A DNA stretch of 64,000 bases, taken from positions 1-64,000 of the forward strand of contig NZ_JAEPNI010000002.1 in NCBI RefSeq assembly GCF_017643475.1. The letters run 5' to 3'. Every line of letters begins with the position of its first letter. The stretch's first letter is position 1. Both the position numbers and the translations under genes were made by a program. Of this stretch, positions 1-64,000 are shown in pieces. The notes beneath the pieces are model-generated. The model was not told the DNA's origin. It was given only the letters and a program-made list of their open reading frames with translations, and ran no database searches. This stretch comes from Maricaulis sp. (GTDB lineage: Bacteria > Pseudomonadota > Alphaproteobacteria > Caulobacterales > Maricaulaceae).

Positions 1-339
1 CATCGGGCCGTCAGCAGCGTTAACAACCAGGATAGCGCCGTCCATCTGGGCAGCACCGGTGATCATGTTCTTCACGTAGTCGGCGTGGCCCGGGCAATCA
101 ACGTGAGCGTAGTGACGGTTTTCCGTCTCGTACTCAACGTGTGCCGTGGAAATCGTGATACCACGTGCCTTCTCTTCCGGCGCGCTGTCGATCTCGTCAT
201 AGCCCTTCGCTTCACCACCGGAAGCCTCAGCCAGAACCATCGTGATAGCAGCCGTCAGCGTGGTCTTGCCGTGGTCAACGTGACCAATCGTACCAATGTT
301 CGCGTGCGGCTTTGTGCGCTCAAACTTTTCCTTCGCCAT
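1..339 (-). CDS. tuf: Elongation factor Tu, N-terminal part (cut by window edge)
   Basis: The 113 codons seen encode the start of the GTP-binding domain of EF-Tu, which delivers aminoacyl-tRNA to the ribosome. The start [20 protein letters not shown], the P-loop GHVDHGKTT, the switch I segment ARGITI and the DCPGH motif of G3 are all present. The ATG at 337-339 is the family start. tRNA-Gly and tRNA-Tyr lie upstream on the same strand, as in the widespread tRNA-tufB arrangement. The C-terminal two thirds lie outside the window. Confidence 0.97.
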
Positions 340-505
340 CGATCTTTACCTCATTAGATGCCGATCTGGAGACGAATGGCCGATCGACTAGAGTGGATAT
401 GACATGGATGCGTAGCATCCGGTTATGGTGCGGCCTGATACACAAGGATTGCCCTGCTAGGCAAGTCCGAATGCAGCCGAAGTCTCAGTCGCTTGAAAGA
501 AAGAT

Positions 506-579
506 TGGAGCGGGTAGTCGGGATCGAACCGGCATCCTCAGCTTGGAAGGCTGCTGCACTACCATTGTGCTATACCCGC
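506..579 (-). tRNA. tRNA-Gly (anticodon TCC)
   Basis: Read on the minus strand, this 74-nt sequence begins GCGGGTATAGC and ends in an encoded CCA. The acceptor arms GCGGGTA/TACCCGC pair perfectly. The anticodon loop CTTCCAA gives TCC. It lies between tRNA-Tyr and tuf. Confidence 0.95.
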
Positions 580-834
580 GCCATCTGAGTTGTTTAGCCG
601 CTTCGTTTCCGGGCGTCGAGGGGGTAAGTGCGCACTGTTGCAGTTGTTTAAGCAGGTGTTGAAGGCGGTCGCAGCGCGAGGTCTAGCGCAGCGCTTTTGT
701 CCCTGCGCAAGCCGTGTGACGGCATTTCACGTTTATCCTCCCCTCGGGGAGGTGTCCCGAAGGGACGGAGGGACCGGAGGGCGAAGCCCGGAGGTTTAGT
801 GCTCACTAGCGTTCGCACCCCCTTCGACCTCGCC

Positions 835-878
835 TTCGCCAAGGCTACGGCGAGCCCACTTCCTCGCGAGCGGGGAAG
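835..878. repeat. REP-like extragenic palindrome, copy 1
   Basis: Begins TTCGCCAAGGCT and ends in a hairpin with arms CTTCCTCG/CGGGGAAG (one mismatch, 859-878). It shares its layout and much of its sequence with the element at 1145-1186, so the two look like diverged copies of a dispersed extragenic repeat. Confidence 0.5.
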
Positions 879-1144
879 ATATCCACAGCGCTCAAACCTC
901 GGGCATACTCTCCGGTGGTCCATGTCGTGGGAGGCGAGAGCTCAGTCTTTTCGGGCGTGGATGTGCGGGGAGCGTCTGCCGACCCTTGAGGGTCAATTCT
1001 GGCATGGCAGACAGCAGACCCGTGTGCGGGAGGCCCTTAACCCCTGCTTTTGAATATACATCCGGTTTCACCGGCCTTCCGCATGCCTCTCACTCCAGAT
1101 CGCGAGATCGTGGAGATTTTGGTGTTTGCCCCTAATCGCCCTTC

Positions 1145-1186
1145 TTCGCCAAGGCTGCGAAGGGCACTTCTCCCCCGAGGGAGAAG
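1145..1186. repeat. REP-like extragenic palindrome, copy 2
   Basis: Begins with the same TTCGCCAAGGCT as copy 1 and ends in a perfect 8-bp hairpin, CTTCTCCC/GGGAGAAG with loop CCGA, at 1167-1186. Confidence 0.5.
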
Positions 1187-1277
1187 GATGAGAACAAGAC
1201 GTCACCCGACGCCAAAGGCGTCGCCCCATCGGAGGCGTGAGCAAAGCGAACTGCCGTGAGATAAGAAAACAGCGACC

Positions 1278-1520
1278 TCACCACAGGCGCTTATTGGCGA
1301 ACGCTCTGCCGGAACCAGACTTTAGATATCGCTCGAACGCGAGCGCGCGGTCGCGAGACTCGAAGCAAAGCACCATCACCACTCGTCACGGCGCTGCAAA
1401 ACGCGTGGCTTTAGATTTGCCGGCATTGTGCTCGGCGAGTCTTCGCCCGACATCGTTTGTGAAACCGATATATCGATGAGATGGCATTACATCGCTACGC
1501 AAAAGATAGACGTAGTACAT
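1278..1520 (-). pseudogene. GIY-YIG nuclease domain protein, interrupted by an in-frame TGA
   Basis: From ATG 1520 the frame reads MYYVYLLRSD, then YIGFTNDVGRRLAEHN, the N-terminal half of the small GIY-YIG (UPF0213/YhbQ-like) family. A TGA at 1386-1388 ends the frame after ATRFAAP. Without any frame change the sequence continues as RVVMVLCFESRDRALAFERY and LKSGSGRAFANKRLW to a second TGA at 1278-1280. Family members have Pro-Trp at the interruption, so a single TGG to TGA change is the simplest explanation. Total length would be 80 residues, normal for the family. The YIG tyrosine and downstream Arg and Glu residues remain. It is probably a recent nonsense pseudogene, barring a base-call error. 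Confidence 0.8.
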
Positions 1521-1672
1521 TCGCGCCTCCCACGGAGGCACCTTACAGCGCATGATGAAAGCGGACCGTGACACCTGTCACGCAACCCGCCTGCACCTTG
1601 CGGCTTCGGCGGGCATCTCTTCGCCCATTCTATTGAGTGTGGCTCGCCAGCCGGAGCCCAGAGGGCGAAGGA

Positions 1673-1758
1673 TGGTGGAGGGGGTTGGATTCGAACCAAC
1701 GTACGCTCTCGCGGCCAGATTTACAGTCTGGTGCCTTTAACCACTCGACCACCCCTCC
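1673..1758 (-). tRNA. tRNA-Tyr (anticodon GTA)
   Basis: An 86-nt class II tRNA on the minus strand. It begins GGAGGGGTGGTCGAGTGG, has anticodon loop CTGTAAA, a variable arm and a TTCGAAT T-loop, and ends in encoded CCA. Acceptor arms GGAGGGG/CCCCTCC match. It lies divergently upstream of rlmB. Confidence 0.95.
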
Positions 1759-1886
1759 ACAGGGTGTGTGAAACACGACTTAGCCGGGTCTCACCGGACC
1801 TGCAACAAAGGGTCTCAGTAATTGCTGCGACATGTTATGGAGCCGCCCAATCAAGACACCGCCCTGAAACAGGAGCGCGGACTATA

Positions 1887-2705
1887 GTGACGAAGCCAAC
1901 AGACCGCAACACTCGCAAACGCACGGATTACACACGACGCTCCAAGCCTTCTGGCGCAAGCCAATCGGGCTGGATCTGGGGGCGTCACGCCGTGCTTGCG
2001 GCCATCGAAAATCCGCGTCGGGAGATTCTCGACCTGCGGGTGACACTCAATGCTGCACGTGATCTGCCGGAAGGTACGCCGCACACGCTGGCCAAGCCGG
2101 ACGAGATTGATCGCCAGCTGCCCGACAGTGCCGTGCACCAGGGATTCGCGGCCGAGGCCCGAGCGCTCGATCCCGAGCCGATCAATGCCGTGCTCGATCC
2201 GACTCACGGAACGGTCCTCGTGCTCGACCAGGTCACCGACCCGCACAATGTCGGCGCCATCATGCGCTCCGCCGCCGCTTTCGGCATCCGCGCCATGGTC
2301 ATGCAGGACCGCAAGTCCCCGCCCCTGTTTGGCACGGTGTGTAAAAGCGCGGTGGGTGCAGCGGAGCGTGTACCGCATATCCGCGTGACCAATATCGCCG
2401 ATACCCTGCTGGACATGCGCAAGAAGGGTCGTTTTGTCGTCGGTCTGGCGGGTGAAGGCGAACAATCCCTTGCCGAGGCGCTGGCCGGTCCGGATGGACA
2501 GGGGCACGGCGCTGGCCTGGTGATTGTCATGGGCTCGGAAGACAAAGGCCTCCGCCCACGAGTGGCAGAGGCCTGTGATGTTCTCGCGCGGATCCCGATG
2601 AGCGACACAATCGAGAGCCTGAATGTCTCCAACGCCGCTGCGATCACGCTTTACGAGGCGGCGAAGTGGCGGCCGGTCAGGAACCGGCCAGCCGACGTGG
2701 CCTAA
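1887..2705 (+). CDS. rlmB: 23S rRNA (guanosine-2'-O-)-methyltransferase RlmB (TrmH/SpoU family)
   Basis: This 272-aa SPOUT-class enzyme uses S-adenosylmethionine to methylate a 23S rRNA ribose. The N-terminal substrate-binding domain includes IWGRHAVLAAIENP. The knotted catalytic domain has motif 1 (DQVTDPHNVGAIMRSAAAFG), motif 2 (VMGSEDKGLRP) and motif 3 (IPMSDTIESLNVSNAAAI). I place the start at GTG 1887, with AGGAG at 1871-1875; a frame opening further upstream would run antisense through tRNA-Tyr. Its TAA shares bases with the TAG of the convergent gene. The exact guanosine target is inferred from family. Confidence 0.9.
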   Translation: MTKPTDRNTRKRTDYTRRSKPSGASQSGWIWGRHAVLAAIENPRREILDLRVTLNAARDLPEGTPHTLAKPDEIDRQLPDSAVHQGFAAEARALDPEPINAVLDPTHGTVLVLDQVTDPHNVGAIMRSAAAFGIRAMVMQDRKSPPLFGTVCKSAVGAAERVPHIRVTNIADTLLDMRKKGRFVVGLAGEGEQSLAEALAGPDGQGHGAGLVIVMGSEDKGLRPRVAEACDVLARIPMSDTIESLNVSNAAAITLYEAAKWRPVRNRPADVA

Positions 2706-3718
2706 CGGGAATTCCCGGTGCGCAGCACGGTCCGACCGTGACGGCGCCAGTTGATCGATCCCTCGATCTCGTTGATCTCGACATCGCCAGAACCGTTTTC
2801 ATTGACGGTGACATTGGTGGCCGTGCCGCCAAAATCGATATCGCCGGAACCGTTGATGCGGGCTTCGAACGGCTGCGCCTGGCCACCGCGTACGCGGATA
2901 TCACCGGAGCCGGAAATCCCGGCATTGAAGGCACCGTTCATGCTGTCAGCAACAATGTCGCCGGAGCCGGAAATACGGATACTCAGGGACTGAACGTCAC
3001 CCAGTTCAACATCGCCAGAACCGGAAATACCGATCTCGACATCGCCATCAACACTGCCGGCTTCGACATCACCGGAACCTGAAATACCGATATCCATCAT
3101 GCCGCCGACAGTGCCCATGAAGACATCGCCGGAACCTGAAATGCCGATATCCGCCGTACCGCCGACATTTTGCAGGCGCACATCACCGGAACCGGAAATA
3201 CCGATATCCGCGTCGCCAGCAACATTGCCCGCTTCGAAACGGCCACACTTGGACATGCCGATATCCATGGACGCCATATCTTCCGCCGTACCGACAAACA
3301 GGCTGCGCTCGATTTCCAGTGCCAGATCGGCCGGCGCGGTAATCGTCAGCATCGGGTATTCATCGAGCGACTCGCGACTCTCGCCCTGCTCCCAGACCTG
3401 GTAGCGGTTATTGCGGCTGTTACAGCGCATGCGGCGCATGTTCAGACCACCGTCGACGATAACGGTCTCGCCGCTTTGATTGACACTCGGCGTGTCGACA
3501 TGACCACCGGAATTGGTAACAGCGACAGAGATGTCGGAACCGCCGGTGCGGATCTCGATCCGGCCAGCAAAATTGGTGATGCGCAAGGCGTCGGCACCGG
3601 CATAACGGCTGCCGTCCTGCAAGGCCGTGGCGGAGCTGGTCGTCGCCGCATTGGCAAGACCGGCGATACCGGCAATCACAAGCGCGGAGGTCGCGATGAG
3701 CGTGGTTTTGGTCGGCAT
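2702..3718 (-). CDS. Secreted DUF2807 (head GIN domain) repeat protein
   Basis: A 338-aa protein with a Sec signal peptide (TTLIATSALVIAGIAGLANA) and a C-terminal half built of about eight tandem units of roughly 19 residues, each starting near GISGSGDV. This is the signature of the DUF2807/GIN beta-helix family, thought to sit on the cell surface or in the periplasm; no enzymatic role is known. The ATG at 3718 follows GAGGGA; an upstream extension would put the signal peptide internally. Two cysteines (RMRCNS and SKCGRF) flank the region before the repeats. It is convergent with rlmB, their stop codons overlapping in CTAA at 2702-2705. Confidence 0.85.
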   Translation of the reverse strand: MPTKTTLIATSALVIAGIAGLANAATTSSATALQDGSRYAGADALRITNFAGRIEIRTGGSDISVAVTNSGGHVDTPSVNQSGETVIVDGGLNMRRMRCNSRNNRYQVWEQGESRESLDEYPMLTITAPADLALEIERSLFVGTAEDMASMDIGMSKCGRFEAGNVAGDADIGISGSGDVRLQNVGGTADIGISGSGDVFMGTVGGMMDIGISGSGDVEAGSVDGDVEIGISGSGDVELGDVQSLSIRISGSGDIVADSMNGAFNAGISGSGDIRVRGGQAQPFEARINGSGDIDFGGTATNVTVNENGSGDVEINEIEGSINWRRHGRTVLRTGNSR

Positions 3719-3865
3719 GATTATTCCCTCGAAAATGTCCCTGTTGTCCCCTAGATGCGCGAAACGCCTCTTCCGGATGCAAATAATCACATCGAGACGC
3801 ACAAAATGCTGACCGCAACATGACGGTCACTTAATGCGCCGGGCGAATTCGGCTTCATAGAGAGA

Positions 3866-3894
3866 TTGGCCCGGCGGGCGTCCCGCCAGGCCAA
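3866..3894 (-). terminator. Strong hairpin downstream of the M20-RidA-GST-DUF819 operon
   Basis: Arms TTGGCC-C-GGCGGG and CCCGCC-A-GGCCAA pair over 13 positions with one mismatch and a 3-nt loop. It starts 7 bp past the stop of the DUF819 gene. The following minus-strand sequence is only pyrimidine-rich, with no long U tract, so intrinsic termination is likely but not certain. Confidence 0.5.
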
Positions 3895-3900
3895 CAGGCC

Positions 3901-5046
3901 TTAGCCGGGCCAGAACTGGTAGACGGCGGTGGCTATAATCGTGCCCAGTGCATAACCAAACACGCCCACCAGGACACCAGGCGTGACCAGGTCCTTCCAA
4001 CCTTTTGCCGCAGCCAGCGCCGGGGCCGTCGTCGCCCCGAGAATGGCAGCGTTGGAGGCGGTGATCAGCTCCGGCAGGGAGAGCTTGAAAATGGCGCCGA
4101 GACCAAAGGTCACAATGCCATGCACCGCGAGCAGGATGGCAATGATCAGAAGCAGCAGAGGCGCTTCGCTGATAACTGCCTGCAGGTCCGCGCCCGCAGC
4201 AATCGCAGCGAAGAACACAAAGCTCAGCGCAATACCCAGCTCGTAACCGCCATGCATCTTCGCCATGCGTTTCGGGAACAGGGTCGCCGGGATCAGGGCG
4301 AGGACAGTGATGATCGCGTAACGCCAATTGCCCCAGCTGTCAGAGACAGTCTCGCGCAGATAACCAGTAATCCAGTCACCAAGCGCAACCACGATCAGCG
4401 CGAAAGTGATGGAATAGGTCAGCGTGGCAGCCGTCGGCTTGCCTTCTTTCTCCACGACGACATCGCCTTCGCTGTGGTCACGTTTGACGAACTTGTTGGC
4501 GATCCAGGTGATACCCGGCATAACCGCCAGAAAGCCCAGGAAGAGACCGGAATAAAGATTGTCCACGGCGGTAGCGGCAGACACAAAGGCCGGGTTGTTC
4601 TCGCGCAGGCCCGTCAGATCAACCAACGCTGCATAGTTCACCGAGCCGCCGATGTAGGTCGCGGTGAAAGTACCGGCGGCTGCCGCCTGGTTTTCACCAA
4701 TATTGACCAGAGAGAAGGCCACGATCGCGCCGGCGACCGTGCCGACCGCCGCTAGCAGAAAGGCCAGCGTCATGCGCGTCGTCTCGAAGAAGATCTTCTT
4801 GAGATCCGCCTTCATCAGGAAGAGCGGGATCAGGATCGGAACGAAATAGGTGAAAACGAAGCTGTAACCGGCAGAGCTTTGCGGGATCAGCCCGATATTC
4901 GACGCCAGGATCGCGAACAGGATGGCCCAGACCGCACCGGTCAGCAGCGCACCGATCCGCGTTTTCTCCATGAGGAAGCCTGCTGCCGCAATGACAAACA
5001 GGGCAGCAACGCTGGCAACAGCGTTATCAGCTGGGATGAGAGACAT
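3901..5046 (-). CDS. DUF819 family integral membrane protein
   Basis: A 381-aa polytopic inner-membrane protein with about ten hydrophobic segments and the conserved DUF819 features GGSVNYAAL and SNAAILGATTAPALAA (YjcL-like). DUF819 proteins resemble secondary carriers, but the substrate is not established. It is the last gene of a minus-strand cluster (M20 amidohydrolase, RidA-like, GST, DUF819), only 20 bp after the GST stop. The setting suggests uptake or export of a compound handled by the three upstream enzymes. That link is inference. Confidence 0.8.
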   Translation of the reverse strand: MSLIPADNAVASVAALFVIAAAGFLMEKTRIGALLTGAVWAILFAILASNIGLIPQSSAGYSFVFTYFVPILIPLFLMKADLKKIFFETTRMTLAFLLAAVGTVAGAIVAFSLVNIGENQAAAAGTFTATYIGGSVNYAALVDLTGLRENNPAFVSAATAVDNLYSGLFLGFLAVMPGITWIANKFVKRDHSEGDVVVEKEGKPTAATLTYSITFALIVVALGDWITGYLRETVSDSWGNWRYAIITVLALIPATLFPKRMAKMHGGYELGIALSFVFFAAIAAGADLQAVISEAPLLLLIIAILLAVHGIVTFGLGAIFKLSLPELITASNAAILGATTAPALAAAKGWKDLVTPGVLVGVFGYALGTIIATAVYQFWPG

Positions 5047-5066
5047 GAAACAACTCCTCTGGGCCG

Positions 5067-5678
5067 CTATGCCGGTTCGGCATGGCTGGCGTCGATCTCA
5101 CTGGCTTTGATGAAGGCGGGGCGAGCGGTCAGGCGCTCGACATAGGACACGAATAGCGGGTCCTTCTCCATCATGTTGAAATTCATAAGAAAGCTCATTG
5201 TGGACCCCAGCGCGATATCGGCTGCGCTGAAACGGTCATTGACCAGGTAAGACTTGCGCTCAAGCCCCTGACGCAAGGTTTCGAGGACACGCTCCCAATT
5301 GCCCCAACCGATCGCACCGGCGGGCGCGTCACGGCCCGTGGCCTTGTCAAAACTGGCCGGCTCCATGACGGCAGAGCCAAAGAACATCCAGCGCATCAGG
5401 CTGGCCCGCCCCGCCTCGCCGATCGCCGGCGTCAGGCCCGCATCCGGATGGGCATCGGCCAGGTAGAGACAGATCGCGGCAGTCTCCGTAATCAGCTCGT
5501 CACCGATCTGCAGGGCAGGAACCTTGCGCATGGGAGAAACGGCGGCAAAGGCCTCGCTCTCGATCTCGTTGCGTACATTGACCGGCACCAGCTTGTAGGG
5601 CGCGCCGACCTCTTCCAGCATCCACAGTGCCGTACGACAGCGCGTTTGCGGGCAGTAATACAGCTTGTACTCGCTCAT
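5067..5678 (-). CDS. Glutathione S-transferase family protein
   Basis: 203 aa. The N-terminal thioredoxin fold begins YKLYYCPQTRCRTALWMLEE and has the cis-Pro/glutathione motif KVPALQIGDELITETAAICL. The all-helical C-terminal domain contains the capping motif FSAADIALGS. Glutathione conjugation or reduction is likely; the substrate is unknown. It starts 2 bp after the RidA-like stop, so the two are probably co-translated. Confidence 0.9.
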   Translation of the reverse strand: MSEYKLYYCPQTRCRTALWMLEEVGAPYKLVPVNVRNEIESEAFAAVSPMRKVPALQIGDELITETAAICLYLADAHPDAGLTPAIGEAGRASLMRWMFFGSAVMEPASFDKATGRDAPAGAIGWGNWERVLETLRQGLERKSYLVNDRFSAADIALGSTMSFLMNFNMMEKDPLFVSYVERLTARPAFIKASEIDASHAEPA

Positions 5679-5680
5679 CC

Positions 5681-6088
5681 TCAGCCCTCCCCGGCCACAA
5701 AGGCGTCGGCCTCGATCTCGATGAGATATTCCGGCCCGATAAAGCGAGAGACCTCGACCATTGTCGTGGCAGGTTCATTGTCCCGGAAACGGCGGCCATG
5801 CACGGCGCCAAAGGCATCGGACATGGAGATATCGGTCACGAACATGCGGGTGCGCATGATGTCGGTGAATTTCGCCCCCACCTGTTCCAGTGCCGCTTCG
5901 ATGATGTCGAAACAGCGTTCGGCCTGTCCGCCCGGATCACCGATAGCATGCGGATTGCCTTCCGCATCGACCGAAACAGTCCCGGTCACCCAGACATGAT
6001 CGCCACGACGGATGGCGCGGCAATACCCGACATCCTTTTCCCAGCGGGCGCCGGAGAAAGCGCGTCTAGTTTCCACCCGCGGCTCCAT
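5681..6088 (-). CDS. RidA/YjgF family protein
   Basis: 135 aa, the usual length for a trimeric Rid protein. Rid enzymes deaminate reactive enamines and imines or related products. Family segments seen are VWVTGTVSVDAEGN, QAERCFDIIEAALEQVGAKF and ADIMRTRMFVTD-like sequence. It starts inside the 3' end of the M20 gene (23-bp overlap), so the two are translationally linked. The classical RidA Arg105 region is replaced by PATTMVEVSRF with LIEIEADAFV, which fits a Rid subfamily rather than RidA itself. Confidence 0.88.
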   Translation of the reverse strand: MEPRVETRRAFSGARWEKDVGYCRAIRRGDHVWVTGTVSVDAEGNPHAIGDPGGQAERCFDIIEAALEQVGAKFTDIMRTRMFVTDISMSDAFGAVHGRRFRDNEPATTMVEVSRFIGPEYLIEIEADAFVAGEG

Positions 6089-7493
6089 CGACCGGAGCGA
6101 GCAGGTCCAGCGTCACCGCCGTCATCGCCTCGGTCGCCTGGGTGATCGTCGTCATCGGATCATCCGGGGCAAATTCCGGTGTGTGATTGGACGGGCGGGA
6201 CATGCCGCGCGCATCGTAATCCTCCAGCCGGGCCTGCGTCGTGCCGCCGACCCAGAACATGAAGGTAGGAACCTCGTGTTCGGTGCGGTGGTACTGGGAA
6301 TAATCCTCACCGCCCATGATCGGCGGAACCTCGCGCACATGGTCGCTGCCAAATCGCGACCGCATTACCGAAACAGCCCGCGCCGCCAGCACCGGGTCAT
6401 TGAACAGGGACGGCGTATAGGTCTCCTCGATCTCGACGCGCGGATACTCGTCCGGCTCGAGCCCGTAGGAGGCCGCCTGCGAGGCGGCGATGCGCTGGAT
6501 GCCTTCCAGCAATTGCGCGCGCACATCATCGGAATAGGAGCGCACGGTCAGCTGCAGATGCGCCTCCGGACCGATAATGTTGTGCTTGGTTCCGGCATGG
6601 AAGGCGCCCACCGTGACCACGCCCGGTTCCAGCGGGTTGAGCTCGCGGGACACCAGTCCCTGCAGCGCCACAACAATCTGCGAGGCGAGATAGATCGGGT
6701 CTTTCGTGGTGTGTGGATAGGCCCCATGACCGCCGCGCCCCTGCACATAGATGTCGACCGAGTCGACATTCGCCATCGCATAACCCGGGTGATAGGTGAT
6801 GTCGCCGACGGCCGTGGAGGCAAATGTGTGGAAGGACAGATTGTAGTCCGGCAGCGGGAACCGCTCGTAGAGCCCGTCATCCAGCATCGCCACGGCGCCC
6901 AGCCCCAGCTCCTCTGCCGGCTGGGCAATCAGGACCAGCGTGCCGGACCATTCATCCGTGCGTTCGGACAACTGGCGCGCGGCGCCGATCAGCGCTGCCA
7001 TGTGTGTGTCATGGGCACAGGCGTGCATGACCGGGAATTCATTGCCGATCCGGTCCTGGCCGACCACGGTCGAGGCATAGGATACATCCGTGTTCTCCTG
7101 CATCGGCAGCGCGTCCATATCCGCCCGCAGGGTTACGGTTGCCCCCTCGCCATTGCGCAATACACCGACGACGCCGGTGCGGCCGACACCTTCAGTGACC
7201 TCGAACCCCAGCGCCCGCATTTCCTCGGCCATGCGCGCCGCCGTCTCGATCTCCATGAAGGAGAGTTCCGGATTGGCGTGGAAATGCTCGTAGAGCGGAC
7301 CGATATGGGTGGTGTAATCGGCGCGGATCGCCTCGCGCAGGGCGTCATCGCCCGGTGCGCTGACGGTTTCAGCCAGACCATCCATCGGGACGTCACCCGA
7401 CACGGCGGCTTCCTCGGTTTGCGCGGCGTTATCCGCAGGCGAACAGGCGGCCAGCGCTAGGACGGCGACAGCACTCAGCAGGCGCAGCTTCAT
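6066..7493 (-). CDS. Exported M20 family amidohydrolase (lipoprotein)
   Basis: 475 aa. A lipoprotein signal (LLSAVAVLALAACSPAD) predicts attachment in the envelope. It belongs to the M20D/amidohydrolase group related to IAA-amino acid hydrolases and aminoacylases. Metal and catalytic motifs are LRADMDALPMQE, MHACAHDTHMAALIGAARQL, PAEELGLGA and PIMGGEDYSQY. The ATG at 7493 follows a GAGGGA site and gives the signal peptide at the N terminus. It is first in the operon with RidA, GST and DUF819. Substrate unknown; an N-acylated amino acid or peptide is most likely. Confidence 0.88.
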   Translation of the reverse strand: MKLRLLSAVAVLALAACSPADNAAQTEEAAVSGDVPMDGLAETVSAPGDDALREAIRADYTTHIGPLYEHFHANPELSFMEIETAARMAEEMRALGFEVTEGVGRTGVVGVLRNGEGATVTLRADMDALPMQENTDVSYASTVVGQDRIGNEFPVMHACAHDTHMAALIGAARQLSERTDEWSGTLVLIAQPAEELGLGAVAMLDDGLYERFPLPDYNLSFHTFASTAVGDITYHPGYAMANVDSVDIYVQGRGGHGAYPHTTKDPIYLASQIVVALQGLVSRELNPLEPGVVTVGAFHAGTKHNIIGPEAHLQLTVRSYSDDVRAQLLEGIQRIAASQAASYGLEPDEYPRVEIEETYTPSLFNDPVLAARAVSVMRSRFGSDHVREVPPIMGGEDYSQYHRTEHEVPTFMFWVGGTTQARLEDYDARGMSRPSNHTPEFAPDDPMTTITQATEAMTAVTLDLLAPVDGAAGGN

Positions 7494-7651
7494 GGTGATC
7501 CCTCGATTTCCCTTCCCTTGATCGCGCGATATTCGACCGTTCCGGCCAAGCGGGTCAATCAAAACCGCAAAGGGGGGACGCAGATGGCGCACAATCCCCT
7601 TGCCGCGCTTGCCCAGGCTGGCAGCATTGGCCACCTAGTACAGGTGCTCAC

Positions 7652-8596
7652 ATGTCTTCTCCCCTCCCCCTTGAAATAAAGGGACTTTCACGGCGCTTTG
7701 GCGCGGTGCAAGCGCTACGTGACGTCACGCTGAATGTGCCAGAAGGCAGTATCTACGCTTTCCTTGGCCCGAACGGTGCGGGCAAAACCACCGCGATCCG
7801 CTGCATGCTGGGCCTGATCCAGGCGAATGGCGGCGAGGTTCGAATCGCCGGTCACGATCTGCGCAGGAAACGCACCAAGGCCCTCGCCAGTGTCGGTGCG
7901 GTAGTGGAAACGCCCGCCCTCTTCCCCAATCTGACCGGTCGCGAAAACCTCGCCTTGACCGCCCGTGTGCTCGGTCACGAAAAGGCCGAGATTGATCGCG
8001 TTCTGGACGTCACCGAGATGAGCCATGCTGCGGAGCGCCGTGTCGGCCAGTACTCGCTCGGCATGCGCCAGCGTGTAGGTATCGCCCGCGCCCTTCTGGG
8101 CCGCCCACGCCTGCTTGTCCTGGATGAACCCTCCAACGGCCTCGACCCGGCCGGCATTCGCGACATGCGCAGCCTGATCAAGGCGCTGCCGGAGCGCGAG
8201 AACACCACCGTCTTCATGTCCAGTCACTTGCTGTCAGAAGTCGAGCAAACCGCAACCCACGTCTCGCTGATGCGAGCCGGTTCGACACTCTTCTCGGGTT
8301 CCCTTGACGAGCTGGCTGCATTGCAGCCAACCACCATCCGCCTCAAGGCCGATCCCGCCTCCGGTGCCGAGCAGATCGCCAGCAATGCCGGTTTCTCGAC
8401 CGCAAAAGAAGACGACACGCTTGTGCTCACCCGTGACGAGGACATCACGTTGGACACGATCGCCGAACTCAACCGCACGCTCATCGCCGCTGACATTGCC
8501 GTCCACGAACTGCGCCTGGCCAAATCCGGCCTCGAGGAAATTTTCCTCAAGATGGCGCATGACGAGACCCCTGCCAAAAAAGGAGAGGTGCAATGA
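7652..8596 (+). CDS. ABC transporter ATP-binding protein (CcmA/NatA-like)
   Basis: 314 aa with one nucleotide-binding domain: Walker A GPNGAGKTT near residue 41, signature YSLGMRQRVGIARALL, Walker B LLVLDEPSNGLDP and the H-loop MSSHLLSEVEQ. A C-terminal accessory region follows, as in ABC-2 exporters. It overlaps the start of the permease gene by 4 bp (ATGA). The pair probably forms an ABC-2 type exporter; cargo unknown. Confidence 0.92.
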   Translation: MSSPLPLEIKGLSRRFGAVQALRDVTLNVPEGSIYAFLGPNGAGKTTAIRCMLGLIQANGGEVRIAGHDLRRKRTKALASVGAVVETPALFPNLTGRENLALTARVLGHEKAEIDRVLDVTEMSHAAERRVGQYSLGMRQRVGIARALLGRPRLLVLDEPSNGLDPAGIRDMRSLIKALPERENTTVFMSSHLLSEVEQTATHVSLMRAGSTLFSGSLDELAALQPTTIRLKADPASGAEQIASNAGFSTAKEDDTLVLTRDEDITLDTIAELNRTLIAADIAVHELRLAKSGLEEIFLKMAHDETPAKKGEVQ

Positions 8597-9318
8597 TATC
8601 GCTCCTGCGCGCGGAAGCGCTGAAACTGCGCCGTTCCCTTGTTCTGTTGGTCGCCGCCACCCCGGCCCTGATGGTCTTCGCGCTCGGCTTCCTGGTAACG
8701 ATATCCGACAACGGTCCCGACAATTGGCAAATCCAGATCATGAGCGGATCAGCCATCTGGGGATTTTTCCTGTTGCCAATGAGCGCCATCGGCCTCACCG
8801 CCCTGCAGGCCCAGCTGGAACACGCCCCCAATACCTGGTCACACACGCTCGCTCTGCCCCGTCCCAAATGGCAGGTTTTCCTGGCCAAGGCGATCTGGGC
8901 CCAGCTCATTCTCGCCATTGTCAGCGTGCTGGTGATGCTGGCCGGCATCTCGAGCACCATGCTTGGCCTGCCCTTCTCGGAACACGGCGCCATGACAGAT
9001 GACATCAACTGGAGCCAGGCCGTCTCACTCTACAGCCGCATGTATGTCGCGGCGCTTTTCGTAACGGCCCTGCAATGGCTAATCGCGACCCGTTTTCGAA
9101 GTTTCGCGGTCGCTGTCTCGGTCGGTATCGGCGGCACGTTTGTGGCCGTCGCGGCAACCAGCTCGAAATGGGGGCTCTACTTCCCCTGGCTGATGCCGGT
9201 GAACATCCTTGCCAGTGAGCCGGAAAGCGCCAACCTGGCCATGACCTACGGCCTGACCGGCGGTGTTGTGATCTACCTGATCGGCATTATCTGGCTGGCG
9301 CGCCGCGACTGGGGCTAG
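8593..9318 (+). CDS. ABC-2 type transporter permease
   Basis: 241 aa with about six hydrophobic segments, starting LLRAEALKLRRSLVLLVAAT, the typical opening of ABC-2 permeases. Its start overlaps the ATPase stop by 4 bp, so the two are translationally coupled. The membrane component of the exporter. Its TAG stop overlaps that of the convergent cyclophilin in CTAG at 9315-9318. Confidence 0.88.
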   Translation: MISLLRAEALKLRRSLVLLVAATPALMVFALGFLVTISDNGPDNWQIQIMSGSAIWGFFLLPMSAIGLTALQAQLEHAPNTWSHTLALPRPKWQVFLAKAIWAQLILAIVSVLVMLAGISSTMLGLPFSEHGAMTDDINWSQAVSLYSRMYVAALFVTALQWLIATRFRSFAVAVSVGIGGTFVAVAATSSKWGLYFPWLMPVNILASEPESANLAMTYGLTGGVVIYLIGIIWLARRDWG

Positions 9319-10238
9319 TCCCCGCTCGCACGCCGAACCGGTGCCGGCATCCGACAGGCCTCGATGACCGGCGGCGGGGTGTTAATGAACCATTCGTGGG
9401 TGCGATTCCGGGAGGCGGCCTTGGCATTGAAAAACGCTTCGCCGCGCGTATCCATGACCTCGAAACGAGGCTGTTCGTCCACCGGAAGGTCCGCTGCGAC
9501 GCGCATCGACACTATGGGGTCCCGCCCGGCAGGGTCAGCAATCACGCCGGAGTTTACTGCCGCATCACCACGGCGGATGGCCTGGATGTGATCCATCCCC
9601 TCCAGCACACGGCCAAACACGGTCGTATTGCGATCGAGATAACGCGGGGCGTGTCCGATCACGATGAAGAATTCCACATCTGCGCTGTCGGCATCATTGT
9701 CGCGGGCCATGGCCATCGTGCCCAGGCAATGCAGCATCCAGGTCTGATCACCGTCACGGCCAACCGCGAACCCATCCACATGCCCGACTTCCGGCGCATA
9801 GAGGTCGCGATCCTGCATCGCGGTGAAGGTTACGCTGTCAGCCGCCACAGCTAGCTCTGCGGCAAGCGCCGGGTATTGCGGCAGGACTTCGGAATTTTCC
9901 TCCTCGCCCCGGCCGCCCTGAACGACAAAGCCATCAATGACGCGATAGAATTCGCGACCATCGTAAAATCCGTCCCGCGCCGCCTGGCGCATGCGCGCAG
10001 CGTGATTGGGTGCAAACTGGTCAGCCAGCTCCACATAGACCACACCCGTGCGGGTCTCGATCACCAGGACATCCTCCGGGTCAACCGCACGCCAATCAGG
10101 GATATCCGTGAAATCCAGTCCGCCAATCACGCCGCCATCCATCGCAGGCGCATCACTGCAGCCTGCTCCACATTCCGGTTCATCCGGCGCCTGGCAAGCC
10201 GCGACACCCAGGGCCAGTGAGGCCAATAAAAAGCGCAT
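9315..10238 (-). CDS. Cyclophilin-type peptidyl-prolyl isomerase, predicted lipoprotein
   Basis: 307 aa with a short lipoprotein signal (FLLASLALGVAAC). The cyclophilin fold includes FYDGREFYRVIDGFVVQGG and DADSADVEFFIVIGHAPRYL, followed by NTTVFGRVLEGMDHIQAI. It should assist folding of exported proteins in the envelope. The ATG at 10238 follows GGGGGACGAG. The longer upstream frame has no signal at its N terminus. A Cys-rich patch (PECGAGCSD) follows the lipobox. Confidence 0.88.
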   Translation of the reverse strand: MRFLLASLALGVAACQAPDEPECGAGCSDAPAMDGGVIGGLDFTDIPDWRAVDPEDVLVIETRTGVVYVELADQFAPNHAARMRQAARDGFYDGREFYRVIDGFVVQGGRGEEENSEVLPQYPALAAELAVAADSVTFTAMQDRDLYAPEVGHVDGFAVGRDGDQTWMLHCLGTMAMARDNDADSADVEFFIVIGHAPRYLDRNTTVFGRVLEGMDHIQAIRRGDAAVNSGVIADPAGRDPIVSMRVAADLPVDEQPRFEVMDTRGEAFFNAKAASRNRTHEWFINTPPPVIEACRMPAPVRRASGD

Positions 10239-10397
10239 GATCTCGTCCCCCGCTTGCCCTCCGACTCTATCCAGCGCGGCAACCGACGCAATCCCCTCGA
10301 CCAGAGGACAAGCTGAACGCAGGATGAAGGCAAGGGTCTGACAGCGTTCAGCCTGGGTGTTAGATGGTGTGTCTCGAACTTCAGAGAGGGAATTGAG

Positions 10398-11366
10398 ATG
10401 AGTCTCGTGCGTTTCTTGGTCGGCGGTCTTGCCCTGGTGGCAGCCCAGTCCACTCCAGCCTTGGCACAGGAAGTCGTGCTGTATGACGGCCAGAATTATC
10501 AAGGTCGCAGCCTTCGCCTGTCCAGCGATGCGCCCAATTTAAATGATCTCGGTTACAACGACCGCGCCAGCTCCATCCGAATCATTTCCGGCACCTGGGA
10601 ATTCTGCAAACACGCGCGTTATCGCGGCGATTGTTTTGTCGCCAGCGCGGACCAGGCCAGCATCTATGGCCTGGATAACCGTATTTCATCGGCGCGCCTG
10701 ATCAGCGCCGGGCGCGGGCACAGAGGCAGGCCTCGCGATCGTGATTCTGGCTGGGATGACCGGCGCGATGATCGCTGGGATGACCGCGGCGACCGTCGCC
10801 GGGATCGCCGGCGCGGCCGCTCCGAGATCACGCTGTATTCCGGCCCCAATTTTACCGGTCAGTCGATTACGCTCGGCAGCACCGCCGACAATCTGCACAA
10901 TTACCGTTTCAATGACCGTGCACGCTCGATCCGCGTCGAAGGCCGTGGTGGTTGGGTCGTTTGCCAGCATGCCCATTTCGAAGGCGCCTGCATGCAGGTC
11001 AATGATGATATTGCCTATCTACAAGGCGGCATGGCCGGTGTGATCTCCTCGGCGCGTCCAGACAGCAATTCCAATCGCCGCGGCACGCGCCCTCGTGAAG
11101 GTGTCTGGCTGTATGATGGTAGAGAATTCGTTGGCCGCCGATTCGAAACGGTCAACGACGTCCCCAATATCAACGACCTCGGCTTCAATGACCTCGCGGA
11201 CAGCATCGTGGTCGCGCGTGGTGAAACCTGGGAAATCTGCGAACATGCGCGCTATCGCGGTCGCTGTGAAATTGTCGACAGCGAAAGCATTTCCGACCTG
11301 GCGCGTTACGGCTTCCAGAACCGGATTTCCTCTCTAAGACGGGTGGACGGATACAGTCGCTGGTAA
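10398..11366 (+). CDS. Secreted protein with three beta/gamma-crystallin domains
   Basis: 322 aa with a Sec signal (FLVGGLALVAAQSTPALAQ). Three crystallin-type Greek-key domains follow, at about residues 25-103, 143-220 and 238-318. Each starts like VVLYDGQNYQG, ITLYSGPNFTG or VWLYDGREFVG, and each has the N-D-x-A-x-S-I/I-x-S signature of Ca-binding microbial crystallins (NDRASSIRI, NDRARSIRV, NDLADSIVV). Paired cysteines recur in each domain (CKHARYRGDC, CQHAHFEGAC, CEHARYRGRC). A highly charged Asp/Arg/Trp linker separates domains 1 and 2. Ca binding is likely from family; role unknown. Confidence 0.88.
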   Translation: MSLVRFLVGGLALVAAQSTPALAQEVVLYDGQNYQGRSLRLSSDAPNLNDLGYNDRASSIRIISGTWEFCKHARYRGDCFVASADQASIYGLDNRISSARLISAGRGHRGRPRDRDSGWDDRRDDRWDDRGDRRRDRRRGRSEITLYSGPNFTGQSITLGSTADNLHNYRFNDRARSIRVEGRGGWVVCQHAHFEGACMQVNDDIAYLQGGMAGVISSARPDSNSNRRGTRPREGVWLYDGREFVGRRFETVNDVPNINDLGFNDLADSIVVARGETWEICEHARYRGRCEIVDSESISDLARYGFQNRISSLRRVDGYSRW

Positions 11367-11414
11367 GGCGAGCTTCGTTCCGCAAGGGCGGCCCCGCGGG
11401 GTCTCCCTTTTCAC

Positions 11415-11837
11415 TTACCCATTCTGTGCAGACCGCTCGTCCACAAACAGCCAGGTCTCGGCCTCCTGACGAGTTGCAAAGATACTGTATTCGCCCAGCG
11501 GCCGCTCATCAGACCGGTGGATAAAGTGCTCTATGGCCAGCTTGTTCAGCGGATCCGGGCAGACAAATACAGTCTGCTCAATACCGTCTTCTCCGAACAG
11601 GGCGGCACGGTCCCGGACAAGCCGGGCCTGCATCCTGTCCATCGCTTCGGCATCCATGTCGGAGACATCCACCCCTCGGCTGTAGACGATCATCAAATAG
11701 CGGCAGGCGCGCGCAACCTCGCCGATCTCGATCAAGGCAGCGAAATGATCTCTGAATTCCTCAGCCGTCTGCCGGCCGGGGAAATAGGTCCAGATCATCA
11801 AGGATCTGGATTCATCGATTTCAAGCCCGATTGCCAT
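11415..11837 (-). CDS. SpoIIAA-like (STAS-related) hypothetical protein
   Basis: 140 aa, no signal peptide or membrane segment. It resembles small STAS-like proteins of the SpoIIAA-like class: a beta start (GLEIDESRSLMIWTYFPG), helices, and a central strand (CRYLMIVYSRGVDVSDMD). No catalytic motif is visible. AAGGGCAG precedes the ATG. It lies downstream of metG on the same strand, 75 bp away. Function not known. Confidence 0.6.
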   Translation of the reverse strand: MAIGLEIDESRSLMIWTYFPGRQTAEEFRDHFAALIEIGEVARACRYLMIVYSRGVDVSDMDAEAMDRMQARLVRDRAALFGEDGIEQTVFVCPDPLNKLAIEHFIHRSDERPLGEYSIFATRQEAETWLFVDERSAQNG

Positions 11838-11912
11838 CTGCTGCCCTTACCGCTGAATGAATAAAAATATTCATACAAAAAGCGGAGGGCGCATGGAAGG
11901 CTTCGATGTCAG

Positions 11913-13622
11913 CTATTCTGCACCGCCAAAGCGTTCCGACCAGGCCTCGACATCGGTGTCCTCGATCTTCTTGAACAGGACTTCCGGAGGCTCGACAGCC
12001 TGGCCCAGCGGCAGCGCGGTCAGCATCTCGCGCACATCGCACGCGGGCCAGGTCCGCTCGTCGTCTGCCACGCCCAGCGCGTCGAGAATCGTCTTCGCCG
12101 CGTCGGGGATGATAGGCTGGGCGATTTTCGCCATCACCGTCATGTAGTTCAGCGCCGTACGCACGCCGATCGCCGCTGCGCTCGGATCCGCCTTGAACTT
12201 GGTCCACGGCTCGGCACGGGTCAGGTATTCATTGCCCAGCGCCCAGATCGCCCGGACCTCGCCCGCAGCCTTGCGGAATTCCATCGCCTCGAAATGGGTG
12301 GCAGCGTCCTTGAGACGCGCCTCCAGCTCTGAAGCCAGCCAGTCTTCGTCCGCGCCCCATTCGCCGCCTTCCGGCACCACACCGTCAAAGCGCGACTTGT
12401 TGAAGCGCAGGATGCGGTTGACGTAATTGCCCAGCACATTGGCCAGGTCGGTATTGATCAGGCTCTGGAAATGTTCCCAGGTAAACGCACTGTCAGAACC
12501 TTCCGGCGCGTTCGCCGTCAGATACCAGCGCCAGTAATCGCCCGGCAAGAGGTCCAGCGCCTGGTCCATGAAGACACCGCGCTTTTCCGAGGTCGAGAAC
12601 TTGCCGCCATACCAGGTCAGCCAGTTGAACGCCTTGAGCTTGTCCACCGTTTTCCACGGCTCTTCGGACCCCAGGATCGTGGCCGGGAAGGACACCGTGT
12701 GGAAGGCGACATTATCCTTGCCCATGAACTGGACATAGGTGACGTCCTCGGCGCCCTTGTCGGTGCGCCACCAGCTTTCCCAGTCATTGCCGGTTGCATC
12801 GGCCCATTCCCGCGTCGCGCCGACATAGCCGATCGGGGCGTCGAACCAGACGTAAAAGACCTTGCTCTCGAAACCCTCGCGCGGCGTCCCGTCCTTGGCC
12901 ACCGGCACACCCCATTTCAGATCGCGGGTGATGGACCGGTCGCGCAGGCCTTCATCCAGCCATTTATAGGCGATCGACTTGGCCAGGGACGGCCAGCCAT
13001 CGGAGGCATCAACCCAGGCGCGGATCTTGTCTTCCATCTTGGTCTGCAACAGGTGCAGGTGCGCTGTCTCGCGCACTTCGAGATTCTTGGAACCGGAAAT
13101 CTTGGAATACGGCTCCTTGAGATCCGTCGGCTCGAGCAGGCGTCCGCAATTGTCACACTGGTCGCCGCGCGCACGTTCAAATCCGCAATGCGGGCACGTG
13201 CCCTCGACATAACGATCGGGCAGGAAACGGTCATCATCGATCGAGAAGACCTGGTGCTCGACGCGCTCCTCGATCAGGCCTTTGTCTTCCAGCACGGCGG
13301 CAAAATGCTGGGTCAGCTCGATATTCGGTGTGTTCGACGTGCGGCCGAAATAGTCATAACTCAGCCCGTAACCCGCACCGGCCTGGCGCTGGATATCGTG
13401 TTGCTCGTCACAATAGGTGCGCACATCCTTGTCCTCGGCCGCCGCGGCCAGCTCGGCCGGCGTACCGTGTTCATCGGTGGCGCAGATATAGAGAACATCA
13501 TGCCCGGACAGGCGCTGGAAACGCGCATAGACATCCGCCGGCAACATCGATCCGGCCAGATTGCCAAGGTGTTTCACACCGTTGATGTACGGCAGGGCGC
13601 TGGTGATCAGGATACGGGCCAT
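11913..13622 (-). CDS. metG: Methionyl-tRNA synthetase
   Basis: 569 aa class I synthetase that charges tRNA-Met. It starts [20 protein letters not shown], with HLGN as the HIGH equivalent. A four-Cys zinc knuckle (CPHCG...CDNCG) lies in the insertion domain. The second signature is the [10 protein letters not shown] type in place of KMSKS, followed by an anticodon-binding helical domain. It lacks the C-terminal EMAP tRNA-binding domain, as expected for this type. The start at 13622 matches family starts and has GAAGAAG upstream; an ATG at 13655 with AGGTGAG is an alternative adding 11 residues. Confidence 0.95.
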
Positions 13623-13740
13623 TTGCGGATCTTCTTCTCGGGCGAATATGTTCATGCTTACTCACCTGTGACGCGAGTCGTCACAAGGGACAGGACAGAC
13701 CGGCACTCTTAGCCGTCTGCGCATGGGGAGGAAACACCTA

Positions 13741-14175
13741 ATGCCACGCCTTTTCGGACTCAATATCATCGCGAGCCTGGTCGCCGGCCTCGCATTCTGG
13801 ATGCTGGGTTATCTCTGGTACGGGAATCTGTTCCTGGATCCGTGGACAGCAATGCAGAATTTCACCCCCGAACAGGAAGCCTATGGCGAGGCCAATATGG
13901 GCATGCTCATGGGGCTGGGTTTTCTGATCGCGCTCATTTCCTCGGGCTTTATCGGCTTTGTCCTGCGCAAGATCGGCGCGACCGAGCTTGTCGACACGAT
14001 CAAGATGTCGCTGGTCCTGTGTTTCGGCTTTGTCGCCCTGACCCAGCTTTATGACGTGGTCTACGCCCTGGAACCGATGCATCTCTTCTTCATCGATGCC
14101 GGCTACCAGGTCATCGGCTTCCCGCTGATGGCGGCGATCCACACGCTGATGGCCAATGTGATGGTCAAGGACTGA
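13741..14175 (+). CDS. DUF1761 family membrane protein
   Basis: 144 aa with four hydrophobic segments, starting MPRLFGLNIIASLVAGLAFW and containing GYLWYG near the first helix, a DUF1761 hallmark. The ATG at 13741 is preceded by GGGGAGG; the in-frame ATG at 13723 lies within or before that site and is unlikely. Inner-membrane protein of unknown role. Confidence 0.78.
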   Translation: MPRLFGLNIIASLVAGLAFWMLGYLWYGNLFLDPWTAMQNFTPEQEAYGEANMGMLMGLGFLIALISSGFIGFVLRKIGATELVDTIKMSLVLCFGFVALTQLYDVVYALEPMHLFFIDAGYQVIGFPLMAAIHTLMANVMVKD

Positions 14176-14238
14176 GCCACAAAAACCGGCGCTGGCAGAC
14201 GCGACGACAGCGCCAACCGCAGCAAACGCTTGTGCACA

Positions 14239-14271
14239 GGCGCGGAGGCGACTATCAGTCCCCTCCGCGCC
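14239..14271. terminator. Inverted repeat between the DUF1761 gene and tRNA-Thr
   Basis: Perfect 10-bp arms GGCGCGGAGG/CCTCCGCGCC with a 13-nt loop. It is followed by a GC-rich stretch without a U tract, so it may terminate the DUF1761 transcript in a factor-dependent way or act as an extragenic palindrome. Confidence 0.35.
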
Positions 14272-14290
14272 CAACAGCGCAACCCAGAGT

Positions 14291-14366
14291 GCCGGCTTAG
14301 CTCAGCTGGTAGAGCATCTGATTTGTAATCAGAGGGTCGGGGGTTCGAGTCCCTCAGCCGGCACCA
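14291..14366 (+). tRNA. tRNA-Thr (anticodon TGT), island attachment target
   Basis: 76 nt beginning GCCGGCTTAGCTCAGCTGG, with anticodon loop TTTGTAA, T-loop TTCGAGT and encoded CCA. Acceptor arms GCCGGCT/AGCCGGC pair. Its last 46 nt recur exactly at 23347-23392, so the 3' half now present was supplied or recreated by an integrated element. Confidence 0.97.
14321..14366 (+). repeat. att direct repeat, tRNA-proximal end of the island
   Basis: A 46-bp segment from the anticodon loop (ATTTGTAATC) to the CCA end (GGCACCA) is identical to 23347-23392. This is the usual footprint of a tyrosine integrase using a tRNA 3' end as attB. Confidence 0.95.
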
Positions 14367-14694
14367 TTTTTCTATAACATTTCAATGAGATATACAGCGA
14401 ATGCCATTCGTTGTTTTCGTGGACTTTGGATTTGGAAGCATATTGGAAGCAATAGGAACAGATCTGTTAGACCCAAAACCCACCCCCGAAATGCGCTTTG
14501 GCGAAAAAAGAGCTCTGCCAATTGAACTATTCACATCGGTGGTTCAACCCGCCCCACCAGAAATTTCTATGGCGCACAACAACTTAAGATGCTCGAGAAA
14601 ACGTTCCAGCCTGGATGCAAGGACCTTGGGCATATCGCAACTGATAAGCGATATTGAGCCCGAGTGACTTCATCATGCTTCTAGACGTTGCGCC
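14367..14694. other. Left end of the island, no credible gene
   Basis: About 330 bp between the tRNA-Thr CCA and the stop of the STAND gene. It is AT-richer than the host DNA and contains the arm-type repeat at 14429-14451. An 88-codon plus-strand frame at 14401-14667 runs through that repeat and has no recognisable domain or good ribosome site, so I do not call it a gene. Confidence 0.6.
14429..14451 (+). repeat. Putative integrase arm-type site, left end
   Basis: Two TTGGAAGCA copies spaced 11 bp apart within a 23-bp sequence that recurs exactly, in the same orientation, at 23194-23216 near the other end. Paired short direct repeats just inside both att sites are what arm-type binding sites of tyrosine integrases look like. 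Confidence 0.7.
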
Positions 14695-17600
14695 CTAAAT
14701 CACTTCAGACGGTTTCTCGGAGATGTCGCGTGTTACAGCGACCACCATCTTACCGTCAGCAAGACCGTCGCTTACCGCCTCACACTTTTCTACAACTAAT
14801 GCGACGAGGCCTTCGAAGTTCACCCGGTTGCCGCCGACCGCCTTGCGGAAAGCACTTCTTTTTATCTCATTCGTTTTTTTGTCCCTCACTACCTTCCTGG
14901 GGCGCGACGCGTTAACGAGCACATATATGCCAGTATGAGATGAATTCTCGAATAGATACTGATTTGAGAGCTGCTCATCAGGAGTGTTGACCAATTCATC
15001 TCCATTCCAATGCTTCATATCCGCAAGCTTGATTTCTATTGAAACATTCCCTAACCCAGCTTCCCTCGAATGCAGCCGCAGGTCAGGCCGCTTTTCACCG
15101 GCCACTTCTTGCTCTCTGATGACCGTATAATAGCGCTCTCCTACTTCTCTGAGGCGCCCAGCCAACCAATTTCGTAAATCGCCTTCCATCGCTTCGCCAC
15201 GGCGGAAAAATGCGCTTTCATCGTCATCCGACGTGTGCAGCTTTTCGAGAAGCGTCTCCAAGTGCGCTTGGCACAGTTTTCTGAACTCCGCTGTAGTTGC
15301 GGGCGGCTTGGAGTGCTCGTTTAAAAATTTGGTACACTCATCGGGGGTGAGCTCAGGCCTTCTTCCGGCCCCTCGCTTCATGACCTCGATCTGATACAAA
15401 AACTGATCACGATGCTTCGAAAGTTCCTTTAAATTCGATAATCTTTCGAAGGCACTGACGCCATCAGGCGTTAGACAAGCCGCCAAGAGATTGGTGTAAC
15501 TGCGCCGGTTAGACTCGGCGTGGTCCTCTTTTCCTGGCGAATAAACATCTTCGTGTCTGACATCATACTCGGGCGGCCATGCCAAGAATGACGCACGGAT
15601 CAACCACTCCAGCAAGTCTTCATCACGCTCGAATTCCTTGCGGATATCTCCTGTTTCACTCTGGAAAATCGGTCTATTTTCTTCCCGTGCCAGGTATTCG
15701 AAGAAGAGCCCCTTCTGCCATCTTTGATCTAACTCGCCAAACGTTGCAGCGAGAACGTTTTTTGCTGCGCTGGAGTTAGCGTGCATCAACCCATCCAGCC
15801 ATGCCCAAGCCTCGCGGAAATCGAAACAAGTCCTTGCCGCGCGGTAGCCCGAGGCCAAAAACCTAGAAATCTGATTTCGTTCAACAGTCGAAGCGCGAGC
15901 GACGATGTCGAGGCAAAGCGCCCTATCGCGACGGTTTCTAGGAGTATGACGCATGAGCATACGTAAAAGCATCGGCGCCACCAGGTTTCTGATTACTGGA
16001 CCAGAGTACGCTATTTTGCTTACGCAATCCGACGCATGATGGTCATCCTCACCTCGCTCGGTGTCAAAGTCTGCTAGTAGGGCAATCTTTATCTCCGAGC
16101 AAAATTGGCTTGGGAAACTTCTTGCTAAGCCCTCAACCCAATCTGGAAAGCCGCTCAATTCGTGAAATGCGTATCGGAAGGCTTTTTTTGCCAACTCAGC
16201 GTCATTCGGCAACTCTCCAAGTGCGTGATCCAAATTGACGCCCGCTAAGCCGATGTGGCCAAGATATGTTTGCCTATCTGTGTAGCTCGTATCATGGACC
16301 GTCCAGAATTTCCGCAGGCCGTCGCTAAATAGCTGTGCAATTTCAGCGTCGTATGCCTCCCCTATGGCGCGGACCGTTCCAGGCCCAAGATCATTTGGAG
16401 CCATCTCGAAAAGCCAACGCGCATTGCCGTTGTCGAACTCCCCGGAAGCGATACCCTTGCGGTTATTCGTGAAGAATTTTCGGTTTTTTTGGGCAGCCAT
16501 CCAAGATTGAACGGCTTCTTTCCTGCGCCGAAGCCACGTTTTTGCGGCATAGAAGTATCGGTACTGGACGCGTGACCTTGCTTGTAAAAACCAAGCGCTA
16601 ACACCGAATTGCCGCCGCTGCTCGACGTCTCCATATTTCTTCAGACATCGGTTGAACACATCCGACGCGTTACCGCGCTCGCCTCTAGGGAGTCGGTTTA
16701 GAATGCGTCTTGCCAGATCAAGTAGGAACGCTCGCTCGCTTTGATCGAGAGTGATTGATGCGTGCTCGCAATAGTGAGACACATCGAATTCGTCAAAAAC
16801 GTCTCCACAATTCTCCGTATCATCGAACTTTATGGGGTCGATCACCCTGAATGGGACACGGTGTCGCTGAGCTTCGTCCGCAAAAAGAGCTATTCGTCGC
16901 TGAATAAGAGCGTGTTTGACAGCCGCTCTAGCCTGGAGGCGGCTCGCCAGTTGCTTAGTAGGTTCTCCGCGAACAAAGATGTCAATCCGGTCGTTCTTGA
17001 CCATCGCCAGCTCAACGGCATTCAGCAAATCTTCGTCGTCAGGACGCACTTCCTCATCAATCAACAACTCCGATGCTAGATAGATAATGGCAGGCACAAA
17101 CCTTCTATACCGAGCCGACACAATGGGCATTCGGTCCTGGTTCTCGGATCGGCCAGTAAGTGCAAAGCGCAGCAGTATTGAAAGCCAGATTTGCTTTTGT
17201 GGCCTGGGCTGGCCTTCAAGTATTTCTATCAAATACTGCGATGTCGCAGATGAGTAGTTTGAACGTTCTCGTCGGATTCTCGCGAGAAATGCTATCCTGT
17301 CGAGTATCGTTGCTTGGTCGAGGCTGTACTTCAATGCCTTCAGCTGGAACATGTTCCAGTTCGGCGCAGAATCGGCATCCTCAGGTTCGGGAAGTGTGGC
17401 CAACAGGGCTTTTGACAGTACACCAACTTGAAAAGATCGATCTCCTATCTCTTCAAGGGCGGCACACGCCTCCGCTTTGCTATGATTGCTAATTGCCGGA
17501 TCTTCCACATAGCCGGCCAGCTTGTGCGCAAGCGGAACCATGTGACCGAAGCCAGCGACCTTGATCAAGAAGTCGGTCAACTCGGGAGAGTGTGATTTGT

Positions 17601-19068
17601 CCAAGAGTTCATCAACGACTGTCGACAACTCAGAGTGAGCGAAGCGCTCGACGTCTTCGTTGCGGAACCACTCGCCTCTATATCGCAGGGAGTCGTAGAG
17701 CCGCGCTTGGTTGCGTAGTATGATCTCCTTGTCTCCAACGGATAGTGATTTCGGATCACCCGTTTCGATCAGGAGAGCTGGCCTGATTTCCGCAACGACC
17801 GCTTTTGCCGAGCCGTTCAAAGCAGCCAACCAGCCCATGACACGCTCTGTCGATTGAGGGATGGATCGCCCTCCCAACCCTTCGGCAATTAGCGGTGCGA
17901 TCGTTTCTTGCGAATGCGCCCTAGCCCTCAAGCTTTCATCGAAATGCTTTGCTGCCAGAAAGTCCCGAATTTCCCGATGCGTGAACCTGATGCGCCCCCC
18001 TATCGACGGCTGAAACAACCCGCAAGCGAGCAGTTGGCGAACCTCTGACGCAGTCCAAGCATCCACATCTGTTGAGAGGATGCGCGCTGCATTCGCGGCT
18101 TCGGCTGCCGCTAGTGGATGGACCGAAAAATCCTGCTGGCCTGACACAACCGCGAAGGCCGCCAATTTTGCTACAGCCTTGCGTGCACGGTTAACATCAA
18201 TGTTCAACTGATCCTTGCTTTCGGAGCGCCCCGACAAACGCCACTCTACCAAGTCATCGATGACTTGAAGTCTCGATTTGAAAATCTCTTCCGGAGCACG
18301 GCCTCCGTCTAAGGCCTTTTTCCAGACATCAAAGAACATGTGCGCGTCCAGCGGCTGCTGGATTAGACCGGTTGATAGATGGGTGTTTACGGCTGAGATG
18401 AAAGCTGAAGGTTCCACACCGCGAGATGTTGCGAGTTTTTCAATGTCTGGAGCCGTCAACGGCGCGAGGCGATAGATCTTCTGGGTCGGTTCTCCTTGAG
18501 TCGGATCCTGTTTGGCGCCCCTTGTCTTCCTTATGAAACTAGCCAAACGCGCTAAGTCACCATCTCCCAGCCATTCGCTCGGGCGACTAGTGACCAAAAC
18601 ATGTAGCGGTCCCTGTCGGCGCCCAATCTCTCGCGCGACTACGTCGAGCGCTTTCTCCAACGCGCTTTCATTTCGGGAAGACGGTAGCCGCGCTTCATCG
18701 AGTGCATCAAAAAATAGAAATCCGCCTTTTCTTGAGCGGTTCCACTTCGCGAAATCCTCCGCTTGATTTTCCAACGCGAAATCGAACGAGTCGCTCACAG
18801 TGCCACCTTGCAGCTCTTCCAAGCGCATCAGGAATGCATCTTGTCCCGCCTCTGTGAGACGCCGCACCTGCTCACGAACCTCGGTTGTTTTGCCCGAGCC
18901 TGCAGTGCCAAGGAGAACAGAGACATCGTGCTTGAGAATTTCGTCCCAAGAATTTCCGGTTTCGCGGTTCGAAAGAGTAGCCCAGATACTATCCTGTTCA
19001 GCACCAAAGTCTGCAAATTGGATATCGACGAAGCGTCGTGACAAAGAAACGTACTGGCCGTTTTTCAC
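14695..19068 (-). CDS. STAND-class NTPase with C-terminal PD-(D/E)XK nuclease, putative antiviral protein
   Basis: 1457 aa from GTG 19068, which has AGGGGG 5 nt upstream; a frame open to 19185 is less likely because it would cross the inverted repeat. Order seen: short N terminus; NACHT/STAND-type NTPase with Walker A GTAGSGKTTE near residue 54, Walker B FLFFDALDEAR near 121, and LVTSRPSEW; a winged-helix-like part with FTHREIRDFLAAKHF; then about 800 residues of helical, probably repeat-forming, sequence; finally a restriction-like core with RPDLRL (Asp about 1329), SIEIKL (Glu 1345, Lys 1347) and EQLSNQY. Known Avs-type STAND proteins sense phage proteins through C-terminal repeats and usually carry the effector at the N terminus; here the nuclease is at the C terminus. 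Function as a phage-triggered nuclease is inference from architecture and island location. Confidence 0.82.
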   Translation of the reverse strand: MKNGQYVSLSRRFVDIQFADFGAEQDSIWATLSNRETGNSWDEILKHDVSVLLGTAGSGKTTEVREQVRRLTEAGQDAFLMRLEELQGGTVSDSFDFALENQAEDFAKWNRSRKGGFLFFDALDEARLPSSRNESALEKALDVVAREIGRRQGPLHVLVTSRPSEWLGDGDLARLASFIRKTRGAKQDPTQGEPTQKIYRLAPLTAPDIEKLATSRGVEPSAFISAVNTHLSTGLIQQPLDAHMFFDVWKKALDGGRAPEEIFKSRLQVIDDLVEWRLSGRSESKDQLNIDVNRARKAVAKLAAFAVVSGQQDFSVHPLAAAEAANAARILSTDVDAWTASEVRQLLACGLFQPSIGGRIRFTHREIRDFLAAKHFDESLRARAHSQETIAPLIAEGLGGRSIPQSTERVMGWLAALNGSAKAVVAEIRPALLIETGDPKSLSVGDKEIILRNQARLYDSLRYRGEWFRNEDVERFAHSELSTVVDELLDKSHSPELTDFLIKVAGFGHMVPLAHKLAGYVEDPAISNHSKAEACAALEEIGDRSFQVGVLSKALLATLPEPEDADSAPNWNMFQLKALKYSLDQATILDRIAFLARIRRERSNYSSATSQYLIEILEGQPRPQKQIWLSILLRFALTGRSENQDRMPIVSARYRRFVPAIIYLASELLIDEEVRPDDEDLLNAVELAMVKNDRIDIFVRGEPTKQLASRLQARAAVKHALIQRRIALFADEAQRHRVPFRVIDPIKFDDTENCGDVFDEFDVSHYCEHASITLDQSERAFLLDLARRILNRLPRGERGNASDVFNRCLKKYGDVEQRRQFGVSAWFLQARSRVQYRYFYAAKTWLRRRKEAVQSWMAAQKNRKFFTNNRKGIASGEFDNGNARWLFEMAPNDLGPGTVRAIGEAYDAEIAQLFSDGLRKFWTVHDTSYTDRQTYLGHIGLAGVNLDHALGELPNDAELAKKAFRYAFHELSGFPDWVEGLARSFPSQFCSEIKIALLADFDTERGEDDHHASDCVSKIAYSGPVIRNLVAPMLLRMLMRHTPRNRRDRALCLDIVARASTVERNQISRFLASGYRAARTCFDFREAWAWLDGLMHANSSAAKNVLAATFGELDQRWQKGLFFEYLAREENRPIFQSETGDIRKEFERDEDLLEWLIRASFLAWPPEYDVRHEDVYSPGKEDHAESNRRSYTNLLAACLTPDGVSAFERLSNLKELSKHRDQFLYQIEVMKRGAGRRPELTPDECTKFLNEHSKPPATTAEFRKLCQAHLETLLEKLHTSDDDESAFFRRGEAMEGDLRNWLAGRLREVGERYYTVIREQEVAGEKRPDLRLHSREAGLGNVSIEIKLADMKHWNGDELVNTPDEQLSNQYLFENSSHTGIYVLVNASRPRKVVRDKKTNEIKRSAFRKAVGGNRVNFEGLVALVVEKCEAVSDGLADGKMVVAVTRDISEKPSEVI

Positions 19069-19073
19069 AGAGA

Positions 19074-19108
19074 CCCCCTGATACAATCTGACGAAGGGTA
19101 TCAGGGGG
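19074..19108 (-). promoter_or_regulatory. Perfect inverted repeat covering the ribosome site of the STAND gene
   Basis: Perfect 11-bp arms CCCCCTGATAC/GTATCAGGGGG with a 13-nt loop. In the STAND mRNA the 3' arm contains the AGGGGG ribosome site, 5 nt from the GTG. It could fold and hide that site, or act as a DNA operator for a dimeric repressor. No U tract follows, so a terminator is unlikely. Confidence 0.6.
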
Positions 19109-19217
19109 ATTACATGCGCACCACCTGGAGTGGTAGGGAAACCATCGTTTTCAACAAGGTTCAGCGTGATTGATAATGGGGGCAAAATCCAACACCTGAC
19201 AAACCCTCATTCGACGC

Positions 19218-20360
19218 CTAACAGCCATACCGAGCTTCAAACTCACCGCCCCGCCGAACCAGGAACGCGCCCGCTCCCTCAACTTTTCCAGCCAACGCCG
19301 CTTCGACGTCTAATCCCACCTGCTTGAGAACTGTCGGCAAATCACCCTCGTTGAGCCCATAAGCCGCCGCTTGCGCGAGCACCAATCCGACTGTTTGCGC
19401 TTCAAGCGTCCGCAAATTCGCAGCTTTCAGCTCCGCGATGATCCGCGACACGTCAACATCGCTATCGTGATCGAGCGAAATTCGCTCCAATTCACGCTGG
19501 CAAACATCCCAAATACGAGCGTTTGGCCAGCGCGCTCTATTCGTGTCCGAACTCGGTTCGGCCAAACGCGTCTGGAAGGCGAGCTTCCGAAAGATATGGG
19601 CGGGGTTTCTCGTGAACGCTTCCCAGGTTCGCCGCCTGAGGAGCGCGTCAATCGCCTTACGGCCTGCCCGGAATTCGAACCTCCAAATTTCTGAGTCTTT
19701 CGACAGAGCAACACCGGCTTCGCTCGCGCGCTTCTCCCAGATCTCCCACCAATAAGGTCTACGCTTGTCGATCACCTCGCGCCGCTTGTCGTAGATGCAG
19801 ATTTCAGCATTGGGCATTTTGCCGATCAGGATGCCATTCGTGACGGTGCCTCTCTGTTTTTGCGAGAACTCGCCTGAGATCGACTTGGTGCGCCGCGCGT
19901 GGCTCACAAAGTTTTCGGGTTCAATTGAGAATCCCGGCAGCAGGAAGTCCAAAGCGTAGTCGAGGCGGGATATGCGCCTGTCCACCTCTTCGAACGTCAT
20001 GCCCAGGTCGGTCAGAAACTGGTCCATCGCTTGTTTGACATGTTCGATGCCATGAACCGCCAATGGCAGCGCTCTGGAAGAAGCGCGAACGCCCCAGGGA
20101 TCACGGGCCGTGCGCGGCTCCTTGAACCACCAATTCGCACCGAGCTCGCCTGTATCGACCGAGTAAGCATAACCGCCTCGACCACCATGCCCCTCGACCA
20201 TGAAGGTGTGGCCGCCAAATGTAACCGGCTGCGCTCTCCTCTCCTCCATCGCCGCCACTTTGGCAACAGCCAGGACCTTTTGAAGGTCGGCGCCAATCTG
20301 CGTGTTGTAAGCGAGGTCGAAATTGTCAAAGCCCGCATGAAGTAGGATTGGATCATTCAT
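19218..20360 (-). CDS. Replication initiation protein, Rep_trans-like
   Basis: 380 aa, with a strong AGGAGAT ribosome site. It resembles plasmid and phage replication initiation factors (Rep_trans/RstA type): the segment RRISRLDYALDFLLPGFSIE matches their S-R-x-D-x-A-x-D core, followed by AEICIYDKRREVIDKRRPYWW and IWRFEFRAGRKAIDALL, which fits the conserved Tyr-Asp-Lys and Arg-x-Glu positions of these enzymes. Such proteins nick one strand and start rolling-circle replication. In this element it would allow copying of the excised circle. Family assignment is from motifs only. Confidence 0.65.
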   Translation of the reverse strand: MNDPILLHAGFDNFDLAYNTQIGADLQKVLAVAKVAAMEERRAQPVTFGGHTFMVEGHGGRGGYAYSVDTGELGANWWFKEPRTARDPWGVRASSRALPLAVHGIEHVKQAMDQFLTDLGMTFEEVDRRISRLDYALDFLLPGFSIEPENFVSHARRTKSISGEFSQKQRGTVTNGILIGKMPNAEICIYDKRREVIDKRRPYWWEIWEKRASEAGVALSKDSEIWRFEFRAGRKAIDALLRRRTWEAFTRNPAHIFRKLAFQTRLAEPSSDTNRARWPNARIWDVCQRELERISLDHDSDVDVSRIIAELKAANLRTLEAQTVGLVLAQAAAYGLNEGDLPTVLKQVGLDVEAALAGKVEGAGAFLVRRGGEFEARYGC

Positions 20361-20378
20361 GAGATTATCTCCTGTATG

Positions 20379-20413
20379 CCCAGAGAGGGGTGATACATGG
20401 ACCCCTCTCTGGG
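20379..20413. repeat. Perfect 13-bp inverted repeat upstream of the Rep gene
   Basis: Arms CCCAGAGAGGGGT/ACCCCTCTCTGGG with a 9-nt loop, between the DUF736 stop and the Rep start (first arm 19 bp before the ATG). Possible roles are the nicking origin of the adjacent Rep, a rep operator, or attenuation of the DUF736 transcript. No U tract on either side. Confidence 0.6.
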
Positions 20414-20423
20414 TCGTCTGGCG

Positions 20424-20780
20424 TTAAGCGGCTTGTTCCTGGCGGCGGCGCCAGGTTGCGTTTGCGGTTTCGCCATCCTTGAAGACGGCGAAATTGAGTG
20501 GGTGCGAAAAGCTTGGGTCGTCGAGCGTGACGGAGAGAAAAGTCTCGCCAGCGTTCGGCCCGCGATTGAGCGTCTTTGTCCAGGCGCTACCCAGCTCCAT
20601 GTGATCGCCTTCGGCATCTCGCATGAACACACGGTGGGTAGGTGCGCCCGGGGATATCGGTGTGCCCACAATAATGGCGATACGAATTTCGCCCTTGAAG
20701 GATAGTGTGCGGATTTCTCCGCGAAGGTCCGACCAGAAATCGCCGGGACCAGTTTGTTTGAGTGTGCCTATCTTAGACAT
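20424..20780 (-). CDS. DUF736 family protein
   Basis: 118 aa. It opens MSKIGTLKQTGPGDFWSDLR and contains IRTLSFKGEIRIAII and LGSAWTKTLNRG, characteristic of DUF736, small proteins common on alphaproteobacterial plasmids and conjugative elements. Their biochemical role is not established; the beta-rich sequence beside a replication gene allows a single-strand-DNA-binding role, which is speculation. GGGAGAC precedes the ATG. Confidence 0.75.
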   Translation of the reverse strand: MSKIGTLKQTGPGDFWSDLRGEIRTLSFKGEIRIAIIVGTPISPGAPTHRVFMRDAEGDHMELGSAWTKTLNRGPNAGETFLSVTLDDPSFSHPLNFAVFKDGETANATWRRRQEQAA

Positions 20781-20825
20781 TTGAAGTCTCCCAAATTTGA
20801 GAATGAAATGCGCGCTTCGCGCAGA

Positions 20826-20934
20826 GATCCCTTTTGTTTTTGGAAAGCAGACGCACCTCTCCCGTTGAGGCCGGAGCTTCGCTCCGGCCCCTTTCGGGAG
20901 CTGTTGCTCTCCAAAAATCCCTGGCGTCGGGATC
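20826..20934. repeat. 109-nt nested inverted repeat (origin, operator or structured RNA)
   Basis: Four concentric pairings: GATCCC (20826-20831) with GGGATC (20929-20934); TTTTTGGAAAGCA (20837-20849) with TGCTCTCCAAAAA (20905-20917), one mismatch; CTCCCG (20859-20864) with CGGGAG (20895-20900); and a terminal hairpin GGCCGGAGC-TTC-GCTCCGGCC (20869-20889). It fills the gap between the HTH gene and DUF736. Such nesting is unusual for plain spacer and suggests a replication origin or structured leader. Confidence 0.65.
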
Positions 20935-20957
20935 AGCTTCGCCAGGGCAAAAACGGG

Positions 20958-21185
20958 TTAGCGGAGGATGCCGAGATCAGAGGTCGATCGGCGTGTCCGC
21001 CGTTCGGCCCAGTCCAGCAGATCGCTCATGCGATAGCGGATGCAGCGCGCCGAAATCTTCACGAATTTCGGGCCGCTGCCGCGAGTGCGCCAATTGCGCA
21101 AGGTGCGCTCAGAAAGAGCGAGGAAATCAGCGGCCGACTTTTCATCGACCAATGCGCGGGGATCTTTCCCGTCGAGTACAGCCAT
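20958..21185 (-). CDS. AlpA-like helix-turn-helix protein (excisionase or regulator)
   Basis: 75 aa with a MerR/AlpA-type winged helix: LVDEKSAADFLALSERTLRN, then WRTRGSGPKFVKI and IRYRMSDLLDWAERR. Proteins of this kind control integrase expression or act as excision factors in tRNA-borne elements. GAGGGGG lies before the ATG. It lies between the integrase pair and the replication genes, with the 109-nt nested inverted repeat just downstream. Confidence 0.8.
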   Translation of the reverse strand: MAVLDGKDPRALVDEKSAADFLALSERTLRNWRTRGSGPKFVKISARCIRYRMSDLLDWAERRTRRSTSDLGILR

Positions 21186-21305
21186 GTCGGCCCCCTCTAG
21201 CTGCGGCGCCGTCTGCGCCAGATGACACCAAGCTAAAGGGCGATGACCCGATGCTCACGGGTCGCGGCGGGGACTTTTTTTGCCCGCCCACGAACCGAAG
21301 CGATC

Positions 21306-21986
21306 CTATTGTTTCATTGTTATTTTTTTCATTTGAGAAAAGACACTCGACCTGTCCAGCATCGGATCGACAATCCGGCACACGAAGCAGGTGAACTGCG
21401 TTGCTTTGTTCCCCGGGGCTCCCGCCCCTTCATTCCAATATGGAGCAAAAGCTTCAGCGCCAGGCGCGTCAGACCGTTCGATCCAGTAGTTCCCAATATT
21501 TGCCAGCATGAGCCGCAGACCGGGATTTTTGGGCCACTCGGGAATCCTGGGACGAGGCGAAAAATCAAGCTGAGCCTCGATCTGGTCAGCCGCTTCTTCC
21601 AACAACTCCAACACTTCATGACCGCGCAGGCCCACGGCTACATCAACATCGTCCAAATCCGATAGAGCTTTTACGTCTCGTAACCTCGCGAGATGGTCGA
21701 GCCTAGAAAGGATATTTCGACCCGCTAGTGAATCAGGATCACGCAAGTAGCTCAGGGTTTTCCGTAAGGAGAGGAAAACCTTGTTGGCATTCCGAGCATG
21801 ATCCTTCATGGGGGACACCAAGTCCCTGCTATTCGTGTCGTAATAGACGTCAGCCCATACTTGCATTGAACGATGCAAAGCATCCGGATTCGGAATCTCG
21901 AATAGCCTAGCGATCCTTTGAGCCTTTCTCCGGTGGATTTGGACCGGTCCAGGCGAAACGAACGGCCCTTGGACAAAATCGGTCAT
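21306..21986 (-). CDS. Hypothetical protein coupled to the integrase
   Basis: 226 aa of unrecognised family. The ATG overlaps the integrase TGA (ATGA at 21983-21986), so its translation depends on the integrase message. It is soluble, with no signal or membrane segment. The middle is helical and charged (SRLDHLARLRDVKALSDLDD) and includes GHEVLELLEEAADQIEAQLD; the end has CFVCRIVDPMLDRSS. Coupling suggests a role in integration, excision or its control, which is inference only. Confidence 0.65.
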   Translation of the reverse strand: MTDFVQGPFVSPGPVQIHRRKAQRIARLFEIPNPDALHRSMQVWADVYYDTNSRDLVSPMKDHARNANKVFLSLRKTLSYLRDPDSLAGRNILSRLDHLARLRDVKALSDLDDVDVAVGLRGHEVLELLEEAADQIEAQLDFSPRPRIPEWPKNPGLRLMLANIGNYWIERSDAPGAEAFAPYWNEGAGAPGNKATQFTCFVCRIVDPMLDRSSVFSQMKKITMKQ

Positions 21987-23182
21987 GAACCCCTCCGGAA
22001 TTCGACGATGGCATCGTCTTCACTCGATCCATCGTCTGCTAGAAACCCACCAATCAACGCACCCACATCATCCGAAGCGCGGCGCGTCACGGCGTCGGCC
22101 AGGTGTGCATAGCGCGCCGTGGTCTGCGCCTGGGTGTGACCGAGTAGATTTCCGATCATGTGGAGTGAGTGCCCGGCCATCGCGGCGAAAGATGCGTAGG
22201 TGTGCCGAAGGTCGTGGATGCGCACATCCTCAAGCTTGGCTTCCTTACGGATGCGTCGCCATGGTTTTTGAAGGTTTATCGCGTGCTGCCCTTCCACTTC
22301 TCCAACAATGACATATGGGTTTCCTTCAACACGCGGAAGATCAGACAAGACCTTTCGTGCCAACTCGGCCAGCATCACACGGCGCGGTCCTGTTTTGGCA
22401 TCCGGCAGCCAAATCACTTCGCCCCGCACATATGACCATTTCAGAGTTTGGATCTCGGAAAGACGGCAACCGGTGAGCAAAAGCAGGCGATAGGCCGCCG
22501 CGACATGTTCCGTCACCTCCCCAAGTGAAACCACGTGGTCCAGCGTATTCCAGAGGGTCTTGATCTCTTCATGTGAAAGGAAGCGCTCTCGTTTGCGCTC
22601 AGCATACTTCCGCACGTGTCGGGTCGGATTTGAGCCATCAGGCCTAAGTCCCCACACCTCAGCCTGGCTAAACATCTTCGAAATCACCGCCAAGACACGG
22701 TTCGCTTGGTATGGTTTATCGCGAAGTTTGTGGTGCATGTCCGCGATATCGGTTCGAACCACATCTTGGACACGCATCATGCCAAGCTTCGGGCGGATGT
22801 AATTCTTGCAAACCGCCCGGTAATCACGGGCTGTGGTCGCCTTACAGCGAGAGGCCACGTATTCGTCGAGAAAACGGTCGCACAAACTCGAAACTGTCGG
22901 TGCGCGTCGATCTCGCTCAATCTGCCCGGCGGGATCTTCCCCTCGGGCAACCTCTCCCATGGTCTGGCGTGCCAGAGCCCTGGCCTCGTCCGGCGTGATT
23001 GCGCCGTGAACACCCAGGCTCACCCGTTTGGTGCGACCACCAACACGATATTGGACCGTGTAGGTCTTGCGTCCTTTCGGCGAGACGCGCACGCCGAAGC
23101 CGGGAATGAGACTGTCCCATTCAAAGTAGTCGGTCGCCTTGGGAGCCAATGCGTCGACGGAACGTTTCGTGATCTTAGCCAT
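21983..23182 (-). CDS. int: Tyrosine-type site-specific integrase
   Basis: 399 aa of the P4-like group. The N-terminal DUF4102-type arm-binding domain starts MAKITKRSVDALAPKATDYF; a SAM-like core-binding domain follows; the catalytic domain has Arg in TGCRLSEIQ, Lys in DAKTGPRR, the box HDLRHTYAS, the second His in LLGHTQ and nucleophile Tyr358 in ARYAHL. All catalytic residues are present, so it should be active. It lies 165 bp inside the distal att repeat, reading away from it. Confidence 0.95.
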   Translation of the reverse strand: MAKITKRSVDALAPKATDYFEWDSLIPGFGVRVSPKGRKTYTVQYRVGGRTKRVSLGVHGAITPDEARALARQTMGEVARGEDPAGQIERDRRAPTVSSLCDRFLDEYVASRCKATTARDYRAVCKNYIRPKLGMMRVQDVVRTDIADMHHKLRDKPYQANRVLAVISKMFSQAEVWGLRPDGSNPTRHVRKYAERKRERFLSHEEIKTLWNTLDHVVSLGEVTEHVAAAYRLLLLTGCRLSEIQTLKWSYVRGEVIWLPDAKTGPRRVMLAELARKVLSDLPRVEGNPYVIVGEVEGQHAINLQKPWRRIRKEAKLEDVRIHDLRHTYASFAAMAGHSLHMIGNLLGHTQAQTTARYAHLADAVTRRASDDVGALIGGFLADDGSSEDDAIVEFRRGS

Positions 23183-23193
23183 GAGCCATCACC

Positions 23194-23216
23194 GATTTGG
23201 AAGCATATTGGAAGCA
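23194..23216 (+). repeat. Putative integrase arm-type site, right end
   Basis: Exact copy, same orientation, of 14429-14451, with two TTGGAAGCA units. It lies 11 bp upstream of the integrase ATG, so binding there could also repress int. Confidence 0.7.
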
Positions 23217-23346
23217 GCAGGGAGCGCTTCAGCGGGTATGCAAGGTGACAACGCGAGTCTAACAGGTCAACAAAAATAATTGAATTCATTAAAGAAATGG
23301 CGCTGTGGAGCCATCGAGAGACAACCCGGGAAATGGCCCGAAATGA

Positions 23347-23392
23347 ATTTGTAATCAGAGGGTCGGGGGTTCGAGTCCCTCAGCCGGCACCA
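23347..23392 (+). repeat. att direct repeat, distal end of the island
   Basis: 46 bp identical to the 3' part of tRNA-Thr (14321-14366), including the CCA. The upstream half of a tRNA is absent, so this copy is not a functional tRNA gene. The serine hydrolase stop codon begins at the next base. Confidence 0.95.
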
Positions 23393-24508
23393 CTACTCCA
23401 CCGCAACATCCGCTTCATACCCCCACCACACGCTCGCCGGCCGGGCGTTTCCGACCAGGGGTTCCAGCAGCTCGCTGATGAAGCTGAGACCGGAATAGCC
23501 GTTTGTCATCACCGCGACACTGGTGTCGGTTGCCGGCGAATAGGCCAGGAAGGCGCGGAACTGGCCGTTATTGCCGGCGTGGAGATAGATCCGGTCCTCG
23601 CCGGATTGCTGGGCGGCCCAGGCCAGGGTCCAGCTGATCTCGGCTCCGTCCGGGATCGAAAAACCCCAGTGTTCCGGTGATACCTCGACATGGGAACTCA
23701 GGGACTGCTCGAACATCCTTTCGCTCAGACCGCCTCCGGAAAAATAGAAGGCGGAGAAGCGTGCCAGGTCTTCCGCGGTCGAGATCAGCGAGAAGGCGGC
23801 CATGCCGCGCGGGAATTCGATGATGTCGCGCTCGGTCCCGTCCGGACCGACGGCGCGTGCGTAATGTTCTTCCCCGCCATTGTGACTGATGAAGCTGGAA
23901 TGGCGCAGGCCGGCCTCCAGCGCCAGCTCATGGAAGAGGGCTTCGAAACTCTGGCCGGTGCGGTGTTCGATGAAGGCCTGCAGGGCCGTATACCCCTCAC
24001 CGGAATAACCATACCCCTCGCCCGGCCGGGCAATGAAATCGACCGGATCGCGATCCGGATTGAGCGCCCAGCCACCCCAATTGGGCAATCCGCCCCTGTG
24101 GGTGAGCAGCAGGCGCGGCGTCAGCATCTGATAACGCGGGTCATGATCGAGCAGGCGATAATCAAATGTGTCCGCGATGGGCTCGTCGAGATCCAGAACG
24201 CCCTGGTCCGCAAGCCGCAGCGTGATCAGTCCCAGCACGACCTTGCCGATGGACGCGGCCTCGAACACCGTGTCGCGCTCGACCGGCGCCTGGCTCTCCA
24301 GCGACGCGACACCGAAAGTGCGTGACCACGCCATGTCCTGCCCGTGCATGACAGCGATCGAGAGGCCGGGCACGTCAGCCTCCTGCATCCATTGGTCAAT
24401 GCGCGTTTCAAGCGTTTCGAAAACCACCTCATCCTGTGACCAGGCGGGCGCGCTGATGGCAATACCGGCCAGTGTGGCCAGCAGGCCGCATCGCATGTGT
24501 TCAAGCAT
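23393..24508 (-). CDS. Exported serine hydrolase (beta-lactamase/class C-like family)
   Basis: 371 aa with a Sec signal (LLATLAGIAISAPAWSQ). Penicillin-binding-protein-like fold: SxxK in FEAASIGKVVLG, Tyr motif in YGYSGEGYTALQ, and HAGNNGQF in the position of the KTG-type motif. Family members include D-aminopeptidases and esterases; the substrate is not known. The ATG at 24508 is preceded by AAAGGGGATAG. The TAG stop touches the distal att repeat, so this gene lay directly downstream of tRNA-Thr before integration. Confidence 0.85.
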   Translation of the reverse strand: MLEHMRCGLLATLAGIAISAPAWSQDEVVFETLETRIDQWMQEADVPGLSIAVMHGQDMAWSRTFGVASLESQAPVERDTVFEAASIGKVVLGLITLRLADQGVLDLDEPIADTFDYRLLDHDPRYQMLTPRLLLTHRGGLPNWGGWALNPDRDPVDFIARPGEGYGYSGEGYTALQAFIEHRTGQSFEALFHELALEAGLRHSSFISHNGGEEHYARAVGPDGTERDIIEFPRGMAAFSLISTAEDLARFSAFYFSGGGLSERMFEQSLSSHVEVSPEHWGFSIPDGAEISWTLAWAAQQSGEDRIYLHAGNNGQFRAFLAYSPATDTSVAVMTNGYSGLSFISELLEPLVGNARPASVWWGYEADVAVE

Positions 24509-24514
24509 GTCTAT

Positions 24515-24542
24515 CCCCTTTGCTCGGGCCCCTTTGCTCGGG
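24515..24542. repeat. Two tandem 14-bp repeats upstream of the serine hydrolase
   Basis: CCCCTTTGCTCGGG occurs twice head to tail, followed by a partial third copy (CCCCTTTT). The first copy supplies the ribosome site of the hydrolase, since its complement contains AAAGGGG. Copy number could change by slippage. Confidence 0.6.
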
Positions 24543-24797
24543 CCCCTTTTGTTTGCGCGCGACATTCCTTTCGCGCGAAACAGCCATGGGGATTTCGCCT
24601 GACGACAGATGTCGGGAAGCCAACAGCAGGGTTACGCTCTGGCCATGATGGCGCAGACCCGCGCCCACGACCCTCACCTCCCGCCCGAAATAGCCACATA
24701 AAAACAATCACCTATGAGATATTCTAATTAAATGTCATTTTGCCACTTGTCTACTGGGTGGCCTTATGTCACTTATTGTCTCGACAGGGAGGTCGCC

Positions 24798-25643
24798 ATG
24801 CCGATCGAGATCCGACACAACACTGCAGAACTGCACGCCGAGACGCTTGGATTTGCGGGGGGTGAACGTCATGTGCAGCTGGATGTGGAGGCCTTCAAGG
24901 CGCTTGCCCCCGCCCCGCAGCTCACCGTCCGCGCCCGTCTCACCACGAGTGATGAAATCCTTGATCTGATGCTGACGCTGGACGCAATCACACGGCTGGT
25001 TCCGAAAGCGCGTTTCGATCTGGAACTGCCCTACCTGCCCTATGCGCGGCAGGACCGGGTCTGCGCTCCGGGACAGGCTTTTTCGCTCGAGCTGTTTGCC
25101 AACCTGCTCAAGGCCCTGCCCAATCTCGGCGAGATCATCACCTGGGACTGCCACAGCCCCGTAGGCATCGAGCTAACCGGTGCCCGCAATATCTCGCCCG
25201 AGATTCTGATCCGTCGGGACGATGAGCTGACCACCCTGATCCAGGCGAAAACAAGTGTCCTGGTCTGCCCGGACAAGGGTGCGATCGAGCGCACGCGCAA
25301 GATCGCCGAGGCGCTGGGAGAGACCGAAATCGCCTTTGCCAGCAAGGTCCGCAATCCCATCACCGGTCGCATTGAACGCACCGAGATCGACGACACGCCA
25401 CTCGCCGGCCGGACGGCCGTCATCGTCGACGATATCTGCGATGGCGGTTTCACTTTCCTGGAGCTGGCCAGGGCCTTGCGCGAAGCGGGCGCAGACCGCG
25501 TGGTCCTGTATGTGACACACGGGATTTTCAGCCGCGGCCTCGATGCCTTCGACGGCCTCATCGACAAGTTTTTCACCACTGACAGTTTTGCCCGGACCGA
25601 CGATGCCCGGGTCAAGACGATCAGCTATCGCCACGCATTCTGA
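24798..25643 (+). CDS. prs: Ribose-phosphate pyrophosphokinase-like protein
   Basis: 281 aa, shorter than the usual 310 of housekeeping PRPP synthetases and similar in length to phage-type enzymes. It shows LPYLPYARQDRVCAPGQAFS for the ATP/ribose-phosphate site and the PRPP loop VIVDDICDGGFTF. It should make PRPP for the nicotinamide phosphoribosyltransferase that follows 14 bp downstream. GGGAGG precedes the ATG, and a palindrome AAATGTCATTT lies 58 bp upstream, a possible site for the NrtR-like product of the third gene. Confidence 0.85.
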   Translation: MPIEIRHNTAELHAETLGFAGGERHVQLDVEAFKALAPAPQLTVRARLTTSDEILDLMLTLDAITRLVPKARFDLELPYLPYARQDRVCAPGQAFSLELFANLLKALPNLGEIITWDCHSPVGIELTGARNISPEILIRRDDELTTLIQAKTSVLVCPDKGAIERTRKIAEALGETEIAFASKVRNPITGRIERTEIDDTPLAGRTAVIVDDICDGGFTFLELARALREAGADRVVLYVTHGIFSRGLDAFDGLIDKFFTTDSFARTDDARVKTISYRHAF

Positions 25644-25657
25644 CGCTGGAGATCGAG

Positions 25658-27145
25658 ATGTATATCAATCCCCTCAACGCGATCGACTTTTACAAGGCCG
25701 ACCATCGCCGCCAGTATCCAAAAGGCACGGAATTCGTCTATTCCAACTTCACTCCGCGCAGCTGTAAGCTGGCGCCGGTGCTGGATGATTTCGACGACAG
25801 CGTGGTGTTTTTCGGCCTCCAGGGCTTCGTCAAACACTTCCTGATCGACACGTGGAACCGGAACTTCTTCGAACGCCCGAAACACGATGTCATCGAACAA
25901 TATCGCCGCCGCATGGACGCCGCCCTCGGCGAGGGCGCCATCCCGGTCGACCATATCGAGGCGCTGCACGATCTGGGCTATCTGCCCATCCGCATCAAGG
26001 CGCTGGAGGAAGGCAGCCGGGTGAATGCCCGTGTGCCCATGCTGACCATTATCAACACGGACAAACGCTTTTTCTGGCTGACCAATTACCTGGAAACCTG
26101 CATGAGCGCCGAATTGTGGAAGAGCTGCGCGACGGCGACGCTGGCAAACGAGTATCGCCGCCTGATCTGTCGTTACGCCGAAAAGACAGGCGCCCCGGCG
26201 GATTTCACGGCGATCCAGGCCCATGATTTCAGCTGCCGCGGCATGAGCGGCATCTATGACGCGGCCCAGGCCGGCGCGGGTCATCTGACCAGCTTCATCG
26301 GCACCGACACCGTCGCCGCGATCGACTATGTCGAAACCTATTACGGTGCCGAAGGAGTGATCGGGGTGTCTGTCCCCGCGACCGAGCACAGCGTGATGTG
26401 CATGGGTACCAAGGAGGACGAGATCAATACGTTTCGCCGCCTGATCTGCGAACTCTATCCCACAGGCGTGGTCAGCATCGTTTCTGACACCTGGGATTTC
26501 TGGCAGGTCATCACCGAATTCGCAGCGGAGCTGAAAGACGAAATCCGTGATCGCCAGAGGGATACAAACGGTCTCGCGAAAACCGTGTTCCGCCCGGACA
26601 GCGGCGACCCGGTGAAGATTATCTGCGGTGACCCGGATGCGCCCGCAGGAACGCCCCGGCACAAGGGCGCTGTTGAATGCCTGTGGGAGATTTTCGGCGG
26701 TACCAAGACCCATAAGGGCTTCAAATGCCTGGATGAACATGTCGGCCTGATCTATGGCGACAGCATCACGCTGGAACGGGCGCGTGACATCCTGGAAGGG
26801 CTGGCTGCCAAGGGCTTTGCCTCCAACAACATCGTCTTCGGTGTGGGCAGCTATACCTATCAATACCTGACCCGAGACAGCTTCGGCTTTGCCATGAAGG
26901 CGACCTGGGGACAGGTGGATGGTCAGCCGCGGGAGATCTTCAAGGATCCCGTCACCGACAACGGCGCCAAACGCTCTGCCAAGGGCCTGTTGCGCGTGGA
27001 CAAAACCGAAGACGGTTTCCGTCTGCTTGACCAGCAAAGCGCTGAACAGGAAGCAGGTGGGGCGCTGGCCACCGTGTTCGAGGATGGTAGGCTGGTCCGC
27101 GAAACCACGCTGCAGGATATTCGCGGCCGGCTGATGGCCGCCTGA
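25658..27145 (+). CDS. nadV: Nicotinamide phosphoribosyltransferase
   Basis: 495 aa, full length for NadV/NAMPT. It converts nicotinamide and PRPP to NMN for NAD salvage. Motifs include YKADHRRQYPKGTEFVYSNF at the N terminus, GMSGIYDAAQAGAGHLTSF, VPATEHSVMC with the catalytic-region His, and FRPDSGDPVKI for PRPP binding. GGAGATCGAG precedes the ATG. It lies between prs and nrtR in a tight operon, the classic NAD-salvage arrangement. Confidence 0.93.
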   Translation: MYINPLNAIDFYKADHRRQYPKGTEFVYSNFTPRSCKLAPVLDDFDDSVVFFGLQGFVKHFLIDTWNRNFFERPKHDVIEQYRRRMDAALGEGAIPVDHIEALHDLGYLPIRIKALEEGSRVNARVPMLTIINTDKRFFWLTNYLETCMSAELWKSCATATLANEYRRLICRYAEKTGAPADFTAIQAHDFSCRGMSGIYDAAQAGAGHLTSFIGTDTVAAIDYVETYYGAEGVIGVSVPATEHSVMCMGTKEDEINTFRRLICELYPTGVVSIVSDTWDFWQVITEFAAELKDEIRDRQRDTNGLAKTVFRPDSGDPVKIICGDPDAPAGTPRHKGAVECLWEIFGGTKTHKGFKCLDEHVGLIYGDSITLERARDILEGLAAKGFASNNIVFGVGSYTYQYLTRDSFGFAMKATWGQVDGQPREIFKDPVTDNGAKRSAKGLLRVDKTEDGFRLLDQQSAEQEAGGALATVFEDGRLVRETTLQDIRGRLMAA

Positions 27146-27153
27146 GGGGGAAA

Positions 27154-27891
27154 ATGACGGACGAAGAGCGCAAATTCCTGGACGCCTATGACGCCTCCGC
27201 GTTTGCCGGCCCGCTGGCGACGGTCGACATGGCGATCTTCTGCATCCGGGAGGATGCGCTCCACGTCCTGCTCATCAAGCGTGGCAATCATCCCGACAAG
27301 GGTCGCTGGGCCCTGCCGGGCGGATTTGTCGACACAAGCCGCGATGCCGACACCCACGCTACCGCCCTGCGCAAACTGTCGGAAAAGACCGGTGTCAAAA
27401 CGCCCTATCTGGAACAGGTGGTAACTGTTGGAGGAGCAGATCGCGATCCAAGAGGCTGGGCGCTGACCGTGCTCTATTTCGCTCTGATCGATCACGCGGC
27501 GCTCAGTCCCGCCAACGAAAATGTCGAGGAAGCCGAATGGGTTGAGGTGCATGAGGCGCTGGAACGCGAATTGGCATTCGATCACCGCGAGCTCCTGACC
27601 CGAGCGGCGCGCAGGCTGGCTTACAAGGCGCGCTATTCCGCCCTGCCCCTGCGGCTGTTACCCGCTGAATTCACCCTGGTGGAGACCCAGCGCGTATTCG
27701 AGATCCTGCTGGGCGCCCGGCTGGAAAAGAAATCCTTCCGCCGCCGCATCCTGGCTGCCGATATCGTCGAGGAGACCGGGCAAACCCGCCCCTCGGCCCG
27801 GCGACCGGCACAGCTCTATCGGCTAACCCGCGAAATCGAGGAAGACTTCGCCTTCCCCGGCCTCATCCACACCAAGCCTGCCCTGCTCTAG
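27154..27891 (+). CDS. nrtR: Nudix-domain transcriptional regulator, NrtR type
   Basis: 245 aa: an N-terminal Nudix fold (residues about 20-150) and a C-terminal winged helix (about 155-235). The Nudix box is degenerate: where REUxEExGU is expected the sequence is RKLSEKTGV, so two acidic residues are replaced by Lys. This fits a regulator that senses ADP-ribose or related NAD products rather than hydrolysing them. It ends the prs-nadV operon 8 bp after nadV and probably represses it. Confidence 0.85.
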   Translation: MTDEERKFLDAYDASAFAGPLATVDMAIFCIREDALHVLLIKRGNHPDKGRWALPGGFVDTSRDADTHATALRKLSEKTGVKTPYLEQVVTVGGADRDPRGWALTVLYFALIDHAALSPANENVEEAEWVEVHEALERELAFDHRELLTRAARRLAYKARYSALPLRLLPAEFTLVETQRVFEILLGARLEKKSFRRRILAADIVEETGQTRPSARRPAQLYRLTREIEEDFAFPGLIHTKPALL

Positions 27892-27964
27892 CCCCTGCCG
27901 GACCAGTTCACGGTGCGTGCACCGTTGGGGTGAACCGGTCCGGGTCGGCTTCCGCGGGGAAGGT

Positions 27965-28318
27965 CTAGCGACAACGCTGGCCGCGTCCGGCCGGGTCTGT
28001 GCGGTAATTGGTGGCCTGGGTGTCGCTGTCCGTGCAGCTGCCCCGGCTGCCGCCGCGACCGCGACCGGGCGCGTCACCCGGGTCCAGATCCGTCGTTCCG
28101 CCCTGTTGCTGGGTTGGCTGGGGCGCACGCGGCGCATTCGGGCCACGGCCATGGCCGGCCCGATCCGCCCAGCGCCCGCCATCGCGGTCCGTATAGCCTG
28201 TCCGGGGCTGGCCGGTCGTGGCGCAGCCCGTGACCAGGGCGCCAGCGCCCGTCAGGGCAACACCGCCGGTGACCTGTCCCAGGAAGGAGCGACGGGAGAT
28301 ATCTGTTTTCCGGGCCAT
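27965..28318 (-). CDS. Small exported protein with twin-arginine signal
   Basis: 117 aa. It begins MARKTDISRRSFLGQVTGG with SRRSFLG as a Tat motif and has a lipobox-like VTGC. The mature part is low complexity, rich in Gly, Arg, Asp and Pro, with three Cys near the end. No known domain. The start is in TGACATG with the stop of the upstream lipoprotein gene, so the two form a pair. Confidence 0.65.
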   Translation of the reverse strand: MARKTDISRRSFLGQVTGGVALTGAGALVTGCATTGQPRTGYTDRDGGRWADRAGHGRGPNAPRAPQPTQQQGGTTDLDPGDAPGRGRGGSRGSCTDSDTQATNYRTDPAGRGQRCR

Positions 28319-28319
28319 G

Positions 28320-28691
28320 TCAGCCTCCTGTTACCGTCCAGCGAACACCGCGACCCGCACCGACATTGAAGCGCTGATAGGCTTCGCCCGTCCCGGACAT
28401 CTGGCCATTGGGACCACCTGCACCGACATCCCAGCAACCAGAGGACACGGTAAAACGATAGGAGCGTCCCGGCGGGACGACGACGCCGGCCGGCAGCCGG
28501 TTGAGGCCATAACTCATCGCGCTGCAGCGCGAGATGAGGATCTGGGTGATGGCGATATTGGAGCGATTGACGACCTCGATCACACTGGTTGGTGTGCCCG
28601 GCTCGACCAGCGGACCGCCGGTCAGGGTCGCACAGGCGGTCATCGACCAGGCCAGCGCGCCAATAATCGCCGATCTAACTAGTGTGTTCAT
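28320..28691 (-). CDS. DUF1425/YcfL-like small lipoprotein
   Basis: 123 aa with a lipoprotein signal (AIIGALAWSMTACATL). The mature part (VIEVVNRSNIAITQILISRC, then FTVSSGCWDVGAGGPNG) resembles DUF1425/YcfL-type periplasmic proteins, with two Cys that may pair. The ATG at 28691 has GGGAGAG upstream. It precedes the Tat-signal gene with a 1-bp gap. Family assignment is tentative. Confidence 0.6.
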   Translation of the reverse strand: MNTLVRSAIIGALAWSMTACATLTGGPLVEPGTPTSVIEVVNRSNIAITQILISRCSAMSYGLNRLPAGVVVPPGRSYRFTVSSGCWDVGAGGPNGQMSGTGEAYQRFNVGAGRGVRWTVTGG

Positions 28692-28822
28692 GTCTGCACT
28701 CTCCCTGTCTGGATGGCGGCACCTCACGGGAAGCAACCGCACGTTTTCCTCTGGATTTCGGCAAGTTAAGCCAGTCTAATCCCCCATAACCATCCCCTGT
28801 TCCGGGGACGTTCAAGCGCGCT

Positions 28823-28834
28823 CTAGCGCGCTAG
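28823..28834. promoter_or_regulatory. 12-bp palindrome upstream of the histidine kinase
   Basis: CTAGCGCGCTAG is a perfect palindrome, and AGCGCGCT is repeated just upstream. It lies 22 bp before the kinase ATG. It may be an operator or autoregulatory site. Confidence 0.35.
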
Positions 28835-28856
28835 CTTGGGGGTAAAGGGAATAATC

Positions 28857-30752
28857 ATGACACCGGTGACCTCGCATATCGGCGACACGCCTTCGCCCAT
28901 CTCTCCGAGCGTACGCCTCGGTGGTGTGATGACGATCCTGCTGAGCCTGACTGTACTGGCTTTCTTCCTGGCTCTGGCACCGTTCGACAGCGCTCAGAGC
29001 TGGCGCTCCCCCTTTGCACTGCCCGCCATTTTCTGGATCCCCATGAGCACAGGGTTCGGCTCCTTCCTGATCGCGGGCTGGGTCTGGTCCCTGCGACCGG
29101 CCGATCTGGCCACGCGCCTGTTCGCGCTTAGCGGTGTCGCCACGCTCGCATTCACTTTCGCGCCGGCCATTACCTATTCAACCCGACTGGAGCTGCCCGA
29201 GACGGTCTCCCTCGCACTGTCCCTGACCAACTCCATAGGTGCGTCCGCCTTTGGCATCGCCATGATCGCGCTCTGCCTTGTCTATCCGGCGCGATTGCCG
29301 GGGCTGAGGATCTGGATGACGCTGAATGTCGGTGTTTTCGGCCTGGCCACTCTCGGCGCCCTTCTGGAAATCCTGCCGCGCGCGTTCGGTGTGCATCTGA
29401 TCACGTCGGTGGAGATGGTCTGCATTGTCATCGCAGTCGTCGGCCAGCTGCTGCATTCACGCCGGGACCCCACCCAGCGTGCCATCGCCTTGTGGCTCGG
29501 ACTGGCCATCCTGTTTGGCGCGGGCGGTTTCATTGTCACCACGGCAGCGCCCTCCGTGTTCAACGGTGCGCCACTGATCCCGGCCGTCTATTCCTTCGGA
29601 TTCTTCCTGCTGATCTATATCGGCATCGCTGCGGGATTGCGCCGTTTCCGCCTGTTCGAGCTGGGAGAATGGGCCTATCGCGTCTTCTTCTATGTGGTGG
29701 GCAGCGCCCTGCTGGTGCTGGTCGACATCACCCTGGTCATCCTGCTGCCCATCGGTCCGGGCATGGCCTTTGGTGCGGCGCTGATCATCGTGGCGCTGGT
29801 CTATCTGCCCTTGCGCGACGTGTTTGCCCGCATGCTGTTGCCACGCCCCGACCTGTCCGATGACCAGGTCTTCCAGTCCATCGTCGATGTCGCCCTGGAA
29901 CCGGACACCGTCCGCCGGACCCGGCTCTGGCAGGGCCTGATGCAACGCCTGTTCAAACCCATCGAGGTGGAGGCCTGCAGTTTCAGCGGCACCGAAGCGG
30001 TCACCGGCATTGATGGCGTTGAGCTCTACATACCCGCGATCAGCCAGTTGCCCGCCATTCGCTTGCGTTACCCCTGGAACGGGCGCGGCCTGTTCGGTCC
30101 GCCTCACCAGCGCACCGCTGCCCGCCTGGCGCAATTGCTGAGCCATGTGGAGGCGGGCCGCCAGGCTTATGACCGCGGCGTGGCGTCCGAGCGCCAGCGC
30201 ATCGCCCGCGACATGCACGACAATATCGGTGCGCAATTGCTCAGCGCCCTGCACAGTTCTGACCAGGGCCGCAAGGACATGATGATCCGCGAATCCCTGT
30301 CTGACCTGCGCGACATCATCAATGACAATTCCGCCTCCGATCTCTCGCTTGAAGAAGTGCTGTCCGATCTGCGGGCGGAGACGGCGGAACGCTGTGCAGC
30401 TCAGGATCTCGAGCTGGGCTGGACGCTGTCCGGCACGGACAATATCGCCCTTGCCCCGGCCGCATCTCACGCACTTCGCTCGGTGATCCGGGAGATTGTG
30501 TCCAATACGATCAAACACGCCGCTGCGAGCATGCTGGACATCTCGATCGCCACTGCGAGCGACCGCCTCGAGTTCACCTGCCGCGACAATGGACAGGGGT
30601 TTGATCCGGCGACGATCACCCCGGGCAACGGGCTGGACAACCTGGAAAACCGCATTTCCGCCCTGGGCGGCGAACTGACGACTACGCCCTCCACAGACGG
30701 CGTTGAAACCCGTGGCAGCTTTCCACTTCAAACACCGGAGCAGACATCATGA
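28857..30752 (+). CDS. NarL-family sensor histidine kinase
   Basis: 631 aa. The N-terminal half has about ten hydrophobic segments forming a membrane sensor. Next comes a HisKA_3 dimerisation domain with the phospho-acceptor His454 in RIARDMHDNIGAQLL, then a HATPase_c domain with NTIKHAA (N box), CRDNGQGFDP (G1) and GNGLDNLENRISALGG (G2). It is translationally coupled by a 4-bp overlap to the response regulator. The ATG at 28857 follows AAAGGGA; a TTG at 28836 in the same frame is unlikely. Signal unknown. Confidence 0.92.
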   Translation: MTPVTSHIGDTPSPISPSVRLGGVMTILLSLTVLAFFLALAPFDSAQSWRSPFALPAIFWIPMSTGFGSFLIAGWVWSLRPADLATRLFALSGVATLAFTFAPAITYSTRLELPETVSLALSLTNSIGASAFGIAMIALCLVYPARLPGLRIWMTLNVGVFGLATLGALLEILPRAFGVHLITSVEMVCIVIAVVGQLLHSRRDPTQRAIALWLGLAILFGAGGFIVTTAAPSVFNGAPLIPAVYSFGFFLLIYIGIAAGLRRFRLFELGEWAYRVFFYVVGSALLVLVDITLVILLPIGPGMAFGAALIIVALVYLPLRDVFARMLLPRPDLSDDQVFQSIVDVALEPDTVRRTRLWQGLMQRLFKPIEVEACSFSGTEAVTGIDGVELYIPAISQLPAIRLRYPWNGRGLFGPPHQRTAARLAQLLSHVEAGRQAYDRGVASERQRIARDMHDNIGAQLLSALHSSDQGRKDMMIRESLSDLRDIINDNSASDLSLEEVLSDLRAETAERCAAQDLELGWTLSGTDNIALAPAASHALRSVIREIVSNTIKHAAASMLDISIATASDRLEFTCRDNGQGFDPATITPGNGLDNLENRISALGGELTTTPSTDGVETRGSFPLQTPEQTS

Positions 30753-31390
30753 CCCGCGTTCTTGTTGTTGAAGACGTCAAGGAAACCCGGCTCTGGCTGA
30801 GCGATATCGCCGGCCGGGCCTTCTCTGAGCCGCAGATCACCGAGGCCGGCTCCATGCGCGCAGGGCTCGCTGCTGTGAACAGTAAGGATTTCGACCTGGC
30901 GCTGATCGATCTCGGCCTGCCGGACGGGTCGGGGCTGGAGGTTCTGCGCAATCTGAAACTGGTGTGCTCGGAGGCGATCTGCATCGTCACCACGGTGATG
31001 GGTGATGACGCCCACATCGTCGCCGCCCTGTCCGCAGGTGCGGATGGCTACCTCCTCAAGGACACGCCGGAGGATCTGTTTGAACGGCAGCTGAAACAGC
31101 TCGCAGATGGCACGCCAGCGCTCTCGCCCTCGATTGCGCGGCGCATCATGGAACATTTCCGTTTCACCGGCCCGGCCGCCAGCCCGGAAGACGAGCTGTC
31201 ACCGCGTGAGCGAGAGGTACTGGGCCTGATCGGGCGCGGATTGAGAAATGCCGATGTTGCGAAGGACCTGGAACTGGCAGAGAGCACGGTCGCGAGCCAT
31301 ATCAAGTCGATCTATCGCAAGCTGGGCATATCCTCCCGCGCGGAAGCTGCATGGCATGCGGCCCGGATGGGGCTTTCAACCACGCCGTGA
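30749..31390 (+). CDS. NarL/FixJ-family response regulator
   Basis: 213 aa: receiver domain with phospho-acceptor Asp54 in LALIDLGLPDG and a conserved Lys in GYLLKDTPEDL, then a LuxR-type helix-turn-helix (SPREREVLGLIGRGLRNADV, then ESTVASHIKSIYRKLGI). Cognate partner of the upstream kinase. Targets unknown; the convergent TonB receptor gene is a neighbour but not necessarily a target. Confidence 0.93.
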   Translation: MTRVLVVEDVKETRLWLSDIAGRAFSEPQITEAGSMRAGLAAVNSKDFDLALIDLGLPDGSGLEVLRNLKLVCSEAICIVTTVMGDDAHIVAALSAGADGYLLKDTPEDLFERQLKQLADGTPALSPSIARRIMEHFRFTGPAASPEDELSPREREVLGLIGRGLRNADVAKDLELAESTVASHIKSIYRKLGISSRAEAAWHAARMGLSTTP

Positions 31391-31401
31391 CTTTCACTGC
31401 G

Positions 31402-33378
31402 CTAACGGCGCAGTCGCACACCCAGGCTGAACGCCCGTTCCTCGCCGGGGAAATAGCGCTCTGACCCAAAGGCGAAATCCGCACGTTCGGCATAACGCGT
31501 ATCGAACAGGTTTCGCACGGCCGCAAACACCTCGACGCCCTCGGCCAGATCCGCCTGTGCCCGCAGATTGACCAGGTCATGGCCCTCATAAACATGCGTA
31601 TTGGCGGCGTTCATTGCGTATTCGCCGACATGACGCCATTCCAGCTGTGTGGCCACACGCTCGCTGACCTGCCAGTTCAGCCCGGCGGTCCACATCCATT
31701 CCGGCGCAGTGTCGATCAGGTCACCGGCGCGGATCGCCTCGCTGGCATTGCCCACAGGCCGGTCGAAATCATATTCATGCCGCGCCCAACTGCCTGCCAG
31801 TTGCGCAGAGACGCGCTCGCCCAGCGGCAGGAAAAGCGCCAGTTCCACGCCATGATGTGCCGTCTTGCCATCAGTCACATTGATGCCGTCGGCATCGCGG
31901 AAAAACACATTGCGTTTCTGCATGAGAAAGCCGGTGAGATCGACATATCCGCCACCGGCCAGATCCCGGCGATATCCCGCTTCCAGACTGTCCAGCGTCT
32001 CCGGCTCGATCGCGTCAATCACCTGGCCCGCCTGCAGCCGGTAGAGCTCGGCTGTTTGCGGAGCCCGGGCCCCGCGCGCCAGACGCGCGGAAAACTGATG
32101 ATCACCCTCGCTCCAGATCGCTCCGATACTCGGTGTCAGCACGTCGAAACTGTCCTCGCGGTCCGCAAGACGCTGGAACCGCCCGGTCACGCCAGTGGCG
32201 GTTTGATTGTCATAGTCGAACCGGGTCGCCTCCCAGCGCAGGCCGGCAAACACGGCAAGCTGCTCAGACAGCGTCCAGCGGCGCTGGGCATAAAGCGCCA
32301 GCACATCGGCATCGACCTCATAGTCATAATGCGTGCCCTGGACGAAAGAGAAAATGGTCGGCCGTTCCTGCACCTCGCTCAGCGCCCCCGCCGTGCGCTC
32401 GACATCAAGACCAAGCGTCAGTCGTCCGCCCGCCGCATCATCACGGCTCAGCGAGGCCTGCAGGCCCAGACTGTCATGCCCGCTCTCTTCCAGCGCTTCA
32501 GAAGGCACGAAATGCATCAGGAAATCCATGCGGTTGGCGCGCAGGTACGGCGTCAGTCTCCAGGACCAGTCAGCGTCCAGATCGCCGGTCAGGAAGAGCG
32601 CCGAACGAACCGCCCAGGCATCACGATAGGCCTCCGGATCGGCATTGCTGCGTGCCAGGGCCAGATCCTCATACGCCAGCGGCCCGCGAACAAAACCCGC
32701 TGTTTCCTGGTTGAGCGACACCGCCGCCGTACGCCAGGACCAGCTCACCTCGCCCCATTGCCCGTCAAACCGAGCGAAACCTTCAACCCGATCAAGCCCG
32801 GCATCATCGCGCCAGCCATCTTCATGCTGGCCCGCGAGCCCGATCACGGCATTCTCACCCCATCCGGAAACAAGACGGCCGCGATAGCGGCCGAACGAGC
32901 CAAGTTCGGCCTCCAACTCACCGCGCTCTCCCGTCCGCGGGGTCAGCGTATTGACCAGGCCATGCAGCGCGTTCGACCCGTAAAGCGCTGGTCCCGGACC
33001 GCGAACAAGTTCAACGCCACCGGCCAGCTGGTTCAGGTTCTCGAACAACCCGTTCACATTGCCAAATCCCGCTGCCCGCAAGGCGATACCATCCTCCAGA
33101 TAGAGGAAAGATCCAGCGCCTGCTCCACCCGTCAGAACCGGCGAGCGGATCGCGGTGAGATGTTCCGCGCCATTGCCGCGATGCAGGTTGACGCCCGGCA
33201 GCTGATTGATGATCTCGGCCACATGCTGGGCCCCGGTGAGTGCCAGCTGATCGCTATCAATGCGGCTGATCGCGAGACTGGTCCGCTCCTCGCCCGCACG
33301 ATCGCCGGTGACGTAGATGATCTCGGAACCGGACTCGGCCGGTACAGCCTGGATGGCCAATGCCAGAAGGGAAATCAC
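31402..33378 (-). CDS. TonB-dependent outer-membrane receptor
   Basis: 658 aa from a GTG start preceded by CAGGAGT. A short signal is followed by a plug domain (AEIINQLPGVNLHRGNG, ELVRGPGPALYGSNALHG) and a beta-barrel ending in FSLGVRLRR. It imports iron chelates, vitamins or oligomers using TonB energy. TonB-box-like residues are near EIIYVTGDR. No linked siderophore or ExbB genes here, so the ligand cannot be assigned. Confidence 0.9.
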   Translation of the reverse strand: MISLLALAIQAVPAESGSEIIYVTGDRAGEERTSLAISRIDSDQLALTGAQHVAEIINQLPGVNLHRGNGAEHLTAIRSPVLTGGAGAGSFLYLEDGIALRAAGFGNVNGLFENLNQLAGGVELVRGPGPALYGSNALHGLVNTLTPRTGERGELEAELGSFGRYRGRLVSGWGENAVIGLAGQHEDGWRDDAGLDRVEGFARFDGQWGEVSWSWRTAAVSLNQETAGFVRGPLAYEDLALARSNADPEAYRDAWAVRSALFLTGDLDADWSWRLTPYLRANRMDFLMHFVPSEALEESGHDSLGLQASLSRDDAAGGRLTLGLDVERTAGALSEVQERPTIFSFVQGTHYDYEVDADVLALYAQRRWTLSEQLAVFAGLRWEATRFDYDNQTATGVTGRFQRLADREDSFDVLTPSIGAIWSEGDHQFSARLARGARAPQTAELYRLQAGQVIDAIEPETLDSLEAGYRRDLAGGGYVDLTGFLMQKRNVFFRDADGINVTDGKTAHHGVELALFLPLGERVSAQLAGSWARHEYDFDRPVGNASEAIRAGDLIDTAPEWMWTAGLNWQVSERVATQLEWRHVGEYAMNAANTHVYEGHDLVNLRAQADLAEGVEVFAAVRNLFDTRYAERADFAFGSERYFPGEERAFSLGVRLRR

Positions 33379-33593
33379 GCTTTTACTCCTGCCCTCTTGT
33401 TCGGGGCAGACTTAGGCCATTCACCGCCGGACGCAAGCCGCCTGCATGCGAGAACGCGGAAAAGTGTTGTCCGGGCCTGTTGCGCACACGGATCCATCAA
33501 ACAGCACGGGGAACGGCCTGCATCGAGCGACTGAAAGCGCGCTTGCCGCCGATGAGTGAGCACGGAAGAATATTGCATCAATGGAGCCCGCCC

Positions 33594-34640
33594 GTGATCA
33601 GATACCCAGCGTCCCTCGCCCCCGGCAGGCGCATCGCCCTTACCGCCTTTTCAGACGGTGTTCGCGAGAGCGCCCATGCGCGTCTCGACCTGGTGATCCG
33701 GCAACTAAAGCAGCGCGGGTTCGAGATCGTGGAAGGCGCCTGCCTGCGCGCGAGCGTCGGCCATGTCAGCGCCCCCGTCAGCGAACGTGCGGCCGAGTTC
33801 ATGCGTTTTGCGCTGGATGACACCATCGCCGTCATCGCGCCGCCCTGGGGCGGGGAGCTGGCGATGGAATTGCTGCCGCTGCTGGACTATGACGCGCTGG
33901 CCAGAGCCCGACCGAAATGGGTGTTCGGCTTTTCCGATGTCAGCACGCTCACGGCCAAACTGACGGCGCGGTGCGGCTGGGCGACGGTGCACAGCGCCAA
34001 TCTGATGGATCTCGTGGACAGCCAGACAGACTCGCTGACCGCACGTACGCTGGACTGGCTCGCCCTGCCCGCCGGAGCCCGGTTCACACAGGACGCATCC
34101 AGCCATTTCCAGAAGGGTTTCCCGGCCATCGAGACGGATCCGCATGCCGCGCTGGAACCGACCCATGCCACACGCTGGCAATACCTGCCGACCGCCGCGT
34201 CTAGTGACAATGGCAAGATCAGCATCGAGGGGCGCCTTCTGGGCGGATGCCTGGACACGCTGGCTCATCTCCTCGGACAGGACGGCATCGACCCGGCGGG
34301 CTTTGCCCGAACGCATGGCGATCTGCCCTGCCTTCTCTATCTGGAGAATGTCGAGCTCACCCCGACCCAGCTGGCTCGCACGCTGATGGGATTGAAACAT
34401 CGCGGCGTGTTTACGGACATCGCCGGCCTTCTGATGGGCCGCAATGCCGGCCCGGCGAAGGATCATGCCGGTTTCAGCGATCTTGATGCGCTGAATACCG
34501 CCCTTGCCGACGCGCCCTTCCCGGTGCTCTTCGATCTGGATATCGGCCACCGCCCGCCCAATCTGACGCTGATCAATGGCGCACGGGCCCGGGTGTGGCT
34601 GGACGGGGAAACGGGGGGAGTGGAACAGGTGCTGGACTAA
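33594..34640 (+). CDS. S66 family LD-carboxypeptidase (MccF/LdcA-like)
   Basis: 348 aa. The GTG at 33594 gives the family start (MIRYPASLAPGRRIALTAFS) and has GGAG 7 nt before it; longer in-frame starts lack a ribosome site. The catalytic Ser is in VFGFSDVSTLTAK, the Glu in LYLENVELTP and the His in DIGHRPPNLT. Members cleave L,D peptide bonds in cell-wall fragments or inactivate microcin C-like compounds. Cytoplasmic, no signal. Confidence 0.88.
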   Translation: MIRYPASLAPGRRIALTAFSDGVRESAHARLDLVIRQLKQRGFEIVEGACLRASVGHVSAPVSERAAEFMRFALDDTIAVIAPPWGGELAMELLPLLDYDALARARPKWVFGFSDVSTLTAKLTARCGWATVHSANLMDLVDSQTDSLTARTLDWLALPAGARFTQDASSHFQKGFPAIETDPHAALEPTHATRWQYLPTAASSDNGKISIEGRLLGGCLDTLAHLLGQDGIDPAGFARTHGDLPCLLYLENVELTPTQLARTLMGLKHRGVFTDIAGLLMGRNAGPAKDHAGFSDLDALNTALADAPFPVLFDLDIGHRPPNLTLINGARARVWLDGETGGVEQVLD

Positions 34641-34672
34641 CACTCCACGATCACACCCGGTCTGTGAGAAAA

Positions 34673-34727
34673 ATGGTACCGCCTTCCCGGTTCGAACGGG
34701 AGACCTCTAGATCCACAATCTAGCGCT
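34673..34727 (-). repeat. tRNA-His 3' fragment, far att copy of the islet
   Basis: 55 bp matching 36725-36779, the 3' portion of tRNA-His from the anticodon arm to CCA, with two differences (34685 and 34701). The 5' part is missing, so it is not a functional tRNA. The two differences fall on opposite sides of the T-stem and together turn one G-C pair into A-T, so pairing is kept. Confidence 0.9.
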
Positions 34728-34849
34728 GGCACCCCACAACGCACCCCAAGACATGGATTAAACTCAATATTTTCATGCACATAAGAAGAAAATCGAAACA
34801 TCGGAAATACGCCGTCAGGGGACGAATAAGGCCAAAACGGCCCATAGAG

Positions 34850-34869
34850 GGGGCACAAAAAGGGGCACA
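34850..34869 (+). repeat. Paired GGGGCACA repeats, left end of the islet
   Basis: GGGGCACA at 34850-34857 and 34862-34869, in the same orientation. The arrangement recurs at 36638-36658. Probable integrase arm-type sites. Confidence 0.6.
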
Positions 34870-35023
34870 ATACCAAACGGATTGACGAGATCGCTTTGCG
34901 CAAAATCAGAATCCGCTAAAGTTGCAAGGTCGTAAAGACCAACTATGGGCAACACAGTGCTGCTCGCGCCTCACTTCAAATGAGTTCCTCCCGATTAATG
35001 CCGATGTCCTCTCTGACTTCCCG

Positions 35024-36580
35024 ATGAAACAGCACATTCTCGACAAAAACCGAAGAGACCGGGCACGCGTGAAAACACGGGAACTCTTAAGAAGCTCAAA
35101 TCCGTATGATTTTTTCAGGCTAATCTGGGCAGTGCGTGGCTTGCAAACTGGCTCCGAGGCCGTTCATGAGAACCAATTCAGAAACGTGCCGCCTGAGGCA
35201 ATTAACGCCGATGTTACAAGCCGATATTACGCTCACCCTTGGCTACTAGAAACGCTGGCGAATGAGTACCTGGTCTCAAACGCGGACCGTCGGTTAGACA
35301 GGGGTGCAACTGATCCTAGCAAGCTGAGTTGGGACTATCTCGCTGAACTAGTGAATTCATTGAAGAACTTAGAGGAGGCGGAGACAGCGATATTTGGCGC
35401 CTTGGACGACGTACTCAGGGAGATCGTCAGAATTAAATACCGCCAATTCCATTGGCAAAGCGGCCTAGTCGTATTCTCCTCCTTGTACAGAAGCCATTAC
35501 CTGCTGAACGCGCCTGAAATTCACGCGAACTTCGAAAAGGAAATGGGGGTTTCGCTGGACCTTTTTGTTCGCTGTTCATTCGGTCTTTGGGCTCTCTCCA
35601 TGTCGAGACCTTCCAACTATCTCACCGCCAGTCTCGAGCGCATTGGCGTCACCCTCGACGACAAAAGAAAAGTCATCTCGAAAATCGGTTACGATTGGCA
35701 GAGCGCCACAAACGAAGCGTCTCGTATTCGAGACGAAGACGGCGAGGTTGCGTACAAGCCCAGCTTGCTCCGAGAGCGTCCGGTTTTGCTACTACCAGGA
35801 CCGCCGACACAGGTGTTTGTCCCGATGGTTGAATTGCTTTTCAACCGATTCACGGGGAACTTGTTCTACGATTGTGTTGTTGGGTCTGATGAATGCCAGA
35901 ATATCTATGCTGAACGGTTCGAAGCTTATTGTCTGAAACTGCTTTGCGCGTCGTTGGATGACAGCGATTGGAGCGGCGAAATCCACTATGGCACGAAGAA
36001 TCGCCCACAGCTAACGCCTGATATTCTCGGCATCAAAGATGGCGATGCTGCCCTCATCGTCGAATGCAAAGCCAAGCGGGTGCCGTTTCGTTTCAAGGCG
36101 GATATCCGAGCTCAAGAGAAACTCGGAGAGTTCATATCAGAATTGGCTTATGGTCAGTATCAAATCTGGAAGTTTGCACATGATGTGCGAACCGGGAAAT
36201 TCAAGAAACCCGAGCTTTTCAATTCCGTCAGCAACGGCGCTGGTCTCGTCGTTACGTTCGAGGATTGGTCGACAACACTGCGAGATTTTCGGGAAACGAT
36301 TAATGACATGGCCAATCAAAAGGCGATCGACAAAGGTGTCGAACTAATCGATGCGGATCGTATTCCTACCTGCTTTGTATGTGTAGAAACTCTGGAAAGG
36401 CTCACATCCTGCGCGGACACAGACTCTCTAGTGGAGAGCATTAAGCGTTATTCAAAGGATTTCGAAGGTTGGGACCTACAGCACGTATGGCGCCGATTGA
36501 ATCCAGATAACAAGACCGATCGCCCTTACGCCTTCATCGATGACCTACAGGAAGTCCTGCCTTGGTTCGATAACCTTTAG
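35024..36580 (+). CDS. PD-(D/E)XK nuclease-fold protein of unknown family, putative defence gene
   Basis: 518 aa from ATG 35024; the open frame extends to a TTG at 34922 (552 aa), and neither start has a clear ribosome site. The N-terminal two thirds is mostly helical without a recognised domain. The C-terminal part has RFEAYCLKLL (candidate motif Glu), TPDILGIKDG (Asp333), ALIVECKAKR (Glu347 and Lys349) and AYGQYQIWKF with a motif-IV-like Gln, the order seen in PD-(D/E)XK nucleases. It is the only gene of the islet. No partner methylase is present. A defence role as a self-contained nuclease is inference from islet location and fold. Confidence 0.75.
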   Translation: MKQHILDKNRRDRARVKTRELLRSSNPYDFFRLIWAVRGLQTGSEAVHENQFRNVPPEAINADVTSRYYAHPWLLETLANEYLVSNADRRLDRGATDPSKLSWDYLAELVNSLKNLEEAETAIFGALDDVLREIVRIKYRQFHWQSGLVVFSSLYRSHYLLNAPEIHANFEKEMGVSLDLFVRCSFGLWALSMSRPSNYLTASLERIGVTLDDKRKVISKIGYDWQSATNEASRIRDEDGEVAYKPSLLRERPVLLLPGPPTQVFVPMVELLFNRFTGNLFYDCVVGSDECQNIYAERFEAYCLKLLCASLDDSDWSGEIHYGTKNRPQLTPDILGIKDGDAALIVECKAKRVPFRFKADIRAQEKLGEFISELAYGQYQIWKFAHDVRTGKFKKPELFNSVSNGAGLVVTFEDWSTTLRDFRETINDMANQKAIDKGVELIDADRIPTCFVCVETLERLTSCADTDSLVESIKRYSKDFEGWDLQHVWRRLNPDNKTDRPYAFIDDLQEVLPWFDNL

Positions 36581-36637
36581 CAAGCGAGACATCGAGCACC
36601 ATTGCCGACGTGAAGCCCGCAATACCTTTCGCGAAAA

Positions 36638-36658
36638 GGGGCACATTTAGGGGGCACA
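36638..36658 (+). repeat. Paired GGGGCACA repeats, right end of the islet
   Basis: GGGGCACA at 36638-36645 and 36651-36658, same orientation as the left pair. They lie about 70 bp from the CCA end of tRNA-His. Confidence 0.6.
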
Positions 36659-36725
36659 ATCGACCAAATCACGGTTTCTGGTGCAACCTAAGGCAAAACA
36701 ACACAATGATTTCATAGAGAAAAAA

Positions 36726-36802
36726 TGGTACCGCCTCCCCGGTTCGAACGGGGGACCTCTAGATCCACAATCTAGCGCTCTAACCAACTGAGCTAAGGCG
36801 GC
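36726..36802 (-). tRNA. tRNA-His (anticodon GTG), islet attachment target
   Basis: 77 nt on the minus strand: GCCGCCTTAGCTCAGTTGG start, anticodon loop TTGTGGA, TTCGAAC T-loop and encoded CCA. The acceptor has G1:U72 and A73, with no encoded G-1, the unusual tRNA-His form known from alphaproteobacteria. Its 3' half is duplicated at 34673-34727. Confidence 0.95.
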
Positions 36803-36923
36803 ACGCTGTACTCACGGGAATGCTTTGCCGTGAGGCGCGGGAAACTAGCCTTCCCGCCCCCCTCTGGCAACACCCCAGTCAGGCGATTTGCACATGCTTG
36901 TGCAGGTGCCTGGAAACAGGGGT

Positions 36924-37721
36924 CTAGGTATAGCCACGCGCGGTCATATGGGAGCGCATGGCGGCGATGCGGTTCTCGTCGGACGGGTGGGTCGACATGA
37001 ATTCCGCGGTACTGCCCCGGTGCAGAGTCGACATGGCGACCCAGAAGTCGATGGCCTGGCGCGGATCATAGGATGAGCGGGCCATGTAATCGACGCCGAG
37101 ACGGTCGGCCTCGTATTCGTGCTGGCGGCTATAGGGCAGGATCACGCCCAGCGTGACACCCATGCCGAGCGCGGCGCCGATATCATCGGAATACTCGACC
37201 GTATTCTGGTTGGCCCCGAGGGCCGAGGTCAGCAGCGATACGCCAACCTGGGCGGCGATCTGCTGGCTGGCACGCTCGGCAGAGTGGCGGCCGGCGACAT
37301 GGCCAACCTCGTGGCCCATCACGGTGGCGAGATGATCATCGGTCTCCATCAGGTCGAGAATACCCTTGTAGAAACCGACCTTGCCATTGGGCAGGACCCA
37401 GGCATTGACCGTATCGCTGTCGAACACGACAAATTCCCAGTCCAGATGACCCTGGCCAGACGCATCGACGACACGCTGGCCAACACGGTTGAGACGGCGG
37501 GTATATCCCGGATCGCGCAGCACACGTTCACGGCCAAGACTATCACGCCAGGCCTGGTCAGAGAGCTGGGCCAACTGGCCGTCGGAGACCAGCATCAGCT
37601 GGGAGCGACCCAGCGACGCATTATCCGCGCAACCGGATACAAACGGCACGATGGAGCCGGCGGCGAGGCCCATAATGACTTCGCGACGCTGCATCAGGCT
37701 CGTTTTATTGGATGACGACAT
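36924..37721 (-). CDS. M48 family metallopeptidase, predicted lipoprotein
   Basis: 265 aa. The signal has a Tat-like RR (MQRREVIMGLAAGS) and a lipobox (FVSGC). The zinc site is HEVGHVAGRH, with the third ligand Glu in HEYEADRLGVDYM; this is the periplasmic BepA/LoiP-like M48 group, which degrades misfolded outer-membrane proteins. AAGGGGGAAGG lies before the ATG. Role inferred from family. Confidence 0.9.
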   Translation of the reverse strand: MSSSNKTSLMQRREVIMGLAAGSIVPFVSGCADNASLGRSQLMLVSDGQLAQLSDQAWRDSLGRERVLRDPGYTRRLNRVGQRVVDASGQGHLDWEFVVFDSDTVNAWVLPNGKVGFYKGILDLMETDDHLATVMGHEVGHVAGRHSAERASQQIAAQVGVSLLTSALGANQNTVEYSDDIGAALGMGVTLGVILPYSRQHEYEADRLGVDYMARSSYDPRQAIDFWVAMSTLHRGSTAEFMSTHPSDENRIAAMRSHMTARGYT

Positions 37722-37846
37722 GCACCTTCCCCCTTCGATTGTGCGGCTGCCTCTGGTCGATTAACTTAAACATGTCCTCACCGTTCGCCAAGAAACGGTC
37801 ACGTGACAGCGTTAGTTTTCGTGCTCGCCATACGGGAATCCCAATC

Positions 37847-39961
37847 ATGTCTCGCATTATTCGTTATGCCCTCCTCGGTCTTGTCGGCCTGGTCATCATC
37901 GCGCTGGCCCTGCCATTCCTGATTCCCGTGAACTCCTATCGCGAGCGAATTGCCGAGGAAGCCTCCCGCACCCTGCACCGGGATGTGGTCCTGGCCGGCG
38001 ATCTGAGCCTTCAGATCCTGCCCAGCCTGCAAATCACTGCGCGCGATGTGAGCCTGGCCAATGCGGACGGGTTCGGCGAGACACCGATGGCGGAAATGGC
38101 GGAAATGCGCGTGGGCGTGAAACTCATCCCGCTCCTGTCCTCCGACGTACAGATCACCGAATTTGTGCTGATCGACCCGGTGATCCGGCTGCAGCAGAAC
38201 CGCTCCGGCAATAACTGGACCTTCCGTTCGCCCGACGCGCCGACGACGGAGATGGCGAGTTCCGGCGAGGGTTTTGTGCGCCGCCCGGGCGCCCTGCCCT
38301 TCGAAGCGTCTTTTGGCGATGTGCGCATCGAGAATGCCAGCATCCATTTCGAGGACGGCCAGCAACAACGCGACATTACCGGCCTTACCCTGCAAGTGTC
38401 CCTGCCCTCACTGGACGAGGAAGCCGCGATTTCCGGTCAGCTGACAGCCGATGGCGAACGGCTGAGCTTTGACGGCGCCGTGGGCTCGATCCGCGGCGTG
38501 TTCGAGGGCGCGGAAACACAAGTCACCATGGAATTCGGCGGCAATCTGGTCTCGGCCAGTTTTGATGGCCGCCTGGCGGCGTCGGAAGCGTTTGAGCTGG
38601 ATGGCGAGATCGACGCCAACATCCCGTCCCTGCGTAACCTGGCTACCTTTGCCGGCGCGGAATTGCCACCGGGTGATCGCCTGCAGGCGTTCGCGGCGCA
38701 GGGGTCAATCGATGTTGCGCCGGGCAATGTCCGCCTCGTCGCGTCCAATATCCGTTTCGACGACATCAGCGGCTCCGGGCGCCTGAACATCGCCACCTCC
38801 GGCGCGCGCCCGAACATCACCGGTGCGCTGGACCTGCCCAATCTGGATGTGACACCCTATCTGCCCGAACAGACCTCCGGCAGTGACGCCGAGAATTCCA
38901 ATGCCGGTATCCCGCCCTGGAGCGAGGACGAGATCGATCTGGCCGGGCTCAACCTGGTGGATGCCGACCTGGATCTGAATGTCGGCCTGTTCGAATATGG
39001 CGATATAGATATCGAGAATGTCCGCCTCGACGTGACCCTGGATCGTGGCCGCCTGGTCGCCAATCTCTCGGATTTCCAGCTTTATGACGGTACGGGTTCC
39101 GTCCGGGTCGTGGCCAATAATCGCACCGCGACACCGTCCTACAGCGTCAACGCCCAGCTCTCCGACCTCAACGCCCTGCCCTTCCTGCAGGCGGCGGCCG
39201 GGTTTGAACGCCTGACAGGAACAGGCGGCATCGCGCTGGACCTGCAAGCCTCCGGTGCCAGCCAGGCGGCGATCATGCGCTCGCTGGCCGGTAACGGGAA
39301 TTTCGGCTTCGAGGATGGCGCGATTGTCGGCATCAACCTGGCCGAGACGATCCGCAATGTGAACAGCTTCTTTGGCGCCCAATCCTCTCCGCAGGAGGCG
39401 GAAACCAGCAGTGATGACAGCGAACAGGTCGAGGCTGGGGATCAGACCCAGACCGACTTTTCCTCGCTCTCGGGCAGTTTCACGATCAATGGCGGCCGCG
39501 CTGACAATACCGACTTCGCCATGCTCAGCCCGCTGCTGCGTGTGGGGGGCTCCGGCTTTGTCGATCTGCCCTCGCAATCGCTGGATTATCGCATGCGCCC
39601 GCGCCTTGTCGCCTCGATCGAAGGCCAGGGCGGCGCGGCTGACCTGCGCGGTGTCGAGATCCCGGTGCGTATTCGCGGCGGTTTCAACGATATCAGCATC
39701 GGTGTCGACACCTCCGCTGTGGGCCAGGCGCTGATCTCCGGCGCGCTCAGCAGCGCTCTGGGCGGCAATAGCGACGCGACCCGCCCGGAAGATGTGTTGC
39801 GCGACAGCCTGCTTGACGCCATCGGCCTGGGCGGCAATGACGCCCAACAACAAGATGGCGAAGAAGAACAGCCGGAGGCCGATCCCGCCCAGCAATTGCT
39901 CCAGGGCCTGTTCAACCGGGGGCGCCGTGACGAGGACGAGAGCGGCGACGACAATAACTGA
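37847..39961 (+). CDS. AsmA family protein
   Basis: 704 aa. One N-terminal membrane helix (ALLGLVGLVIIALALPFLIP) precedes an AsmA domain with LQILPSLQITARDVSLANA, and the C-terminal AsmA-like part contains FSSLSGSFTINGGRADNTDF and LDYRMRPRL. AsmA-like proteins are bridge-like lipid-transfer proteins in the periplasm that affect outer-membrane lipid balance. The C terminus is acidic and low complexity (NDAQQQDGEEEQPEADP). The start at 37847 gives the signal anchor; the upstream frame adds an unlikely 45 residues. Confidence 0.88.
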   Translation: MSRIIRYALLGLVGLVIIALALPFLIPVNSYRERIAEEASRTLHRDVVLAGDLSLQILPSLQITARDVSLANADGFGETPMAEMAEMRVGVKLIPLLSSDVQITEFVLIDPVIRLQQNRSGNNWTFRSPDAPTTEMASSGEGFVRRPGALPFEASFGDVRIENASIHFEDGQQQRDITGLTLQVSLPSLDEEAAISGQLTADGERLSFDGAVGSIRGVFEGAETQVTMEFGGNLVSASFDGRLAASEAFELDGEIDANIPSLRNLATFAGAELPPGDRLQAFAAQGSIDVAPGNVRLVASNIRFDDISGSGRLNIATSGARPNITGALDLPNLDVTPYLPEQTSGSDAENSNAGIPPWSEDEIDLAGLNLVDADLDLNVGLFEYGDIDIENVRLDVTLDRGRLVANLSDFQLYDGTGSVRVVANNRTATPSYSVNAQLSDLNALPFLQAAAGFERLTGTGGIALDLQASGASQAAIMRSLAGNGNFGFEDGAIVGINLAETIRNVNSFFGAQSSPQEAETSSDDSEQVEAGDQTQTDFSSLSGSFTINGGRADNTDFAMLSPLLRVGGSGFVDLPSQSLDYRMRPRLVASIEGQGGAADLRGVEIPVRIRGGFNDISIGVDTSAVGQALISGALSSALGGNSDATRPEDVLRDSLLDAIGLGGNDAQQQDGEEEQPEADPAQQLLQGLFNRGRRDEDESGDDNN

Positions 39962-40016
39962 GGCGAATTGGCGCAAGTCACAGCAAGCGACTTGGGTCCG
40001 GGCAGATTCGGCGCTA

Positions 40017-40042
40017 TAACTAGTTTCACTTGAAACTAGTTA
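40017..40042. promoter_or_regulatory. Perfect palindrome upstream of phhA, probable repressor operator
   Basis: Arms TAACTAGTTTCA and TGAAACTAGTTA flank CT: 12-bp perfect arms, 26 bp in all, ending 14 bp before the phhA ATG. The length, symmetry and TAG-TTTCA half-site suit a dimeric MarR-type regulator. No such regulator gene is adjacent. Confidence 0.65.
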
Positions 40043-40056
40043 GGCGGAGACGTCCC

Positions 40057-40938
40057 ATGCCTGTCCACGATCCCGTTGTTGCCGAACAAACACCGGCAGA
40101 AGACATGACGATCGACCAGAAATGGGAACGTTATTCCACGGAAGAACACGCGATCTGGACGACGCTCTACAAGCGCCAGATGGAAGTGCTCAAGGGCCGT
40201 GCCGCGGACGAGCACTTCAGTGGGCTGGAACTGCTGAACCTCAATGAGGGTGGCATTCCCGATTTCCGCCGCGTCAACGAGAAGCTGGAAAAACTCACCG
40301 GCTGGACGGTCGTCACCGTGCCGGGCCTCATTGGCGAGAAGGAGTTCTACGACCATCTCGCCAATCGCCGCTTTGTCTCCGGCCGTTTCATTCGCGATGG
40401 CGACAAGCTGGACTATCTGCCCGAGCCGGACATTTTCCACGATGTCTTCGGACACGTGCCGCTGCTAACCCAACCAGTCTTTGCCGACTATATGCAGGCC
40501 TATGGCAAGGGCGGGCTGCGTTCGCTGGAGTTCAACACCATCACCAATATGGCGCGCCTTTACTGGTACACCGTCGAATTCGGCCTCATCAACACGCCGG
40601 AAGGTCGCCGCATATATGGCGCTGGCATCGTCTCGTCCAAGGCCGAGTCGATCTTCAGCCTGGAAGCCAAGTCGCCGAACCGCATGCATTTCGACCTGGA
40701 GCGCGTCATGCGCACCGATTACCGGTATGATGACTTCCAGCAGACCTATTTCGTCATCGACAGCTATGACGAGCTGATGGAAGCCACCTACCAGGACTTC
40801 GCCCCGCTCTATGAACGCCTGCCCGACCTCTCGGAATACAAGCCGTCAGACGTGGCAGAGGGCGACAAGGTCTATTCCCGAGGCTCCCAGGAGTACGCCA
40901 TGAATGGCGGCCTGGTCGGTCACGCCGAAGCGGTCTGA
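40057..40938 (+). CDS. phhA: Phenylalanine 4-monooxygenase
   Basis: 293 aa, the bacterial single-domain length. It hydroxylates Phe to Tyr using tetrahydropterin, iron and oxygen. The iron ligands are in DIFHDVFGHVPLL (two His) and a downstream Glu in RLYWYTVEFGLI. ATG 40057 has GGCGGAG before it; a TTG 27 bp earlier lies inside the palindromic operator. Probably controlled through that operator. Confidence 0.94.
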   Translation: MPVHDPVVAEQTPAEDMTIDQKWERYSTEEHAIWTTLYKRQMEVLKGRAADEHFSGLELLNLNEGGIPDFRRVNEKLEKLTGWTVVTVPGLIGEKEFYDHLANRRFVSGRFIRDGDKLDYLPEPDIFHDVFGHVPLLTQPVFADYMQAYGKGGLRSLEFNTITNMARLYWYTVEFGLINTPEGRRIYGAGIVSSKAESIFSLEAKSPNRMHFDLERVMRTDYRYDDFQQTYFVIDSYDELMEATYQDFAPLYERLPDLSEYKPSDVAEGDKVYSRGSQEYAMNGGLVGHAEAV

Positions 40939-40957
40939 GACCGCACCGGCATCTGCC

Positions 40958-41503
40958 CTACTCCCTCCGCCTTTCCACAAGCGAATACTGGCCTGGCTGC
41001 CAGGTTTCTCCGTCGTCATAGGAGAGCTCGGAGCGCATGCTCCAACCGAGCGCGGTGATGTCGGAATAGGTCTCGCGATTGAGGAATTCCTGGCCCTGGC
41101 GGTTGGTCTCCTTGATGGTGACCACCATGTTTGCGCCGTCACGCGCCGAGGTCATCCTGCGCGCCTGGCCACCATTCATCGTATAGACGTTATAACCCTG
41201 CCAGCCACCGTCGACAGCGTTGTAGTAACGCAGCTCGATGCCCTTGGTGTAGGGGCCGCGCCATTCCTGGACCAGCGCGACACCATCGGCCAGCCAGCTG
41301 TTCTGCCACTCGGCCTGATAGACATTGCCATTGGCCAGAGTGACCTCGACATCCCACTCACCAATGACAAATTCGAACTGGTCGCGGACCTCCTGCGGGA
41401 GCACGAAGCTGTTATTGCTCTGGGCCAGGGCACCGGTGTGAAGTGCGCTGGAAACAAGGCATGCCGCCAAGGCCCACTGGCCGAGTCGTTTCTGAGGAGA
41501 CAT
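40958..41503 (-). CDS. Exported protein of unknown function (DUF1579-like)
   Basis: 181 aa with a signal peptide (ALAACLVSSALHTGALAQ). The mature part is beta-rich: FEFVIGEWDVEVTLANGNVY, WLADGVALVQEWRG and GWQGYNVYTM. It resembles small secreted proteins of the DUF1579/lipocalin-like kind, which I cannot confirm. Convergent with phhA. Confidence 0.6.
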   Translation of the reverse strand: MSPQKRLGQWALAACLVSSALHTGALAQSNNSFVLPQEVRDQFEFVIGEWDVEVTLANGNVYQAEWQNSWLADGVALVQEWRGPYTKGIELRYYNAVDGGWQGYNVYTMNGGQARRMTSARDGANMVVTIKETNRQGQEFLNRETYSDITALGWSMRSELSYDDGETWQPGQYSLVERRRE

Positions 41504-41594
41504 GATTTCCTACCTTTCCCCGAAAAACAGGGAAGATAGAAAAGCCGATCGTCAGAAAGCGAGTTAAATAAAGCTCAGAATTGGAAACTTCTGG

Positions 41595-42086
41595 TCAGGA
41601 CACCAGAATAGACAGCTTGCCATCCGGATCGGATTTGAGGCTCACACCGGCCAACCCCTCCACCGCACCAACCAGCTTGTCGCGCGTTACCGGCTTGACG
41701 ATGTAAAAGAGAGCGCCGAGATCGCGGCAACGTAGCTCCATTTCCGGGTTCCTCGTGCCGGAATAGACACCAACCGCACCGCCATTGAGATAGGGCTGGC
41801 AGGCCTCGATCAGGCGCAGCGCCGCATCATCGGCCAGGCTGAGATCGGTGAGCAGAAGGACCGGATTGTTACTACGCTCCTGGAGGTGTTCCAGCGCGAG
41901 GTCAGCCTTGGTGAAGGCCGAGAATTCAAACAATACGCCAGCGTCCTTCAAATCCTCGTGGAAAAGAAGGTGTTCATCCGGATCATCGTCGACCAGTACA
42001 ATATCGACTGAAATTCCCAAGTCCTCGCAGCCCCAAAACTTCGTGCGGCGAAGACTATGACGCGATTCGTGCGACTTCAATCTCAA
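41595..42086 (-). CDS. Single-domain response regulator
   Basis: A receiver domain only: VDIVLVDDDPDEHLLF supplies the acidic pair, the phospho-acceptor Asp is in LLLTDLSLADD, and the Lys in YIVKPVTRDK. No output domain. The start is uncertain: TTG at 42086 (163 aa) and TTG at 42020 (about 141 aa) are both possible, neither with a good ribosome site; the domain begins near 42010. It follows astB by 12 bp on the same strand, so it is probably expressed with the ast operon. Confidence 0.75.
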   Translation of the reverse strand: MRLKSHESRHSLRRTKFWGCEDLGISVDIVLVDDDPDEHLLFHEDLKDAGVLFEFSAFTKADLALEHLQERSNNPVLLLTDLSLADDAALRLIEACQPYLNGGAVGVYSGTRNPEMELRCRDLGALFYIVKPVTRDKLVGAVEGLAGVSLKSDPDGKLSILVS

Positions 42087-42098
42087 ACAAGGAGGGGA

Positions 42099-43442
42099 TC
42101 AGGAGCGCTGGAAGTCGTAAAAATCCGAACCCAGTTCAAGAATAGAGGTCAGCTCGTCTAGCGCCCGCTGGCTTTCGCCAAGCAATTGCGGATCTGCAAG
42201 GTCTGCAGGTGCCAACCGGTCCCGGTAATGTCGCTCGGCCCAGTCGACCAGTCGGTCATAAAGATCGTCCGTCAACCAGACCGCTGGATTGACGGCTTGT
42301 CGCTCAGCCTCGTTCAACACGACACGCAACCGCAAGCACGCAGGTCCACCGCCATTGCGCATGGACTCGCGAACGCCGGCAAATTGCACGGCACCAATGG
42401 CCGAATTGCCCGCGACGAGGCGCTCGCAATAGGCTGCGGTCGCCTTGTTTTCACGTGTCTCCTCCGGCGCGAGCAAGACCAGACGCTCCTCTCCTGGCAC
42501 CTGCAGCAATTGGGAATTGAACAGGTAGGAAGAAACCGCGTCCTCCAGCGAAACTTCGTCTGCGGGTACCTCGATCAGGTCAAGATCAAAACGCCCCCGC
42601 GCGGCGCGCTGGAGATCCTCTTCCAATTGCCGGCGGTCCTCGAAGGCCTGCTCATGGAAAAACAGCGTGTTGAGCGTCCCGACGCAAACGACATCATTGT
42701 GGAAAGCGCCTGCATCGATGGCTTCACGGGATTGTTGCGCCAACACGGTACGGCGACCGTCCAGACCATGTCCGCGCCGGATCGCCTCGCAGGCCTGGCG
42801 CGTCTGGCGCGCGGGAAACTTGCCGTCATCGGCGACGAGGCCGTCGCGGCCCCAGACAAGCAATTCCACACCGGGCTCACCATGATTGCGCGCAAGACGC
42901 ACATGATTGGCGGCGCCCTCGTCAGCGAACAGGGCGTGACCGGGCAACGGGACATGGACCTTGAAACGTTCGCGGTCGGAGAAAACCCGCTCCAGCGCAC
43001 TCTGGGTCTGAGGGCCCTCGATCGCGCGGTGCGCTGTGGTGTGCAGATTGGCCGGCGTGAAATGCACCCGGCCGTCGCCGGTGTCGGCGGACGGCGAGAC
43101 CGTCGCCGCATTGGCAGCCCACATCGAGGAAGCCGAGGACAGTATCTTCAGATAGTAAGGCTCTTCCCAGGTCACCTTGGCGAGAATTTCGCTGTCCCGA
43201 CCGCCATAGCCAATCGCCCTGAGGGCGGGGATGAAGGGCCGTTCCTGGGGCGGCAAGACCCCTTGAGGAATGCCCAGGCGCGCCAGTTCGCGCATTTTCG
43301 CCAGGCCTTCCAGCACGGCGTTTCTGGGCGAGGACACACTGCCCTCATTGCGCGCACTGGCCAAATTGCCCGGCGAGAGCCCCCCATAATTATGGGTGGG
43401 CCCTACCAGACCATCAAAATTGGCTTCCAGCGCGTCGCTCAC
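42099..43442 (-). CDS. astB: N-succinylarginine dihydrolase
   Basis: 447 aa. It converts N2-succinylarginine to succinylornithine, CO2 and two ammonia. It starts at GTG 43442 with EANFDGLVGPTHNYGGLSPG, the family N terminus. Catalytic features are the Glu in KILSSASSMWAANAATVSPS neighbourhoods, VHFTPANLHTTAHRAIE, HNDVVCVGT and the Cys near the end in GGGPACLRLRV. It follows astD by 2 bp. AAGGGG lies upstream. Confidence 0.95.
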   Translation of the reverse strand: MSDALEANFDGLVGPTHNYGGLSPGNLASARNEGSVSSPRNAVLEGLAKMRELARLGIPQGVLPPQERPFIPALRAIGYGGRDSEILAKVTWEEPYYLKILSSASSMWAANAATVSPSADTGDGRVHFTPANLHTTAHRAIEGPQTQSALERVFSDRERFKVHVPLPGHALFADEGAANHVRLARNHGEPGVELLVWGRDGLVADDGKFPARQTRQACEAIRRGHGLDGRRTVLAQQSREAIDAGAFHNDVVCVGTLNTLFFHEQAFEDRRQLEEDLQRAARGRFDLDLIEVPADEVSLEDAVSSYLFNSQLLQVPGEERLVLLAPEETRENKATAAYCERLVAGNSAIGAVQFAGVRESMRNGGGPACLRLRVVLNEAERQAVNPAVWLTDDLYDRLVDWAERHYRDRLAPADLADPQLLGESQRALDELTSILELGSDFYDFQRS

Positions 43443-43444
43443 GA

Positions 43445-44890
43445 TTAGTCGATCCCCTTGATCGCCATGCGCTCCGGTTCGCGCGCAGCCTGTGTGGCGA
43501 CCGGGTAGGCACAATAGTCAGCAGCGTAGTAAGCGCTCGGACGCAGATTGCCCGACTGGCCTGGCCCGCCGAACGGCATGTTCGAAGCCGCACCACAGGT
43601 CGGACGGTTCCAGTTGACGATGCCGGCACGGCTCTCGACCCAGAAACGCTCCCAAAGGCTCTCATCATCGGAGACAAGGCCAGAGGACAGGCCATAGGCC
43701 GTGTCATTGGCCGCAGCGATGGCGTCATCAAAACTGGAGACGCGAATGACCTGGATGACGGGACCAAAGATCTCCTCGTCCTCCACCTGCACTCCCGTGA
43801 CATCGATAATGCCCGGGCGGATAAAGGCCTCACCGAGATCCATCGGCTCAGCTGCGCGGATCGCGGTGGCACCGGCTTCCAGCAGCTCGTCCTGCGCCTT
43901 GAGCACATTGCGAGCGGCCTGGGCGGACACGAGCGGGCCGATGAAGGGCTGGTCCGCGTCATCCCACTTGCCGATCGTCAGGCGACCGGCAAAGTCGGCG
44001 ATATGATCAACCACGGCCTGACCGAACTCATTGTCCGGAATGATCAGGCGACGGGCGCAGGAACAGCGTTGCCCAGCGGTGATGTAGGAAGAATTGACGG
44101 CGATGCGCGCCGCAGCTTCCGCATCCTTGGCACCCCAGACAACAAGCGGGTTATTGCCGCCCATTTCCAGTGCCAGCTGGACACCGGTGCGACCGGCAAA
44201 TTTCTCGTGGATGAACTTGCCCGTACCCCAGGAGCCGGTGAACAGGACACCATCAAGCTCGGCATTGTCCAGCGAGGCTGCACCGGTTTCACGTGCGCCC
44301 TGGACCAGGTTGAGAACGCCAGCCGGCAAACCGGCAGCTTCCCAGGCCTTGACCATGAATTCTCCGACAGCCGGCGTGACCTCGGATGGTTTGAAGACGA
44401 TCGTATTGCCAGCCAGCAAAGCCGGGATGATATGACCATTGGGCAGGTGCCCCGGGAAGTTGTACGGCCCGAGCACGAACATCACGCCCAGCGGCTTGTG
44501 CGCCATTGCGGCATATCCAAACGCCGTGTCGTTGGAAAACTCGCCTGTACGTTCCTTGTAGGCTGCCTTGGAAATATCGACCTTGCCGATCATGGCACCG
44601 ACTTCGGTGACGCTTTCCCAGCGCGGCTTGCCGGTCTCCCTCGCAATCAGGTCGCCAAGCTCTTCCTTGTGCGCGTCCAGATAGGCCTTGTAGGCATCGA
44701 CCATGGCGACACGTTCCGGATAGAGGCGACGTCCCCATTCCGGAAAGGCTGCGCGGGCCGCCGTAAAGGCTGCATCAACATCGGCCGGGGCCGCGGAGCG
44801 CCCCTCCCAGACCAGGGTGTCGTCTGCGGGACAATGGGACTGAAACAGTTCGCCAGCGCCTTCGCGCCACTCGCCGTTGATGAAGAGCAT
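43445..44890 (-). CDS. astD: N-succinylglutamate 5-semialdehyde dehydrogenase
   Basis: 481 aa NAD-dependent aldehyde dehydrogenase. FVLGPYNFPGHLPNGHIIPA, FTGSWGTGK, the general base Glu in ALEMGGNNPLVVW and the nucleophile Cys in TAGQRCSCARRL are all present. It makes N-succinylglutamate in the ammonia-producing arginine pathway. It starts 4 bp after astA. Confidence 0.95.
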   Translation of the reverse strand: MLFINGEWREGAGELFQSHCPADDTLVWEGRSAAPADVDAAFTAARAAFPEWGRRLYPERVAMVDAYKAYLDAHKEELGDLIARETGKPRWESVTEVGAMIGKVDISKAAYKERTGEFSNDTAFGYAAMAHKPLGVMFVLGPYNFPGHLPNGHIIPALLAGNTIVFKPSEVTPAVGEFMVKAWEAAGLPAGVLNLVQGARETGAASLDNAELDGVLFTGSWGTGKFIHEKFAGRTGVQLALEMGGNNPLVVWGAKDAEAAARIAVNSSYITAGQRCSCARRLIIPDNEFGQAVVDHIADFAGRLTIGKWDDADQPFIGPLVSAQAARNVLKAQDELLEAGATAIRAAEPMDLGEAFIRPGIIDVTGVQVEDEEIFGPVIQVIRVSSFDDAIAAANDTAYGLSSGLVSDDESLWERFWVESRAGIVNWNRPTCGAASNMPFGGPGQSGNLRPSAYYAADYCAYPVATQAAREPERMAIKGID

Positions 44891-44894
44891 GATT

Positions 44895-45911
44895 TTATCC
44901 TTGCTTGCGCCAGAAACGGGCGCGGTCGCCGTCAGTCAGGTTGAGCGCTTCCATGACGTCGTGAGACAGACCAATCACGTCGCCATCCACCACGACATGT
45001 GCCTGGCAGGTGCGGAAGTCGTCGAAACGATCGGTAGAGACAATGCCCGGCACACCGCCAGCCGTGGTGGCCGCTCGGACAGTGACTTCCCGGCTTTCAT
45101 TCAGGGTGCGGATATTCTCGGTCCAGGCCGAGACCAGCGGACCGCCGTCGAAAATGTCGATATAGCGATCATAGTGGAAGCCTTCCCACTCCAACAACCT
45201 GCGCGCACCACCACCATCGCGGTGGGTCTGGCCGATGACGTCACGCGCGCTTTTCGGCAGCAGGTCGACATAGAGAAGGTGTTGCGGCCCCAGATCCAGG
45301 ATGAACTGGTTATCCGTGGCCGCGCTGAGCGCATCGGCCTCGTCGAAATCCATGCGGAAAAAGGGTCGGGAGACGTGGTCGAAGAAGGGTGAGGATCCAT
45401 CCGCCTCGACGACGCCGCGCAGCTCCGCGACGACTTTCTCGCCAAACCGGGGCCGGCCAGCGGCGATCAACAGGTAGCGAGACTGGGCGACCAGGCGCCC
45501 TGCCCCTGAGCCGCGCCCGGCCTCCGAGACAAACAGGGTGCCGACCTCGGTCGCGCCGGCAAAGTCATTGACCAGCAGGAGTGCATCCATGTCGAAACGG
45601 CGGTCCGCCTCACTGGAGTGTTGGGCAAGCGTGATGATCTTGAAATCCCAATAGGGTTTGGACACGCCGATCATCGCCTTGACCGCGGAACAGCCAACGA
45701 TCTGGCCACTCTCGGTGTCCTCCAGCATCAGCTGATAGACATCCTCGGTCTGCTCCGTGCCAGGCAGACCGAAGGCCTTTTCCGACTTGATCAGTTTTTC
45801 TTCCAGCGCTTCCGGCGGCAGAGCCAGGCTCGTGAAACCGGTACCGGCCTCAGCAGCCAGCTTGATCAGCGCATCGATGTCGGAGCGTTTGCCCGCGCGT
45901 ACGATCAGCAT
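44895..45911 (-). CDS. astA: Arginine N-succinyltransferase
   Basis: 338 aa, normal length. It commits arginine to the AST pathway using succinyl-CoA. Family features are MLIVRAGKRSDIDALIKLA at the start, EVGTLFVSEAGRGSGAGRL, FFRMDFDEADALSA and FDGGPLVSA. CAGGGG lies 5 nt upstream of the ATG. Between the M20 hydrolase gene and astD in the operon. Confidence 0.95.
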   Translation of the reverse strand: MLIVRAGKRSDIDALIKLAAEAGTGFTSLALPPEALEEKLIKSEKAFGLPGTEQTEDVYQLMLEDTESGQIVGCSAVKAMIGVSKPYWDFKIITLAQHSSEADRRFDMDALLLVNDFAGATEVGTLFVSEAGRGSGAGRLVAQSRYLLIAAGRPRFGEKVVAELRGVVEADGSSPFFDHVSRPFFRMDFDEADALSAATDNQFILDLGPQHLLYVDLLPKSARDVIGQTHRDGGGARRLLEWEGFHYDRYIDIFDGGPLVSAWTENIRTLNESREVTVRAATTAGGVPGIVSTDRFDDFRTCQAHVVVDGDVIGLSHDVMEALNLTDGDRARFWRKQG

Positions 45912-45924
45912 GTCTTCCCCTGTG

Positions 45925-47193
45925 TCAGGCCTGGCTTGTTTTCGCCAGTGCTCTTGCTTGTTTGGCGTCGAACTCGCCGCGCGCGAATTTCATCAGCAAA
46001 ACGGCTGACAGTTTCGCCCGCTCGGCAAAGCTCGACAGTTTGACGATCTCGCGATCGGAATGGATATCGGCACCGCGCACGCCCAGCGTATCCACATTGG
46101 GACAGCCTGCAGCCCACAGATTATTGCCTTCACAGACACCGCCCGTGTCCTGCCAGCGAATGTCCAGGCCCAGCGCGCCGCCAGCGGCCTTGGTCCATTC
46201 GAACATCTTGGCATTCGCTGGGGACATCGGCTTGGGCGGGCGTGTGAACCCCCCATGCAGCTCGGCTTCGATACCATCGCGCACGCGGATCTCGTCGAGC
46301 AGGCGTTCAAGCTCGGCCTCGACCCAGATGCGGTCGTTTTCCTGGCCAACACGGATGTTGAACCGGGCCACGGCATTGTCCGGCACGACATTGGGCGGGC
46401 CACCGCCATCAATCTTGGCCATGTTGAACGTCACGCCCTCACGGCGGCCATTGAGCTCGTCCAGGCCCAGCCCGAACTGACAGGCTGCGACCAGCGCATT
46501 TCGACCCAGATGGTGCTCACGGCCAGCGTGAGCCGCCTTGCCGGAAACCTTCAGCGACCAGTTGCCGGATCCCTTGCGAGCGCCCGCCAGCGAACCATCA
46601 GCCAGGGCCGGCTCATAGGTCATGCCGATATCGGCACCCGTGGCCAGGTCCGCCAGGATCGGTGCAGAACCCAGCGACCCGATCTCCTCGTCTGGTGAGA
46701 TCAGCACATCCACGCCGATCTCGTCCTTCCAGGGGCTGCGCTCGAGTGCCAGAAGTCCGTGCAGCATCACCAGGATGCCGCCCTTCATGTCGGCGACGCC
46801 GGGTCCGTTGAGCGTGTCGTCATCCCAGTAGGTACAGGTCTGGAAATGACTGTCCTTGGGGAAAACCGTATCGTGGTGTCCCGTCATGACAATGCGGATC
46901 GGCGCCTGGGGGCGGATGCGGCAATGGAAGGACGGGGTGTATTCCTGCTCGACCACCTGGCCATCTGGCAGCACGGCCTTGGAAGGCGGGAGTTCAACGG
47001 CGGAGATCTCTCCACCCAGCTCGGCAAACGCTTCGCCCAGCTTGCCTCGCATCAGTTCAAGGCCCTCCGGGTTCTTGCTGCCGGAATTGATCGACGCCCA
47101 GTCCTTGACGGTCTCGATCATGTGGTCTGCGCGGCTGTCGATCCAATCGAGGACCGCGCGCTCTTCTGCATTGAGTTCGACGTTTTTCAGCAT
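45925..47193 (-). CDS. M20 family hydrolase in the ast operon, candidate desuccinylase
   Basis: 422 aa, cytoplasmic. M20 metal site: MTGHHDTVFP, GPGVADMKGGILVML, ISPDEEIGS and the final His in RGADIHSDRE. It also has a dimerisation lid domain (GKAAHAGREHHLGRNALVAA). Related to acetylornithine deacetylase, DapE and carboxypeptidase G2. It lies 13 bp upstream of astA, while no astE is present in the operon, so it may remove the succinyl group from succinylglutamate. That is inference. Confidence 0.85.
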   Translation of the reverse strand: MLKNVELNAEERAVLDWIDSRADHMIETVKDWASINSGSKNPEGLELMRGKLGEAFAELGGEISAVELPPSKAVLPDGQVVEQEYTPSFHCRIRPQAPIRIVMTGHHDTVFPKDSHFQTCTYWDDDTLNGPGVADMKGGILVMLHGLLALERSPWKDEIGVDVLISPDEEIGSLGSAPILADLATGADIGMTYEPALADGSLAGARKGSGNWSLKVSGKAAHAGREHHLGRNALVAACQFGLGLDELNGRREGVTFNMAKIDGGGPPNVVPDNAVARFNIRVGQENDRIWVEAELERLLDEIRVRDGIEAELHGGFTRPPKPMSPANAKMFEWTKAAGGALGLDIRWQDTGGVCEGNNLWAAGCPNVDTLGVRGADIHSDREIVKLSSFAERAKLSAVLLMKFARGEFDAKQARALAKTSQA

Positions 47194-47267
47194 CTAGCTG
47201 TGATAGCCGTTTAAACGCGGACGTCTACCCCCGCGGCCGCCAAGCCGCGGGGATTAACTGCATAAGA

Positions 47268-48554
47268 CTACGCGTGCTCGAGGGCCTGTTTGAGATCGGC
47301 GATCAGATCATCCGGATTCTCGATACCGACAGAGATACGGACCAGGCCGTCTGAGAAGCCCTGGCGACGGCGCAGCTCAGGGTCAACACCCCGGTGAGTC
47401 GTCGAGCCCGGGTGACAGATCAGAGTCTCGGTTCCGCCGAGGCTGACAGCCAGCTTCATCACCTGGAGAGCGTTGAGCATGCGGAACGCCGCCGCTTCGT
47501 CAGGCAGGTCGAAAGCAAAGGTGGAACCGGCAAAGTCGCACTGTTCGGCATAGACCCGTGCCTCGCGGCTGCCCTCTTCCTGGAAGCCCAGATAGCGGAC
47601 ACGATCGACCTTGGGATGCTCACGCAGGAATTCCGCAACCTTGCGAGCACCGGCAGCCGCCGCTTCCATGCGGATTTTCACGGTTTCCAGGGAACGCAGC
47701 AGCATCCAGCAGGTGTGAGCATCCAGATTGGTGCCCAGATAACCACGCAGACCACGCACCTTGGCCATGGCTTCCGGCTCACCAAGGGCAGCACCGGCAA
47801 TCAGGTCACTGTGACCGCCGACATATTTGGTGAGGGAATAGACCAGAACATCAGCACCCAGCGTCAGCGGGGACTTGTTGACCGGCCCAAGGAACGTGTT
47901 GTCGACCACGATTTTGGGGCGTGTGCCCTGGGCTTCACCGATCATGTCGGCGACGCGGCCCAATGCGCCAAGATCGACCAGGTCATTGGTCGGGTTGGTT
48001 GGCGTCTCGCAATATATGACCGAAACCTCGCCCAAACTCATGGCTTCGTCGGCGGCTGCGCGGATCGCGTCTTCCTCGGCGCCAGAATCAAAGTCGACGG
48101 ACTTGATGCCGTAATTCGGCAGGAACTTACGGATCAGGCTTTCCGTACCACCATAAAGCGGTGTGGATTGCAGGATCACGGAACCGGCATGCGCCAGTGC
48201 CATCAGCGTGGTGGAGATCGCGGCCATGCCCGAAGAGAAGACACAGGCATCATCGGCACCATCAAAGATGGCGAGACGGTCCTCCAGGACTTCCATGTTC
48301 GGGTTATTGAAACGCGAATACATCAGACCCGCGGCATCCGGATCACCTTCCTCGGCCTGGCCCAGGGTGACACGGAAGAAGGCTGCGCCCTCCTCAGCCG
48401 TCGCAAAGGCAAAGGTCGAGGTCAGGAAGACCGGCGGCTTGATCGACATCTCGGAGAGCTTCGGATCAAATCCATAGCTCATCATCTGGGTTTCAGGGGA
48501 CAGGACGTGCCCAGCAACGTCCTTCTTGCGGTATGGTTTGTCCGGCTTGCTCAC
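47268..48554 (-). CDS. Cystathionine gamma-synthase/gamma-lyase family PLP enzyme
   Basis: 428 aa. The GTG at 48554 follows GGAGG ideally. Fold type I gamma-family: YSRFNNPNMEVLEDRLA, SSGMAAIST (PLP phosphate), ETPTNPTNDLVDL, the Asp in IVVDNTFLG, and the PLP Lys in VYSLTKYVGGHSDLIAG. The C terminus has LAVSLGGTETLICHPGSTTH. Could be cystathionine gamma-synthase, O-succinylhomoserine sulfhydrylase or methionine gamma-lyase; the sequence alone does not decide. The leader carries alternative hairpins. Confidence 0.88.
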   Translation of the reverse strand: MSKPDKPYRKKDVAGHVLSPETQMMSYGFDPKLSEMSIKPPVFLTSTFAFATAEEGAAFFRVTLGQAEEGDPDAAGLMYSRFNNPNMEVLEDRLAIFDGADDACVFSSGMAAISTTLMALAHAGSVILQSTPLYGGTESLIRKFLPNYGIKSVDFDSGAEEDAIRAAADEAMSLGEVSVIYCETPTNPTNDLVDLGALGRVADMIGEAQGTRPKIVVDNTFLGPVNKSPLTLGADVLVYSLTKYVGGHSDLIAGAALGEPEAMAKVRGLRGYLGTNLDAHTCWMLLRSLETVKIRMEAAAAGARKVAEFLREHPKVDRVRYLGFQEEGSREARVYAEQCDFAGSTFAFDLPDEAAAFRMLNALQVMKLAVSLGGTETLICHPGSTTHRGVDPELRRRQGFSDGLVRISVGIENPDDLIADLKQALEHA

Positions 48555-48600
48555 AGCCTCTCCTCCAGGTTCTGTCGGCCTTCTGAAAAGACCGTGGAGA

Positions 48601-48630
48601 GGATTTGAACCGCTCAAATCCAGCGGTCAA
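48601..48630 (-). promoter_or_regulatory. Mutually exclusive hairpins in the leader of the PLP enzyme gene
   Basis: On the minus strand, TTGACCGCT can pair with AGCGGTTCAA (48605-48630, one bulge), or GGATTTGA can pair with TCAAATCC (48601-48621, perfect 8-bp arms). The two use overlapping bases and cannot coexist. The second is also a DNA palindrome suited to a dimeric regulator. It lies about 50-75 nt before the GTG. Confidence 0.45.
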
Positions 48631-48702
48631 GGCCATACTCAGCAGCGCGAAAAATGTAACTTGATCGACCCGAAAACCGGTCGATTTGAGCACGTTTATT
48701 CC

Positions 48703-48737
48703 AAAAAAGAACGGCCCGGCGAAATGCCGAGCCGTTC
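48703..48737 (-). terminator. Intrinsic terminator of the ompA-like gene
   Basis: Minus-strand stem GAACGGCTCGGC/GCCGGGCCGTTC (12 positions, one mismatch) with a 5-nt loop, followed directly by six U. It begins 22 bp past the gene's stop. Confidence 0.85.
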
Positions 48738-48758
48738 TCTTGAATTCGCGTTCGACGA

Positions 48759-49838
<1,080 letters not shown>

Positions 49839-49878
49839 TCCCCCTCCGGAGGCTCTGCCTCCTTGGTGTGACTGACCA

Positions 49879-49898
49879 AATTCGATCCATATCGAATT
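49879..49898. promoter_or_regulatory. Palindrome upstream of the ompA-like gene
   Basis: AATTCGAT-CCAT-ATCGAATT, perfect 8-bp arms, 41 bp before the ATG. Either an operator or a leader hairpin. Confidence 0.45.
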
Positions 49899-50085
49899 AC
49901 GCAGAATCGTCCCCTGCGGACAATTCCTAAAAATTCACTACATCAAATACCGGGTTGAGGCCATAGCTCATCGCGTCAAAACACGTATTTGGTGCAAAAA
50001 AATCGGTCCGTTGCTCCAGAGTGACACTTACACACGCTGACCACCGCCAGAGCTTTGATGTTTAGGTGTATTTGTTCCGCAAGAC

Positions 50086-51684
50086 CTATTCGAGCGCTAT
50101 CGCGAGATTTTCCTGCAACTCCACCAGTTCGGATCGGGTCGGCTGATAGCCGTCCAACGCCGCCTGATACGCCGTGACCAGACGCGTGTCGCGCCCGTAA
50201 AGGTCGTTGAGATACCGCACATCGCCGTTCTCGTCCCCGACAACTGTCCAATAGGCGATATGAACACGAATGCGTTCGTCGAGCCAGACGACGGTGGGCG
50301 TATTGCCCTGCACTACCTGGGAAATACGCTCCTCATCATAGCCATCCTGTCCAGCCAATATCCAGCGCGCAAGCTCCAGCGGATCATCCACGCGAATACA
50401 CCCGGCGGAGAAATCCCGACGGGTCCGCACAAACTGGTCCCGCTCGGTCGTGTCATGGATGTAGACATTGTGGCGATTGGGGAAGATGAACTTGACCTCT
50501 CCCATGGGATTGGTCGGACCAGGGGCTTGCGACAGACGATAGGGCCAGGATCGCCCCCATTGCGACCAGTCTATTTCCCAAGGTTGTATCGCGCTGCCCG
50601 CGGAATCGAAAATGCGAAACCCGTAATAGTCGACGACATTCGGATTGCGACGAATCGAACGGAAGCGCGAGCGAGCAGACCCGGTTGGCACGCCCCACCA
50701 GGGATTGAAGACCAGGTATTCCATTTCGTCGGAGAATTCCGGCGTTGAACTGGCCGTGCGCCCAACCATTACCTCATGCGTACGCACGAGTTCGCCGTCT
50801 TCCCACGCCTCCAGACGATAGTCGGCGATATTCACCCAGATATGCTTGCGTCCCAGATCGCGCTCGCGCCAACGCCGCTGTTCCAGATTGGCGCGCAGTT
50901 GCGACAGGCGATCAAGAGGACTGATATTGAGTTGGCGCAGCGTATTGCGATCCATTCGGCCGCTCGGCGCCAGATTGACCCGTCCCTGGAAACGCCGAAC
51001 AGCGGTCTCCAGTCGTGGCCCGTAGGGGGCACCATCCTCCCAGTCGGACCGATAAAGGCCTTCCGCTGCCAGGCGCGCGCGCAATTGCTCGACACGCGGC
51101 CCCGTCGCCCCGGGCTCCAGTGCCCCGCCCTCGAACTCGATTTCCGGCCAGATCGGCTGCAGCGCCATCATGCGCAACATTTCCCGACGCAGGATTTCAT
51201 AATCCCGGACCCGCGGCGCAAACCCATCCAGGGCCGCGGCGACATCTCCGTTGGCCAGGGCCTCACTCAGAGCGGCAATAATCGTGTTGCGCTCCTCGTT
51301 GGAAAGGTCACGAACAGCATGTGTTTCTTGGTCGATCAGCCCGAAACGCAACCAACCGCCATATTGCAGGAATGCGTGCTGCGCCAACGCCTGTCGGCTC
51401 TCCAGCGCTTCCTGCGGATTGGCGATACGAAAAGCGAGGTGGTCCAGCGAGGGCAGGCCGTGACTGGGGGCCTCGAACAGCGTTGTGACGATCGAATCAA
51501 GATCGGCCGCATCCCACAGCTCAAGCGCGGGCTGAGGCAGAAGCGGCACTTCGGGCTCGGCTTCTTCGACGACACCGTCGGATTGAAGCACACCAATGGA
51601 ATCAGGATCCTCCTCTGGGTCCTGCGCAAAAGCGCCCGCACCCAGAGCGATGGAAAGCGCTATCCCCAGCAAATGCTTCACCAC
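50086..51684 (-). CDS. L,D-transpeptidase, YcbB/LdtD-like
   Basis: 532 aa. Signal peptide (LLGIALSIALGAGAFA), a scaffold domain, a peptidoglycan-binding PG_binding_1 motif (GATGPRVEQLRARLAAEGLY, RLETAVRRFQGRVNL), then the YkuD catalytic domain. The catalytic site is NVYIHDTTERDQF and FSAGCIRVDD with Cys429. It makes 3-3 cross-links in the cell wall or attaches proteins to it. Lies upstream of the ompA-like gene on the same strand, separated by about 250 bp. Confidence 0.92.
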   Translation of the reverse strand: MVKHLLGIALSIALGAGAFAQDPEEDPDSIGVLQSDGVVEEAEPEVPLLPQPALELWDAADLDSIVTTLFEAPSHGLPSLDHLAFRIANPQEALESRQALAQHAFLQYGGWLRFGLIDQETHAVRDLSNEERNTIIAALSEALANGDVAAALDGFAPRVRDYEILRREMLRMMALQPIWPEIEFEGGALEPGATGPRVEQLRARLAAEGLYRSDWEDGAPYGPRLETAVRRFQGRVNLAPSGRMDRNTLRQLNISPLDRLSQLRANLEQRRWRERDLGRKHIWVNIADYRLEAWEDGELVRTHEVMVGRTASSTPEFSDEMEYLVFNPWWGVPTGSARSRFRSIRRNPNVVDYYGFRIFDSAGSAIQPWEIDWSQWGRSWPYRLSQAPGPTNPMGEVKFIFPNRHNVYIHDTTERDQFVRTRRDFSAGCIRVDDPLELARWILAGQDGYDEERISQVVQGNTPTVVWLDERIRVHIAYWTVVGDENGDVRYLNDLYGRDTRLVTAYQAALDGYQPTRSELVELQENLAIALE

Positions 51685-51764
51685 ACGACTCCGTACAAGT
51701 TACCGGGAGATTAACCACTCCGGCCAGTCAGGTGAAGCGGTTTTCACTCACAAGTTGAGATAGT

Positions 51765-53636
51765 TTATTCTTTCGGCGCAGGTTCTTGATTATCCGAACG
51801 TTCCCGCTCTTCCTCATCCTGCGCCATCAACTCGGCAAACTCGTCAGCGCGGCTCTTGGCGCGGGCGATGTAAGTCGGGTTGGAAAATACGTCTAGCTCT
51901 GCATCCCAGACTTCCATCAGGTGGCGCAGCCCCGCGGTGTCATGCTCGTCAAACGCCCTCGCCTTGCGATCGGCATCATCTTCACTGTGCCCGAGCTCAA
52001 TCAGCGCGGATTTGGCCATTGCCACTGAGGAGCCGAACATCTCGCGAAAGGCGGTATCCGCCCCGGCTGCACACAGGCGACAGACATGATCGCGATCTGC
52101 CGCGCGTGCCAGGATGCGAACCTGCGGATAACGACGGCGCACAAAGTCAACCAGTTCAACCGCGCGATCACGGCCGTCAATCGCGACGATGAAGAGTTTT
52201 GCATTGGCGATACCGGCTGCAACCAGCATGTCCGGACGCACCGCGTCACCGTAATAGACATCAATTCCGAACTTGCGTAGCGAATCGATGTGCTCGGCGG
52301 AAGAATCAAGGACGACGGGCCGATGGCCGGTCATCACCAGCATGCGCTGCACGATCTGCCCAAACCGGCCCATGCCGGCGATAATCACACTCCCCGTCTC
52401 CTCGATTTTGTCATGTGAGCGATCCGTCCCCTCACCCAGACGCACCCGGGGCGCGACAAGGTGTTCATAGGACAAGAGCAGAGCCGGGGTCGCCAGCATG
52501 GACAACGCAACAACCAGTGAGGTGAAGGCAGCGATCTCTGCTGGCAGGACGTGGGAGCTGACGGCGAAAGTCAGCAGGACAAAGGCGAACTCGCCAGCCT
52601 GGGCCAGCGACATGGAAAACAGCCAGCGCTCCCGCTTGCGCAGCCCGAAACCGGTCCCCAGCAGCCACAAGACTATGCCCTTGAGCAGTATGAGCGCCAC
52701 CGCGCCTGAAACAATCTGCACGGGCTGGGCTGCCAGCAAATCAAAATCAATCCCGGCTCCAACCGTGATGAAGAACACGCCGAGCAGCAGCCCCTTGAAC
52801 GAGGCAAGGTCACTTTCCAGCTCGTGCCGGTATTCACTGTCAGCCAGGACCACGCCGGCCAGGAAAGTCCCGAGCGCGGGTGACAGGCCTACATAGCTCA
52901 TCAACATGGCGATGAGGATGACGAGCAAGAGCGCGGAGCCCAGAAAAAGTTCTCGCAGGCCGGTTCGGGCGATGATCCGAAAGGCCGGACGCGTCAGATA
53001 ACGACCAACCAGAATGACCACGGCCACCGCAGACAATGTCAGTACGGCCTGTGCCCAGGCGGGATAGTCCGCAATCAGGCTGGCGGTTGCATGACCACTG
53101 CCTGACGCGCTTTCCCCGGCACCGCCAATGGCCAGGAAAGGCAGGAGCGCCAGGATCGGGATAACCGCGATGTCCTGGAACAGGAGCACGCCAAAGGCCG
53201 ACTGCCCGCCCTCACTGCGAAGCCACTTCTTCTCGCCAAGCGTCTGCAGGACAATTGCTGTCGAGGAGAGCGCCAGGATCAGGCCCAGTGCCGACGCGGT
53301 GGCGACCGGTTGCCCAAACAGGTAGAGACCGCCGGCGATTACGCTGGCTGTCACCAGAACCTGTGCCCCGCCCAGACCGAACAGGCGCGAACGCATCGAC
53401 CAGAGCAGACCCGGCTGCAATTCCAGCCCGATCAGGAACAGCATCATTACAACGCCAAACTCGGCGAAATGCTGCACGGTCTCATGATCCGACCCGACCT
53501 GTTCCAGCAGCGGAGCAATGAGAATGCCCGCAACCAAATAGCCCAGCACAGAGCCCAGCCCCAGCCGGTGTGCCAGCGGCACGGCGACCGCGCCGGCGCC
53601 CAGATAGATGGCGGCCTGTAGCAGGAATTCATTCAT
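51765..53636 (-). CDS. Monovalent cation:proton antiporter, KefB/KefC-like (CPA2)
   Basis: 623 aa. About 12 membrane segments in residues 1-380 (FGVVMMLFLIGLELQPGLLW is a CPA2 hallmark), then a TrkA-N/RCK domain with VIIAGMGRFGQIVQRML and a conserved pattern to residue 540, then an acidic tail. Probably a K+/H+ antiporter. Divergent from a gamma-glutamyl-type ligase gene, which recalls the glutathione control of Kef systems. That link is inference. Confidence 0.92.
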   Translation of the reverse strand: MNEFLLQAAIYLGAGAVAVPLAHRLGLGSVLGYLVAGILIAPLLEQVGSDHETVQHFAEFGVVMMLFLIGLELQPGLLWSMRSRLFGLGGAQVLVTASVIAGGLYLFGQPVATASALGLILALSSTAIVLQTLGEKKWLRSEGGQSAFGVLLFQDIAVIPILALLPFLAIGGAGESASGSGHATASLIADYPAWAQAVLTLSAVAVVILVGRYLTRPAFRIIARTGLRELFLGSALLLVILIAMLMSYVGLSPALGTFLAGVVLADSEYRHELESDLASFKGLLLGVFFITVGAGIDFDLLAAQPVQIVSGAVALILLKGIVLWLLGTGFGLRKRERWLFSMSLAQAGEFAFVLLTFAVSSHVLPAEIAAFTSLVVALSMLATPALLLSYEHLVAPRVRLGEGTDRSHDKIEETGSVIIAGMGRFGQIVQRMLVMTGHRPVVLDSSAEHIDSLRKFGIDVYYGDAVRPDMLVAAGIANAKLFIVAIDGRDRAVELVDFVRRRYPQVRILARAADRDHVCRLCAAGADTAFREMFGSSVAMAKSALIELGHSEDDADRKARAFDEHDTAGLRHLMEVWDAELDVFSNPTYIARAKSRADEFAELMAQDEEERERSDNQEPAPKE

Positions 53637-53776
53637 CGATTTGCGGACCTGTCCTTATGCAAACCCGTGTAGCCCCATTCGCCCTGCCAGCGCCACAGCC
53701 AGAAAGCGCCCGGGCCAATTGGTCGCATCGTGTTGCCCGGCGAAGCTGAAATACCCTTAAATAAAGAGAGACTATT

Positions 53777-55204
53777 ATGGGACGTGAAATTTCCAGCCAG
53801 GAAGTCTTGTGTGAGGATACTTTCCAGCACCGGCTGCGCTCTGAAACGAGCCTCGTGATGCAATGGTTCCGGGAAGGCGCCTTCAACCCCGCCTCACCCG
53901 CCTTCAGCGGCCTGGAGCTTGAGGCCTGGCTGATTGACGTCGATTGCTTTCCCGCCGAACGAAATCTGGAATTCCTCGAACGGCTGAATGATCCGGCCAT
54001 GGTGCCAGAGCTGGCCGCGTTCAATTTCGAGTTCAACTCCGAACCGCGCGCCCTCTCCTGTCGCTGTTTCAGCGACTTTGAGGATGAGCTCAACACGCAT
54101 TGGAAACAGGCCAGGACGACCGCGCAGGAGATCGGACTGCGCCCGATGATGATCGGCATCCCGCCCACCCTTCGCGAAGGCCATCTCTCACTCGACACCA
54201 TCACCCCGTCGGAGCGCTACCGCCTGCTCAATGAACGTCTTTTCCAGCTGCGCGGCGGCAAACCGCTTTGCGTCGATATCGAAGGGCGTGACCAGCTCTC
54301 GCTCATACAGGACCACCTGATGACCGAGGCCGCCTGTACATCGCTGCAGGTTCACCTGATGACCTCAGAGGAGAACGCGGTCCGTAACTACAACGCAATG
54401 CAGGTCGCCTCCGCAGCGATCGTGGCCGTATCCGCGAACTCGCCATTCCTCTACGGCCGCCGTCTGTGGGAGGAGACGCGCATCCCTGCGTTTGAATCCG
54501 CGGTGAACCTGCCAGGACCGCGCGGCGTGGATGGTCGACATGCCAGCCGGGTGACGTTTGGCGAGCGTTATCTCAGGTCATCCCTGATGGAATTGTTCAT
54601 CGAGAATCTGGACACCTACATCCCCTTCCTGCCGATGGTTTCGCAAAGCGAGCGCGAGGAGCTGGTCCATCTCAAGCTCCAGCACGGCACGATCTGGCGC
54701 TGGAACCGGCCAATTTTTCACGCCTCGCCAGGCGAGGCTCCACACCTGCGTATCGAAAACCGGGTCATGGCGGCGGGTCCAACGGTTGTCGATGTCGTCG
54801 CAAACACCGCCTTTGCCATCGGTCTGACCTTGCACCTGGCACAGGAAGACGGACTGGAGGAACGCCTGCCTTTCGAGCTGGCCTGACGGAATCTCTATGC
54901 CTGCGCCAAGCGTGGTCTCGGCGCTTCGGTCGTCTGGCTGGACGGGCAGGTGCACGATATCCAGAGCCTGATCTGCAACGCGCTGGCCGACCTTGCTGAA
55001 CAGGCACTGATCGATGCCGGGATCAGCGCGCTGGATGCGAGCCACTATATGGGCATCATCCGGGCCCGAGCCCGCAATGGCCAGACTGGCGCAGCCTGGC
55101 AGCGTGCCCACGCCAACTGCCATGGCAATGATCATCAGATGATGGTTCAAGGCTATCTGGACCGCCAGGAAAAAGGCCAACCGGTTCATCGATGGACACA
55201 CTAG
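53777..55204 (+). pseudogene. GCS2-family glutamate-cysteine-ligase-like gene with in-frame TGA
   Basis: The frame from ATG 53777 gives 369 aa ending LPFELA at a TGA (54884-54886). It then continues in the same frame as RNLYACAKRGLGASVVWLDG, through NGQTGAAWQR near the end, to TAG at 55204: 474 sense codons in all. The second part matches the usual C terminus of GCS2/YbdK-type carboxylate-amine ligases, and the full frame overlaps the next gene by 13 bp, so the interruption is internal. The first part has FSGLELEAWL and NFEFNSEP for substrate binding, and LQVHLM. A one-base change (from CGA or TGG) would create this stop. A truncated but active product cannot be excluded. Confidence 0.8.
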
Positions 55205-56232
55205 ATCTCACGCTCGATGAGCGTCACGACCTGCCCGCTGAACTCTTGCGTATCAATGCGCGTGAGATCCGCAAGCTGTTTCCCAATCCCTGCCTGGTCG
55301 AGCTGAAGGGGCGGTCGGAAGAAACCGTGTTCTTATCTGTTCTCCTGCACGGCAATGAGACAACTGGGTTTAGCGTGTTGCAACGCCTGGCGCGCTGGAT
55401 GCGCAGCCATCCCCTGCCCCGCACCGTGCTCGTCTTCATTGGCAATGTACGGGCCGCCGAGGCCGGTCTGCGCCATATTGCGGGCCAGCCGGACTACAAC
55501 CGAATCTGGAATGGCGGCGACAGCGCCGAACATGCACTGGCGAACCGGGTGCTGGACAAGCTTGCGGGTCGCAATCTGTTTGCCGCCATCGACATCCACA
55601 ACAATACAGGACGCAATCCGCTCTATGGCTGTATCAACAGTCTGGCACCCGACTTCCTGCACCTGGCCTCGATGTTCAGCCCGACCGTGGTCTATTTCCG
55701 CAATCCGGCGAGTGTCATCTCCATGGCGCTCTCACGCCTGTGCCCCGCCGTTACTGTTGAGGCAGGTCGACCGGGCGAACCGGCCGGTGTCGAGCGCGCC
55801 TTTGATCTTGTGCACGACACCCTGCACCTCAGTGCCTTTCGACAAACGGGGCGGGACCGTGATCTGACCGTCTATCATACGGTGGGCCGGATGGAGATCG
55901 AACCGGGGTGGCGCATCGGCTTCACGCCATCCTCGGACGCCCCGCTTCTCTTTCCCTCCGGAATGGATGAGTGGAATTTCTCGCCCAGACAGGCCGGTAC
56001 GCACTGGGCGCGGGTGTCACAGTCCGGCATGCCGCTGCGCGTGTTCAATGCAGCGCGCCAGGATATTACCGAACACTTTTTCGAACGTCAGGCGGACGGT
56101 CTGATCCTGGTTCGCGACGCAACACCGTCCATGATCACGCTCGACACAACCATCATCCATGACGATTGTTTCGGCTATCTCATGGAAGCGGTTGATCTGG
56201 ACAATCAGCAGGTTATGGCCGCCGAAATCTGA
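55192..56232 (+). CDS. M14-family zinc deacylase, AstE/AspA-like
   Basis: 346 aa, cytoplasmic. The zinc site HGNETTG (His and Glu) with the third ligand His in FAAIDIHNNTGRNP, and a catalytic Glu in AVTVEAGRPGEP. This is the succinylglutamate desuccinylase/aspartoacylase superfamily. It overlaps the broken ligase frame by 13 bp, so the two were translated together. It lies 10 kb from the ast operon. It may be the true AstE-like activity or may remove a group added by the neighbouring ligase. The last 28 bp overlap the convergent carboxylesterase. Confidence 0.82.
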   Translation: MDTLDLTLDERHDLPAELLRINAREIRKLFPNPCLVELKGRSEETVFLSVLLHGNETTGFSVLQRLARWMRSHPLPRTVLVFIGNVRAAEAGLRHIAGQPDYNRIWNGGDSAEHALANRVLDKLAGRNLFAAIDIHNNTGRNPLYGCINSLAPDFLHLASMFSPTVVYFRNPASVISMALSRLCPAVTVEAGRPGEPAGVERAFDLVHDTLHLSAFRQTGRDRDLTVYHTVGRMEIEPGWRIGFTPSSDAPLLFPSGMDEWNFSPRQAGTHWARVSQSGMPLRVFNAARQDITEHFFERQADGLILVRDATPSMITLDTTIIHDDCFGYLMEAVDLDNQQVMAAEI

Positions 56233-57887
56233 TCCGCATCGCTCGGGTTCCAGCCCGTCAGTTCCTCGGCCACCACGCAGCGCTGGCGATCATCCAGACG
56301 ATCGTCCTGCGCCAAGCCCTCGAGAATTCCGGCAAGGCTCTCCTCGCCCACCATCATCTGCTGGCCACCTTCCAACGGCGTGTCGAAACGCATCAGCGCC
56401 CCACCCGCCTGCCAGCGATCCCAGTCACTGCCCGGAACACCCTCATGGGCAAACCGGCCCCAGTGCGCGCCCATGGCCGCCGCAATGGCCTCGCGGCCCT
56501 CGGCATTGCCATCGGTGAACAACAGGCCGTCCAGCGCGCCATAGAATTCAAAATGGTTGAAGACGAAGGGGATCTCCATCGAGTGCGCCGCACCGAACAA
56601 TTGCCCGCTATCCGTGACCAGGAAGGAACCACCATCATTCCAGTCAAAACGATAGGCCCAGACATTCTCATGTCCGCTGGCCCGCAGGCGATTGGCCAGT
56701 TCGTCCACGGCCAGCGCTCGCCAGAAACGGCTGGGATATTCCGCTACGGCCTCATAGGCGCCCGCATCGCGCGGCCATAAAAGCATGCCGAAACGGCGCA
56801 CCAGGTCCGGGTCCAGCGCCTTGTAGAGCTTCATTTCCTCCAGATTGGTGCCGGTAATCACCGGCAGGTCATTGAAACCGCCCGGCGTCGAGGCCGCGGC
56901 CAGAATGCCGCCCTCGCCCAGTACGACACCATCCTCGATCATGCGCGGCATGTCGGTGATGCCTTCATCCTCATAGGCCGCAAACAGCGCTTCCAGACCG
57001 ATCGCGCGGATATCCGCAGCGCTGGCCTCGCTCCCTACCAGTCCCGCGATGGTCGGAACCGCGCCATGCTGCTCCCAGTCCGAACCGTGTTCCGCCACGT
57101 CCAGCGGACGAGACCAGACAATACCGCTCTGGATAATGCCTGCGTGGAAGAGACCACGCGCCCGCGGGCTTGCCATCAGGCCGGCGACATTATGCCCGCC
57201 GGCACTTTCGCCGAATATCGTCACACGGTCGGTGTCACCGCCAAACGCCGCGGCATTCGCCTGCACCCATTCCAGCGCCGCGATCATGTCGAGCAGGGCG
57301 AAGCTGGCCGCTGCATCGGCTTCTGTCTCGGCGTCAGCACGCAAGGTCGGATGCGCCATCCAGCCCAGCGGGCCAAGGCGATACTGGATCGCGATCACCA
57401 CCACATCCTGGTCGAGCGCCAACTGGGAGCCGTTATAGGCGCCCGAACGCCCCCACACATTGCCGCCGCCATGGATCCACACCATGACCGGCAGGTTTTC
57501 GGCATTGGGCGGCGCATAGATGTCCAGGGTCAGGCAATCTTCGCTACCCACGATCAGGCCCGACTCCAGACCTTCTGCCTCATCCAGACCATTGGTCAGC
57601 TGGGGACAGCGCACGCCATGGCTCAGAGCCTCGAACGGCCCGTCAAACCCGGCAGCCGGCCGCGGCGCACGCCAGCGCAGGTCACCAACCGGCGGCGCGG
57701 CATAGGGAATGGCGAGCCAGGCCTCGGCCCCCTGTTCTGTCGCAAAACCGATCACCTCTCCCTGTGCGATGACCCGTCGGGTGTTTTCGAGAGCCTGGGG
57801 CGGCTCGGCGACGCGCTCTCCGCCACAGGCAGCCAACAGGGCCCCGCACAACATGGCGAGCACAGACGTTTTACGAACTGGTGACAT
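56205..57887 (-). CDS. Type-B carboxylesterase, predicted lipoprotein
   Basis: 560 aa. Lipoprotein signal (VLAMLCGALLAACGGE) and an alpha/beta-hydrolase fold: oxyanion hole VMVWIHGGGNVWG, nucleophile Ser in IFGESAGGHNVAGL, His in GAAHSMEIPFVF. ATG 57887 follows AGGGGAGAGG. Hydrolyses carboxylic esters; substrate unknown. Its 3' end overlaps the M14 gene by 28 bp. Confidence 0.9.
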   Translation of the reverse strand: MSPVRKTSVLAMLCGALLAACGGERVAEPPQALENTRRVIAQGEVIGFATEQGAEAWLAIPYAAPPVGDLRWRAPRPAAGFDGPFEALSHGVRCPQLTNGLDEAEGLESGLIVGSEDCLTLDIYAPPNAENLPVMVWIHGGGNVWGRSGAYNGSQLALDQDVVVIAIQYRLGPLGWMAHPTLRADAETEADAAASFALLDMIAALEWVQANAAAFGGDTDRVTIFGESAGGHNVAGLMASPRARGLFHAGIIQSGIVWSRPLDVAEHGSDWEQHGAVPTIAGLVGSEASAADIRAIGLEALFAAYEDEGITDMPRMIEDGVVLGEGGILAAASTPGGFNDLPVITGTNLEEMKLYKALDPDLVRRFGMLLWPRDAGAYEAVAEYPSRFWRALAVDELANRLRASGHENVWAYRFDWNDGGSFLVTDSGQLFGAAHSMEIPFVFNHFEFYGALDGLLFTDGNAEGREAIAAAMGAHWGRFAHEGVPGSDWDRWQAGGALMRFDTPLEGGQQMMVGEESLAGILEGLAQDDRLDDRQRCVVAEELTGWNPSDADQISAAITC

Positions 57888-57998
57888 GATCCTCTCCCCT
57901 TTTGCGAAGGAGATTAGGGGCAATCGCCGGTGAGGCAAGCTCAGAAGATCGGCAACGCGACAGAGAAAGGTCAATTCGACCACAGATCCACGATATAT

Positions 57999-58023
57999 GC
58001 GGATAATTTAGCCACAAATCCGC
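57999..58023. promoter_or_regulatory. Inverted repeat in the divergent carboxylesterase/dehydrogenase region
   Basis: GCGGAT and ATCCGC separated by 13 bp, about 37 bp before the dehydrogenase ATG. A possible operator, for example for the Lrp-like product encoded just downstream, but only 6-bp arms. Confidence 0.3.
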
Positions 58024-58060
58024 GCTGACAGGAAGTATTGTCGCATCATTGGAGGATTTC

Positions 58061-59107
58061 ATGTTGCTCGAATTGCCCCGCTTCTCGACACCGATACTAC
58101 ACCAGCTGCGCGATGCATCAGCCGGCCTCAATGCCCGCATCGGTCTTGCCGGCCCCGCGGGCCTGCCCGCGCTCGGCGGGATCCGGGTCCTGCCCTATAC
58201 CAGCGATGAAGCGGCAGACGAGGATGCGCGTCGCCTGTCAGAGGGCATGGCGCGCAAGGCTGCGGTTCTGGACCTGCCTTATGCCGGAGGAAAGACCGTG
58301 GTTCGCGGTGATCCGGGCAATATCAAGACGGATGCCTTCTGGGCAGCACTTGGAGCGGGTATCAACACGCTGGAGGGACGTTACGTCGGCGGCGAGGACG
58401 TCAATATGTCCGTCAGTGATGTCGAGGCGCTGCGACAGCACACACCCTATGCCGTGGGCACGTCGCAGGGCTGCGGTAATCCGGCTCCGTTTACCGCGCG
58501 CGGTGTCTTCAATGCCATGAAGGCCGCGATCGAATACCGGTTCGGCGCGCAGGGTTTCACCGGCATCAAGGTCCTGATCCAGGGCGCCGGCTCCGTGGGT
58601 CATGAACTCGCGCGGCTCGTTCATGCAGCGGGCGGAGAGCTGGCTGTTTGCGAAATACAGCCCTGGCGCGCGGCCAGGCTGGCCCAGCTATTTGGTGCCG
58701 AAATCGTCTCGCCGAAAAGCCTGTTCGATCGCCGCATCGATGTTTTCGCCCCATGTGCACTGGGATCCGTAATCCAGGGCAATAACCTTGCCCGCCTGGA
58801 TATCGGCGTGATTTGCGGGGCCGCGAACAACCAGCTGGAAAGCCCGGCTCTCGCCGATCTCCTGCATCGCATGGGCATTGTCTATGTGCCGGACTATCTC
58901 GCCAATGGCGGCGGCCTGATTGCCGGTGCCGAGGAATACGAGGCGGACCGCGAAGGGCGCGTCTTCGACCCCATCAGGGTCGATGCGAAACTGGAAAGCA
59001 TAGCCGAGCTCAGCGCGAGCTATCTGAAACGATCCGCAGCCGAATCACGTTCCCCCGCCGCGGTCTGCGAAGACGTCATAGCAGAGCGTTTGAACCGTCC
59101 GGCCTAG
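58061..59107 (+). CDS. Leu/Phe/Val-type amino-acid dehydrogenase
   Basis: 348 aa, the length of leucine and phenylalanine dehydrogenases. The catalytic Lys is in LPYAGGKTVVRGD, with the substrate-site sequence GRYVGGEDVNMSV, and the Rossmann fold GIKVLIQGAGSVGHELARL. Reversible NAD-dependent deamination of branched or aromatic amino acids. TTGGAGG is 5 nt before the ATG. Convergent with an Lrp-type regulator; stops overlap in CTAG. Confidence 0.9.
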   Translation: MLLELPRFSTPILHQLRDASAGLNARIGLAGPAGLPALGGIRVLPYTSDEAADEDARRLSEGMARKAAVLDLPYAGGKTVVRGDPGNIKTDAFWAALGAGINTLEGRYVGGEDVNMSVSDVEALRQHTPYAVGTSQGCGNPAPFTARGVFNAMKAAIEYRFGAQGFTGIKVLIQGAGSVGHELARLVHAAGGELAVCEIQPWRAARLAQLFGAEIVSPKSLFDRRIDVFAPCALGSVIQGNNLARLDIGVICGAANNQLESPALADLLHRMGIVYVPDYLANGGGLIAGAEEYEADREGRVFDPIRVDAKLESIAELSASYLKRSAAESRSPAAVCEDVIAERLNRPA

Positions 59108-59574
59108 TCGGTTGGCAGTGGCAGGCTGCTGCGGGTTTTCGGTTCGTCCAGGACGACGTGCGTCGTCACCTCGGTCACGCCGGGCAGGTTGACCAGATCC
59201 GCCATCATGAAATCGCGATAATCCTTGATGTCTCGCGCGTGCACACGAAGCATGTAATCGGCGCCACCGGTCACCAGGCAACACTCGGTAATCGCATCAT
59301 TCTTGGCCACGGCCGCGAGGAACTCATCCACGGTCTCCCGGCGGTGCTTGCCAAGACGGATCATGACCCAGACGCAGAAATTCAGTCCCAGGCTCGCCGG
59401 ATCCAGGACCGCCGCGTAATGCTCGATCAGCCCGTCATCCTCCAGCATTTTCACCCGCCGCTGGGTCGGCGTCTTTGACAGTCCCACACGTTCAGCCAGA
59501 TCAACGATCGACATACGCCCGTCCCGCTGCAGGTGGCGAAGGATGGAACGGTCATACTGGTCGAGTTTGCGCAT
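59104..59574 (-). CDS. Lrp/AsnC-family transcriptional regulator
   Basis: 156 aa. An N-terminal HTH (LDQYDRSILRHLQRDGRMSI, ERVGLSKTPTQRRVKMLEDD) and a C-terminal RAM ligand domain (ITECCLVTGGADYMLRVHAR). The start at 59574 matches the family. It is a likely amino-acid-responsive regulator of the convergent dehydrogenase gene. Stops of the two overlap in CTAG at 59104-59107. Confidence 0.92.
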   Translation of the reverse strand: MRKLDQYDRSILRHLQRDGRMSIVDLAERVGLSKTPTQRRVKMLEDDGLIEHYAAVLDPASLGLNFCVWVMIRLGKHRRETVDEFLAAVAKNDAITECCLVTGGADYMLRVHARDIKDYRDFMMADLVNLPGVTEVTTHVVLDEPKTRSSLPLPTD

Positions 59575-59771
59575 TGTATTTCCGTCGCTTGCAAGATGTG
59601 CAGGTTTCACGAGCGCGGGACACAAATCAAGCATACCGGCTGAACCCGGCTGATTGTGCGCAAGGAGAATCACACTCGCGCAGAACGCGATAGTCTTACC
59701 CGTCACTCCCGGGATACGGGAGTTGGGAGAACCACTTCCTGTGCGATCAAATATTTGAATTTAGGAGGAAA

Positions 59772-59847
59772 TGGTGAGCCGACAGGGATTCGAACCCTGG
59801 ACCGTCTGATTAAAAGTCAGATGCTCTACCAGCTGAGCTATCGGCTC
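59772..59847 (-). tRNA. tRNA-Lys (anticodon TTT)
   Basis: 76 nt on the minus strand with acceptor GAGCCGA/TCGGCTC, anticodon loop CTTTTAA, T-loop TTCGAAT and encoded CCA. Confidence 0.95.
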
Positions 59848-59955
59848 CCGTCCCGAAGGAGCGCGGAACATATGCGCGAGATTCCGCGGGGTCAATCCGC
59901 GATTGCTGCGATATTTCAGCATTTTTGATGATCTTTCGTCACATTCTTCAGTAAG

Positions 59956-60582
59956 ATGCTTCTCATGAGGGGAATGAATTTCATTTTTGCGTGTGTTATT
60001 GCGGCGTTAGCGGCAAGTGCATGCTCGTCGACCCGCCAGCGTGCTGGCGAGGCATCGGACTTTGCACAAACGGAAACCCGGGTTGCGCTGGAAGATGCCG
60101 CCGGACTGCCACGGCGGCGCCCCGGCGCCGTCATGGTTGATGAAGGCGATGACACCGTGCCCACGCCCTATGGCGGTGAAGGCTCGCGCCGTCGCTGTTC
60201 GACGGTGGCGCGCGACATCGCCCGCCTGACGGTGGTGCTTGGCCCCGATATCGAGGAAGTCCAGCGCCGCGAAGCTGAAGACAATCCGGAAGATGAAGGC
60301 TGGGTCTCGCGCGGCGCCCGTGCGGCCTCCCGAGCGCCCGGCGCTGCGGCCAGTGGCGCACGCAGCCTCTATCGCTCCACCATTGTCGGTCTCAATCCGG
60401 TTCGCCCGGTCGTGCGTTTCATTGGGGGTGCCGGCCGCATTGAACGCGAAGCCGACCAGCAACGCGACTACGCCCAGCGCCGCCGCGGCTATCTGCGCGG
60501 CCTCTATGACGGATTCGGCTGCCCGCCTGCACAGATGCGTCGGGCGTTCGAAGCCTATGGGCTCGTGGAGGAAGAGGATTAA
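59956..60582 (+). CDS. Small lipoprotein of unknown function
   Basis: 208 aa (or shorter by 3 or 6 residues if an ATG at 59965 or 59974 is used). Lipoprotein signal FACVIAALAASACSS. The mature part has two Cys (RRRCSTV, FGCPPAQ) and a charged C-terminal helix region (GRIEREADQQRDYAQRRRGY). I recognise no enzyme family. Its TAA overlaps the tgt stop in TTAA at 60579-60582. Confidence 0.65.
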   Translation: MLLMRGMNFIFACVIAALAASACSSTRQRAGEASDFAQTETRVALEDAAGLPRRRPGAVMVDEGDDTVPTPYGGEGSRRRCSTVARDIARLTVVLGPDIEEVQRREAEDNPEDEGWVSRGARAASRAPGAAASGARSLYRSTIVGLNPVRPVVRFIGGAGRIEREADQQRDYAQRRRGYLRGLYDGFGCPPAQMRRAFEAYGLVEEED

Positions 60583-61718
60583 GGCTGCGCCGCGCGCTGC
60601 GCCTGCCCCTCTTGCCAGCGTTCGTTGAACTGTTTGCGGAAGGCCGCGAATTCGCCCGTCTTGATCGCTTCGCGCATGCGCCGCGTCAGGTCCTGGAAGT
60701 AGGCGATATTGTGCCAGCTCAGGAGCATGGCGGAAAGATACTCGCCAGACCGGAAGAGGTGATTGAGATAGGCCTTTGAATAATCGCGGCTGGCCGGACA
60801 GTTGAGCTCAGGCATCAGCGGGCTGTCATCATCGACGAATTCGGCGCGCTTGATATTGATCGGGCCCCAGTCGGACCAGGCCTGGCCATGACGACCGGAA
60901 CGGGTCGGCAGAACGCAGTCAAACATATCGACGCCGCGGGCCACGGATTCGACCAGGTCGATCGGCTTGCCCACGCCCATCAGGTAACGCGGGCGCTCGC
61001 TTGGCAGGTGCGGTGTGGTGTAGTCGAGGACTTCACACATCACTTCAAACCCCTCGCCTACCGCGAGTCCGCCAATGGCATATCCGTCATACCCGGTTTC
61101 GATGGACCGTTCCGCGCTTTCGCGGCGAAGGTTCTCGAACACCGATCCCTGGACAATGCCGAACAGCGCCTGGGTGTCCCGCGTGCCAAAGGCCTGTTTG
61201 GAGCGCGCGCCCCAGCGCAGGGAGAGCTCCATGGAGGCACGGGCCTCTTCTTGCGAACAGCCAAAGGGGGTGCACTCGTCCAGCTGCATGGAAATGTCCG
61301 CGCCCAAGAGGTCCGCCTGGATCTCGATCGAGCGTTCCGGCGTCAGATTGTATTCCGACCCGTCGATATGGGAGCGGAACTTCACCCCCTCCTCGGTCAT
61401 CTTTCGGAGCTTGGAGAGCGACCAGACCTGGAAACCGCCACTATCGGTCAGCATCGGACCCTGCCAGGTCGAGAATTTGTGCAAACCGCCCAGACTCTTC
61501 ACCCGCTCGGCACCCGGGCGCAGCATGAGGTGATAGGTATTGCCCAGGATGATGTCGGCGCCGGTGCCCTTCACCTGGTCCATATAGAGCGCCTTGACCG
61601 TGCCTGCCGTGCCCACAGGCATGAAGGCCGGCGTCTGGATATCGCCGCGCGAGGTGGAAAGCGTGCCACAGCGCGCCGCGCCGTCGGTTGCATGGATCGT
61701 ATAGGGAAAGGCGCTCAT
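60579..61718 (-). CDS. tgt: tRNA-guanine transglycosylase (queuine tRNA-ribosyltransferase)
   Basis: 379 aa. It swaps guanine 34 for preQ1 in Asp, Asn, His and Tyr tRNAs. The catalytic parts are [10 protein letters not shown] and [15 protein letters not shown]. The zinc site is altered: the segment is [16 protein letters not shown] where CxCxxC precedes R-N/D-Y-S-R/K, so two of three Cys are absent, while a His remains in [10 protein letters not shown]. The ATG overlaps the queA TGA (ATGA). Start at 61718 fits [13 protein letters not shown]. Confidence 0.94.
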
Positions 61719-62773
61719 GTCTGTCGCTCCAGCAGGCACGCATCGCCGTAGGAATAGAAACGATATTCCTCGGCGATGGCGTGGGCATAGGCCTTCTGCA
61801 TCACATCCAGCCCACTCATCGCACTGACCAGCATGAAGAGCGTGGACTTGGGCAGATGAAAATTGGTCATCAGGGCGTCGGCGATGCGGAATTCATAACC
61901 TGGCGTGATGAAGATATTGGTGTCGCGACTGGTTGCCTCGACCTTGCCCGGCTCAGACGCCAGGCTTTCAAGCGTGCGCAGAGCCGTGGTGCCGACAGGG
62001 ATGACCCGGCGACCATCCGCCTTGGCCTGGTTGATCTGTTGAGCAGCGGCCTTTGAAATCGTGCACCATTCCGAGTGCATGTCATGATCATCGGTGTCAT
62101 CCACCTTGACCGGCAGGAAAGTGCCGGCCCCCACATGCAGGGTCACATGGACCAGCTCCACGCCGCGATCCCTGAGCGCCTGCAACAGGCCCTCGGTAAA
62201 GTGCAGGCCAGCCGTCGGCGCAGCAACCGATCCCTCTTCCCGCGCGAACAGGGTCTGGTAGTCTTCATTGTCCTGCTCGTCGACACCACGCTTGCGCGCG
62301 ATATATGGCGGCAGCGGCGGCGCGCCGGTTGCGGCAATCGCCTCGTCCAGCAAGGCCCCGGACTGATCGAACCGCAACAGCGTGTCTCCACCGTCCGACT
62401 TGGCCTCGACCACAGCCGACAGCGCGCCAAAGCGGACCGTATCGCCTTCCCGGATGCGTTTGGCGGGGCGAATGAAGGCGCGCCAGGCATCAGCGGCCTC
62501 GCGCTTGTGCAGATTGACTTCAAGCGTCACATCCCCGCCGCCGCCATGCGCGCGGGCGGGGCGAATGCCTTCCAGCGCGGCCGGAATGACCCTGGTGTCG
62601 TTGATGACCATCAGGTCCCCGGGTTGCAGCAGGTCCGGCAGGTCGCGCACGCCCTTGTCGGCCAACGCGCCGCCGGCCGCGACGTGCAACAGGCGTGCAG
62701 CATCACGGGGACGCGCCGGACGAAGCGCGATACGCTCCTCGGGCAGTTCAAAGTCGAAGTCAGTTACTTTCAT
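61715..62773 (-). CDS. queA: S-adenosylmethionine:tRNA ribosyltransferase-isomerase
   Basis: 352 aa. It turns preQ1 in tRNA into epoxyqueuosine using the ribosyl part of SAM. Starts [20 protein letters not shown]; contains [27 protein letters not shown] and [11 protein letters not shown]. Directly upstream of tgt with a 1-bp stop/start overlap, the common queA-tgt order. Confidence 0.95.
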
Positions 62774-62846
62774 GCCGCACCGTCTATCTTTCGCCATTCT
62801 TGTCGGCAACACGCAAGCGGCGATTTCTCTGCACATGGAGCGTTGA

Positions 62847-63773
62847 ATGAACTGGATCCGCTCGGGTCTGTTACTGGCAAGCAGCGGGTTGATCCTGCTG
62901 ACAGCCGCCTGTCTTGCGGGGGTATTTGGCGCGCCCACCGACACATTCAACCATCTCTGGCCTGTCTGGATGGCTGGCGCGATCGGCCTGCTGGTCGCGA
63001 CCCTGGCCCTGCGCACCCTCGCCCTCGCGGCCGCCACCAGTATCTGCATCACCCTGCTCGCGGCGATCGCCGTCGACACACGCGATATTCCGGTTATCGA
63101 AACCGGGCGAGACATCCGAATTGTGAGTCATAATCTGTGGGGTTCAACCCGCGCCGCGCGCGGGCTGGTCGAGGTGGTCGAGGCCAGCGATCCGGACATC
63201 ATCGCGCTGCAGGAAGCCTATAACCACCAGAACCCCATGCTGGAGGCGCTGGAAGGCGAATACCCTTATTTCATCCGTTGCCGCTGGGAATCGACGCGCA
63301 TCTACAGCCGCCTGCCGCTGAGCGGCAGTGGCTGTCTGCGGCCGAACCATCGCCCGGGTGAGCCCTATCTGGATCTGCCCTCGAGCGCCTGGGCCGAAGT
63401 TGAGCTGGCCGATGGCACTCGCTTCATGCTGGGATCAATTCACCTCACATGGCCGGAACCTCTCTCCCACCAGGGCGAGCAGATCGACGCCATTGCCCAG
63501 GAGCTGGGCCGGGTCGAGCGGCCGGATCTCGTTCTGGTCGGAGATTTCAACGCCGCCTCGCCCGCCCATGCTCTGCGCAGGATGGAGATGGACTGGCAGC
63601 TGACGCGCCTGACACGCCACCAGGCCAGCTGGCCGGCACCCTTGCCGATTGTCGGGATTGATCACGCCTTCGCCGGCGAGAACTGGGCCCGGGTTGAGAT
63701 CGAGGTTGGACCCGCAACCGGCTCCGACCACCGTCCCCTGATCATCGATCTCGCCCGTATCGAGTCTGACTAG
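62847..63773 (+). CDS. Endonuclease/exonuclease/phosphatase-family membrane protein
   Basis: 308 aa. Three N-terminal hydrophobic segments then an EEP domain: [21 protein letters not shown] (metal Glu), [25 protein letters not shown], and [10 protein letters not shown] with [11 protein letters not shown] (catalytic His). The active site would face the periplasm if the third helix is the anchor. GGAGC precedes the ATG. Phosphodiesterase or nuclease; substrate unknown. Its stop overlaps the next gene in CTAG. Confidence 0.85.
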
Positions 63774-64000
63774 CCGTGTGACCAGTCGTCCGGGCTATCG
63801 CTGTCATTGGGTGACAGGCCGAGCTCCTCGCCCACATGGCTGACACCCAGCCCCAGCACGGTGCGGTTGGCATAGGCAAAATAGGCAGTGACCTGGTTGA
63901 TCTCCAGGACCTCTCCGTCGTCAAAGCCCGCCGCGCGCATGCGCTCGATAACTTCACCACTCAGCGCAGAGGGCTGCCGGGTCAGTTCACGCGCGTATTC
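63770..64000 (-). CDS. Peroxidase-related (CMD/AhpD-like) protein, C-terminal part
   Basis: 76 codons and a TAG are in the window; the start lies beyond it. The sequence GEVIERMRAAGFDDGEVLEI then NQVTAYFAYANRTVLGLGVS matches the C terminus of uncharacterised peroxidase-related proteins of the carboxymuconolactone decarboxylase superfamily. The catalytic Cys pair would be upstream, outside the window. Its stop overlaps that of the EEP gene. Confidence 0.85.
   Translation of the reverse strand, partial: EYARELTRQPSALSGEVIERMRAAGFDDGEVLEINQVTAYFAYANRTVLGLGVSHVGEELGLSPNDSDSPDDWSHG

Follow-up and report, generated by a model that had tools for sequence, protein, structure and literature searches.

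Among described elements, those called CIMEs (cis-mobilizable elements) are among the closest to the locus reported here. As set out in the accessible part of one source, CIMEs have lost their integration and transfer genes and kept attL and attR (PMC5704250). The available portion of another reports CIMEs of 1.2-13 kb with cargo, by a method that overlooks solitary elements; it also refers to a set of 215 at a single tRNA-Lys site among 303 Streptococcus genomes (PMC7563491). MITEs and CALINs are reviewed, in the extract at hand, as elements moved in trans (PMC11389934). A preliminary reading of our locus, made from its letters alone (the sequence-only reading), had held that minimal non-autonomous elements of this sort are rarely reported. 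This view does not survive the comparison, at least with what the accessible text of PMC7563491 describes, and the kind to which the locus belongs is therefore not rare.

The locus is an insert at the 3′ end of a tRNA-His gene, referred to below as the islet, in a 64,000-nucleotide stretch of DNA from Maricaulis sp. (the window; host genome G000). In our judgment the islet probably derives from a genomic island that was inserted at the tRNA-His 3′ end, and is now a CIME-like element without an integrase.

Layout of the islet

A 59-nt direct repeat (97%) of the tRNA-His 3′ end brackets the 2.05-kb insert, which contains one substantial gene and has a GC content of 0.497, against 0.634 and 0.610 in its 5-kb flanks (Table 1). 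The initial description of tRNA-His 3′-end repeats around a single AT-richer gene is thus accurate. No tRNA is called at the left copy of the repeat, and the right copy overlaps the intact tRNA-His(gtg). A single T-stem base pair distinguishes the two copies, with both partners changed, and the state seen in the left copy recurs in the left copy of the near relative G002 and in the tRNAs of G004 and G013. This paired difference fits an old chromosomal end that was pushed aside and a new end that was brought in: the distal core is probably the old chromosomal tRNA-His 3′ end plus its downstream flank, and the 3′ part of the proximal core was probably brought by the element. A search for sigma-70-like promoters gave none in the islet and 1.2 in shuffled sequence.

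Table 1. Coordinates of the islet features and of the islands used for comparison (window positions, except for the G478 island, given on stretch L180).
Feature	Position	Strand	Description
Distal core repeat	34669..34727	.	59 nt; T-stem variant TTCCC/GGGAG on + strand
Putative distal arm pair	34850..34869	+	GGGGCACA-AAAA-GGGGCACA; 122 bp from distal core
Cargo gene	35024..36580	+	518 codons from ATG; distant GapS1 relative, PD-(D/E)xK nuclease-like
Putative tRNA-side arm pair	36638..36658	+	GGGGCACA-TTTAG-GGGGCACA; 67 bp from tRNA 3′ end
Proximal core repeat	36721..36779	.	mostly within intact tRNA-His; T-stem variant CTCCCC/GGGGG
Intact tRNA-His (gtg)	36726..36802	-	attachment site
tRNA-Thr island	14291-23392		46-bp core repeat at 14321-14366 and 23347-23392
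tRNA-Thr island integrase	21983-23182	-	starts 14 bp inside distal pair, reads toward tRNA
G478 tRNA-Leu island (probable)	L180 4696-11734		with integrase

Tandem words at the islet ends

The word GGGGCACA occurs four times at the islet ends, always on the plus strand (34850, 34862, 36638 and 36651), and twice elsewhere in the window, singly and on the other strand. A search of the complete 3.26-Mb genome with the pattern GGGGCACA-N0-20-GGGGCACA, controlled by the reversed pattern, located no pairs other than those of the islet ends (reversed control, 0). Random pairs of 200-bp window segments shared a tandem word common to both ends in 2 of about 2000 cases.

Within the order, pairs were present in 11 of 299 genomes (reversed control, 2/299). 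Outside G000 and with overlaps merged, they form 13 sites: six beyond the 3′ end of a tRNA, at distances of 48-70 bp (three Lys, two Pro and one Met), four at 18-57 bp from an integrase domain and three near neither. A class sample of 385 genomes, which shares five genomes with the order sample, contained pairs in eight genomes including G000 (reversed control, 4/385). Its ten sites outside G000 comprise four next to a tRNA, one next to an integrase only and five near neither; one of the four, at a tRNA-Leu of G478, also lies 39 bp from an integrase. For this analysis, tRNAs were called with ARAGORN, and adjacency to an integrase meant a distance within 60 bp, as judged by our own HMM, built from the window integrase plus three others and then iterated.

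Order and class together yield 23 sites, not all independent: both ends of the G099 island are among them, as are, probably, both ends of islands in G078 and G129. Ten lie just beyond a tRNA 3′ end, five next to an integrase and eight near neither, one of these eight being the far end of the G478 island, its second pair, 6.7 kb from the first. By a rough estimate, the number of such sites expected next to a tRNA by chance is far below one. The resemblance to integrase arms that had been noted for the double repeats is supported by these neighborhoods and by the spacing of complete islands described below, and the paired GGGGCACA words at both islet ends look like integrase arm sites.

A pattern search without control in a collection of species genomes returned 48 stretches, 15 of which lie at 14-115 bp past a tRNA 3′ end, one more at 54 bp from an integrase and 32 near neither; one of them, L149, is the same record as the class site G385. 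The 15 tRNA-adjacent loci, eight in one orientation and seven in the orientation seen in the islet, belong to Pseudomonadota, Gemmatimonadota, Nitrospirota, Bacteroidota, Acidobacteriota and Firmicutes. Of eight viral stretches with GGGGCACA pairs, one lies past a tRNA 3′ end. This recurrence of tandem GGGGCACA beside tRNA 3′ ends and beside tyrosine integrases, across several phyla, points to an arm word in wide use. A literature search with GGGGCACA and TGTGCCCC, weak in that it left many journals uncovered and went by titles, returned no report of GGGGCACA as an integrase arm.

Spacing and orientation relative to complete islands

The window also holds a complete-looking island at a tRNA-Thr gene, with one TTGGAAGCA pair past the tRNA and a second pair near the distal core. 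It also encodes proteins of 1496 aa, with marginal PADLOC matches only, and of 380 aa, with no such match. In G099, a tRNA-Lys island carries a GGGGCACA pair past the tRNA and, on the distal side, a four-word array with the integrase adjoining it; its 48-bp core repeat recurs at a distance of 26 kb. The distances on the tRNA side and on the distal side are 67 and 122 bp in the islet, 65 and 130 bp in the tRNA-Thr island, and 69 and 118 bp in the G099 island. Arm-DNA-bind_3 and Phage_integrase domains are present in the integrases of the tRNA-Thr island, the G099 island and the G478 island. The first two of these integrases sit just inside the distal arms and read toward the tRNA; the cargo gene of the islet has this same side and reading direction.

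Relative to the tRNA, the islet words point opposite to those of the tRNA-Thr and G099 islands, a discrepancy that the probable G478 island resolves in part. The integrase of this island is on the tRNA side, where the gap is 106 bp, and the island has only a weak repeat of 45 bp at 87%, most of it downstream of the tRNA. On the side away from the integrase, GGGGCACATTTGGGGGCACA lies about 68 bp from the repeat and points outward. The short-gap side of the islet carries GGGGCACATTTAGGGGGCACA, one base longer than GGGGCACATTTGGGGGCACA; this GGGGCACATTTAGGGGGCACA lies 67 bp away and points outward too.

A distant GapS1-like cargo protein

The frame is open from TTG 34922 (552 codons) and more probably starts at ATG 35024, because homologues align from about there. 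The protein has no match in Pfam or in the 2023 version of PADLOC-DB. NCBIfam returned GapS1 (NF047931) with E=8.4e-13, and GapS1 was the sole match at E<=0.001 for all 11 sequences formed by the cargo protein and ten homologues, which were taken from genomes other than G000, from plasmids and from viral contigs. The cargo protein resembles GapS1 in being a single protein, matched over about 370 residues; it differs in scoring 48 bits against a family cut-off of 320 and in having no second gene beside it in the islet. By this measure it is a GapS1 homologue and not a family member. GapS1 itself is an anti-phage protein that reportedly comes from gamma-mobile-trio elements; its original description is cited in PMC12774648.

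Homologues were identified in seven other genomes among the 299 of the order, in 23 plasmid records and in three viral contigs; phage records gave none. One viral contig with a GapS1-like gene, L190, is 44 kb long. The cargo protein is present in one of 19 congeneric genomes, and its relatives elsewhere are at most 33% identical. Nine stretches of named species genomes fitted the cargo pattern, none of which was confirmed.

Across the 11 sequences, D, E-x-K and a subsequent Q are invariant. The predicted structure (mean pLDDT 63.6) places a core of helix, three strands, helix and strand around E347 and K349. The best entries of a fold search were those of the nickase BspD6I, which we take to be a PD-(D/E)xK enzyme, at a non-significant E of 0.034, followed by unrelated folds. 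A sequence search of solved structures gave two designed armadillo-repeat proteins (E 6.5e-4 and 0.001) over a short stretch, which were judged irrelevant. The PD-(D/E)xK residues and the GapS1 relationship agree with the original description of a nuclease-like, putative defence gene. The cargo gene is probably an anti-phage gene.

Search for an integrase, a helper and a parent element

A PF00589 search of the whole host genome at E 0.001 found no integrase or integrase fragment inside the islet, and our own integrase HMM, applied with filters off to six-frame segments of at least 40 aa, found none there and recovered its positive control. The islet thus has no detectable integrase, as first described. 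An integrase encoded elsewhere in the genome and using the same arms had also been envisaged; none with GGGGCACA arms was seen in the host genome, which contains no further GGGGCACA pair and hence offers no obvious helper. The tRNA-Thr integrase of the window is an unlikely helper since its own arms are TTGGAAGCA and it targets another tRNA. Elsewhere in the host genome, a 15-kb contig carries three adjacent tyrosine-recombinase frames (G000:C9 11602-13946, L069), which resemble a recombinase-in-trio element.

No parent element combining the same arms, tRNA-His and an integrase was found among the pair sites of the 299 order genomes. The tRNA-His locus was recovered in 16 of the 18 other congeneric genomes (not in G007 and G010), and an integrase within 200 kb on the same contig, several contigs being short, was present only in G003. 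This integrase lies 21 kb from the tRNA-His, with nearby matches to the tRNA at E 0.99 only, and was rejected as a parent. An element of G052 was also considered and discarded because it has no GGGGCACA pair. According to the sequence-only reading, the islet would be just a deletion remnant if related strains had a longer element with an integrase here. No such element was found at the 16 congeneric loci, a result that is still compatible with a remnant origin.

Other tRNA-His loci

A second copy of the tRNA-His end, counted at a length of at least 40 bp, an identity of at least 87% and a position on the same contig, was present in 6 of 61 genomes. Five belong to the host family (G000, 2.05 kb; G002, 1.45 kb; G004, 2.87 kb; G014, 18.1 kb; G034, 9.0 kb), and no integrase was detected in their tRNA-His islands. 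The sixth, G052, belongs to another family of the order; its two tRNA-His-like copies are 58 kb apart and enclose two integrase matches (G052:C2 84274-142855).

The G002 islet (L041) contains one membrane-protein-like frame without a Pfam or PADLOC match, and the G004 islet (L042) encodes a protein matching a PADLOC TIR effector (6.3e-11) and PF05014 (6.9e-7), along with further frames. Despite their different cargo, the two islets have the word GGGTCGTTNTGGNTCAA in common at the same end. This word occurs in 3 of 299 order genomes; in the third, G293, the 3-kb locus contains no tRNA. Since the reversed control gives more matches than the word, namely five, only the place of the word is telling. 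No tandem word is common to both ends of either islet, and G002 and G004 were dismissed as users of the G000 arms. A single motif at the left ends of G000, G002 and G004, inverted in G000, was likewise abandoned: the loose pattern misses G000, and its reversed control is commoner (13 against 3 matches in 19 genomes). A further G002 pair, 28 bp apart, has no tRNA nearby within its 6-kb stretch.

Eighteen other loci were compared for their flanks. A gene read as an M48 peptidase adjoins the tRNA-His on the right in 16, of which 15 are congeneric; the stretches of G002 and of the left half of G014 end before the position of this gene. The left side is variable, with a gene read as a transglycosylase in many genomes. 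A block of left-flank genes, whose main frames are 71-89% identical, is common to G000 and G002 and, among the matches listed, occurs in no other locus compared.

Origin of the islet

The best reading is that of a non-autonomous remnant that could be mobile only with a helper. A tyrosine integrase with an N-terminal arm-binding domain (Arm-DNA-bind_3), a type that we assume to belong to the P4-like group, would have recombined the element with the tRNA-His gene, the paired GGGGCACA words serving as its arms. In this event the element would have supplied the 3′ end of the rebuilt tRNA, and the displaced original end would survive as the distal repeat. The integrase gene would have been lost, and the GapS1-like nuclease gene occupies the place where it would be expected. 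Such an islet would be stable alone. For it to be excised or transferred, another element would have to supply the matching integrase, probably along with an excision factor; alternatively, it could be co-transferred once a new element inserts beside it. Weighing against this reading are the missing parent among the pair sites of the order, the opposite orientation of the words to those of the tRNA-Thr and G099 islands, the pair sites near neither a tRNA nor an integrase, the partial dependence among sites, the differences and weak repeat of the G478 island, the G002 and G004 islets without such tandem arms, the low GapS1 score and the non-significant fold matches.

Alternatively, the islet could have evolved into a minimal hitchhiking unit: a cassette of one gene that retains full arms and cores because it is moved in trans by integrases, either resident or arriving from outside, much as MITEs are by transposases. 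It does carry arms and cores at both ends, at native spacing, and little else. The five integrase-less tRNA-His islands of the family point the same way, as does the end word that the G002 and G004 islets share despite their different cargo. That word, however, differs from the islet arms and is outnumbered by its reversed control (5 against 3), the islet is known from a single copy, its protein is confined to one congeneric genome with only distant relatives elsewhere, and the host genome has neither a further GGGGCACA pair nor, hence, an obvious helper. We regard this origin as unlikely. A broader proposal, in which the tRNA-His of the family is a docking site for minimal integrase-free cassettes that carry one or a few accessory, partly defence-like genes and are kept mobile by the integrases of passing islands reading shared arm words such as tandem GGGGCACA, appears doubtful as well.

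If an old insertion in a common ancestor had given rise to both the G000 and the G002 islet, with contents later replaced or deleted differently, this would account for the left-flank block that, among the matches listed, only these two share, and for the T:A state of both left copies and the C:G state of both tRNAs. Their repeats, of 59 bp in G000 and 50 bp in G002, nevertheless do not stop at the same tRNA position, and their cargo and end words differ, which makes a common insertion distinctly improbable. Local duplication can give rise to tRNA fragments, and the early reading had allowed for repeats arising by tRNA duplication without mobility. A simple duplication of the tRNA 3′ end without integrase recombination is, however, scarcely credible: the GC content is foreign, each end has tandem words spaced as in complete islands, and the T-stems show a paired difference. 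The integrase-less derivative of an island remains our preferred explanation.

Implications and comparison with known systems

The islet is real and well preserved, with credible arm sites; it is ordinary in kind and a clean example of it, and its mobility is hypothetical. It offers a very clean case of what appears to be an island cut down to its recombination sites and one probable anti-phage gene, with a complete-looking island of the same architecture, at the tRNA-Thr, in the same window. The recurring spacing could help to find islands that have lost their integrase: about 65-70 bp on one side and 118-130 bp on the integrase side for the islet and two complete islands, and 68 and 106 bp for a third. 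As a by-product, the arm word and its spacing may outweigh the islet itself in usefulness.

Like MITEs and CALINs, as far as the extract available on them goes, the islet would depend on a recombinase encoded elsewhere; unlike it, they belong to other recombination systems, and movement of the islet in trans is hypothetical. With the Arm-DNA-bind_3 islands at the tRNA-Thr, at the tRNA-Lys of G099 and at the tRNA-Leu of G478, it has in common core repeats of a tRNA 3′ end and tandem arm pairs at both ends with similar spacing, and it differs from them in lacking an integrase.

CIMEs, in the portions of the sources available, share with the islet recombination sites at both ends, the lack of integrase and transfer genes, a small size and cargo, and the tRNA 3′ end is among their reported targets. 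On sequence alone, the islet has kept core repeats and arm pairs at both ends corresponding to attL and attR, and no integrase was detected in it, its sole substantial gene not being a transfer gene by family match. CIMEs are there defined as decayed ICEs or IMEs; for the islet such a parent is conjectural, and no tandem element was seen beside it. Since its parent may have been an ICE, an IME or a plain island, we do not class the islet as a CIME proper; it looks like a CIME and would work like one.
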